This document shows positions 1 through 31,004 of a DNA stretch of 31,004 nt, in pieces (the first letter of the stretch is position 1; each line of letters opens with the position of its first letter). The DNA lies in the IMG/VR virus record IMGVR_UViG_3300022744_000016, positions 1 through 31,004 of that record, one strand, 5' to 3'. The notes beneath the pieces are model-generated. The model was not told the origin of the DNA, did not search any database, and saw nothing but the letters and a program-made list of their open reading frames with translations. The stretch comes from a virus. The translations under genes were made by a program, and so were the position numbers.

Positions 1-127
1 GAGGCCTCCGACCACAGCGCTGGAAATGCCGGTGGGATCCAGTTTGACCAGTCCAGAGATGGAGGTAGACGCAGACACGACTGTATTGGCAGTATCCCCT
101 ACCTTTTTGAGTGCCCTGGCCTTGGTA
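1..127. repeat. 127-bp terminal direct repeat (contig overlap)
   Basis: Bases 1-127 are identical to 30,878-31,004. This shows that the sequence is a closed circle or a circularly permuted genome of 30,877 bp. The exact length of 127 matches a common assembler k-mer size, so it is most likely an assembly overlap and not a biological terminal repeat. The tape-measure reading frame stays in phase across the join, which supports the circle. Confidence 0.95.
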
Positions 128-1686
128 TCGGCCGCATCCATCTCCATCGCCTTGGCTTGGGCTTCATAGAGAATGTCCAACGATTGAGCATACGCTTCGG
201 CACTCATCTTGCCGTCCATGTAGTTGCCCACAAGGGCAGACATGGCACCGTTCACCGCATCCAAATGGCTGGGGGTTTTCCCCAGCAGGTCATCCAATAC
301 CCCCTGTGCATCGGCCAGGGCGGTCGCATCATCCTCAATGGCGCTGTAGTCAATCCCCTCCAGCGCAGCACTCAGCGCATCAACCTGCCGTTCCAATGAG
401 GCAAAATGGTTGACACTTTCATTTGTGGCTTTGGTATCGGCTTCCATTGCTTTGGTAGCCCGCTGCTGGATCCCGATGAATTTAGCCCCTTTGGCCGCCA
501 GATCATCCCATGTGCTCCCCAGCACCCCACTTGCCGCAGCATTTTCGTAGTAAGATACGGCTGTTTCTGCGATAGTTTGCTGTAGATTGGAAAAACTATC
601 GATGGCAGAGGCTATGCCACTGGGCAACTCTTGTCCGGTGGCGGTGTAAAGCCATCCCAATACTTGTACCAGCCACTGGAGAGGCTTCAGTGGCGCTGTC
701 AATGCATTTACAAACTGCGTTGTTACAAAAACAGCTAGGTCGTGAAAGATACTCCTGCCTTCCAAAAACCGCTCAAATGCGACCTCTCCTGTGAGGGCAA
801 GACCGACCATCACATTGGCGACTCGCTCAAAAGCCGGTGCAACACTTCCCCCCAGAGTCACTACTGCCTTATCCCAGATGGATTTCATCGCAGTCACTGA
901 TGCATTAACTGCATCGATACTGGCGATAGTTTCTTTTGGCACACCTGGGTAAAAGTCCGACCGGATCTTTTTAAATCCTTCGAGACTCTTAAGTGCCTCA
1001 TCACTTGCAAAGACGGCCGCTCCAAGGCCAGCGACCAGCCCAACCGTGACCCCAGTAATGAGCGCCATAGCGCCGACTGCGATGCCGATGGGATTGGCCA
1101 TTAGGGTGAATAGTTCTGTCAGATCGGCAATGCTATTTGCTGCTTGACCTGCCGCCGGAGAGATGACTCCCAACCCCTGAGATGCTTTCTGGGCTTTATC
1201 ACCAAAATCTTTTAGTCCCTCACCGCCCTCCCCGGTGGTTTTTTTAATATCCTCCCCCAGTTTTTTCTGGGCAGCGGCCAGTGCTTTGTCGGCCGCCTCC
1301 ATGTCCCCACTTGCCGCCCGAAGCCGCTCAATCTCAATTCGTTGCTTTTCAAAAGCCTGATTGAGTTGTGCGACCGGATCTCCCACCGCTCCTAAGGCAG
1401 CCAGGCTTGCCACTGCCGCATCCCGCTCAGACTGCTGCGCCGCCGCCGTGGCCTCCAACTGCCCCTGAAGCGCCCGATACTCCCCGACCGAAACGCCCAA
1501 CGCCGCTGCCATAGCCTGATCTTGGGCCTTTGCCTTGCCCATGGCCTCGGCCGAGTCTACCAGGCGCTCGGCTGCCGTCCGGGCTGCCTCGGCCGTCTGT
1601 CCCAAAGCACCCGCAGCATCGCCTGCAGGACCGCCTACGCGATTCTGAAGTTCGAGGATGAGAGTAACTTTAGTGCTGTCAGCCAT
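1..1686 (-). CDS. Tail tape measure protein, N-terminal part (continues at 30,877)
   Basis: This frame is open from the ATG at 1686 to base 1 (562 codons) and continues in phase at 30,877 down to the stop at 30,158, giving 801 aa in the circle. The tape measure sets tail length and is wound inside the tail tube. Evidence is the length, an Ala-rich and coiled-coil-prone N-terminus with many Lys/Glu-containing helices, a hydrophobic stretch around residues 190-235 (IGIAVGAMALITGVTVGLVA), and the position just after the frameshifted chaperone. Its ATG overlaps the chaperone stop as TAATG. At about 1.5 angstrom per residue the tail would be roughly 120 nm, an inference. Confidence 0.88.
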   Translation of the reverse strand, partial: MADSTKVTLILELQNRVGGPAGDAAGALGQTAEAARTAAERLVDSAEAMGKAKAQDQAMAAALGVSVGEYRALQGQLEATAAAQQSERDAAVASLAALGAVGDPVAQLNQAFEKQRIEIERLRAASGDMEAADKALAAAQKKLGEDIKKTTGEGGEGLKDFGDKAQKASQGLGVISPAAGQAANSIADLTELFTLMANPIGIAVGAMALITGVTVGLVAGLGAAVFASDEALKSLEGFKKIRSDFYPGVPKETIASIDAVNASVTAMKSIWDKAVVTLGGSVAPAFERVANVMVGLALTGEVAFERFLEGRSIFHDLAVFVTTQFVNALTAPLKPLQWLVQVLGWLYTATGQELPSGIASAIDSFSNLQQTIAETAVSYYENAAASGVLGSTWDDLAAKGAKFIGIQQRATKAMEADTKATNESVNHFASLERQVDALSAALEGIDYSAIEDDATALADAQGVLDDLLGKTPSHLDAVNGAMSALVGNYMDGKMSAEAYAQSLDILYEAQAKAMEMDAADTKARALKKVGDTANTVVSASTSISGLVKLDPTGISSAVVGGL

Positions 1687-1871
1687 TACACAAGCCCCAC
1701 CATGGCCATTGCGCCTTTTTTCAGCGCCCGCCCTTTGGCCGCATCCACCGCCCGCATGCAGACCATCGCAAAGCCAAGGCGCTCAGGATCCCACAGCATC
1801 ACACTGTAAGGGTCCGTTCCGTACCGGGCTGCAATGGCATCCACAAGATCCACCTGATCAGGATCCTCCGC
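1686..1871 (-). CDS. Tail assembly chaperone frameshift extension (T-like)
   Basis: This 61-residue frame (AEDPDQVDLVDAIAARYGTD and onward) has no convincing start of its own and lies between the 176-aa chaperone and the tape measure. It is +1 (equivalently -2) relative to the upstream frame. A shift at 1875-1872, where UUU is followed by C, would let the Phe tRNA re-pair on UUC and give a 233-aa fusion, the GT-type product of lambda-like tail chaperones. A second possible slip is GGG-G at 1905-1902. The position directly before the tape measure is the family's conserved place. The shift itself is inferred. Confidence 0.65.
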   Translation of the reverse strand, partial: AEDPDQVDLVDAIAARYGTDPYSVMLWDPERLGFAMVCMRAVDAAKGRALKKGAMAMVGLV

Positions 1872-2388
1872 GAAATCGGGCGACACGTGCCAATGCCTCC
1901 GCCCCGCCGTTTGAATGGTCAATGATGATTTGTACCAGTTGTGCCCTCTCAGCCAAAGAGAGGGTCTTAAATGGCATCTCAGCGATACTGTCCCCCTCTT
2001 TAAAGGGGGCCGCATCGCCTCGAACGAACTTCGCAGGCTGCCAGTGGCTCCCATCTGTGGACGTTTCGCCCTCCTCAGCCACCCCAATCACACTCTCCAT
2101 CAGAACAGCTTCCTGCCAAGCGATCAACTCATTGATTTTACCGAGCTGTTCTTGCATTTTTCTCTGCTTGAAGCCACCCATGCGATGCTCTTTCTCAGCG
2201 CCGTCAGGCATCTCCGCGATGCTGGCCAGTTCTATCCGGTCCTCATCGGATTGAGGAAGCGCCGCAAATAGCCCTTCTCCCTGGCGAATCATGTCAATGG
2301 AGGAGATCCGTCGAATACGCCACTGGCATCCTCCCAGATTGACGCCAGTACACTCCATATCTTGGATCTTTTTAAGAATGTTTTTCAT
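1858..2388 (-). CDS. Tail assembly chaperone, unshifted form (G-like)
   Basis: A 176-aa mainly helical, charged protein between the tail tube gene and the tape measure, the position of lambda gpG. Such chaperones coat the tape measure before tube polymerisation and are not in the mature virion. It contains LGKINELIAWQEAVLMESV and ends ARVARFRGGS. The last codons overlap the extension frame, so both a short and a long product are expected. An SD-like GGAGGA lies at 1869-1864, next to the UCC-UGA end, and might also influence recoding. The function rests on position and the overlapping frame, not on recognised homology. Confidence 0.7.
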   Translation of the reverse strand: MKNILKKIQDMECTGVNLGGCQWRIRRISSIDMIRQGEGLFAALPQSDEDRIELASIAEMPDGAEKEHRMGGFKQRKMQEQLGKINELIAWQEAVLMESVIGVAEEGETSTDGSHWQPAKFVRGDAAPFKEGDSIAEMPFKTLSLAERAQLVQIIIDHSNGGAEALARVARFRGGS

Positions 2389-2390
2389 GA

Positions 2391-3347
2391 TTAATCCACG
2401 TCACAATCAGATTTAGAATTGGTGAGAACCAAGGAGAGTCCTTCGTCTGTGCCATCTGAAAAGCATTCAAAGGTGACCTTCTGGATGACGTCGCCGGGAC
2501 CGGAGATCCCATCTTCATAGGACTTAATTAGGGCGTTGTGCCCAGTGATTGCCAATGAGCGGGTGCCGTCCGAGAAGGTAATTGCGAAGTCAGACTGGGT
2601 GCCTGCCAGATGGGCCGCCCGGAGGGTGTTGCTGGTGGCCAGGATCTCCACCTCAATTAGGATCTCGGAGTGCTCATTTCTTGAGGGTTGGCTTGGGTTC
2701 AAGCTCCCAATCTCATGCGGCTGCTGCATCTTATTGTCGATGGACAACTTGAGCCGGGTGACCTTGCCGGTGCCGCTATTCCAGGAGAATGTCCCGCCGT
2801 GGTGATGCAGAATTGGGTAGCGGGTGCCAAAGGAGGAGGATCCCCCCGATGCCCGCGCCCCACCATTCTTACCCAGGAAATCGACGGAGATCTTCATCTC
2901 CTGTTTCGCCTGGATCTCCAAGCTAAGCTTATTTATTGTAAGACCATAATACTCCTCCGTCCCGGAGGTATCCGTCCCACGTTTGTACTCGCCCGTCAGA
3001 CCTGGTGGCAGATCGGATGCAAGCGTGATCGTATGAGTATAGGGACCGCTGCCCGCCGTGCTCTTTGCCCCAAGTGCATAGTGGAGCAAAAGCCCCAATG
3101 CGGACCCACCCTCATAGCAGGCGATAGCCTCAAATCCACCCGATACCACCTCTTCTGTCTGGAAGAAGAGCTTTGCGTTAGCGCTTCCCTCCGACTGGAG
3201 AAGAGTGGGCGACCGCTCAAAGGAGGACTTAAGCGCCAGTGAGACGGCAGAAACCAGCACCCATGTGGTTCTGGAAACCTCTGTGCCCCACGTGCTTTCC
3301 TTACCAAGTCCTAATACAGTCCCTCTACCCTGGTTTCTTGGTGGCAT
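2391..3347 (-). CDS. Major tail (tube) protein
   Basis: A 318-aa beta-rich, Gly/Ser/Thr-rich protein with the N-terminal pattern RGTVLGLGKESTWGTEV, typical of phage tail tube proteins, which open with a short beta strand and a 'G.ES.yGT' element. It would polymerise into the tail tube around the tape measure. It lies after the tail terminator and the DUF2341-like gene and just before the chaperone, the usual siphophage place. It starts at ATG 3347, three nucleotides after the upstream stop. Confidence 0.78.
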   Translation of the reverse strand: MPPRNQGRGTVLGLGKESTWGTEVSRTTWVLVSAVSLALKSSFERSPTLLQSEGSANAKLFFQTEEVVSGGFEAIACYEGGSALGLLLHYALGAKSTAGSGPYTHTITLASDLPPGLTGEYKRGTDTSGTEEYYGLTINKLSLEIQAKQEMKISVDFLGKNGGARASGGSSSFGTRYPILHHHGGTFSWNSGTGKVTRLKLSIDNKMQQPHEIGSLNPSQPSRNEHSEILIEVEILATSNTLRAAHLAGTQSDFAITFSDGTRSLAITGHNALIKSYEDGISGPGDVIQKVTFECFSDGTDEGLSLVLTNSKSDCDVD

Positions 3348-3350
3348 GAA

Positions 3351-4118
3351 TTACGCCTCGTCTGTGTTGCGGACAGCCAGCCAGGCGCGCGCTTCCAGCA
3401 CCTGCTTGCCCCCCTGTGAATTAGTTGTAGTGACCTGCAACGCGATTGTGTAATCCGTCGCATCGTCACCTGCTTTTACCAGGACTCGTACAAAACGCCC
3501 CTGGATGAATCTGCTTTCCGTTGCCGTGTACATTGACGTTTGGTTGCTTCCAGCCGTCAATACCTGCAACGAAGACACCCGTGAGATCTCTTCATACAGC
3601 ATACGGTCCCCATAGGGGGTACGCCGAGATTCCAGTATGCCTGAAAGGTCAAAAAACACATACACGGCCTCCCCAGAGGTCTTCTGGATCTTTGCCCTTG
3701 GGCGTAAATCCTTGAAATTCTCTGGGCGTACGGAGATCGTACGGGCCGTGGGCGCGCCCAGCTCCACGTATGCGCTTTTAGGTGAGGACAAGGTTTGCGA
3801 GGAGGAGACAGTGGTGGCCGTCGAATTGCTCCAGTACAGAAAAACCTGACACATCCCCTCCTCTGGGGGTGTCCAGTTATTGACCTTGACCGTACATGTC
3901 CGGCTGGTAGAACTGAAGCTATTAAATTCCACACTGCCAATCAATGTCACGCCATCGGCAGCAGCCAGCCGAAGGTCGGCCCCAGAAGAGAGAACAGTCT
4001 CCCAAAACTCATCCCAGTCTGCTGGTATCGTGAACTGAATATCGATAGTAGCCGTGGTACCACCACTATTATCAACAGTCACGCTGGCTCGTTTTTCCCA
4101 TCCGTCTAACCAACTCAT
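3351..4118 (-). CDS. DUF2341-like virion-associated protein
   Basis: A 255-aa protein. Its N-terminal half (WEKRASVTVDNSGG, FTIPADWDEFWETVLSSGAD, DGVTLIGSVEFNSF, then CQVFLYWSN near residue 92) follows the pattern of DUF2341: a Trp start, an 'I.vdN' strand, 'G.D.R..DG.tlL', and an aromatic strand ending in an Asn like 'YYGN'. The second half is beta-rich and unassigned. DUF2341 is usually found in secreted multidomain bacterial surface proteins. Here the gene lies between tail terminator and tail tube, so a tail or neck decoration with adhesive function is inferred. Its ATG at 4118 overlaps the upstream stop by 4 nt. Confidence 0.5.
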   Translation of the reverse strand: MSWLDGWEKRASVTVDNSGGTTATIDIQFTIPADWDEFWETVLSSGADLRLAAADGVTLIGSVEFNSFSSTSRTCTVKVNNWTPPEEGMCQVFLYWSNSTATTVSSSQTLSSPKSAYVELGAPTARTISVRPENFKDLRPRAKIQKTSGEAVYVFFDLSGILESRRTPYGDRMLYEEISRVSSLQVLTAGSNQTSMYTATESRFIQGRFVRVLVKAGDDATDYTIALQVTTTNSQGGKQVLEARAWLAVRNTDEA

Positions 4119-4579
4119 GCTCCCTCCGTGCTGAGGGCATCCCAGTGCATCGTTGCCATAGCGTAAACAATGCCAAAGTTTGTCAGGCCAACCTCATCTC
4201 CATCTAATGTGGTGCCACTCACGATGATATCCAGAACCAAGTTGCCCAAGCTACGATCCGACTGGAGGGCCTGCATGATATCATTTAGGAGATCCAATGC
4301 GGATAAGGCCCGCTCCTCCGGATCTTGAGTGCCGGGGCTGACCCGACCTTCTATGTGTAAAATGAGGTTGCGTCGATACTCTCCAATGGTGGGTGCCCCC
4401 TCGCTATCAAACCCCTCCAGCATCGCATAAACGACAGGAGACTGAGTGTCCTCCATACGTGGCCGCCGCATCACCACCCTGCCAGCGGAAGATAGGTCAT
4501 AGGTATAGGGATCTGCCCCATTAGCTGCTTGCAAGGCAGTTTTCACCGCAGCAAAAATCAGTCGTGCTTTACTGCCCAC
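4115..4579 (-). CDS. Probable tail terminator protein
   Basis: A 154-aa protein of the size and place of tail terminator or tail-completion proteins, which cap the tail tube at the neck (lambda gpU and HK97 gp10/gp11 neighbourhood). It begins with a helix (ARLIFAAVKTALQAANG) and continues with alternating beta strands, including RRNLILHIEGRV and LVLDIIVSGTTLDGDE, close to the 'r.l.l.ie......gd' layout of this family. It starts at GTG 4579, supported by GAGGTG upstream, and overlaps the preceding gene by 11 nt. Confidence 0.6.
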   Translation of the reverse strand: MGSKARLIFAAVKTALQAANGADPYTYDLSSAGRVVMRRPRMEDTQSPVVYAMLEGFDSEGAPTIGEYRRNLILHIEGRVSPGTQDPEERALSALDLLNDIMQALQSDRSLGNLVLDIIVSGTTLDGDEVGLTNFGIVYAMATMHWDALSTEGA

Positions 4580-5159
4580 TGATCACCTCTACCAGCACTT
4601 TGGGCAGGCGCTCAGCCAATGCTTCTGCGGTCTTTTTCATGGCTGGCCCCATGAAGGGACGGGCCCGGATCGTGACCTGCCGACGCAGTAAAAACATCAC
4701 CGTTCCTGCTGCCCTTCCTGTTTTCCCCCTCCCAGCCTTCTGGGCCTGGACTAGCATGGGCTGGCCCTTTCGGCTTTGGGCGAAGGTCAAGCCAGGTACA
4801 TCACGAGGACTGGCATAACGGGCAACCCCAGAGGACGTGAGGGCAGGGCCAACGGGGATGGCGAGATATTTCCCACGTTTTGGTCGGATAGTTCCGCCGT
4901 ATTCGTGGATGGCAGCGTAGCGTACCCGTTGCCCATCTCCGGCCGAAAGAATGATCCTACTGTCACCATCCACTTTCCCAATAATGGAACGGCGAAGCAT
5001 TCCGGATCGTACTTTGAGCACCGTACCCGCCAGTCCCTTCGCTTCTCCTTCGCCAAAGAGGGCCGCCCTCAGCAACTCCAGGCGCAATAGACCAGGGAGG
5101 CGCTGCTGACCGAGTTGTTGGATTCGGGCCTGGACATCTTCGAGGGTGGCCCCGCTCAT
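4569..5159 (-). CDS. HK97 gp10-like / virion morphogenesis minor tail protein
   Basis: A 196-aa protein with RSGMLRRSIIGKV and YAAIHEYGGTIRPKRGKYL. This 'tG.LrrSi' followed by 'YA..hEfGg.i.pk..k.L' layout is characteristic of the HK97-gp10 / Mu gpG-like tail-completion family, which helps join heads and tails. A basic linker (QKAGRGKTGRAAG) lies near residues 140-152 and RARPFMGPAM near the C-terminus matches the common 'R.Pfl.pa' ending. Its ATG overlaps the upstream stop as ATGA. Confidence 0.75.
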   Translation of the reverse strand: MSGATLEDVQARIQQLGQQRLPGLLRLELLRAALFGEGEAKGLAGTVLKVRSGMLRRSIIGKVDGDSRIILSAGDGQRVRYAAIHEYGGTIRPKRGKYLAIPVGPALTSSGVARYASPRDVPGLTFAQSRKGQPMLVQAQKAGRGKTGRAAGTVMFLLRRQVTIRARPFMGPAMKKTAEALAERLPKVLVEVISGQ

Positions 5160-5782
5160 GAGATTCCCACAGAGCCCAAAATCCTGAATTTCTCCAGAAT
5201 GGCCAAGGCGTCAGGGTTGGCATCTTTTAGATCCAGGACAGATTGGTTCTGTCCACCCGCAGAAATACTGCCAAGATGCCGGTTAGTCCGCCGTAACCAC
5301 CAGTCCGCCACGATCCGATAGATCGCATCGGCCAGCACAGTGGGCATTGCCGCCTCATCGGCATACCCGGCTGTGCAGGTGACCTTAATTGACCGCTCAG
5401 CAGTGAACCAAGTCGATGTCTGCCCAGTGGGGAGCAGGTTCAGATAGCTGCCGCACCGCAGATCTTCCCGCTCATAGTCGCCAGAATTAATCAGTGTGCC
5501 ACTGCCAAAGGCCAGATCCAAATCCTGATAGACCGAGGCCACGGCCGTCACTGGTGCTACGGGTATGAGTAGCCTTTTAGGCTCAATACGACTACCACGT
5601 AACCGCAGGGTGTAGCTGGTAGATTCCAGAGTAGCCGATAGACCAGGATAACCCAAATGTACGGCAACTTGGCTCTCCGCCCGAACCAACGCCCGTGCGA
5701 GGATGGCTGTGGTGGCCGTATCCGTGGAGGCCACCCCTGCCAGATAGTCCGAGGCCAGGGTGCTCGATAAGAGCACACCCAT
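5156..5782 (-). CDS. Head-tail connector (gp6-like) protein
   Basis: A 208-aa protein in the first head-tail connector position after the head genes. A helical N-terminus (ILARALVRAESQVAVHLGYP) is followed by strands with RLRGSRIEPKRLLIPVAPVT and VYQDLDLAFGSGTLI, then a helical C-terminus (ADAIYRIVADWWLRRT). That layout fits gp6/gp15-type adaptor proteins with an early helix, a central beta part and a late helix. It would sit under the portal. The ATG at 5782 follows the preceding stop by 3 nt. Confidence 0.6.
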   Translation of the reverse strand: MGVLLSSTLASDYLAGVASTDTATTAILARALVRAESQVAVHLGYPGLSATLESTSYTLRLRGSRIEPKRLLIPVAPVTAVASVYQDLDLAFGSGTLINSGDYEREDLRCGSYLNLLPTGQTSTWFTAERSIKVTCTAGYADEAAMPTVLADAIYRIVADWWLRRTNRHLGSISAGGQNQSVLDLKDANPDALAILEKFRILGSVGIS

Positions 5783-5785
5783 GGC

Positions 5786-6241
5786 TCAGCCCTTCCGACG
5801 TGCGAGGGCGGCCGCTAGTTCTGGCTTGCGGAGTAGATGGGCGGTGAATGCCGCTGTTGCCAGATCTTCGTCCAACTCACCCGCAGCGATACTGGCAAGA
5901 GCCTTCTCCTGATCTTTCTGCTGGAGGATCCCAAGTGCCTTGGCAGACAGTACGGGGATGCCTTCCAACGACTTCGCTGGGTCAACTGGGAACATTTCCC
6001 GGTGCTCTTTGATGCGCCGGGCAGCCTCCTTGGCGGTCCCAGAGAGCACTGGGGACTCTTTAGGCTCCCCTTTAATGACCTTCACGGAGTCTTTGGGGGC
6101 AGACCGCAGGAGCTTTGCGGCCAGATCCGCCGTAACCTCCTGCTCTTTGCCTGTCGCAAAGGTCGTCCCTTTGAGGCGGAACGCATCTTTAAGGTGCGAA
6201 GGCTGGTCTTTTCCGTTGTAAACGACGATGCAATAGTCCAT
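5786..6241 (-). CDS. Hypothetical head-region protein
   Basis: A 151-aa protein, unrecognised. The first ~60 residues look like a small beta domain (MDYCIVVYNGKDQPSHLK, then GTTFATGKEQEVTADLAAKL). The rest is helical, with AKEAARRIKEHREMFP and a C-terminal Ala/Leu helix. The N-terminus resembles short phage proteins of the form 'yknk....h.l...g..f..g....v....a..L', often found after capsid genes. The ATG at 6241 overlaps the upstream stop as TAATG. A structural or connector-accessory role is inferred from position only. Confidence 0.6.
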   Translation of the reverse strand: MDYCIVVYNGKDQPSHLKDAFRLKGTTFATGKEQEVTADLAAKLLRSAPKDSVKVIKGEPKESPVLSGTAKEAARRIKEHREMFPVDPAKSLEGIPVLSAKALGILQQKDQEKALASIAAGELDEDLATAAFTAHLLRKPELAAALARRKG

Positions 6242-6645
6242 TACACCCTCTTCACGGAAACAACCGCCGTGACCACTGAATCCACCAATTTACCCGACCC
6301 TGAGTGAGCCACCCGCACAGAAAGGGGGGAAGTCCGTGTGATTTCCCGATTGGTAGAATTCTCCTCATCGGCCAGGGTCAGGGCCTCGACCCCGCCCTGA
6401 GTGAGCCCGGTGCTGGAAGTGACGCGCGCCGTCGCAAGGGATGTTGAGCTTCCCTTATAGGCATTTATACTAACATAATCCGTGCCATTGGTGGCTACGG
6501 CCTCATTGGGCGTGAGGTACACCTCCTCCAATTTCCATGTCACCCCAAGAGGTGGCGTGAAGTACACCCGTGCTGCCGTTCCAGCGGCGCACTTAAGCGT
6601 CGCAGATACAGGGATCTTTTCCAAAACAGACTCCAGAGCGGTCAA
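6241..6645 (-). CDS. Hypothetical small virion protein (capsid-proximal)
   Basis: A 134-aa beta-rich, Thr/Ser/Val-rich protein directly after the major capsid gene. It has no Cys pairs beyond one Cys and no membrane segment. Strands such as ARVYFTPPLGVTWKLEEVYL and VTAVVSVKRV, plus the position, suggest a capsid decoration or fibre-like protein, but no family was recognised. No ATG is available near the upstream stop; the best start is TTG 6645, preceded by a weak GGG. Confidence 0.55.
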   Translation of the reverse strand: MTALESVLEKIPVSATLKCAAGTAARVYFTPPLGVTWKLEEVYLTPNEAVATNGTDYVSINAYKGSSTSLATARVTSSTGLTQGGVEALTLADEENSTNREITRTSPLSVRVAHSGSGKLVDSVVTAVVSVKRV

Positions 6646-6657
6646 AGACCCAAAAGA

Positions 6658-8232
6658 TCAGAGGTTGTAGAGGAGAGCACAGGGCTTCTCGCCCGTGGTG
6701 GCTTCACAGGTCAGCACACTACGGCGCTGCATGCCGACGTACTGGGCACCCTTTTCAGGATAGGTCACGTCGTAGTCATCGGACCCACTAGTATGCTCAT
6801 AGTGCGTGTACTTATCAGTGTTCACGAAGAGCATTTCAGTGGAGGCGTTACTACCCGTAAATAGCCCATTGGTTGAGTCGAAATCATTGGTGATGAATTC
6901 AGAAATTATCAGTGGTTTCCCACCGATACTTCCGATTTCTCCAGTGACCAATGTTGCTGCATTGCCATAGTTCTGGATCGTCAGGAACAAAGAGTTGCTG
7001 ACAAGTTGGGTATAAAGACAGTGCAGGCCAGTGATGGTGACCGCCCCCGCCCCGAGGCTACCCATGAGTTCAAGGGTGCCCCAGTGGTCGGTGGCTTCCC
7101 ATGTTCCACCCGCGCTCGCCGTGGCGCTGTCATCCACGGCCCGCGCCCGCCACCCAATCCAGAATTTTGCCGGGCTGTCACTGCCCCCCAGGCGCCCCGC
7201 AGTGTAGTAGCTGCCGAGGGTCCAGGTATCAATCGCATCCTGGTGACTCGAAGCGGTATCACCGTGTAAAAATGCCAATTCGAGGGTATCGGCATCCCCC
7301 TGCATCAACCAATCGACCACCTCACCCATCGGGTCCGCCAGCACATTGCCTGCGTCGTTAATCCAGTTGGGGTCCAATAAGGAATTGATGACCCGATCCA
7401 CTACCACAACAGCCGCATCGGACGTAGTAAATTGCTGCACTGGATAGGTCGCAGGGTCATTGCTGGTCGTGCCGCGACGCCGCCCCAATGCCTTACCAGT
7501 TACGATGGGCTGTTTGAAGGTAGAGGACACAGCCTCACGGGTCTTGACCAGGCCAGGAATACGCCGAAGCAGATAGGTAGGACGCCGAATCTCTGCCGTG
7601 GTGGGATTATTGATCATCTCTCCACCACTACCTGCGGTACCAGAGATGACGCGCTTCCAGAGTTCTGGATCAGCGTACATTGACCGTAAAAAATCACCTG
7701 TACGCCCAGGCATATCGAGTGCTGAACGCCGGAATGACCGGAAGGCCAACCGTACCAGTGGATCTGTCCAGGGGGCACGTATGCGCAAGGCCACGGCCCG
7801 ACGAAAGGCCACGGCCATGCCTGCATAGGCATTTTGGAGGCGCTGTTGCTCCCGAGTCACCGGGTAGGGGTCGGTGAGAAGCCCAGGGACGCTCACCTCA
7901 TCGGTGGACCCATCAGGAAGGGAGTAGCGCAATTTTGTATTGCCAAGACGTACTGACCCGTCTGGCAGAAGGTATCGGGCATCCATCCGAGATGCTTCGC
8001 CGCCCGGTACCCAGATGGCAGACTCATTTTTCTTGGCCTGCTTCAGCTCCTTCTCCATCTCAACCCGCATCTTTTCGGCGGCTTCGCGCTGTCGGGCAGC
8101 GTCCCCGGCAAGGGCCTGGATGGCAGCTCGATGTACCCCGAAGGTCTCATTGAGCGCGGGGTAGCTTGTATCCTTGGTGATGGGTTTGACCTCACCAAGG
8201 CGTTCAAAAATATCGTCGTCCTCGAACTCCAT
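6658..8232 (-). CDS. Major capsid protein (HK97 fold) with N-terminal delta-like region
   Basis: A 524-aa protein in the invariant place after the prohead protease. Residues about 35-75 form a charged coiled coil (RQREAAEKMRVEMEKELKQA), typical of the scaffolding delta domain removed by the protease. The remainder is mixed alpha/beta with late segments such as KPLIISEFITNDF and TDKYTHYEH, as expected near the C-terminus of HK97-fold capsids, where a 'g.pv..s' strand is usual. The start is ATG 8232, one base after the protease stop; an upstream extension to 8322 is shadow sequence inside the protease gene. Confidence 0.82.
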   Translation of the reverse strand: MEFEDDDIFERLGEVKPITKDTSYPALNETFGVHRAAIQALAGDAARQREAAEKMRVEMEKELKQAKKNESAIWVPGGEASRMDARYLLPDGSVRLGNTKLRYSLPDGSTDEVSVPGLLTDPYPVTREQQRLQNAYAGMAVAFRRAVALRIRAPWTDPLVRLAFRSFRRSALDMPGRTGDFLRSMYADPELWKRVISGTAGSGGEMINNPTTAEIRRPTYLLRRIPGLVKTREAVSSTFKQPIVTGKALGRRRGTTSNDPATYPVQQFTTSDAAVVVVDRVINSLLDPNWINDAGNVLADPMGEVVDWLMQGDADTLELAFLHGDTASSHQDAIDTWTLGSYYTAGRLGGSDSPAKFWIGWRARAVDDSATASAGGTWEATDHWGTLELMGSLGAGAVTITGLHCLYTQLVSNSLFLTIQNYGNAATLVTGEIGSIGGKPLIISEFITNDFDSTNGLFTGSNASTEMLFVNTDKYTHYEHTSGSDDYDVTYPEKGAQYVGMQRRSVLTCEATTGEKPCALLYNL

Positions 8233-8233
8233 A

Positions 8234-9067
8234 TCAACCCCCAGAGAACATGCGCCCAAGCAGGTGCTCGGACGGCTTAGAAGTGGGAGAGGGACTGCCC
8301 TTGGCCAGTTCCTCCCGAACAATGCGCGTTAGACGCTGGTCGAGCCATGCCCGGACCTTGGGATCCGCTGCAATCAAGGGAAGCAGGGCATCGAGTTTTA
8401 GCCCCTCCCCCTTGGAAAAAGCGGCAACATCACGGCCAGCAATGCGATGCAGGCGTTCGGTCACCACGGCCCTCGGGTCCGAGGGGGTAGGTGTAAGGCT
8501 GCCCTCAATAAGCCCGTTGGGCTCCTCAGGCGTACCCATGACGTACCCTTCGCCTGCCGTCCCGCAGTCGCCTTCTTCAGCAGGTTTGTAGAGCGGATCC
8601 GAGGGATCCAATTCTCCACGGCGTATCATCCGACCAGGACGCCAACCCACAGAAACCGCCGAGAGCAGCCCCTGCTTGACTTGGCGACGCCGGTTTTGAG
8701 CCACTGGATCTTCAGGATCAAAAAAGGCCCTGGCCACCAGAGAGGTCTTCTCCAGCGGCATGACCTTCGCATCTTCCCATCGCCCCAAAAGGACGTCAGG
8801 GGAGTGGTTCCAGAGAACCGGCACCCCCACGGTGCCAATACGGCTCAGGTCCCAGTGTTGGAGGATGATGTTGCCATCTGTCGCCTCCCCCTCTGATGAC
8901 AAAACAAAGGCAGGTCGGTCATCTTTCGACGCCGCTACATCACCACCCGTTGCAGGGTCCAGCGGGACCACTTCACCGGCACGGGTTGTATCGGCCAGCA
9001 GACGCCCAATGAGCGCAGGGGGATGCCCTGAGAGCATTGCATGGGCAAAAATGGCACGGAGGTCCAT
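8234..9067 (-). CDS. Prohead protease (S78-like)
   Basis: A 277-aa protein. VPVLWNHSPDVLLGRWED carries the catalytic-type His (residue 88), and VKQGLLSAVSVGWRPGRM carries the 'G.ls..SvG' serine (residue 139), the two hallmark motifs of HK97-family prohead proteases. It would remove the capsid delta domain during head maturation. It sits between portal and capsid genes. Its 65-nt upstream gap is unusually long for this operon and holds a conserved palindrome also found at the terminase/portal junction. Confidence 0.85.
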   Translation of the reverse strand: MDLRAIFAHAMLSGHPPALIGRLLADTTRAGEVVPLDPATGGDVAASKDDRPAFVLSSEGEATDGNIILQHWDLSRIGTVGVPVLWNHSPDVLLGRWEDAKVMPLEKTSLVARAFFDPEDPVAQNRRRQVKQGLLSAVSVGWRPGRMIRRGELDPSDPLYKPAEEGDCGTAGEGYVMGTPEEPNGLIEGSLTPTPSDPRAVVTERLHRIAGRDVAAFSKGEGLKLDALLPLIAADPKVRAWLDQRLTRIVREELAKGSPSPTSKPSEHLLGRMFSGG

Positions 9068-9096
9068 CTTTGTAGGATAGTAGATCTACCGCTCCC

Positions 9097-9118
9097 TGCA
9101 ACGGTGAGTCCACTAACC
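9097..9118. promoter_or_regulatory. Palindrome element at portal/protease junction
   Basis: The second copy of TGCAACGGTGAGTC, followed by CACTAACC, lies in the 65-bp gap before the protease gene. Minus-strand CCGTTGCA begins 37 nt before the protease ATG, almost the same spacing as at the other copy. The palindrome has one mismatch here. Confidence 0.7.
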
Positions 9119-9132
9119 AGAACAAGCGTTCA

Positions 9133-11355
9133 CTATTTCTTGCGTAAGCGCGCACGGGTGCCGCATCGGCAATTGCAATCGTGCTCGGCGACACCAGAGA
9201 GACCGGGGCCATCGGTCTTAACGCCATCTGCGAAGGTCCACTTGCCACCAACGGGCTGCACTGCCCCATCCAAAGCCCGATGGTCGGGGCGCTGGCTGGG
9301 GGTGGGCGTGCCTGCCATCCATTCGACCTCGATGTCAAGGCCAGCATTTTCCGCCTCACTATATCTGGCGTTCGTTCCATACTGTTGTGAAATAACAGTT
9401 TCAGTTCGGGCCATTAATAGCGACCGCTCGGGCGAGAATTCATAGGCAGATCGTATGTTTGCGGCGATATCCTGAGTGGATAAACCCTCATCCAACCCCC
9501 GCCTTACGATCCTGATCACGCCTTCGCGTGTGGTAGCGGCCATCCCCTTCGCGGATTCATGCAAGGGATCCAGGGTTCCAGGGGAATTCTCTGGGGTGGG
9601 CACATCCTCGGCACCTTCCACCCCATCCAATGCGTTGGAGGCACCGGACTCCCAGGAATTGAGCCAGGATGTTCCCATGTTTTGGGTATAGATATTTGGT
9701 TCTGCGGCAGGGACGATCTTTTCGGGATCGGGTTGCTCTGCCCGCACCATCCGATCCGATGCTTCCAGCGCCGGCAGCACCGCCGCCAGGTATCGCTTGA
9801 GGTCTTCATCCAGTGCGGCCTGAGATGCCGTCTGAAGATCTTTATCGGCCGTTGCACGACGGGCCTCGACCCGATGATGGTGGGCAATCCTTTCAGCTTC
9901 CGGAGGCATTGGTGTTGGTGGCACTATCTCCTCGAACTCCGCATCTCGGAACAATGATCCCAGCGCTGGGGGGGCCAATGGTGTCGTGCGGGGCCCCGCC
10001 CCATCCCCGAGTGGTGCCGCAGGCCCATTGTTTGGTGGACCACCTGCCATCTGCCGGGGTTGGCCTGTGGGCTTGGGTAGGTCGAGGCCTTCGGCTTCGG
10101 ATGCTTGTTCCGCATCCCATCCCATAGTAACCAGGGCCGTCATGCGACTGACCTGCTCCGTCCGCATGTACGCATAGCCGGGGTGTGACGACAGATCGAT
10201 ACGGGCGGTGACTTGGTCCAGTCGGGCAAGCCATCGGCCCCCCGCCCGGCGTGCGAAGTGGCGGGCCAGGGGACGCAAGAACCCGGCTTCTAAGACAGAC
10301 TGGATCTGCTCATCGAGCTCGGCCTGGGTGCGGTACTGCTGGACTGCAGTAGCATAGGTGCCGGCGTCCGCACCGATGCCGACAGGCACGGCACCGATGG
10401 CTGAGAGTTCAGAGCTCCTCGATTCTTTGATGAGTTCAGGGGCACGGAGATCAGCGGGTTTAATCCCAGAGTCCCCAACCTTAAAATCGCCACCCACAAC
10501 AAAGGTACGGCGCCCATCTTCCCCTATCAGCGCCTCTGTCATTTCCTTGGCGACCTTGTCGCGGTTCTCTTTGTTGCTGAGGAAGGCGGCACCCGTCGGC
10601 CCTGCCGCCGTGATGATCACATCACCGCCGCCTTGCTCCACCATGTTGGCGGTCTGGTTGAGGGCCGCCTTTTCGGCTCTCACCAGCGCCTGCAGTGGTG
10701 CCCCGGCACCCGTCCCCAACTCCCCCTGGGCCCCACTCTCCCAACTCAATAGCTTTAAATGGGCGACCGTTCGCCGGGGATACCGCTTGGGCAGCATCAT
10801 ATTGGCGCGGTAGACCCATTCATCACCGATAACCCCGCGTTCCAGGGTCATACATCGGGGATGCAGACGATGTAGGCCAATGATATCACCCGATTTGGAC
10901 ATGGTGATGGCCACAAAAGCATTACCGGTCATGATTAGATCTGCGACGATTTGCGCCAACAAACCCTCGCCTGGGTTGGCTGGGAAAACCGCATCGCTGT
11001 CACTATCCTCCGGCTCCGGCAGTTGGAGGAGTCGAAGCAGCGACCCCACCCAAGGCACCTTTTCTGGGTCTAATGCCTTGAGTTTTCGCCCTCCAATTGA
11101 GTATCCGCTGTAGACCCGCACTGGGTAGGTCGCGAAGGTCAACGCCCGCCGCAGGACTGCAGCATAGATGGTGGGTGACGATGCAATATTGCTGAGATCC
11201 TGTTCGGCCCGCTTGGGAGAGGCGACCCGGCCACTGCTAATTCCGGCCCTTCCAGGGGGAGAACGCAGGGTTTTTATGCTACCAAGTGCCGTGCGCACCC
11301 AGCCCGTAACAGTGCCCCATACACGAGAATACCAGGGGAGGCGGTTAAGTTCCAT
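9133..11355 (-). CDS. Portal protein fused to C-terminal SPP1 gp7 / MuF-like domain
   Basis: A 740-aa protein. Roughly the first 400 residues are HK97-type portal (for example NAFVAITMSKSGDIIGLH, ALVRAEKAALNQTANMVEQG, SSELSAIGAVPVGIGAD), forming the packaging ring. A Pro/Gly-rich linker follows (around APPALGSLFRD). The last ~130 residues match phage head morphogenesis proteins: RTETVISQQYGTNARYSEAE, RPDHRALDGAVQPVGGKW and the terminal CNCRCGTRA. The ATG at 11,355 is chosen because the same ~37-nt leader precedes the next gene's ATG; a TTG at 11,388 would add 11 residues. MuF-like proteins are usually separate genes. Confidence 0.83.
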   Translation of the reverse strand: MELNRLPWYSRVWGTVTGWVRTALGSIKTLRSPPGRAGISSGRVASPKRAEQDLSNIASSPTIYAAVLRRALTFATYPVRVYSGYSIGGRKLKALDPEKVPWVGSLLRLLQLPEPEDSDSDAVFPANPGEGLLAQIVADLIMTGNAFVAITMSKSGDIIGLHRLHPRCMTLERGVIGDEWVYRANMMLPKRYPRRTVAHLKLLSWESGAQGELGTGAGAPLQALVRAEKAALNQTANMVEQGGGDVIITAAGPTGAAFLSNKENRDKVAKEMTEALIGEDGRRTFVVGGDFKVGDSGIKPADLRAPELIKESRSSELSAIGAVPVGIGADAGTYATAVQQYRTQAELDEQIQSVLEAGFLRPLARHFARRAGGRWLARLDQVTARIDLSSHPGYAYMRTEQVSRMTALVTMGWDAEQASEAEGLDLPKPTGQPRQMAGGPPNNGPAAPLGDGAGPRTTPLAPPALGSLFRDAEFEEIVPPTPMPPEAERIAHHHRVEARRATADKDLQTASQAALDEDLKRYLAAVLPALEASDRMVRAEQPDPEKIVPAAEPNIYTQNMGTSWLNSWESGASNALDGVEGAEDVPTPENSPGTLDPLHESAKGMAATTREGVIRIVRRGLDEGLSTQDIAANIRSAYEFSPERSLLMARTETVISQQYGTNARYSEAENAGLDIEVEWMAGTPTPSQRPDHRALDGAVQPVGGKWTFADGVKTDGPGLSGVAEHDCNCRCGTRARLRKK

Positions 11356-11383
11356 GCAACTCTGTAGGCTGACTACAACGCCG

Positions 11384-11406
11384 TGCAACGGTGAGTCTAC
11401 TCACCG
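11384..11406. promoter_or_regulatory. Palindrome element at terminase/portal junction
   Basis: TGCAACGGTGAGTC (11,384-11,397) recurs exactly at 9,097-9,110. Here it forms a perfect palindrome, CGGTGAGT-CT-ACTCACCG, overlapping the terminase stop codon. On the minus strand CCGTTGCA begins 36 nt before the portal ATG. It could be an RNA hairpin, an mRNA processing site or an operator. Confidence 0.7.
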
Positions 11407-12843
11407 CATGCCCATGGATTGCCGGTACTGGACGATGTATCGAAGCGCATCTGGGCCATGATCAGGGCATGCCGGATCAGGATGTGGATCTACGCCATCG
11501 CGCTCTTCTGCCCATCGCATCCCCTCCAATTCTTCTTGGAGCAATGGGCACCGCCCCTTCATGATGAAAATGCGTGGTCGCTGAAGTTCCAACGTTTCCG
11601 GGTTGGTAGTGGACATCAATGCCTGCAACAGGGTGATCCCAGCCATCACTGATCCCGGTCCTTTGGTGGCTGGGAACAGCCAGAGACCTTGGGCAGCAGC
11701 TTCCTCAATGGCCCCTGGACTCTCCGAATCCGCCACCCGATAGACTGTGGCATTTTTGGGGGCCCGCTCCTCATCGCGGGCCATTTTAATGAAAGCCTGA
11801 TCGGTAAGACCGGGTTGGGTGGTAGAACGCCGGGGTGCCACCTCGCCATAGCAATAAAGATCGCCCTTTCGATCCTCGGCAACCCAGACGACGTGCGGAG
11901 ACCTGGCACCCCAGTCCCAGCCCTGCCAGTGAATCCAGCCATCAGGAATCGGGAAAGGGTCCACCAAGTGGAGATTATGATCCAGGGGATAGATTGCGCC
12001 TTCCGGCGAAACAAATTCGCCACGGGCGCGGGCAGCCCGTTGCCAGGCAGGCGTTGCTGCGATCAGAAGGGCCAACTCGCTCTGGGAGATGTAGGGGTTG
12101 TCCTCCCCCCAGAGATGACGCACCCGAAACCAGTCCGGTGGCTGGCGAATGAGATCCCGATAGTACCAGTCTACTTTGCCGCGCAGGGGTGTGAGAGCGT
12201 TGACGATTTTCCCGCCTTGATCCACCAGTCGGGAAATGGCAGCGGTGAGGTTATCGCGGCTGTTTGGTTGTTCGTCGAGGCCAATCGCCCGGAGGTTTGC
12301 CCCCTCCCATGTTTGGGGATCTGCATCGTACTGTTTGTATGCCTTACTGACGATACACCCCCCACCCGGATAATGTAATTCTCCCTCCCCACCCTTGTTG
12401 TCCCAGCTCACTTTGCGGGTTCCCTGGGGGGCATAATAGGCTAACTTCGGCCGGATTTGCTCGACTGCCGAGGCATGGGTTGGACTACCAACCCAAACTC
12501 GACCTGGGCCTGGGGCGATCAAGGATTCGGGCAGGCCATTGATGGAGAGCCACCGCCGTACCCAGTAGAGGGGGCCGCAGGGTCGCTCAATACGGGCATC
12601 CAAACCCCCGGCCTGTGCGGTGATCCATTGGGCGAGCACGTCACTCTTCCCGGCCCGGTTGCCTCCCAGTACGCTGAGCATTTTGACGCCGGGGTCTGCT
12701 AGGGCGAGAAGGGCCCGGCGCTGAGAGGTCCGGGGCTCCATCTGGTTCCAGAGTTCAGACCAAGCCAGAGGGGCCTGGGCGATGCGACGGGCCTGCTTTT
12801 CCAGGGCGTCTGCATACTCTTTCCGCTCAGCACGCCCACTCAT
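11401..12843 (-). CDS. terL: Terminase large subunit
   Basis: A 480-aa packaging motor. The Walker A motif GGNRAGKS lies at residues 60-67, after an adenine-binding-like Gln/Arg stretch (RTSQRRALLALADPG). LRAIGLDEQPN, near residue 160, fits Walker B with its catalytic acid. The C-terminal half is the RNase H-like nuclease, with the Asp-containing strand WIHWQGWDWGARSP, TVYRVADSESPG, and a closing DPACPDHGPDALRY typical of TerL ends. The ATG overlaps the small-subunit stop as ATGA. Confidence 0.92.
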   Translation of the reverse strand: MSGRAERKEYADALEKQARRIAQAPLAWSELWNQMEPRTSQRRALLALADPGVKMLSVLGGNRAGKSDVLAQWITAQAGGLDARIERPCGPLYWVRRWLSINGLPESLIAPGPGRVWVGSPTHASAVEQIRPKLAYYAPQGTRKVSWDNKGGEGELHYPGGGCIVSKAYKQYDADPQTWEGANLRAIGLDEQPNSRDNLTAAISRLVDQGGKIVNALTPLRGKVDWYYRDLIRQPPDWFRVRHLWGEDNPYISQSELALLIAATPAWQRAARARGEFVSPEGAIYPLDHNLHLVDPFPIPDGWIHWQGWDWGARSPHVVWVAEDRKGDLYCYGEVAPRRSTTQPGLTDQAFIKMARDEERAPKNATVYRVADSESPGAIEEAAAQGLWLFPATKGPGSVMAGITLLQALMSTTNPETLELQRPRIFIMKGRCPLLQEELEGMRWAEERDGVDPHPDPACPDHGPDALRYIVQYRQSMGMR

Positions 12844-13346
12844 CGTAGAGCTTTCTTTTGGAGTCTGGCGATGCGTGCCTCCAACTCATCGTCGGTTTCC
12901 GTGTCGGTCGTACTGACGATCTCGACACGCTGAGGGGGAACCAGGCCAGACAGGTCCGCTAGGGTGCGAGCTGCCGATACCGATGCCGCAGGCGTGGTTT
13001 CAATATCGATGCTGACCTCGACGCCTTCTTCATTTTTGCTTGTGCGCTTCCCTGTGGCGCGCTCAAGCAATGTCCGGACGACGATGGGCTTGGACATCGC
13101 CAACAGTGTGAGTGCTTCTTCATTGGACTCATTTTTAATAGCATCCAATTCCTTTTGGATCGTGGGAGAGGCTGCCCATGCGGCCACTGTTTCTCTCCGA
13201 ACGTTCAGCGACGCCGCGATGGATGTGTAGGTCTCCCCCTTAGCCAAGCGTGCTGCAAGATTCACCGGGCGCGCGGTTTTGCGCGGTTTTGCGCGGTCAG
13301 GTGATTGGGCAGCCTTACGTACCTTTTTGGTCGCTTTACGCGGCAT
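12840..13346 (-). CDS. terS: Terminase small subunit
   Basis: A 168-aa protein immediately upstream of the large subunit. After a Lys/Arg-rich N-terminus (MPRKATKKVRKAAQSPDRAK) it has a helix-turn-helix (GETYTSIAASLNVRRETVAAW), then helical oligomerisation sequence. This is the usual layout of small terminases that recognise the packaging site. ATG 13,346 is preferred over an earlier in-frame start because GGGGAGGG lies upstream and it follows the previous stop by one nucleotide. Confidence 0.82.
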   Translation of the reverse strand: MPRKATKKVRKAAQSPDRAKPRKTARPVNLAARLAKGETYTSIAASLNVRRETVAAWAASPTIQKELDAIKNESNEEALTLLAMSKPIVVRTLLERATGKRTSKNEEGVEVSIDIETTPAASVSAARTLADLSGLVPPQRVEIVSTTDTETDDELEARIARLQKKALR

Positions 13347-13347
13347 T

Positions 13348-13569
13348 TCAGGGTTTACCCTCCCCAAAAGCAAGCCAACCGGGCGACACCAATAATACCC
13401 GTGCGAGCGCCTCTATTGTATCAAGTGTGGGGCCCCGCTTCTGATCATCTCTCAGGGCGGCCCGAAGGGTCTGCCGGTCCACTTTCGCCTCCCTGGCTAC
13501 CCGGTCCAGGGGACGGCTGCCGATAGCCAGGCGTAAGCGATCATTCAGGCGCACCTGACCGCCGCTCAT
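13348..13569 (-). CDS. Small XRE-type HTH protein (second of a tandem pair)
   Basis: A 73-aa helix-turn-helix protein (LDRVAREAKVDRQTLRAALR, then TLDTIEALARVLLVSPGWL) ending in AFGEGKP. The 'LA..L.vsPgWLAFGE' ending is typical of short Cro/CI-like proteins. It overlaps the upstream paralogue as ATGA and is followed directly by the terminase genes, so it is probably co-transcribed with the late operon. A role in late-gene control is inferred from position. Confidence 0.75.
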   Translation of the reverse strand: MSGGQVRLNDRLRLAIGSRPLDRVAREAKVDRQTLRAALRDDQKRGPTLDTIEALARVLLVSPGWLAFGEGKP

Positions 13570-13772
13570 GTTTCACCGAATGCGAGCCAGCCAGGACGAA
13601 CCTTTAAAGCAATGGCCAGTTTTTTGACCACTTTTATGGTCACACCTTCATTATCACCGGTGGGATCTGCCAGTCGCCGCATGTGGCGAGGTGAAATGCC
13701 CGCCTTATCGGCCAGCGCGAGCCAGGACAGATCTGCGGCCTTTCGTGCTTCATTCAACCTTACAGGGTCCAT
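13566..13772 (-). CDS. Small XRE-type HTH protein (first of a tandem pair)
   Basis: A 68-aa HTH protein (ADLSWLALADKAGISPRHMR, then IKVVKKLAIALKVRPGWLAF). It shares the PGWLAFGE ending with its downstream neighbour, so the two look like tandem paralogues. It is the first gene of the leftward late operon, downstream of a palindrome-rich region of about 400 bp that must contain the late promoter. It could autoregulate that operon. Confidence 0.72.
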   Translation of the reverse strand: MDPVRLNEARKAADLSWLALADKAGISPRHMRRLADPTGDNEGVTIKVVKKLAIALKVRPGWLAFGET

Positions 13773-14183
13773 GTGCCAATTCTAACCATTTACTATGCAG
13801 CCGTATAGGCCATTCTTGCCTTTAGTGATGCAATTTTGCAATCGGTTCTACGAACGCGACCGTGTTTTCTACTTGAGATCTGCTTGGGATCTCTTTGTTC
13901 TGGCGGCTCTTCCGTCATCCCCTGGCGGCTCTTCCGTCATCCCCTACTGTAAATTCCGATAGGGTGACTGAGTATGAACCTACAAAAATCATGTGTGATT
14001 TACATCAGGGTAGTATGACAGCTCATGCTTCAGCATAAATCACTGACGACGCGATACCTGGACAGGGATCGCCCCTACGCGACAACGAATTTTAAGACCA
14101 GGTGGATGATTTTAAGACCATGTGGCGGCCCGCCATGCTTCGCGTGATATCCAGCCATATAAGCGTACATATCCCAAAAACGC
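13773..14183. promoter_or_regulatory. Palindrome-rich late control region
   Basis: No gene is supported here. Visible elements are TGCAATTTTGCA at 13,829-13,840; a GAGATC/GATCTC stem at 13,875-13,893; a tandem 22-bp repeat at 13,901-13,944; AAATCATGTGTGATTT at 13,986-14,001; ATGCT-TC-AGCAT at 14,025-14,036; and two copies of ATTTTAAGACCA followed by GTGG (14,089-14,105 and 14,109-14,125), 20 bp apart. This lies between the terminator of the leftward control operon and the first late gene, so it should hold the late promoter and its operators. No convincing -35/-10 pair was found. Confidence 0.55.
13901..13944. repeat. Tandem 22-bp direct repeat
   Basis: Two perfect adjacent copies (13,901-13,922 and 13,923-13,944) of a 22-bp unit starting TGGCGGCTCTTCCG and ending TCATCCCC. 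Two helical turns apart, they could be cooperative activator or repressor sites for the late operon. Function is unknown. Confidence 0.9.
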
Positions 14184-14204
14184 AAAAAGGCGCACAAGCG
14201 CCTC
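14184..14204 (-). terminator. Rho-independent terminator of the leftward control operon
   Basis: On the minus strand AGGCGC-TTGT-GCGCCT is followed by TTTTT: a 6-bp GC-rich stem, 4-nt loop and U-tract. It lies 42 nt after the stop of the winged-helix gene at 14,246 and separates that operon from the late operon. Confidence 0.8.
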
Positions 14205-14245
14205 AGACAAACCTCACCATCCCTGCCATCGGCAGGTGGAAGAAA

Positions 14246-15244
14246 TCAGGGGCTTATACGCCGCAACTCATCCATCCGATCCAGCTCTACGGATACAGAT
14301 TCGAGTGTGCGAAGGCCGATATCCAGGGAGACACGACCGGCAAGAGCATCATGCCCGACCTCGATGTCCTGGCCCAGACGCAACCGGAGCATGCCCCCAG
14401 CACCATTATCACTGCTGACATCGATGGCTGACACACGGGCGCTGAGGCCGGGCAGCATCTCCCTGATCTGGGCAGCCAGGCCCGCCGTTGCCTCATCTTC
14501 TACTGGATGAGAAGGCGCGTCGGAACTAATTTTATGCCAGTAGTAATCCATGAGCATGAAGCTACGTGGTTGCGCAGTACGGATCACGTATTGCGCGGCC
14601 ATACGCACATTTTCTTCGCCATGCTGGTCGATCATTTTCTCGGCCAGTGCAACCTCCCGTCGCCCGGCAGGTGACGTGGAGCCGATGGCGGCATGGAAAT
14701 CCATCACCAGTTGATGAGCCAGGGACGTTTCAGGTGCGGAAATGGGGGCGGCCTTTTGGACTTGGGCATGGGCCTCGGCCGAGGCCTCGGCCGAGGCCTG
14801 GGGAGCATGGCGCTCCCGTACCCGACGCCAGGCGCGACACTCCACCTGCTCTGCCTGCCCCCATTCCAAGCGTAGCCTCTCAATTTCAGCCTTCTCCTCA
14901 TCGGAACAAAGAGAGGGGGGCGTCAAGAGGCGATACCCATTAGCCGCAAGAAATGGCCGCCCGCCTGCGGAAATCGCAATGCTACGGGCATCCACCCGGT
15001 TGCGTTTGAGTAGCAGGTTGTTGGCAACCAGCACCTTAATGCCTTCGATCACGGTGCTTGGATGCAAATTACAGAGATCAGCAAGATCACTGTAAGAGTA
15101 ATAGCCCTGCCGACAGCCATTTTTTTGATGCAGGGCAAAATGGAGGCGATCATAGAGAGTCTGCTGGGCAGCGGTCAAATTCCGAATTTCCGGCGCGGTC
15201 AACCTTGCCGCTGGAATCAATAGGAATCCGCTGCCTTTGCTCAT
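14246..15244 (-). CDS. Winged-helix DNA-binding protein, possible replication initiator
   Basis: A 332-aa protein. The N-terminal ~110 residues look like a winged helix (LYDRLHFALHQ, then SYSDLADLCNLHPSTVIEGI and VLVANNLLLKRNRVD), a fold used by plasmid and phage initiators and DnaD-like loaders. The middle has a low-complexity Ala/Glu linker (ASAEASAEAHAQ) encoded by a short tandem repeat. The C-terminal part contains LVMDFHAAIGSTSPAGRREV and EENVRMAAQYVIRTA, helical and unassigned. It is the last gene of a leftward operon with an HTH regulator. An initiator role is inferred because no other replication gene is visible; it could also be a regulator. Confidence 0.65.
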   Translation of the reverse strand: MSKGSGFLLIPAARLTAPEIRNLTAAQQTLYDRLHFALHQKNGCRQGYYSYSDLADLCNLHPSTVIEGIKVLVANNLLLKRNRVDARSIAISAGGRPFLAANGYRLLTPPSLCSDEEKAEIERLRLEWGQAEQVECRAWRRVRERHAPQASAEASAEAHAQVQKAAPISAPETSLAHQLVMDFHAAIGSTSPAGRREVALAEKMIDQHGEENVRMAAQYVIRTAQPRSFMLMDYYWHKISSDAPSHPVEDEATAGLAAQIREMLPGLSARVSAIDVSSDNGAGGMLRLRLGQDIEVGHDALAGRVSLDIGLRTLESVSVELDRMDELRRISP

Positions 15245-15468
15245 CGCGCGCCACCCTGATTATCTGTGCCTGCCGACAAATGTGGCAAAGTTCCCCGCGC
15301 GCCAGGAGACCATTCCAATCCCTCCTGGCGGCAGAGAACCAAATGAAAACCAAGACATTGCATCAACGCGACACTTGCATGCCGGGCCGACTGATGAAGG
15401 AAATGATGAAAGAAAGGAGGCCTGATGCCGGGCAATGCCGGTGCAGGAATAGCTGCCGATAGAATCAC
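15241..15468 (-). CDS. Small hypothetical protein
   Basis: A 75-aa frame from GTG 15,468 to a stop at 15,241. It overlaps both neighbours by 4 nt (GTGA upstream, ATGA downstream), so it exactly fills the gap in an operon otherwise tightly packed. The product (MILSAAIPAPALPGIRPP start) has no recognised domain. A competing frame in the same stretch encodes a GELCHICRQAQ zinc-finger-like patch but lacks such neat ends. Support is only from the junctions. Confidence 0.38.
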   Translation of the reverse strand: MILSAAIPAPALPGIRPPFFHHFLHQSARHASVALMQCLGFHLVLCRQEGLEWSPGARGTLPHLSAGTDNQGGAR

Positions 15469-15809
15469 GATTCAGTCGCCTGGGAAGCGCGTGCGGCGCG
15501 TGCATCCATCGCCTTCCCACCATCGCTCGCTGAGAGCGCCATGGCATCGCAACATGCCTGGCAGCAGCGCCCCCCATAGAATCCCTCGGAATCCACCATC
15601 TTGATCACCCGGATGGTCTCCCCTTTTTTGATGGGGCCAGTGCATTCGCGGCATTTACCACCGCGTTTTGCGATGGCGATTTTATTGCATAGGGTACGCT
15701 CTGAGCCATCGCCAAAGTCACCCGCGAATAAATCGTGGGACAGAACCAGATCACGCCACGTTTCGTCACGTACTGGCTCTGCTTTGGGGGTCTTTGTTTT
15801 TTTGCTCAT
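15465..15809 (-). CDS. Small zinc-binding protein
   Basis: A 114-aa hydrophilic protein. Its core AKRGGKCRECTGPIKKGE followed by GGRCCQACCDAM forms two Cys pairs about 30 residues apart, around an 'I..GE' turn. This resembles treble-clef or PARP-type zinc fingers seen in phage accessory proteins. It overlaps the HTH gene upstream (ATGA) and is probably expressed with it from the divergent control region. No specific function is assigned. Confidence 0.65.
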   Translation of the reverse strand: MSKKTKTPKAEPVRDETWRDLVLSHDLFAGDFGDGSERTLCNKIAIAKRGGKCRECTGPIKKGETIRVIKMVDSEGFYGGRCCQACCDAMALSASDGGKAMDARAARASQATES

Positions 15810-16030
15810 GCTGCAATCGCCTGAGCATTATCTGAAAGTCCGGTGGCTATTAGGCGTTCCTCAACACTCAAGTTGAGTGCTCTGGATAAACGTTGGACCA
15901 GCTCAAGAGAAGGCCTACGTCGACCGTTCTCAATATGAGAAAGCGTTGCTCGATCCACGAGCACGATTTCGGCCAAGGCTTCTTGGGTGAGATTTGCGCG
16001 TGAGCGCCATTGAGTCCATGCTGGTGTCAT
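15806..16030 (-). CDS. XRE-family HTH regulator (leftward, Cro/CI-like)
   Basis: A 74-aa protein with a complete HTH_3 core: NLTQEALAEIVLVDRATLSH and IENGRRRPSLELVQRLSRAL. It is divergent from another HTH gene at 16,089, and the 58-bp gap between them holds an 18-bp operator-like palindrome repeated at the early promoter. It heads the leftward operon (zinc protein, small ORF, winged-helix protein). Which of the two HTH proteins maintains lysogeny cannot be told from sequence. Confidence 0.82.
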   Translation of the reverse strand: MTPAWTQWRSRANLTQEALAEIVLVDRATLSHIENGRRRPSLELVQRLSRALNLSVEERLIATGLSDNAQAIAA

Positions 16031-16033
16031 TCA

Positions 16034-16051
16034 GACACGATACCATGTGAC
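16034..16051. promoter_or_regulatory. Operator-like palindrome, copy 1
   Basis: GACACGATACCATGTGAC, an imperfect inverted repeat, lies between the divergent HTH genes. It matches the reverse complement of the site at 17,240-17,257 at 16 of 18 positions. Extra half-sites flank it: GTGTC at 16,024-16,028 and GTGAC-AC-GTCAC at 16,047-16,058. It is probably the binding site of one or both HTH proteins. Confidence 0.75.
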
Positions 16052-16088
16052 ACGTCACCATGCAAGCAATAGCCGATTAGAAGCGGAC

Positions 16089-16601
16089 ATGGATTATCAG
16101 GTAGTACTCAAAGACCTAAGGCTAAAGGCTGGCTTTACTCAGCAAGAAATTGCTGACCATCTCAGTATAGACCGTGCTCATGTCTCCCATATTGAGGCAG
16201 GCAGGCGTATGCCTAGTATCGAGGCGTTGGAAAAGTGGGTATCCACCTGTGGCGGTACTTTAGAGATTAGAGGCCGCGATGGCCAAATGTCGGTCCCACA
16301 AATTGCACCACTTGATGCCAAACTCTTGGCTTCAACCCAACAACTCACGGAAGCAGATCAGCAGTGGTTGGTGGAATTAGCCGGGTTGGTGCTTCGGGCG
16401 AGTGGTCAACCCAAAGAGACTGCAAAAGGGATGGCGCAGTATGCTTTTGAGCAGGCTGTTGGGCAGTCATCTCCTGTCCCAACCTATGAGATTCCAGAGG
16501 TTTCGCCTAAGCCCCAACGAGGGGAGAAGTCGAAGGATCATCGCTCGATGATCCCCGCTGAGCGGTCTGGTCGAACGGGTGCGGCCCAGAAGAAGGGGTG
16601 A
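16089..16601 (+). CDS. HTH repressor-like protein (rightward)
   Basis: A 170-aa protein with an N-terminal HTH_3 domain: LRLKAGFTQQEIADHLSIDR then AHVSHIEAGRRMPSIEALEK. A helical middle follows (LTEADQQWLVELAGLVLRAS) and a basic, Pro-rich C-terminus. There is no S24-type LexA/CI peptidase motif, so it would not be a RecA-cleaved repressor. ATG 16,089 is preferred over a GTG at 16,047, which would place coding sequence over the operator. It is divergent from the other HTH gene. An immunity repressor role is plausible but unproven. Confidence 0.8.
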   Translation: MDYQVVLKDLRLKAGFTQQEIADHLSIDRAHVSHIEAGRRMPSIEALEKWVSTCGGTLEIRGRDGQMSVPQIAPLDAKLLASTQQLTEADQQWLVELAGLVLRASGQPKETAKGMAQYAFEQAVGQSSPVPTYEIPEVSPKPQRGEKSKDHRSMIPAERSGRTGAAQKKG

Positions 16602-16613
16602 TCGGGCCCCTTC
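16592..16613. terminator. Stem-loop at convergent gene ends
   Basis: GAAGGGG (16,592-16,598) pairs with CCCCTTC (16,607-16,613) around an 8-nt loop. It spans the ends of the rightward repressor-like gene and the leftward toxin gene. There is no T-tract on either strand, so it is only a weak terminator candidate. Confidence 0.4.
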
Positions 16614-16920
16614 AGCGCCCCATCCAGTAGGTCTGGCTTCGGCTGGTGTGGGCAATGGCGACCACCTGAAGCACATCGCCTCGAATGCGGTAGATCACCA
16701 CATAGCGAAACCGCCGTACCAGCATACGACGATGTTCTTCGGACAATTTGCGGTGAGGGACGGGGGCCCCTATGAAGGGCGCACGCAGTAGACCTCGAAC
16801 CGCCAGATCGACGGCATCGACCAACTCTTCCCCCAGTCCAACCCGGTCGTCATTGAGCCAGTCTACGGCCTGCGCAAGTTCTTCAAATGCTTCGGGCAGG
16901 ATCTCAAGCTGCACGCGCAC
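16612..16920 (-). CDS. parE: ParE/RelE-superfamily toxin
   Basis: A 102-aa protein with ParE-like features: an N-terminal helix pair (PEAFEELAQAVDWLNDDRVG), then PFIGAPVPHRKLS, then RRMLVRRFRYVVIYRI and the terminal AIAHTSRSQTYWMGR, the 'h..R.p.yW..R' ending of the family. ParE toxins target gyrase and RelE toxins cut mRNA; the fold alone does not decide. GTG 16,920 is chosen as start, overlapping the antitoxin by 17 nt. Placed inside the immunity region, it probably stabilises the prophage or excludes other phages. Confidence 0.82.
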   Translation of the reverse strand: MRVQLEILPEAFEELAQAVDWLNDDRVGLGEELVDAVDLAVRGLLRAPFIGAPVPHRKLSEEHRRMLVRRFRYVVIYRIRGDVLQVVAIAHTSRSQTYWMGR

Positions 16921-17173
16921 TCCGTACCCGCTGGCGGAGGTGTTGCATGGCTTGGTCCCATGGGATGGCCTGGGTCTGGCCACGTTCTAGACGATCTTCA
17001 CGGCGTGCAATCTCTTCCATCCATGCCTCCTCAAGTTCAGGTGTGGCAAAGGAGGTACTACCAGCCACTTCTCGGAGTGCGTCGCCGATCAGTTCTTCCA
17101 GAGGTACGCCCTCAGCCGCCGCGCGGGCCGTCAGGGCAACTTCGAGATCAGGGGGGAGAGGAATGGTTGTCAT
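16904..17173 (-). CDS. Antitoxin of the ParDE-like pair
   Basis: An 89-aa protein directly upstream of the toxin. The N-terminus (IPLPPDLEVALTARAAAEGV, then PLEELIGDALREV) looks like a ribbon-helix-helix dimer with a 'pl..li..al' second helix. The C-terminus is charged and probably flexible (WMEEIARREDRLERGQ, then HLRQRVRSARAA), as expected for the toxin-binding part. It would neutralise the toxin and autoregulate; a CCCCA/TGGGG palindrome at 17,186-17,201 is a candidate operator. Confidence 0.78.
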   Translation of the reverse strand: MTTIPLPPDLEVALTARAAAEGVPLEELIGDALREVAGSTSFATPELEEAWMEEIARREDRLERGQTQAIPWDQAMQHLRQRVRSARAA

Positions 17174-17185
17174 ACCCTCAGCTTA

Positions 17186-17201
17186 CCCCACTCCATTGGG
17201 G
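17186..17201. promoter_or_regulatory. Candidate toxin-antitoxin operator
   Basis: CCCCA-CTCCAT-TGGGG lies 13 bp upstream of the antitoxin start. Type II antitoxins commonly bind such palindromes to repress their own operon. The promoter itself was not resolved. Confidence 0.4.
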
Positions 17202-17239
17202 CGAGGGCCGTCTAAGAGTGTGAAATAGAATACAAATGT

Positions 17240-17257
17240 GACACAGGGTATCGTGTC
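17240..17257. promoter_or_regulatory. Operator-like palindrome, copy 2
   Basis: GACACAGGGTATCGTGTC, with GACAC/GTGTC arms, lies just upstream of the early promoter -35 box. Its reverse complement differs from copy 1 at only two positions. A further GACAC...GTGTC pair (17,263-17,267 and 17,278-17,282) lies within the promoter. Repressor binding here would block early transcription. Confidence 0.78.
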
Positions 17258-17260
17258 TAA

Positions 17261-17289
17261 TTGACACATCATTGAAGGTGTCTTATAGT
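17261..17289 (+). promoter_or_regulatory. Early sigma-70 promoter (PR-like)
   Basis: A perfect -35 TTGACA (17,261-17,266), a 17-bp spacer and TATAGT (17,284-17,289) as -10. Operator half-sites overlap the -35 box and spacer. The first early gene starts 21 nt after the -10, behind a GGAG ribosome-binding site. This is the strongest promoter seen in the window. Confidence 0.82.
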
Positions 17290-17310
17290 TACGTGGTCCT
17301 GGAGCCATCA

Positions 17311-17964
17311 ATGCCCCCCTCACACGACCACGACCCCGAATTCGACGCTGACCGCCCCGCCTTTTTTGCCGCTTTGGCCCATGCAGATATCGACTACGAA
17401 GCCCTAAAAACAGCCCTCCACCGCGTCGGAGCCCCTGCCCCGTCTGCTGGTGGCCGCGCCATGCGCCACCGGATCATGCAGGCCCTCAGCGCTGGACGCC
17501 CGATGACCTACATCATCGATGTCGAGGCATCAATAGGCATGGCCGCAGAGGAAAACCGCTGGTCAAAATACCGCCATAGCCGTGCCAATGGTGCCGGTCA
17601 TACCGAGGCCTTGGCCAAAATGCAGGCCCCTGCCAAGGCCTCCGTCGAGGCCCCCGTTGATGACCTCACCGTGGCTTTGGCTCCGACTGATTCGCAGGTG
17701 GAAACCTGCAAAACGCTGGGTATCCCTGTACCCGCCTCTCAGGCCGTGGCATCGAAGGTCATCGAGGCCCATGCGTTTGAACGGCAGCAGCCAAAACTGC
17801 GCCTGGTTCCCAATCGCCCCCCGGAGCCCGTAGTCCGGTATCATAAGGCAGGTCAGAAGCCGATTCCGGATTCACTGGCCTGCATCGAGGCCGCCCTTGA
17901 TGGCGGGTATCTCGATGGTCTTTGCGGCGTTCGTGGGTTCCGGGCCTGCCGGGTGGCGGCATGA
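17311..17964 (+). CDS. First early protein, hypothetical
   Basis: A 217-aa protein; ATG 17,311 is supported by GGAG six bases upstream. The N-terminal half is helical and His/Asp-rich (MPPSHDHDPEFDADRPAFF). The middle holds an Ala/Pro linker (AKMQAPAKASVEAPVDD). The C-terminal part is more basic. No family was recognised. As the first gene under the repressor-controlled promoter it may have a regulatory or host-takeover role, but nothing in the sequence shows it. Confidence 0.72.
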   Translation: MPPSHDHDPEFDADRPAFFAALAHADIDYEALKTALHRVGAPAPSAGGRAMRHRIMQALSAGRPMTYIIDVEASIGMAAEENRWSKYRHSRANGAGHTEALAKMQAPAKASVEAPVDDLTVALAPTDSQVETCKTLGIPVPASQAVASKVIEAHAFERQQPKLRLVPNRPPEPVVRYHKAGQKPIPDSLACIEAALDGGYLDGLCGVRGFRACRVAA

Positions 17965-18203
17965 AAACCAAACATGATCTCGAAGCGATGATCGCTCAAT
18001 TACGCATCGCCGCCCGGCAGGGCAGAGCGGTCAGGGTGGATGCTGGGACATTGCTCCAAATTATGGAGTCGCTTCAGTACTTTGAACAACAGCGGGAGAT
18101 CCTCGCATCCATCGCTGAGGAGGTTCTGTGCGACTCTCGGCCCATGATCCCCGTGCCACGGGACACACTTCTCATGTTGGCTGGCAAGGCAGGTGCCGCA
18201 TGA
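17961..18203 (+). CDS. Hypothetical early protein
   Basis: An 80-aa, mostly helical protein (KHDLEAMIAQLRIAARQG, then LLQIMESLQYFEQQREILAS). It is coupled to both neighbours by ATGA overlaps. The first 50 residues look capable of coiled-coil pairing. No homology was recognised. Confidence 0.65.
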   Translation: MKTKHDLEAMIAQLRIAARQGRAVRVDAGTLLQIMESLQYFEQQREILASIAEEVLCDSRPMIPVPRDTLLMLAGKAGAA

Positions 18204-18523
18204 CACTAAAGCTCTTCATTGTTGGCGATCCAAGTAATGATGACCTTGTTGGGTTGAAGGAAGTCGTCATCCTTCAAGGGGATCGCGAGGGGGTACGGAG
18301 TGTCGCCCCCTTCCTTTACCAAGATGTGTGCCTGGTTCCTGCTCCACTTATGGCGCAGATTGTCATTGTGTTGGGTGCTGCCCAGGCTTTAAGCTTCGAT
18401 ATTAACGAGATCCGCTACTGCCCTGTCTGCGATGGGGATTTGGCAGGCGATCACAGCGAGGATTGTACCTTCTCTAAGTTCGAGGCTGCATTGGATGCCT
18501 ATGCAAAGATGGTGCAACAATGA
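18200..18523 (+). CDS. Hypothetical early protein with Cys cluster
   Basis: A 107-aa protein. The first half is beta-like (LKLFIVGDPSNDD, then VVILQGDREG). The C-terminal region has IRYCPVCDGDLAGDHSEDC, a possible zinc-binding site of two close Cys plus His/Cys. It starts at an ATGA overlap and ends in another. Function unknown. Confidence 0.62.
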   Translation: MTLKLFIVGDPSNDDLVGLKEVVILQGDREGVRSVAPFLYQDVCLVPAPLMAQIVIVLGAAQALSFDINEIRYCPVCDGDLAGDHSEDCTFSKFEAALDAYAKMVQQ

Positions 18524-18609
18524 CCGCCAAAGACTGGATGATCTCCCTGGCCTGTGCGGCCCTTGGGTACGCCTACTTGGTCGTAGCCTGCGCCGCGACG
18601 GGGCTCTAA
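18520..18609 (+). CDS. 29-aa single-span membrane peptide
   Basis: A micro-ORF linked to the upstream stop by ATGA and to the next gene by TAATG. After MTAKDW comes one hydrophobic segment (MISLACAALGYAYLVVACAA) long enough to span the inner membrane. Small single-span phage peptides often affect host membrane functions or superinfection; here that is only a guess. Confidence 0.5.
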   Translation: MTAKDWMISLACAALGYAYLVVACAATGL

Positions 18610-18743
18610 TGAGTACGCGCTTACGACGTGCTTTGCGCATGGCCCGCCTGCGGTTGCCCATGGGGGTGTTTGAGGCGGTGCGTCCGACAAAGGCATTCGG
18701 GTTTTATGGTGTTCGTAATAACATTTTTGTGGGAAAAATATGA
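18609..18743 (+). CDS. 44-aa basic peptide
   Basis: A very basic small protein (MSTRLRRALRMARLRLPMGV) with an aromatic C-terminal half (AFGFYGVRNNIFVGKI). It is coupled at both ends (TAATG and ATGA). The N-terminus could form an amphipathic, nucleic-acid- or membrane-binding helix. Unrecognised. Confidence 0.45.
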   Translation: MSTRLRRALRMARLRLPMGVFEAVRPTKAFGFYGVRNNIFVGKI

Positions 18744-19240
18744 CGCTCCATGAGTTGATCATTGAAGTCCAAGACATTGATCGCGGGAAGTCTGCACAGC
18801 TTTCTCGCCCAGGTGCAGTTCTTCAATTTTTGAAGGAGATGGAAGAAAACACCAAAAAATCATTGGAATGGCACCAGAAGATTGCACGCGCCCATTACGA
18901 GGATCGGGAGCGGGCAGAAGAGAAACTGAAGGCGATCCATGCGGTGTTAATCGCCGCTGGAATCAGTGATTACACGGACGATCTGCCGAAGATGCTGGAG
19001 GATTTCTTGGGTGCCACTACCCAACAGATCCAAGAGACCGAGAACGAGTTGATCGCAGTAAAAGCCTATCTATCCGAAGTAGAGGCCGATAGGGCGCGGC
19101 TTCAAAGCTTGATCAGTAGTTCCCTGGACAATGCGGGGATGCCGCAAGATCTGGATGTTGCCGTACGCCTTAATTTTTTGGTGGCCCAGTCTCTGTTGGA
19201 CCGCCGCAATGTCGAAAAACTGACAGGGGGTGGAAAATGA
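18740..19240 (+). CDS. Coiled-coil early protein
   Basis: A 166-aa, mainly helical and acidic/basic protein, with long heptad-like stretches: FLKEMEENTKKSLEWHQKIA, EDRERAEEKLKAIHAVLIAA and, after a break near residue 85, IQETENELIAVKAYLSEVEA. It probably forms a coiled-coil dimer. No enzyme motif is seen. It is chained to its neighbours by ATGA overlaps in the early operon. Confidence 0.68.
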   Translation: MTLHELIIEVQDIDRGKSAQLSRPGAVLQFLKEMEENTKKSLEWHQKIARAHYEDRERAEEKLKAIHAVLIAAGISDYTDDLPKMLEDFLGATTQQIQETENELIAVKAYLSEVEADRARLQSLISSSLDNAGMPQDLDVAVRLNFLVAQSLLDRRNVEKLTGGGK

Positions 19241-19470
19241 AAAGATGCTGTTGCTATGTGGGGTGTACCCCTCTGCATAAACGCCGGGATTGTGGCACGT
19301 GTGCCCGATCGGAAGTGTCGGGTGAGGTTCTGGGATGCTTCGGCAAAATGTCGGAGGATCAGAGTGCGGTAGTGATGGATTGGCGGGCGCGTGTGGCATT
19401 CGGCCCCGATGGATTCCCCCTCCATGCCCCCGGTCCCTGCCCTGCGTACACGGATGGGGGTGGGGAATGA
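19237..19470 (+). CDS. Cys-rich early protein
   Basis: A 77-aa protein with six Cys in the first 35 residues (MKRCCCYVGCTPLHKRRDC, then GTCARSEVSGEVLGC), followed by a short C-terminal part with a Gly/Pro tail. The clustered Cys and one His suggest zinc binding. ATGA overlaps on both sides. Unrecognised family. Confidence 0.6.
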   Translation: MKRCCCYVGCTPLHKRRDCGTCARSEVSGEVLGCFGKMSEDQSAVVMDWRARVAFGPDGFPLHAPGPCPAYTDGGGE

Positions 19471-19709
19471 TCACCTATCTCCCTGTCGACTTACAGCTTA
19501 AAGATGACTATCCTTTCACCTGCCCTTGTGGTCACCAGCAGTATGCGCGGCCATCAATAGCGATGCGGTTCGATCTCAATATGGGACATGGGACTTGTAA
19601 GAAATGCAATATGTTCTTGCATCTTGAGATTGTACTGCCGGACAACGACGCAATGAAGGCAGAACCACATGATGCTTGGTCGGCGCGTCTGGAGGCAAGC
19701 TATCGATGA
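19467..19709 (+). CDS. Zinc-ribbon-like early protein
   Basis: An 80-aa protein with TCPCGHQQYARPS and, about 27 residues later, GTCKKCNMFLHLEI: a CxC(G)...CxxC arrangement on beta strands, typical of small zinc ribbons. A short acidic C-terminus follows. ATGA overlaps link it to both neighbours. Confidence 0.65.
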   Translation: MITYLPVDLQLKDDYPFTCPCGHQQYARPSIAMRFDLNMGHGTCKKCNMFLHLEIVLPDNDAMKAEPHDAWSARLEASYR

Positions 19710-19855
19710 CAATAGTTTTTATTGCTGGTAAATCCTTATTTTGTGCTGCCTGCGCTATCAGGATCAACCTGCTGAACATCAAATTGACGCCCGCTTTTTT
19801 GGTCACCGGCATCGTCGATTGTAATGGTTGCGGGACGTTGGTTGGTGCCCAATGA
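19706..19855 (+). CDS. 49-aa zinc-ribbon micro-protein
   Basis: A short frame with CAAC (residues 13-16) and CNGC (residues 39-42), a classic two-knuckle CxxC-x22-CxxC zinc ribbon with hydrophobic strands between (IRINLLNIKLTPAFLVTGIV). It overlaps the upstream stop (ATGA) and the next start (ATGA). The conserved knuckle spacing makes it a believable gene despite its size. Confidence 0.6.
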   Translation: MTIVFIAGKSLFCAACAIRINLLNIKLTPAFLVTGIVDCNGCGTLVGAQ

Positions 19856-20112
19856 CTGAGCGCCCCACCATCGGCATGCTTGACCCAAGGGGGCAGGTGG
19901 TCAAGGAGTGTCAGGATGGAAACATCCCCAAAAAATCAATAGCTCTGACCTATGCCTTTGCTATCCGCCAAGAATCGAGGGCAGACTTCACCGCAGCCAA
20001 TGCCGCGATTCGAGCGAGGTTTGCAACGGCAAAAGATCCAGATGGTAGCAAGGCGCTGATCTGGATCAAAGAATTGGCATGGGCCTATGTTGAAGGGAGA
20101 AAATCGCCATGA
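19852..20112 (+). CDS. Hypothetical early protein
   Basis: An 86-aa soluble protein (MTERPTIGMLDPRGQVVKEC start) with a helical second half (FTAANAAIRARFATAKDP, IKELAWAYVEG). Start ATG 19,852 overlaps the zinc-ribbon stop by 4 nt. Unrecognised. Confidence 0.62.
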   Translation: MTERPTIGMLDPRGQVVKECQDGNIPKKSIALTYAFAIRQESRADFTAANAAIRARFATAKDPDGSKALIWIKELAWAYVEGRKSP

Positions 20113-20144
20113 CCCGCTCTGATACGGGATGGGGTTTAATATGA
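20109..20144 (+). CDS. 11-codon relay mini-ORF
   Basis: ATG 20,109 overlaps the previous stop as ATGA; eleven codons (MTRSDTGWGLI) later its own stop overlaps the next start, again as ATGA. It may serve to carry terminating ribosomes 30 nt on to the next gene, more than to make a useful peptide. It may also be chance. Confidence 0.35.
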   Translation: MTRSDTGWGLI

Positions 20145-20359
20145 CCCTTGATGCCATTGATTCTGCGGCTCTCTCTCCGATGGAGATCCTGCTGTTGGCG
20201 GCTCAAAAGCGGGAAGTGAATGCCCGGTGGAAGCTGGGGATGGCCATCATCAACGGGATGTCTGCCCATGAGCAGGCAGTTTTCCGCCACCTTTGGTTGG
20301 CCGCATTGGAAGAGTGGCGGATGGCCCAAGAGAGCTATTGGATGGAAAATGGGCTGTGA
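20141..20359 (+). CDS. Hypothetical early protein
   Basis: A 72-aa helical protein (ALSPMEILLLAAQKREVNAR, then AVFRHLWLAALEEWRMAQ). It starts at an ATGA overlap with the 11-codon mini-ORF. The amphipathic helices suggest a small helical bundle. No recognised family. Confidence 0.6.
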   Translation: MTLDAIDSAALSPMEILLLAAQKREVNARWKLGMAIINGMSAHEQAVFRHLWLAALEEWRMAQESYWMENGL

Positions 20360-20804
20360 ACCATTTCAAACTGCTGACGGGGCGCGCGGTTTTATTTGTA
20401 CCCGTGGCCGGAAACCTCGCAAGAAATGCGCGTGTGGCAGGGTGGCAACCCTACTTTGTGACGGTCCAATCTTGATCGGCACCTGTGATGCTCCGATGTG
20501 CGCGCGCTGCGCGGTCACGGTTGGAGATGATCTTCATCACTGCCCTAAGTGCGCCCGGTCGGCCCCCATCCAGGTGCCCATCCAGGCCCATCCGTCGCAG
20601 GCCCCGGCCCACAGGCCCCCGGCCTGGGAGGTCGAGGCCATGGAGCATGACAGCCGCCTGGATGGAGCGGGGATTCGAGATGGGTGGCCGATGCCTTGGA
20701 GGGTTTTACCGGCGACTCAGTTGCCATCCGATTTTCTCATGCAACTGGCCCAGGCCCTCAATGAACAACGCAATCACCTTACTGGAGGCCATCATGGAGG
20801 ATGA
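20349..20804 (+). CDS. Phage zinc-binding protein (Cys/His-rich)
   Basis: A 151-aa protein whose first 60 residues match a pattern common in temperate-phage early regions: FICTRGRKPRKKCACGRVAT, LLCDGPILIGTCDAPMCARC and VGDDLHHCPKC. This gives about eight Cys plus His for two zinc sites. The remainder has a His/Pro/Ala-rich linker and a C-terminal helix. ATG 20,349 overlaps the upstream gene by 11 nt. A 39-codon alternative frame at 20,356-20,475 begins with a GTGA overlap and is considered less likely. Confidence 0.72.
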   Translation: MGCEPFQTADGARGFICTRGRKPRKKCACGRVATLLCDGPILIGTCDAPMCARCAVTVGDDLHHCPKCARSAPIQVPIQAHPSQAPAHRPPAWEVEAMEHDSRLDGAGIRDGWPMPWRVLPATQLPSDFLMQLAQALNEQRNHLTGGHHGG

Positions 20805-20979
20805 AGGATTCCGGGCCCTTGTCGCGGAGATGAGGTCCGCCCAGCGCGCATACCACGCCGCCAGCAAGACCGAGAAGTCGGACCTGCTCAAGAGGGCGCT
20901 GGCCCTGGAAAGCCGGGTGGATGGGGTGTTGGCGACCTGGAATAGCCGCCAACAGCCGCTATTTGGTGGACGGAAATGA
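20794..20979 (+). CDS. Small helical early protein
   Basis: A 61-aa, charged helical protein (MEDEGFRALVAEMRSAQRAY, then DLLKRALALESRVDGVLATW) ending RQQPLFGGRK. ATG 20,794 is favoured over 20,761 because GGAGG lies six bases upstream. It overlaps the preceding gene by 11 nt. Many phages carry a similar 'l..lv..Mr.aQ..yf......' protein in the early region, function unknown. Confidence 0.62.
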   Translation: MEDEGFRALVAEMRSAQRAYHAASKTEKSDLLKRALALESRVDGVLATWNSRQQPLFGGRK

Positions 20980-21716
20980 GGTCAACTACGGTAAAAATAT
21001 CTTTTCCGCGTCCTTTCCGTGGCCTTTCCGCGCCCTTTCCGCGTCCTTTCCGTGGCCTTTCCGCGCCCTTTCCGTGTCCTTTCCGTGGCCTTTTCCGTGG
21101 GCGGAAAAGGACGCGAAAAGGCCGGGACAATGTAGCCGCGAAGCGCGAATCCTTTTCCGTCCTTTTTGTTCACGCGGAAAGGGCGGAAAGGGAAAAAATC
21201 ACTTGCAATGAGAAATTATCATGCAAGAATGCTGGAATGATGCTGACTACAACGACTAACGGGCCCTATGGCCTGGGGCCGAAGGCGTGCCTGGGCTCTG
21301 TGGGGCTGAACGGATGGAAATTGGTCGCCGTTTGGTGGCCAGTGGGCCAGGAATTTGCAGTTTGCGGGGTAGAGTTCGGGTCAAGGATGGTCAAAGCATC
21401 CTTTTCGTCAAAAGCAGAAGCCTTTTCGTCATCCTTTTCTTTCCTTTTCTCGGCTTCGTACCGTCTACTATTTTCCTTTTTTTTATCCTTTTCTCGGCAT
21501 TCGTCCGTGGACGAAAAGGATGCGAAAAGGATTTTTGTGAAAAGCTATGGTTGTCCCATCCTTGCTTCAAATCAAAAAGCCGATGGAAAAAAGAAAAGGA
21601 TTGGACGAGAGGAAACCAGTTGCAACCTGAAATTATCAGGTAATAGTACAAACATGAGATCGACGGAATCAAGGCGTGCATTGCCACAGGCACGTCTGGG
21701 GGGGGCGTATGTCTAA
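20976..21716 (+). CDS. Uncertain ORF running through the repeat clusters
   Basis: A 246-codon frame starts with an ATGA overlap at 20,976 and ends 8 nt inside the excisionase-like gene, so its ends fit the operon. Its sequence is mostly a translation of DNA repeats: an 11-residue period (PRPFRGLSAPF) from the 33-bp super-unit, later Ser/Phe runs. Only GLNGWKLVAVWWPVGQEFAV, near residues 111-130, looks protein-like; a start at ATG 21,237 would give 159 aa. The DNA repeats may be the real feature and the frame only open by composition. Confidence 0.3.
   Translation: MRSTTVKISFPRPFRGLSAPFPRPFRGLSAPFPCPFRGLFRGRKRTRKGRDNVAAKRESFSVLFVHAERAEREKITCNEKLSCKNAGMMLTTTTNGPYGLGPKACLGSVGLNGWKLVAVWWPVGQEFAVCGVEFGSRMVKASFSSKAEAFSSSFSFLFSASYRLLFSFFLSFSRHSSVDEKDAKRIFVKSYGCPILASNQKADGKKKRIGREETSCNLKLSGNSTNMRSTESRRALPQARLGGAYV
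21003..21110. repeat. Iteron-like cluster A: eight 11-bp units plus hairpin
   Basis: Eight consecutive 11-bp units of TTTCCGYGNCC fill 21,003-21,090. Their third variable bases cycle so that a 33-bp super-period is visible. They run into CCTTTTCCG-TGGG-CGGAAAAGG (21,089-21,110), a perfect 9-bp stem. Further related boxes lie at 21,151-21,162 and, inverted, at 21,173-21,192. The spacing of one helical turn puts every box on one face of the DNA, as in replication-origin iterons or nucleoprotein-complex sites. Confidence 0.85.
21202..21227. repeat. AT-rich palindromic element, copy 1
   Basis: An inverted repeat with arms CTTGCA and TGCAAG around ATGAGAAATTATCA, at the end of cluster A. The block TTGCAA followed by GAAATTATCA recurs at the end of cluster B, so each cluster finishes with the same AT-rich element. 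It could be the unwinding element of an origin or an operator. Confidence 0.7.
21400..21530. repeat. Iteron-like cluster B: phased CCTTTTC boxes with inverted copies
   Basis: CCTTTTC boxes start at 21,400, 21,421, 21,433, 21,443, a related run at 21,475, and 21,487; inverted GAAAAGG copies are at 21,513 and 21,524. Spacings of 21, 12, 10, 32, 12 and 11 bp are all close to whole helical turns. ATCCTTTTC (21,485-21,493) and GAAAAGGAT (21,523-21,531) flank a CGTCC-GT-GGACG inner stem, making a nested palindrome. The boxes resemble those of cluster A (CCTTTYCG). Confidence 0.78.
21624..21646. repeat. AT-rich palindromic element, copy 2
   Basis: TTGCAA followed by CCTGA-AATTA-TCAGG, a 5-bp-stem palindrome, ending cluster B. 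It shares TTGCAA and GAAATTATCA with the element at 21,202-21,227. It lies about 65 bp before the excisionase-like gene, so a regulatory role for that gene is also possible. Confidence 0.65.
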
Positions 21717-22125
21717 GGCACAACATCAACATCAACCGATGCCTTGGGTGGAGACCGCCGACGTGCGGGCACATCTGGGCATCTGCGCTCAGCTTTTACG
21801 AGCAATGATGGTAGACACACCCGCCGCTGGCCTGGCTGCCCCCTGGATGGATTTGGGCATCGGCAAGCGCAAATGTTTTAGATGGCGATTGGAAGAAGTG
21901 GACCATTGGGCAAGGGAGATTTACAAATGGCGAGCATCGAAAAGGCACCAAATGGAAAGGGATATCGCGTCAGATGGCGCGATATGTCGGGCAAACAGTG
22001 TTGCAGGCATTGCCCCGACCACGACACAGCAAAAAAGCTCAGGCTCAAAGTCGAGTCGTCCATTGCCCTCGGACAAGACTGGAATCCGGCAGATCCTACG
22101 CCTACCACTCCCACGCTCGAAGTGA
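21709..22125 (+). CDS. Excisionase-like HTH protein
   Basis: A 138-aa frame. The first ~75 residues look like an excisionase/MerR-type winged helix: WVETADVRAHLGICAQLLRA, then APWMDLGIGKRKCFRWRLEE and VDHWAREIYKW. It lies directly before the integrase, as xis genes often do. Its last ~65 codons run out of frame over the integrase start and yield a Ser/Lys/Arg-rich tail that looks like a by-product of the overlap, which is unusually long at 199 nt. The protein probably steers integrase toward excision and may repress nearby promoters. Confidence 0.68.
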   Translation: MSKAQHQHQPMPWVETADVRAHLGICAQLLRAMMVDTPAAGLAAPWMDLGIGKRKCFRWRLEEVDHWAREIYKWRASKRHQMERDIASDGAICRANSVAGIAPTTTQQKSSGSKSSRPLPSDKTGIRQILRLPLPRSK

Positions 22126-23237
22126 TCTGCCAGTCTTACCTGGATGATCAGGTCAGAGTGTTGTCACCCAGAACGCTGGAGGGGCGCCATTTCGTGCTCA
22201 ATCAGTTTTTGACGTGGCTTCAGGATCGTTTTGGTGAGAATATCGATACGAAAAGGATTTCTCGCCAACTGATGGCCGATTTTTATGCTTGGCTGACCAG
22301 TGTTCGTGAGTGCTCTGCCCTGACCGCAGGCCAACGTGTGCGCAATATAGAATCATTGTGGCGATGGGCTTGTGATCACGATGATTATGAGCCTCATATG
22401 CCCCGTTACAAAAAGCTTGTACTTGCGCCCACGCAGCCCAAATTACGCCCGATTGCTCCAACCTGGGCACAGATGGATGCCGTAGTAGAGTCAACATATG
22501 GGTGGTACCACCCTTTTTTCACAATGTTGCGCTACACGGGACTACGCAAGAGCCAGGTCATGCGCCTCCAGTGGGACGATGTGGATATGGAGGCTGGTAC
22601 ATTGTATATCAGGCCAGAATTGGGCAAAAGCCGACGAGAAAAGCATGGTAGGACAGTCCCATTGTCTCCCCATTTGCTCAAAGAGATGGCCGGTTGGGGT
22701 AAACGCCAAGGGTGGCTGGTGCCCTGTGCCCGTGCAAACCGCCTCCCCGACGCGGAAAAATCCAAGAGGATTTGGAGCCGGGCCGGAATCATCCACCCCG
22801 ACATTCTCAGGCAACCGCACCACGCCTTTCGTAAGGGGCTGGTGTCTGGGTTACGGGCGATGCGAGCCGATAAAGACGCAATAAAATATCTTGTTGGGCA
22901 TGACCTCGATGTCATGGGGGAAGTGTACAGCGACCCCAGTTTTGCATTGGCCCTTCGAGAAACGGTGGCCATGATCCCAGCCATCGGTGCATCTGGGGTG
23001 ATGGACCTCTCGGGCCTGCTGACGGCCCCGCCCATCTCCAAACTGACGGCTGATGATGTACGGGAGATCCGGAAGCGGGTGGGCCAGGAGAGCCGGATGG
23101 CGCTGGCCTTGGCCTATGGGGTGTCAGTGACCACCATTAGCCAGATCGTGCTGCGCAAGACCTGGAAAGACCTGGATGGGGAGGTGTGTACGCCAAGTGT
23201 ACTTGGACTAGACCCCTCCCAAAAGGCTGTTGGATGA
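21927..23237 (+). CDS. int: Tyrosine recombinase (phage integrase) with extra C-terminal HTH
   Basis: A 436-aa integrase. Residues 1-55 form an arm-binding-like start (KGYRVRWRDMSGKQ). The SAM-like core-binding domain spans about 62-160. The catalytic domain has Arg207 (TGLRKSQV), a beta-hairpin Lys near 234, HAFR (His299, Arg302), GHDLDVMGEVY with His325 and the nucleophile Tyr334. Residues ~371-415 (KLTADDVREIRKRVGQ, then YGVSVTTISQIVLRKTW) add a second DNA-binding HTH, which usual integrases lack. ATG 21,927 follows AAGGGAG. It inserts and removes the phage at attP/attB. Confidence 0.92.
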   Translation: MASIEKAPNGKGYRVRWRDMSGKQCCRHCPDHDTAKKLRLKVESSIALGQDWNPADPTPTTPTLEVICQSYLDDQVRVLSPRTLEGRHFVLNQFLTWLQDRFGENIDTKRISRQLMADFYAWLTSVRECSALTAGQRVRNIESLWRWACDHDDYEPHMPRYKKLVLAPTQPKLRPIAPTWAQMDAVVESTYGWYHPFFTMLRYTGLRKSQVMRLQWDDVDMEAGTLYIRPELGKSRREKHGRTVPLSPHLLKEMAGWGKRQGWLVPCARANRLPDAEKSKRIWSRAGIIHPDILRQPHHAFRKGLVSGLRAMRADKDAIKYLVGHDLDVMGEVYSDPSFALALRETVAMIPAIGASGVMDLSGLLTAPPISKLTADDVREIRKRVGQESRMALALAYGVSVTTISQIVLRKTWKDLDGEVCTPSVLGLDPSQKAVG

Positions 23238-23377
23238 TGGGAGTTTTAAATCAACTGGGATCCTCTTTACCCCAACAGGTGACCATCCACTTTCAGATGC
23301 ACCTCGAATGCCTAAAAACAAGGAGCCACGCCAAAAAGCGAAAGACGCATAGAATCGTAGAGGGGCGCACGAAATAG
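23237..23377 (+). CDS. Possible 46-aa basic protein after integrase
   Basis: A frame starting at ATG 23,237, overlapping the integrase stop (TGATG), and ending at 23,377. The C-terminal half is basic (RSHAKKRKTHRIVEGRTK). Only the start coupling supports it. Confidence 0.28.
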   Translation: MGVLNQLGSSLPQQVTIHFQMHLECLKTRSHAKKRKTHRIVEGRTK

Positions 23378-23791
23378 CCTCCCAGCGTCGTGCTGTGTAC
23401 GCTGTGTGTACTGGTGTGGATCCGGCGTCGTGAGTGATAGCCTATTCGATTCACGGCAGGAGAAGCACCACGCAGCACAGGCCATGGCATCGTAAGCCGC
23501 CTGCAATTGTAAAAATATCATCATACATGCTCAGTAAAGCAGAGATGATTGCTCAAAGACTGACCTGGTCTCTTTCAAGCTCTTTCAAAAGCGGCGCTCG
23601 TCGGTCCATTGGCCGTCACCCATAGATGGCGCCGGCGGACAATCTGTGCAGAAAATATTTTCAGGCGCATGGGGCCCTTGCACCAGCATCCAAAAACAAA
23701 CGCACTCACTTGCGATGTTATCCTCCAGAATCGACGATAGCGATACCGGCAAGGGGTAGGCATAGGCCGTGCTGAAATAGCGATTAGTCGG
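23378..23791. other. Non-coding region beside integrase; expected attP
   Basis: No convincing gene. It lies between the integrase module and the convergent end of the late operon, the usual place for attP. Visible are clustered CTGTGT/TGTGTA motifs (23,391-23,412), a CTCTTTCAA direct repeat (23,570-23,578 and 23,580-23,588), and a weak terminator candidate for the late operon: a CGCA/TGCG stem at about 23,701-23,714 followed on the minus strand by TTTGTTTTT. No tRNA-like 3' end was found, so the core site cannot be named. Confidence 0.45.
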
Positions 23792-24031
23792 TCAAAAAGG
23801 CCACCAGCGCCGCCACCAAGGAAGGCGGATAGCCAGCAGCACCATCAACAACTCTGCTCGATCACCTTTGCTGTCGAGACTTAGTCGTGCAACCTCGGCC
23901 TCGACTGCCTTGCTGACCATACTGCCAGGGGCGCAGGCCAAACGCACACGTGCCTCCAATGCCAGGCGCTCGGTATCTGCGGAGCGTATGGCGATTGATA
24001 GCAGCGCATCGTCGGCCTGTTCGGGGGTCAC
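23792..24031 (-). CDS. Last late protein with Trp/Arg-rich C-terminus
   Basis: A 79-aa protein from GTG 24,031 (GTGA overlap with the upstream stop). Most of it is one or two amphipathic helices (ADDALLSIAIRSADTERLAL, SMVSKAVEAEVARLSLDS, ELLMVLLAIRL). It ends in LPWWRRWWPF, a Trp/Arg/Pro cluster like that of tritrpticin- or indolicidin-type membrane-active peptides. As the last gene of the lysis group it may act on membranes, but no lysis family is recognised. Confidence 0.6.
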   Translation of the reverse strand: MTPEQADDALLSIAIRSADTERLALEARVRLACAPGSMVSKAVEAEVARLSLDSKGDRAELLMVLLAIRLPWWRRWWPF

Positions 24032-24354
24032 CCTGGCATTGTGCCAGAAATCATCCGAGCGCGCTGTCGCAACCGCGTACGCACATCCGGAGACTGGGCA
24101 GAATACCAAGCACGATGCCCGACATCTGGGTGCTGGGTCAGGTTCCAGTAATCCCATGCACCCGCCCCAATCTCTGCCTGGGCACGGGCACCGGTGGGGC
24201 CTGTCCAAGCGGCCCATGGGTACCAGACCTCGGTGCCAAAATCGATGAGTACCACCCCGTCAGGAATGGTCTGAGAAGCCCGCCAAATGACATGACAATC
24301 GCTGTCTGGATCGTATTTCCCGGCGATAGCCAGTGATAACAATAAGATCAGCAT
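24028..24354 (-). CDS. Small secreted protein in lysis module
   Basis: A 108-aa protein with a short, uncharged signal-like N-terminus (MLILLLSLAIAGKYDPDSDC) that could be cleaved after AIA. The rest is Trp-rich (TEVWYPWAAWTGPTGARA, AGAWDYWNLTQHPD) and would act in the periplasm. The position after the amidase and holin suggests a spanin- or Rz-like helper, but there is no coiled coil or lipobox. ATG 24,354 overlaps the upstream stop by 7 nt. Confidence 0.55.
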   Translation of the reverse strand: MLILLLSLAIAGKYDPDSDCHVIWRASQTIPDGVVLIDFGTEVWYPWAAWTGPTGARAQAEIGAGAWDYWNLTQHPDVGHRAWYSAQSPDVRTRLRQRARMISGTMPG

Positions 24355-24551
24355 GCGAGTGGTATTTCTCCGAGAATTCTCGTGATTAGGCCAGATGCTC
24401 GCCAATCCCAACATGGCATCTCTGTGCTCGAAAGTTCGGCCAAAATGGCCCGTCGTTGGGTGTCGGAAAGACTGTCAGGATCAGGAAATTCTGGCAGGGT
24501 GGCGGCCTGGGCCACCTCCTCAGTCTGGTCAGGGCGTAGGGGTGTGGCCAA
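24348..24551 (-). CDS. Hypothetical lysis-module protein
   Basis: A 67-aa acidic, soluble-looking protein (LPEFPDPDSLSDTQRRAIL, ending RILGEIPLAC). TTG 24,551 is chosen because GGGAG lies six bases upstream. It overlaps the holin-like gene by 23 nt. Unrecognised. Confidence 0.5.
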   Translation of the reverse strand: MATPLRPDQTEEVAQAATLPEFPDPDSLSDTQRRAILAELSSTEMPCWDWRASGLITRILGEIPLAC

Positions 24552-24840
24552 GTGCGACTCCCAAAATTTGCGGTAAGAGTGGAAGAATTATGGGCAATAC
24601 TTGCGGTAGCAAGCCCGACACCCATACCATGAAAAGCGAAGTAAAAACGATAGCTTTCCAAGGGTGAGCGCTGGCCAAGGCATAAATAGTATGGCCACGG
24701 TGCTCCTGCAGCTCCTTCAAAATCGTTTCTGACGTTGCCATCGATTGACGATGGCGTTCAGAATCCTCTTTTTCCTTTAGCTTTAAGGCCCATTCCAGGG
24801 CCCGCAGGCCCTCCTGGGTCTTTTCATGCGGACTGCTCAT
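24529..24840 (-). CDS. Holin-like membrane protein
   Basis: A 103-aa protein. Residues 1-50 form a charged helix (GLRALEWALKLKEKEDSERH). Residues ~60-95 are hydrophobic: AIVFTSLFMVWVSGLLP and VLPIILPLLPQILGVAL, one or two spans separated by Pro. It starts inside the amidase stop (ATGA). Size, topology and position fit a holin that lets the amidase through the inner membrane, although the long cytoplasmic helix is unusual. Confidence 0.6.
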   Translation of the reverse strand: MSSPHEKTQEGLRALEWALKLKEKEDSERHRQSMATSETILKELQEHRGHTIYALASAHPWKAIVFTSLFMVWVSGLLPQVLPIILPLLPQILGVALGHTPTP

Positions 24841-25388
24841 TGCAGCGACCACTGGTGGATACCGTCGGCCAAGGCCACCCCGACCTCCTCAATCCTGGCA
24901 ATGAGATCGGACCTATGCGGACCATCAATGAAGCCCGGCTCTATCAATAGTGAAATTGGCTTTCCCACATTCTTAATGCAGTTCCATGCCCGTCCGCCCA
25001 ATGGGTCAGATGGCGCTGCTGGTGCCGACTTCTGAGACCAGGTGAAGTGTTTCTTCATCTGCCCCACAACTGCTGCCGCCAAGATTGGTCCCTTTGTGCT
25101 GCGGTAGTCATAAAATATGACCCCATAATCACCCTTTCCTGCGTTTATGTGCAGAGCGACGTAGACGGCGGCACCGTAGGCCTCCGCCCTGGCCTGCCGG
25201 TCTGAGTAGTGGCCGTCTGAAATTGGGATCACTTGATGGCCCAGTTGGCGTAAACGGCGATCTGCGGCGTCCATGTAGCGTCGAGTGAGGGATACTTCCT
25301 CGACGCCCTCAAAGACCGCCCCGCGATCTCCCATGTGGTCCGAGGCAGGACTTCCAGCATGCTGGATATCAAGAACGATTATAGACAT
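24837..25388 (-). CDS. Endolysin: N-acetylmuramoyl-L-alanine amidase (Amidase_3)
   Basis: A 183-aa single-domain zinc amidase that cuts the amide bond between muramic acid and the stem peptide. The zinc ligands and catalytic residues are in the expected order: His10 (LDIQHAG), Glu30/31 (FEGVEEVSLTRRYMDAA), His80 (YVALHINAGKGDYG) and Glu150 (SLLIEPGFID). It lacks a signal peptide, so it needs a holin. AAGGAG lies five bases before ATG 25,388. Confidence 0.88.
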   Translation of the reverse strand: MSIIVLDIQHAGSPASDHMGDRGAVFEGVEEVSLTRRYMDAADRRLRQLGHQVIPISDGHYSDRQARAEAYGAAVYVALHINAGKGDYGVIFYDYRSTKGPILAAAVVGQMKKHFTWSQKSAPAAPSDPLGGRAWNCIKNVGKPISLLIEPGFIDGPHRSDLIARIEEVGVALADGIHQWSLQ

Positions 25389-25397
25389 GAAAGCTCC

Positions 25398-25538
25398 TTA
25401 ATTTACCAATTCCCAACCGAGAGAAGCAAGATCCGCATTTCGCCATTCGCCGCCGATTAAAACCATCGCACCTGACGCACCAATGACGACCCACTGGCTT
25501 CCATCAGGATCTCGCCAAATTTGCCCAATAGACGCCAT
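25398..25538 (-). CDS. Small protein between fibre and endolysin
   Basis: A 46-aa protein (MASIGQIWRDPDGSQWVVIG, ending LASLGWELVN). ATG 25,538 lies one base after the fibre stop. It looks like a single compact beta unit; such mini-proteins after fibres may be fibre tips or chaperones, but no homologue is recognised. Confidence 0.55.
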   Translation of the reverse strand: MASIGQIWRDPDGSQWVVIGASGAMVLIGGEWRNADLASLGWELVN

Positions 25539-25539
25539 T

Positions 25540-27288
25540 TTATGCCTCCGTATACTGGGTTGTGCCTGTCGTTCCAGCCACAGACCCGACAAAAAGGGCA
25601 CCGCTGGTCTGATTCGACCCCGCGTTAGCCCCACCAAGGCCACCCGCTGCCGATAGTGTAGGCGTGCCGCCGACATTATTCGTACCAACCGTCAGGTATG
25701 CTTTCCCGCCATTGCCACCATTTCCGCCCTCGGCCCAGGCGCCCGAATTGCCCGATGCCGCCCCACCAACACCGCCATCGGCTAAACAAGAGGGCAGATT
25801 TGAGCCGTCGATTCTGCCAATAATTACGGTCACCTCACCGCCGCCACCGCCACCGCCGCCACCGCCCTCGTTAATTCCGGTGACCACCGCCGCCGCCCCA
25901 GGCCCACCAACAGCCTCGAAGGTACATCCAACACCGAATTTCGCAACGGCAGCACACACACAGAGCACGCCACCGCCACCGCCACCGCCACCCGACGATC
26001 CGGCAGCACCAACGCCGCCACCGCCGCCGCCCGTGCCACCGCCAATCTGGGCTATTGCGGTTCCGGCCGTGTGAAAGGGTTGAACTGCTGGCGTCACTAT
26101 CCTGGGGTGTCCGTAGTAATTGAAGGCATTGTTTGCAGTCGAACCGCCCCCGTTTCCTCCAGTCCTGATTGTGGAAATACCTGTCGCCCGCGCCCTTCCA
26201 CCGCGCCCGCCAGTGCCCCCATTGCAAATCGCGCCGGTCAACATTGTACCGCCGTTCGACCCGTTCGCATCGCCCGATACGCCAGCGCCACCGCCATGGC
26301 CACCGTAAAACTGGGCCCCGCCGCCGCTGGAATTCCACAGAGCTGCTGGCGCTGCACCACTGCCGGCAGTTACCCCCGATCCTGGATTTCCGTTGGCAAT
26401 GACCTTGATGTAATCCCGAGCGTCAGGGTTGTAAGAGCGGCATCTAAGCTGGTATCCACCCAAAACCAGCGTGATATTATTCGCTGAAAACTGGACAGTC
26501 TTAGCATTGATCGCCGTCGTGCCTGACCAAGTATAGGTCGACCCCGAACGCGACCAACCAGTAACTGCTGACGTGCCGTCAAAAGTGTAGTCTCCGTTTG
26601 ACCCATCACCCCAGTACACCCCGCTCGCAGTCACGCCAGTAGGGCCCGCCGCGACCGAGGCACCGACAATCGTGGCCCCCGATCTGACAAGGGCATCCCC
26701 GTCGGCTACTGAGCCCATTGCAAGCGTTGCGCCACCGCTTTCGCGCAGACCGCGCGCCTGAGTCACCTGGACTGAGGCACCAGATATTGTGAGGTCGCCC
26801 AGTGAGTAAGCGGCCCAAGCCCCGCTGGAGCGGAAGGGCAACCCGTCGTCAAGACCGGCAAGATCCGAAAGATCATCATCAAGAGGCTGGTAAGCGGCCG
26901 ATGCTGCAGCGATTGAGAGATAGACAGTGGAGGCAGAGGCAGCGGTCAAATAGGCTGATAGGTCGATACTTAAGTGGGCTCCAGTATATGAGAGCGGCGC
27001 ATCAACCGTCACATGCTCGAACCCAGCCCCAGCCCCATCCCAGGCGACTATCCCGGCCGAGGGGTACGATAGATAGGCCGCGCCACCTGACCCATCGAAA
27101 ATGGCAAAACGGCTGGCAGTTCCGGTGTATCCAGAGGCGGTCCATGAGCCGCCTCCACCTCCGCCACCACTGCCGGAGGGGACGGTTAAAAAAGCCCTAT
27201 TCCCCCGCTTTGTGATGGCGAGAGCCGATCCTGTCCGCACTACCAGGGAATCAGTCTCCACCTCCGATAGTCCGACTACTATTTTCAT
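25540..27288 (-). CDS. Tail fibre / adhesin with polyglycine-rich domain
   Basis: A 582-aa protein. The start (MKIVVGLSEVETDSLVV) is followed by a Gly run, then fibre-shaft motifs including YQPLDDDLSDLAGLDDGLPF, a pattern typical of phage tail fibres. Around residues 240-300, VYWGDGSNGDYTFDGTSAV and GYQLRCR resemble the 'GDGSDGdvti...gyri' cap of Gly-rich phage surface proteins. From ~310 on it is dominated by Gly runs with GGNGGNGGKAYLTV-type strands, as in polyglycine-II sandwich adhesins. It probably binds the receptor. ATG 27,288 overlaps the hub gene (ATGA). Confidence 0.78.
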   Translation of the reverse strand: MKIVVGLSEVETDSLVVRTGSALAITKRGNRAFLTVPSGSGGGGGGGSWTASGYTGTASRFAIFDGSGGAAYLSYPSAGIVAWDGAGAGFEHVTVDAPLSYTGAHLSIDLSAYLTAASASTVYLSIAAASAAYQPLDDDLSDLAGLDDGLPFRSSGAWAAYSLGDLTISGASVQVTQARGLRESGGATLAMGSVADGDALVRSGATIVGASVAAGPTGVTASGVYWGDGSNGDYTFDGTSAVTGWSRSGSTYTWSGTTAINAKTVQFSANNITLVLGGYQLRCRSYNPDARDYIKVIANGNPGSGVTAGSGAAPAALWNSSGGGAQFYGGHGGGAGVSGDANGSNGGTMLTGAICNGGTGGRGGRARATGISTIRTGGNGGGSTANNAFNYYGHPRIVTPAVQPFHTAGTAIAQIGGGTGGGGGGVGAAGSSGGGGGGGGVLCVCAAVAKFGVGCTFEAVGGPGAAAVVTGINEGGGGGGGGGGEVTVIIGRIDGSNLPSCLADGGVGGAASGNSGAWAEGGNGGNGGKAYLTVGTNNVGGTPTLSAAGGLGGANAGSNQTSGALFVGSVAGTTGTTQYTEA

Positions 27289-28811
27289 GGGTATGCGTCC
27301 CCGGTGGAGGCGTAAAACACCAGTACCACCGTGCAAGTTCCGCCCGACCAATCAGGAGATACGGATAGGACTGTCCCCGGTACCCGATCAAAACCTTTTC
27401 TGGACTGAGTGGTCCGTCCTTTTACGCGCCAGGAGCTGAACGGGATGACACTGCCAGGAGCCAACTGCGCCAAGTGGAGGCGACCAGTAATTTTGACCCG
27501 TTCTGGAATCCTTTGAGCAGCCAGGTAAACCCGCCCCGCAATGCTGGTGCATTGTGCAGATTCATCGCTGAAGATTACGGCAGAATTATCATAGTACGAA
27601 TATGTGGCTGCTGGAAACGTGACGTTATCTTCCTCAGTGCCAAACTCCTCTGTGGTGGCACTTAAAACGCGGACATTGCCGTATTCAACGCTATGGTCCG
27701 AGTCCCATGCCTCGTAGGCCCAGGTGTCGAAATCCATGTCCGTAATCTCGAAACTCTCCCAGACCGCCGTCGCGGAAATACTGTAGCTCTGGGCCGCCCG
27801 GATCGTCAGGCATCCCTGGCGCATCGTCAGAAACAGCCCGGCCGGGGACAAGAGGCTTGCTATCCAGGCAGAGGGATCCGTCTGCTCATCTGCAACGATG
27901 ACTTCCCAAACCAAACCGCTGGTTGTCCCAGCGTTAGTCATCGCCTTCCACCGATCAACATCCGCATTGTCAATCCAGCTTTCCGGCAGCCTAAGCCCCC
28001 AGGTAGACGGCAACACGTCGTAGGCTCCGTTGGCGGATACCCCGTTTATGCTGGTCAAAACCTTGCGGACGATGTCCATCGGGTGACCCGTCAAAAGGGC
28101 CACATTGGCGGCGTAGCTGTCGCCCAAAAGGGCATCCACCATAGTCGTTCCATGATGGTCGATTGTGGGATTGGCCAGATTCAGTTCTGTGCCTGAATTC
28201 TTGTTGTCCCAGTAAAGCAAAAAAGGATTCCCAGACTCTGGGGTGACCTGCACCGCACCATTCCATCCAGCCCCGCGTTGGTAGACGGTGGTGTTAGTGA
28301 CTGTAAGCGTCGTGTCTCCAATGGTGTAGCTGGCCGTCAAATAACTGACCTGACCGATACCGTAGAACAGAGATAGTTGTGCAGCATCGCTGTTTATCTT
28401 CTGGCGTAGGGCTGCCAAAATATCTCTGCATTCCAGATTCCAGCGAGAGGGGCCACCAGAAATCTGGTAGACCTGGGCGATGGCGACCCGCTCGAAGTCA
28501 GCAAGGGCCCACCCAGCGAAGCCAACATAGAGAGAAACGATGGTCCCTCTGGTCAAACTATCGAAAATCTCCCCAAGATCGCCGACGAGATCGACGCTGA
28601 AGGCTCCGACAGTCGAGGTCCAGGAGACCGGTTGCAGCGTGGCTCCCTGGGTGCGAACGGTAGCGATTACGGGGTCCCCATATCGAGGGTGGGATGACGC
28701 CCGATACCCATCATTGCAAGGTTCGTCCGCAATGGGCGTCACTTCCAAAACGAAGATCGGATGCATGATTTGAGCTTTCAGAGCTTCCACAAAGGCGCTT
28801 GACCAGGCCAT
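27285..28811 (-). CDS. Tail hub / baseplate protein
   Basis: A 508-aa protein; ATG 28,811 is chosen because GGGGAGGG lies five bases upstream. The N-terminal part (HPIFVLEVTPI, then WTSTVGAFSVDLVGDLGEIF and VSLYVGFAGWALADFERVA) has the gp27-like hub layout seen in siphophage central tail proteins. An insertion-rich middle follows (LSLFYGIGQVSYLTASYTIG). The C-terminus has RVPGTVLSVSPDWSGGTCTV, typical of the hub's last beta domain. It would close the tail tip and carry the fibre. Confidence 0.65.
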   Translation of the reverse strand: MAWSSAFVEALKAQIMHPIFVLEVTPIADEPCNDGYRASSHPRYGDPVIATVRTQGATLQPVSWTSTVGAFSVDLVGDLGEIFDSLTRGTIVSLYVGFAGWALADFERVAIAQVYQISGGPSRWNLECRDILAALRQKINSDAAQLSLFYGIGQVSYLTASYTIGDTTLTVTNTTVYQRGAGWNGAVQVTPESGNPFLLYWDNKNSGTELNLANPTIDHHGTTMVDALLGDSYAANVALLTGHPMDIVRKVLTSINGVSANGAYDVLPSTWGLRLPESWIDNADVDRWKAMTNAGTTSGLVWEVIVADEQTDPSAWIASLLSPAGLFLTMRQGCLTIRAAQSYSISATAVWESFEITDMDFDTWAYEAWDSDHSVEYGNVRVLSATTEEFGTEEDNVTFPAATYSYYDNSAVIFSDESAQCTSIAGRVYLAAQRIPERVKITGRLHLAQLAPGSVIPFSSWRVKGRTTQSRKGFDRVPGTVLSVSPDWSGGTCTVVLVFYASTGDAYP

Positions 28812-29308
28812 CAGTGCCCTCCCCAAAACCCCAGATGGGGGGTATGGTGACCATGGAGGTTTTTATGATTTTCCTGCTTCTCCTTGCGTGCTCCAACACC
28901 CCCCAAGAATCCGCTCCAATTACCGCCAACGACACCACCCCAGCCCCCCAAGATACAGACAAGGATCGCCTTGATTGCGATGGTGATGGTGATGGGTTTT
29001 GCGCTTCTGAAGACTGTGATGATACCAACCCCAACGTGAATACTCATGCGCCAGAAGTATGCAATGGTATAGATGATAACTGTAATGGTCCGGCAGACGA
29101 TGGTGTTCTGCCAGTTTGGAATGAGGATGCCGATGGTGATGGGTATGGTAATGCCCTCCACTATCGCGAAGAATGCACGGCCCCACGTGGGTATATAGAG
29201 AATGGAACTGATTGCGATGACGCGAATGATACCATCTACCCAGGAGCCGATGAGGTCTGTAATTTGCTGGATGATGACTGCGATGGTCAGTCCGATGAGA
29301 ATTGCCAT
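28811..29308 (-). CDS. Antisense ORF opposite the lipoprotein, possible overlapping membrane protein
   Basis: A 165-codon frame, codon-aligned antisense to the lipoprotein. It starts TAATG with the distal tail gene, has GGGAGG eight bases upstream, and ends TGATG with the hub gene, so it exactly fills the operon gap. The product is very hydrophobic (ILIGLTIAVIIQQITDL, TITVIIYTIAYFW, ITITIAIKAILVCILGG). Antisense of Asp/Gly/Asn codons gives Ile/Thr/Val and few stops, so openness and hydrophobicity are expected by chance. The neat ends keep it in question. Confidence 0.25.
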   Translation of the reverse strand: MAILIGLTIAVIIQQITDLIGSWVDGIIRVIAISSILYIPTWGRAFFAIVEGITIPITIGILIPNWQNTIVCRTITVIIYTIAYFWRMSIHVGVGIITVFRSAKPITITIAIKAILVCILGGWGGVVGGNWSGFLGGVGARKEKQENHKNLHGHHTPHLGFWGGH

Positions 29309-29311
29309 TAG
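28865..29311 (+). CDS. MopE-like lipoprotein with putative metal-binding repeats (moron)
   Basis: A 148-aa protein on the strand opposite the tail operon. MIFLLLLACSNT is a very short lipoprotein signal with the lipidated Cys at residue 10. After a Thr/Pro linker come two MopE-type Asp/Cys repeats: DCDGDGDGFCASEDCDD to EVCNGIDDNCNGPADDG, then DADGDGYG to DCDDANDTIYPGADEVC and LLDDDCDGQSDENC. These D.DGDG loops bind Ca or other metals in related proteins. ATG 28,865 has a perfect GGAGG five bases upstream. It may be displayed on the lysogen's envelope, for example for superinfection exclusion, an inference. Its stop overlaps the opposite gene's stop. Confidence 0.85.
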   Translation: MIFLLLLACSNTPQESAPITANDTTPAPQDTDKDRLDCDGDGDGFCASEDCDDTNPNVNTHAPEVCNGIDDNCNGPADDGVLPVWNEDADGDGYGNALHYREECTAPRGYIENGTDCDDANDTIYPGADEVCNLLDDDCDGQSDENCH

Positions 29312-30165
29312 AAGGTCCTCCCTCTGATGGAATTCAGTAAGCCCTGGAGGCGGGCCACGTCAGAGCCCCCTCCAAATCTATTGTTTTGACCAGCGTAAAT
29401 TAGCAAGCTATCAAGTGTGTTTTTATTTCCACCATAGTCTACGCCTGAACCCGTTTGCACACCCAAAGGCAACGCTTGCCCGCTGGTCTCTTCGTTAGTC
29501 AGCAGATAGACCAAAGGATCCACTTCCAACGTGCAATCAAACGTGAAGTGTATCCGGTATTGGTCGCTGAATGGGTTCTGGTTTACCAAGTCTTCTGGTA
29601 GGTATAGTGCAGGCCAGAACCATTTATAACGCAACATATAACTGCCTAAGTCGTTATAGATAGTGGTTCCGCTCAAATTGAATTGGGTCCCGACAGCGCT
29701 GCTAAAATTATGATACTCCCTCCGTTGATCAGGGTTGCCCGTTTCTAAGACAATCGGGTCTCCAGAGGCTAAAGCACCCGATGTAGAGTAGGCGGAAAAT
29801 GCATTTGTTCCGCACCGCGCGTAGCTGGCTCCACGCGTAGATGTCGATGTAGAAAAACCAGCAAATGTTTTAGCGTGATCCCTAGAAAACCCGCATCGGC
29901 CACCCCTTTGAAGGTGGCCCCAAAGGGTACGCAGGGCATTCTCCAGCACATTCCCTGCGCTCGATGTCAGGGCGACGTTTTGGAATACCAATCTGACCCG
30001 CATCCCGCCGGTTACCGCCACCCGATAGGCACTTCCGTAGCCGTTTTTCCCGTCCTGCACTGTGTACAGGGGGATTTCTTCCAGGCGAGCCAGAGGACGC
30101 CCCGTGTCGAGCGCTGTCAGACCCTTGCCGGGCTCGTCGTACCAGTAAAAATGGGGGTTAGCCAA
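29308..30165 (-). CDS. Distal tail protein-like
   Basis: A 285-aa protein right after the tape measure, the Dit position. It is beta-rich and Ser/Thr/Gly/Asn-rich, with a possible strand pair around GSAYRVAVTGGMRVRLVFQN and, later, YRIHFTFDCTLEVDPLVYLL. It would connect the tube to the hub. The start is TTG 30,165, backed by GGGGG upstream, overlapping the tape-measure stop by 8 nt. Its stop lies on the lipoprotein's stop from the other strand. Homology is not certain. Confidence 0.6.
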   Translation of the reverse strand: MANPHFYWYDEPGKGLTALDTGRPLARLEEIPLYTVQDGKNGYGSAYRVAVTGGMRVRLVFQNVALTSSAGNVLENALRTLWGHLQRGGRCGFSRDHAKTFAGFSTSTSTRGASYARCGTNAFSAYSTSGALASGDPIVLETGNPDQRREYHNFSSAVGTQFNLSGTTIYNDLGSYMLRYKWFWPALYLPEDLVNQNPFSDQYRIHFTFDCTLEVDPLVYLLTNEETSGQALPLGVQTGSGVDYGGNKNTLDSLLIYAGQNNRFGGGSDVARLQGLLNSIRGRTF

Positions 30166-31004
30166 AGGATAGCCCCCTACCCGTGGAGCCTAGGTGCTTA
30201 CGAAGCACACGTACAAGCTCCTCCACATTGGAGGCGATCACGCCACTGATATAGAAGTTCACACTTCCACCAGCACTACTTCTTGCTGCATCGGCAGGGT
30301 TCATCACTCGCTCCCCCTGATGCAATTGATACAATCCGTCTTTTCTTACATAATCAATACCACTTGCATAGCTACCATCTTCTTTGGGGTGCGAGAAGAG
30401 GTTAGCGATTTTACCGCCCTCCTGGGCAGATCCAAATAAACCCAAAGGCCCCTTGCCGGTGCCATCCTCGCGTTTGACGCCGATTAGCTCTTTTAAGGCA
30501 TCAAATAGTCCCCCAATCAGCGCTTTGCCCATACTCACCCAAAATTTGGGATCCAACAGCATTTCCATCGCTGATAATATGAGTGTTGGCATTAAAAGCC
30601 ACACACTCTCCAAGATGTCGGGCAATGCCTCGAAAAGCGACTCAATGATCCCCGGCACTGACCGTACCGCTCCGATGATGATGTCATCCACCTGACCGGC
30701 CAAGGCCGCAACTGTGTCGCCAATGGAGCCGATGAGCTTCGGCACAAGATTGGTTAGGATGTCCATAAGGAAAGGGCCAATCATGGAGGGTATCGAGCGC
30801 AGCCCGTCGATGGCCCCACTGAGCAGGCCTTGGGCCTCCTTAAAGATCCCGCCATCTTTCATGGCACCGAGTCCCTGGAGGCCTCCGACCACAGCGCTGG
30901 AAATGCCGGTGGGATCCAGTTTGACCAGTCCAGAGATGGAGGTAGACGCAGACACGACTGTATTGGCAGTATCCCCTACCTTTTTGAGTGCCCTGGCCTT
31001 GGTA
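30158..31004 (-). CDS. Tail tape measure protein, C-terminal part
   Basis: These are the last 239 residues of the 801-aa tape measure protein; 30,878-31,004 duplicates the window start. The segment is rich in hydrophobic helices (for example the LIGSIGDTVAALAGQVDDII region), as often seen in the C-terminal half of tape measures. It ends with a more polar tail (YVRKDGLYQLHQGERVMNP), a motif frequent near the C-terminus of siphophage tape measures. The internal ATG at 30,955 is not the real start. The stop overlaps the TTG start of the next tail gene by 8 nt. Confidence 0.85.
   Translation of the reverse strand, partial: TKARALKKVGDTANTVVSASTSISGLVKLDPTGISSAVVGGLQGLGAMKDGGIFKEAQGLLSGAIDGLRSIPSMIGPFLMDILTNLVPKLIGSIGDTVAALAGQVDDIIIGAVRSVPGIIESLFEALPDILESVWLLMPTLILSAMEMLLDPKFWVSMGKALIGGLFDALKELIGVKREDGTGKGPLGLFGSAQEGGKIANLFSHPKEDGSYASGIDYVRKDGLYQLHQGERVMNPADAARSSAGGSVNFYISGVIASNVEELVRVLRKHLGSTGRGLSFG

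Follow-up and report, generated by a model that had tools for sequence, protein, structure and literature searches.

Organization of the locus

The stretch analysed here, called the window below, is the whole of the 31,004-base virus record IMGVR_UViG_3300022744_000016 (positions 1 to 31,004). An exact direct repeat of 127 bp occupies its two termini (1-127 and 30878-31004), and both this repeat and the observation that the tape measure gene exits one end, with tape-measure-like sequence at the other, indicate that the record probably represents the complete genome, about 30.9 kb long, of a phage with circularly permuted or terminally redundant DNA. The minus strand carries, in order, terminase, portal, protease, capsid, connectors, tail terminator, an unknown gene, tail tube, the two open reading frames studied here (G and T), and tape measure. 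The tape measure gene probably continues, by way of the 127-bp terminal repeat, into 31003-30158, and the window end opposite its ORF has matches to PHROG tape measure families. The features that concern us are, from upstream to downstream:

3347-2391, minus strand: tail tube protein (PF18906 Phage_tube_2, E 3.3e-23; phrog_290, E 1.1e-26)
2388-1858, minus strand: G, predicted short tail assembly chaperone, 176 aa, zero frame (ORF, position between tail tube and tape measure, structural model)
1905-1902, minus strand: GGG-G run, a rejected alternative shift site
1902-1895, minus strand: SD-like GCGGAGGC, core GGAGG at 1900-1896, with 20 nt between core and UUU; candidate stimulator (anti-SD pairing peak in relatives)
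1878-1872, minus strand: putative shift site CGA UUU C, where tRNA-Phe would move from UUU (1875-1873) to UUC (1874-1872) (conservation of UUU-C and of Phe172)
1874-1686, minus strand: T, predicted +1-frame extension after the shift, from UUC at 1874 (frame offset; alignment of 29 members conserved from the Phe)
1869-1864, minus strand: GGAGGA before the G stop, not conserved
1686-1, minus strand: tape measure protein, N-terminal part (ORF open at the contig end)

Elsewhere in the window, the gene between tail terminator and tail tube (3351-4118, minus strand) is common only to L005-L008 among the loci compared and has no Pfam match above cut-off and no PHROG match. An integrase lies at 21882-23237 on the plus strand (phrog_1, E 1.2e-32), the C-terminal end of which matches HNH endonuclease families, and no tRNA gene was found in the window.

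The G ORF begins with ATG at 2388 and ends with UGA at 1860-1858, while the T frame, preceded by a stop at 2090-2088, is open from 2087 to UAA at 1688-1686, so that the two frames overlap by 227 nt. The tape measure ATG at 1686 overlaps the UAA of T. A first-pass annotation of this DNA had placed the downstream frame at +1 (or -2) to the first; the arithmetic agrees (2388-1688 = 700, which leaves 1 on division by 3), and all the positions that it gave are correct. An extension of the lambda type, by a -1 shift, was rejected: the -1 frame ends 59 nt beyond the G stop, at 1801, and it is the +1 frame that reaches the tape measure start. Two overlapping ORFs in different frames between the tail tube and tape measure genes are the arrangement of a G / G-T pair, and the same annotation's reading of the genes as tail chaperones fits their position between the PF18906 tail tube and the tape measure.

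Sequence comparison adds little to this assignment, tail chaperones being a family known for low sequence similarity. None of the 29 G and 29 T sequences assembled below has a PHROG match at E 0.01, and Pfam gives none for the window's G or T and two stray single-member matches among the relatives. The AlphaFold model of G (pLDDT 85) matches the tail assembly chaperone of phage Hawkeye in BFVD (E 3e-3), with several other chaperones lower; a Foldseek search of the PDB with the same model gives no match at E 0.001. Compared with the HK97 chaperone 2ob9, the model scores Z 6.5 over 97 residues at 3.8 A (rank 7), a level that unrelated helical chains also reach. On the basis of these structural matches and of gene order, G is likely to be a tail assembly chaperone.

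Assembling a family of relatives

Direct searches with G and T as queries gave no match in IMG/VR, G gave none in the phage collection, and a portal query returned nothing; G and T are too divergent for direct detection. The family was reached instead through the tail tube and then the major capsid protein. The tail tube alignment contained 30 IMG/VR loci, and a first set of 22 gene pairs (the window and 21 loci, including four named phages, with near-copies and truncated loci omitted) was read. The T frame is +1 in 8 of these pairs and -1 in 14, with the assignment of L036 uncertain since neither frame reaches the tape measure gene. An in-frame UUU-C is present within the overlap in seven of the eight +1 pairs, the eighth, L002, having CCC AAA A. 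Four of the eight (the window, L005, L007 and L008) have capsid, neck and tail genes in common, and a capsid alignment of these four yielded 272 relatives, of which 80 were kept and 44 had a tail tube detectable by HMM. Six of the 44 end too soon and were dropped (L131, L144, L149, L152, L154, L159); the other 38 and the window make 39 clade loci, or 29 non-redundant loci, window included, at 85% ungapped identity over 300 nt. For most counts we used a set of 33 loci, composed of these 29 together with L004, L017, L021 and the phage Trogglehumper (L069) from elsewhere on the tail-tube tree. L002 and L003, +1 pairs in which CCC AAA A is found and UUU-C is absent, were left out of this set by hand, and gene picks were corrected by hand in L017, L021, L083, L099, L110, L123, L126 and L150.

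In scans of genomes, tube alignment A2 gave no match, and A3 gave four, of which the readable pairs (L072-L074) are all -1 and L075 ends too early. The capsid profile had no match in 377 genomes and 16 weak matches in 299 genomes, and the clade capsid (L115 as query) had no match among 50,697 phage records.

A conserved UUU-C at the frame junction

The T frame is +1 in all 39 clade loci. The junction contains an in-frame UUU-C in 38 of them and UUU-U in one (L156), which also permits tRNA-Phe to re-pair. Among non-redundant loci the count is 28 of 29, which lends strong comparative support to the UUU-C that the first-pass annotation had preferred as shift site, read in the window as CGA-UUU-CGC at 1878-1870. 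The motif is also present in four loci outside the clade and in the haloarchaeal virus HSTV-2. In the 33-locus set UUU-C occurs in 32 loci overall and in 31 within the overlap or 90 nt, whichever is shorter, against a chance expectation of 1.95 +- 1.33 with codons drawn from the usage of each locus; for these counts, each locus is taken as independent of its relatives. The shortest overlap, that of L157, measures 14 nt, and UUU-C is the only homopolymer codon in it. UUU is followed by CGN in 24 loci, CCN in six, CAA in two and UUC in one, and is most often preceded by UCC (seven) or CGA (six).

The proteins change their pattern of conservation at the same codon. We ran the alignment of related phages that had been suggested with the original proposal, and in the 29 G proteins a single column is invariant, Phe172, encoded by the slip codon. 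The zero-frame tail beyond this Phe varies from 1 to 30 residues, and the 29 T sequences are conserved from the Phe onward in the +1 frame. The junction peptide predicted earlier for the window, VARF-AEDP, fits the conserved pattern of the relatives, ...RLAxF-AxDP.... Indeed, the codon itself is fixed as well as the residue: the slip-site Phe is encoded by UUU in 33/33 loci, whereas UUU makes up 0-79% of their other Phe codons and is rare elsewhere in many of them (5% in L083, 8% in L084, none counted in L069). The corresponding log10 P is about -16.8 for the 33 loci and -13.9 for the 29 clade loci [a pseudocount was used, given the zero count in L069, and the values ignore kinship and are thus overstated]. 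Constraint on the protein cannot by itself favour UUU above UUC.

The position of the switch was also estimated from codon usage with a model blind to the site, in the 16 loci that have an overlap of at least 150 nt. The estimated switch lies a median of 6 nt from UUU, and in 11 of the 16 the likelihood at UUU is within 2 log units. In the window the best position is 6 nt upstream of UUU (3-15 nt), UUU itself being 2.2 units below. The site in L004 is doubtful, because its switch falls 57 nt downstream of UUU. No contribution of downstream RNA structure was detected, folding in the 33 loci being no better than that of shuffled sequences (mean z -0.01 and 0.02).

Two alternative routes into the same frame can be weighed against these data. 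A +1 shift at the GGG-G run (1905-1902), named as a further candidate in the first-pass annotation, would allow perfect re-pairing of tRNA-Gly. The run is in frame near the overlap end in only 8/33 loci, however, and at 30 nt upstream of UUU it is disfavoured by the window's codon-usage switch, while the +1-frame residues between it and UUU resemble nothing conserved in relatives; we regard its probability as practically negligible. A -2 shift of the phage Mu kind at or near UUU, adding one residue, would lead to the same downstream frame as +1. In the window, however, tRNA-Phe would then face GAU with no re-pairing, and the base before UUU varies (C in 17, G in 9, A in 6 and U in 1 of 33 loci), whereas the base after it is C in 32/33, as a +1 movement to UUC needs. 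Since UUU re-pairs to UUC with the same tRNA, and given these two obstacles, we infer that the direction is +1 and leave the -2 shift a very slight chance.

An SD-like element upstream of the slip site

A second conserved element, absent from the candidates listed previously, is an SD-like GGAGG that precedes UUU by about 20 nt in nearly all clade members. Pairing with the anti-SD sequence has a sharp maximum some 25 nt before UUU, with a mean of -8.4 kcal/mol as compared with -4.8 +- 0.38 under synonymous codon resampling (z -9.4). In 31/33 loci the best anti-SD site of the 45 nt before UUU has its start between -24 and -34; a core is present in 31 loci, and in 26 of these it is separated from UUU by 20-24 nt. 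Among 17 diverse clade members, picked by hand from the tree, 15 have the strongest anti-SD site of the entire G ORF at -26 to -34; the exceptions are the window, where the element does not rank first in G, and L132, where it ranks second. No SD-like element was found within 45 nt upstream in L021 or HSTV-2, and in L069 it is 11 nt away. The GGAGGA just before the G stop, proposed earlier as a further candidate, does not take this role, as its position is 3' of the slip site and the relatives do not share it, and it was rejected as a stimulator.

The element might be no more than a by-product of a conserved Glu-Ala in the helix before the slip site, with the shift at UUU-C kept. Most members do encode Glu-Ala or Glu-Val at this position, the encoded residues by themselves account for about half of the anti-SD pairing energy, and per-locus synonymous tests are weak, single loci being mostly not significant and the codons of the window element, taken alone, not being beyond synonymous expectation (p 0.32). 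Against this, the synonymous test over the 17 diverse members gives a Fisher p of 3.7e-4, 25 of the 29 Glu codons are GAG where 16.1 +- 2.5 are expected, and L086, L115, L157 and L158 build GGAGG from Gly-Gly or Arg-Arg codons. We consider the by-product explanation a serious, if less than probable, one.

An SD-like sequence inside G could also suggest that T is a separate protein, started within G at a +1-frame GTG with no frameshift. The upstream GGAGG is conserved in the clade, and in the window both GTG 1886 (GGAGG at 9 nt) and GTG 1853 (GAGGA at 10 nt, within the GGAGGA at 1869-1864) have a plausible SD spacing for such a start. But 11 of the 33 loci have no +1-frame ATG, GTG or TTG from -40 to +60 of UUU, and only eight have a +1-frame start with an SD-like sequence 4-12 nt before it. 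L157 has a +1-frame stop between its SD-like element and UUU, and because of this stop and of the 11 loci without a nearby start, the element cannot be what starts T in general. An own start of T would moreover leave the choice of UUU over UUC unexplained, and we consider it unlikely, with a slim chance of being correct.

We therefore return to stimulation of the shift. Given the pairing pattern across relatives, the SD-like element is likely to stimulate the shift, and to do so over an unusual distance; it might hold the ribosome, or make it pause about five codons short of the site. A distance of about 20 nt fits neither the geometry of release factor 2 (+1) nor that of dnaX (-1). The SD of release factor 2 is spaced by about 3 nt, as compared with mostly 20-24 nt between core and UUU in the clade (20 in the window). 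That the clade has a new two-part +1 signal, UUU-C together with an internal SD about 20 nt upstream, with anti-SD pairing beyond the E site promoting the slip, is a proposal to which we give somewhat less than an even chance.

Proposed mechanism and comparison with known systems

Taking these observations together, it is very probable that the two ORFs encode G / G-T tail assembly chaperones expressed through programmed +1 frameshifting at UUU-C, the upstream GGAGG probably helping. Most ribosomes would read G through to the UGA. On a minority of them, when UUU occupies the P site and CGC the A site, the peptidyl-tRNA-Phe would slip by +1, from UUU to UUC with the same tRNA, and the slipped ribosomes would continue through ...VARF-AEDP... 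to the end of T, making G-T at a low, fixed ratio to G. The tryptic peptide starting at the slip codon is predicted to be FAEDPDQVDLVDAIAAR. The GGAGG about 20 nt before UUU would probably aid by holding or pausing the approaching ribosome, and no downstream RNA structure is expected to be involved in the shift.

The closest parallels are found in haloviruses. A +1 shift was considered very likely for the tail chaperone pair of HSTV-2 (PMC5009743), and in six viruses of the HF1 group TTT-CGC near the G stop was proposed as a +1 site, with reference to PA-X (PMC7230728). In the HSTV-2 record, read here, we find UCC UUU CGC in an overlap of 56 nt. These viruses share with the window the gene pair, the +1 frame and a UUU-CGC close to the end of G, and for them too the shift is a proposal made from the sequence. 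They are archaeal myoviruses, likened to the clade by site and gene pair, and HSTV-2, unlike the clade, is without an SD-like core within 45 nt upstream. Hence this type of site is not new, having already been proposed for the HF1 group and being present in HSTV-2. Beyond these viruses, no other report of a UUU-C +1 shift in tail chaperones was found in the titles, abstracts and passages covered, which came mostly from open-access literature in which "+1" is not searchable, nor was any report of a distant SD-like element found in the same material.

The site resembles that of the influenza A virus PA-X shift, UCC_UUU_CGU (PMC3498833), in that both would involve P-site +1 slippage on UUU_C with CGN next, as found in 24 of the 33 loci, and the exact PA-X arrangement UCC UUU CGN is present in 5/33 loci; PA-X differs in its eukaryotic ribosome, in having no SD and in concerning an unrelated gene. 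In bacteria UUU_Y is known to be +1-prone (PMC5009743). Bacterial release factor 2 combines +1 slippage with an internal upstream SD, as the clade appears to do (PMC5009743), with the difference that its slippage occurs at CUU before a stop codon whereas in the clade UUU precedes a sense codon (CGC in the window). The lambda-type G / G-T pair has the same gene order and a low-ratio extended product encoded before the tape measure gene (PMC5009743), but slips by -1 where the window pair would slip by +1. The -2 shift of the phage Mu tail chaperones leads to the same relative frame as in the window (PMC3498833), but the window's site is without -2 re-pairing.

Origins of the UUU-C state and -1 relatives

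On the tail-tube tree, the 29 loci group as a single clade with strong support (100/99). The tree requires at least five gains or losses of the UUU-C +1 state, each forced by well-supported branches, while the exact places of L017, L004 and some -1 rows are unsure because of long branches. L021 is placed among -1 relatives. Trogglehumper, a cultured Rhodococcus phage, has a +1 pair with ACG UUU CCC in a 41-nt overlap, whereas the homologues of its chaperones in phages of Gordonia, Tsukamurella and Rhodococcus are -1 in all seven read. Because of L021 and of the Trogglehumper homologues, UUU-C seems to have arisen several times.

The -1 chaperone pairs of Gordonia phages L076, L077, L079 and L080 have UUC near the junction (GAU UUC or AAU UUC), and the same Phe tRNA may slip either way, -1 in these phages and +1 in Trogglehumper. 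The +1 pairs of L002 (3874-4411) and L003 carry CCC AAA A where relatives have C CCA AAA, and it is at this same place that C CCA AAA is found with a -1 frame in L010, L019, L023 and L024; in L002 and L003, the alteration of one base seems to have reversed the shift on the same slippery run. In Rhodococcus phage Perlina (PP782351; L164, 14432-15276) the deposited join leads to the -1 frame, and the accompanying paper states a -2 shift (PMC11556095).

Implications

What appears to be new here is the clade and the distant SD-like element, the kind of site being already known. A class of +1 signals on UUU_C with restricted neighbouring codons was predicted by Firth et al. 2012 (PMC3498833), and according to the makers of PRFect a general motif for forward shifts is yet to be identified (PMC10885494). 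The 29 divergent natural copies of one UUU-C signal constitute a comparative set in which its further requirements may be found, and the conservation of an SD-like element at about 20 nt offers a testable hypothesis on how pairing with rRNA could steer the ribosome forward. Knowledge of the UUU-C signal would also allow second tail chaperones that now escape annotation in phages to be recognized.

Follow-up and report, generated by a model that had tools for sequence, protein, structure and literature searches.

What is the role of the repeated DNA that lies in front of the integration genes of this virus? The stretch we analysed, 31,004 nucleotides of a virus record and referred to below as the window, carries two clusters of short repeats, A and B, both located between a small gene that ends at 20979 and an excisionase-like (xis-like) gene that starts at 21709. 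The preliminary description saw in them a candidate replication origin or a novel nucleoprotein site. We consider it more probable that the arrays serve as docking tracks for a small protein of excision control than that they form a replication origin. The record has a terminal direct repeat of 127 bp, which fits a circular assembly. Comparison of the window DNA with a phage collection gave no DNA relatives and distant protein matches only, and Rfam produced no match at the gathering score.

Organization of the repeat clusters

The forward boxes of cluster A (21001..21097, plus strand) follow the pattern CCTTTCCGYG, eight of them in addition to CTTTTCCG at 21001. Read as CCTTTYC, the eight boxes are found at 21012, 21023, 21034, 21045, 21056, 21067, 21078 and 21089, every step being 11 bp. 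Self-matching within the cluster reaches 98% at a period of 33 bp (3 x 11) and 85% at 11 bp, and the units are not all identical. The eight exact 11-bp units with a 9-bp-stem hairpin reported previously are thus correct as to step and hairpin, but not as to exactness. The hairpin, which we call the hinge, is the inverted repeat CCTTTTCCG-TGGG-CGGAAAAGG at 21089..21110, and the surrounding 21074-21125 folds as RNA with z = -2.9. It is followed by inverted GAAAAGG boxes at 21104 and 21115, 11 bp apart (21104..21121, minus strand), and by outlying boxes (21151..21191), namely CCTTTTC at 21151 and inverted GGAAAGG at 21176 and 21185. Altogether, cluster A holds 13 boxes against 0.5 expected, a count reached in none of 1000 dinucleotide shuffles of the region.

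Cluster B is a degenerate paralogue of cluster A. Its forward boxes (21400..21493, plus strand) are CCTTTTC at 21400, 21421, 21433, 21443 and 21487, with steps of 21, 12, 10 and 44 bp; a degenerate CCTTTTT at 21475 divides the last step into 32 + 12. The hinge CGTCCGTGGACG at 21502..21513 is paralogous to the cluster A hinge TCCGTGGGCGGA, and inverted GAAAAGG boxes are present three times, at 21513, 21524 and 21593 (21513..21599, minus strand). Spacing of CCTTTTC in whole helical turns (10, 12, 21 and 32 bp) together with inverted copies had been claimed for this cluster, and both are confirmed. The box count is 8 against 0.26 expected, and again 0 of 1000 dinucleotide shuffles of the region reach it. 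Paralogy between A and B extends beyond the boxes, with a 1-nt indel between the clusters. Both hinges fold as hairpins, and both clusters keep the same order of C-rich boxes, hinge, inverted boxes and then TTGCAANNNGAAATTATCA.

Each cluster ends in the same AT-rich palindrome, as had been noticed before: CACTTGCAATGAGAAATTATCATGCAA at 21200..21226 in A and CAGTTGCAACCTGAAATTATCAGGTAA at 21617..21643 in B (both plus strand, 21/27 positions identical). There are exactly two occurrences of the TTGCANNNNGAAATTATCA-type motif, at 21203 and 21620, against none expected, and the GC content of the palindromes is 0.33-0.37 versus 0.57 in cluster A. A third, degenerate copy, CAGTTGCCATCCGATTTTCTCATGCAA, lies at 20718..20744 (plus strand), probably inside the end of a small gene. 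It agrees with 18 of 22 consensus positions, a score that 1 of 200 Markov-resampled genomes attained. The matches listed in a palindrome pattern search of IMG/VR were taken as chance, without one-by-one inspection.

Coding potential of the region

An open frame of 246 codons (20976-21716), missed in the preliminary description, spans the whole region. It takes up the interval between the two genes and overlaps both of them at start and stop codons, upstream through ATGA and at xis by 8 bp; in this frame, the DNA between A and B has a slightly coding score. Even so, translation of the frame as a gene is highly improbable in our view. Its codon score as a whole is -0.06 per codon, below every one of 29 reference genes (0.03 to 0.35), and the 1-nt indel between the paralogous clusters changes the frame. 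For these two reasons we treat the region as non-coding. The repeats are real, helically phased and non-coding.

Integration module and attachment site

The xis-like gene (21709..22125, plus strand) codes for a small predicted winged-helix protein, with a weak PHROG excisionase match (E=0.0047). The AF2 model of its residues 1-80 has the order b-a-a-b-b-a at pLDDT 88.9, and among the PDB fold matches listed the highest probability, 0.66, belongs to the putative excisionase 2kvv (TM 0.51, E-value not significant). HTH_17 is found in 5 of 11 aligned proteins, the protein of the window itself being without it. Next follows the gene of a tyrosine integrase, int (21927..23237, plus strand; Pfam Phage_integrase, E=3.7e-13), whose relatives form our comparison set. 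Those from Myxococcota genomes reach up to 46% identity, while in IMG/VR 12 loci were found and 11 used; scanning IMG/VR again with a broader integrase alignment added no new locus. Single-protein scans of IMG/VR with integrase, terminase and portal returned no relative, and no terminase relatives were found in 57 genomes. The host group was guessed from another gene, at 28847-29311 (plus strand), for a small Asp- and Cys-rich lipoprotein-like protein with relatives mainly in Myxococcota and other environmental bacteria.

The attachment site is predicted downstream of int. In the IMG/VR relatives, a core flanked by two arm-site pairs was recognised there by eye, and the window shares this layout: its predicted attP (23185..23411) contains GTGTAC pairs at 23186/23197 and 23395/23406, with 11 bp within each pair and 209 bp between pairs. 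Of 20 genome loci scanned, about half had a predicted tRNA or tmRNA gene, in several cases no more than a few hundred bases past int. In the bacterial genomes G152 and G219, the second arm pair is about 33 and 31 kb away, respectively, and the two ends share a core. The corresponding integrative islands (G152:C56, 32.3-65.6 kb, and G219:C175, 74.9-106.2 kb; L291-L294) have att core repeats at both ends and arm pairs, and hold restriction-, helicase- and ATPase-like genes. An attP inside the clusters was rejected, since the relatives place att downstream of int; the clusters must therefore be something else.

We searched the P arms with lag counts and with the box matrix, the latter at chain lengths from 3 to 5. 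The outcome is modest, it follows trials of several regions and measures, and the ranks are uncorrected. With this reservation, P arms are 10-bp-phased in G219, L251 and L253 (ranks 0.000, 0.014 and 0.008) and marginally in L250 and L259 (0.057 and 0.049). The P arm matches the matrix of its own array modestly in G152 (top 1-4% of bins) and G219 (top 3-10%), and TTCCG is common to the P-arm boxes of L251 and L253 and to cluster A. The attP of the window shows no phased boxes and no enrichment for the cluster-box matrix (ranks 0.17-0.25).

Similar arrays in related integration modules

Arrays built along the same general lines are found with xis-int in bacterial islands and in another phage. 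The comparison comprised 28 int relatives from IMG/VR contigs and Myxococcota genomes, each with no less than 900 bp of upstream sequence. Upstream of int we tried in turn a lag score, 6-mer density, chains of the same 6-mer, self-similarity at lags 10 and 11, and finally a background-ranked version of the latter, in which 66-bp self-similarity at both lags is ranked against 112 background segments. Regions, measures and windows were picked after viewing the sequences, and the ranks are uncorrected. On this measure our window, L235, L239, L245 and L232 exceed all 112 background segments, and L236 has a rank p of 0.018; L231, borderline at 0.062, was left out of the count. Thus 5 of 28 relatives (L235, L239, L245, L232 and L236), all from bacterial genomes, have an array phased at 10 bp that exceeds the background or comes close to its top. 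L240 and L249 have CCGC boxes with periods of 10.75 and 11 bp, which were recognised by eye first and measured afterwards; the ranked measure misses L240, L247 and L249, and the 6-mer scan did not flag L249. In the rest of these 28 relatives nothing clear was seen, except for weak traces noticed by eye in L233 and L247. Three stretches returned by a four-box pattern search were apparently unrelated on reading.

Box sequence and exact step vary among the arrays, while the order of C-rich boxes, hinge and inverted boxes is mostly kept; the exception is L232, where simple box centroids do not separate. In G152 and G219, hardly any CTCCGC arrays with 10-bp steps occur outside the neighbourhood of int. 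On the L239 contig, a further CTCCGC array lies about 6.8 kb upstream of int (about -6838). Several islands have a repressor gene and gene X between array and xis, and the window has neither at this place. With L240 and L249 outside this comparison, no common gene beyond xis and int was recognised at the array loci. Beyond the array in G152, G219 and G234, gene starts resemble restriction, helicase and ATPase genes, judged by reading ORF translations.

Possible function of the arrays

Of the general descriptions given earlier, a nucleoprotein site proves to be the best, and an integration-control complex is the best-fitting of the alternatives listed with it. We propose that each cluster is an operator array that controls xis-int and serves a winged-helix recombination directionality factor (RDF, or excisionase), most likely the 21709 protein itself; this tentative proposal falls a little short of an even chance. 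RDFs described in the literature bind with strong cooperativity to direct repeats spaced by one turn, in the case of Apl both at att and at a remote promoter region (PMC7498355); RdfS binds at about one monomer per 10 bp (PMC11963761). By analogy with Apl of phage 186 on its direct repeats outside att, we infer that the 21709 protein would bind one monomer per helix turn and spread head-to-tail from each side of the hinge. The resulting filament would bend the DNA and tune transcription into xis-int, and the amount of excisionase could thereby become self-limiting. The AT-rich palindromes that follow the arrays might then act as promoter or operator elements of the following transcripts, which is the weakest step of the model.

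The repeats about one helix turn apart (11 bp in A; 10, 12, 21 and 32 bp in B) agree with an RDF array, as does the small predicted winged-helix protein in the same module, although its matches to known excisionases are weak and its fold match is not significant. The proposal is also favoured by similar phased arrays at several xis-int relatives and by 10-bp-phased P arms in several of them, with the modest matrix match in G152 and G219. L236 and L245 remain phased despite having lost the C-over-G bias, which favours a double-stranded DNA site and a DNA-binding protein over an RNA signal. On the other hand, no array is seen in many relatives that have this module. The island arrays stand beyond the repressor gene, at 1.7-2.1 kb from int and away from the xis promoter. 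The main weakness is the attP of the window, which has no matching boxes; similar boxes at the own attP are seen, weakly, in G152 and G219. We therefore say of the clusters that they would work like an RDF operator array, not that they belong to this class.

Among known systems, the closest likeness is to the Apl operators of coliphage 186 and the P2-like Cox boxes, in which short boxes about one turn apart, at att and away from it, serve a small HTH excisionase (PMC7498355). Phage 186 has seven plus five direct operators, whereas the window has at least 8 boxes, an inverted half, a hinge and two paralogous copies, with none seen at attP. In the RDF literature read, the known operators are direct repeats and inverted halves round a hinge are not described, a point against the proposal. 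The proposed system also resembles RdfS of ICEMlSymR7A, an oligomeric winged-helix RDF that binds over its own promoter and at attP (PMC11963761); no consensus box is apparent for RdfS, in contrast to the window boxes, which are strongly conserved within the array.

The headline of the preliminary description, an iteron origin bound by the winged-helix protein encoded at 14246-15244, we find very unlikely. Phased repeats followed by AT-rich palindromes are indeed shared with iteron origins of plasmids and phages, where they would represent iterons beside a melting element, and the protein has an O-like match, albeit a weak one. Unlike in such origins, no initiator gene is adjacent: the O-like gene is 6 kb away, and xis-int stand beside the array instead. 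When the repeats were compared with relatives, as had been recommended, arrays did recur, but beside xis-int, and no O-like gene was noticed in the island parts read. (Relatives of the O-like protein were not found in 379 Myxococcota genomes either; this empty result proves little.) The recommended check of GC skew likewise speaks against an origin, as the sign does not change across the clusters, and the changes near 17.5-18 kb and 24 kb track gene direction. Moreover, the O-like gene has a palindrome of its own in mid-gene, a perfect GC-rich one of 28 bp at 14771-14798, which is a possible alternative origin element. Beside the same gene, apparently non-coding DNA contains AT-rich 17-bp direct repeats 20 bp apart (14089-14125) and a 22-bp tandem duplication (13900-13943).

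A bidirectional transcription insulator, in which a Rho-type C-rich tract followed by a hairpin would shield the integration module from early or cargo transcription, is an unlikely explanation, yet one that accounts for the position of the arrays, which separate the integration module from cargo or early genes. It would also account for the folding of the hinges, and for the int-sense strand being among the most C-over-G stretches of its own locus in 7 of 9 arrays (rank at most 0.03). Against it stand the phasing that persists in L236 and L245 where the bias is gone, the G positions retained in the boxes, and an intrinsic-terminator pattern scan that found 1 site versus 1.7 expected. Plasmid partition sites can be 11-bp iterons as well. 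Still, a partition (centromere-like) or packaging site appears extremely improbable: Pfam scans of about 30 window proteins gave no match to a partition NTPase, and some 8 kb separate the region from the terminase genes. The protein scans covered about 30 reading frames of the window, so the absence of replication and partition genes is incomplete. The same window encodes a ParE-type toxin and an addiction-module antitoxin (PF05016, PF09720) at 16612-16983 and 16904-17173, both on the minus strand.

Returning to the RDF operator arrays, we may extend the proposal to a transmissible cis element. Two opposed, phased operator half-arrays round a hinge would travel with one xis-int family in Myxococcota phages and defence islands, mark the border between cargo and integration module, and enable remote sensing or gating of excision by the excisionase. 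This extension is speculative and rather unlikely. If it is true, then Apl/Cox-type regulation extends to an uncharacterised integration module common to phages and Myxococcota defence islands, and phased boxes, arm pairs and att cores would provide a sequence handle for finding such islands and testing what triggers their excision.
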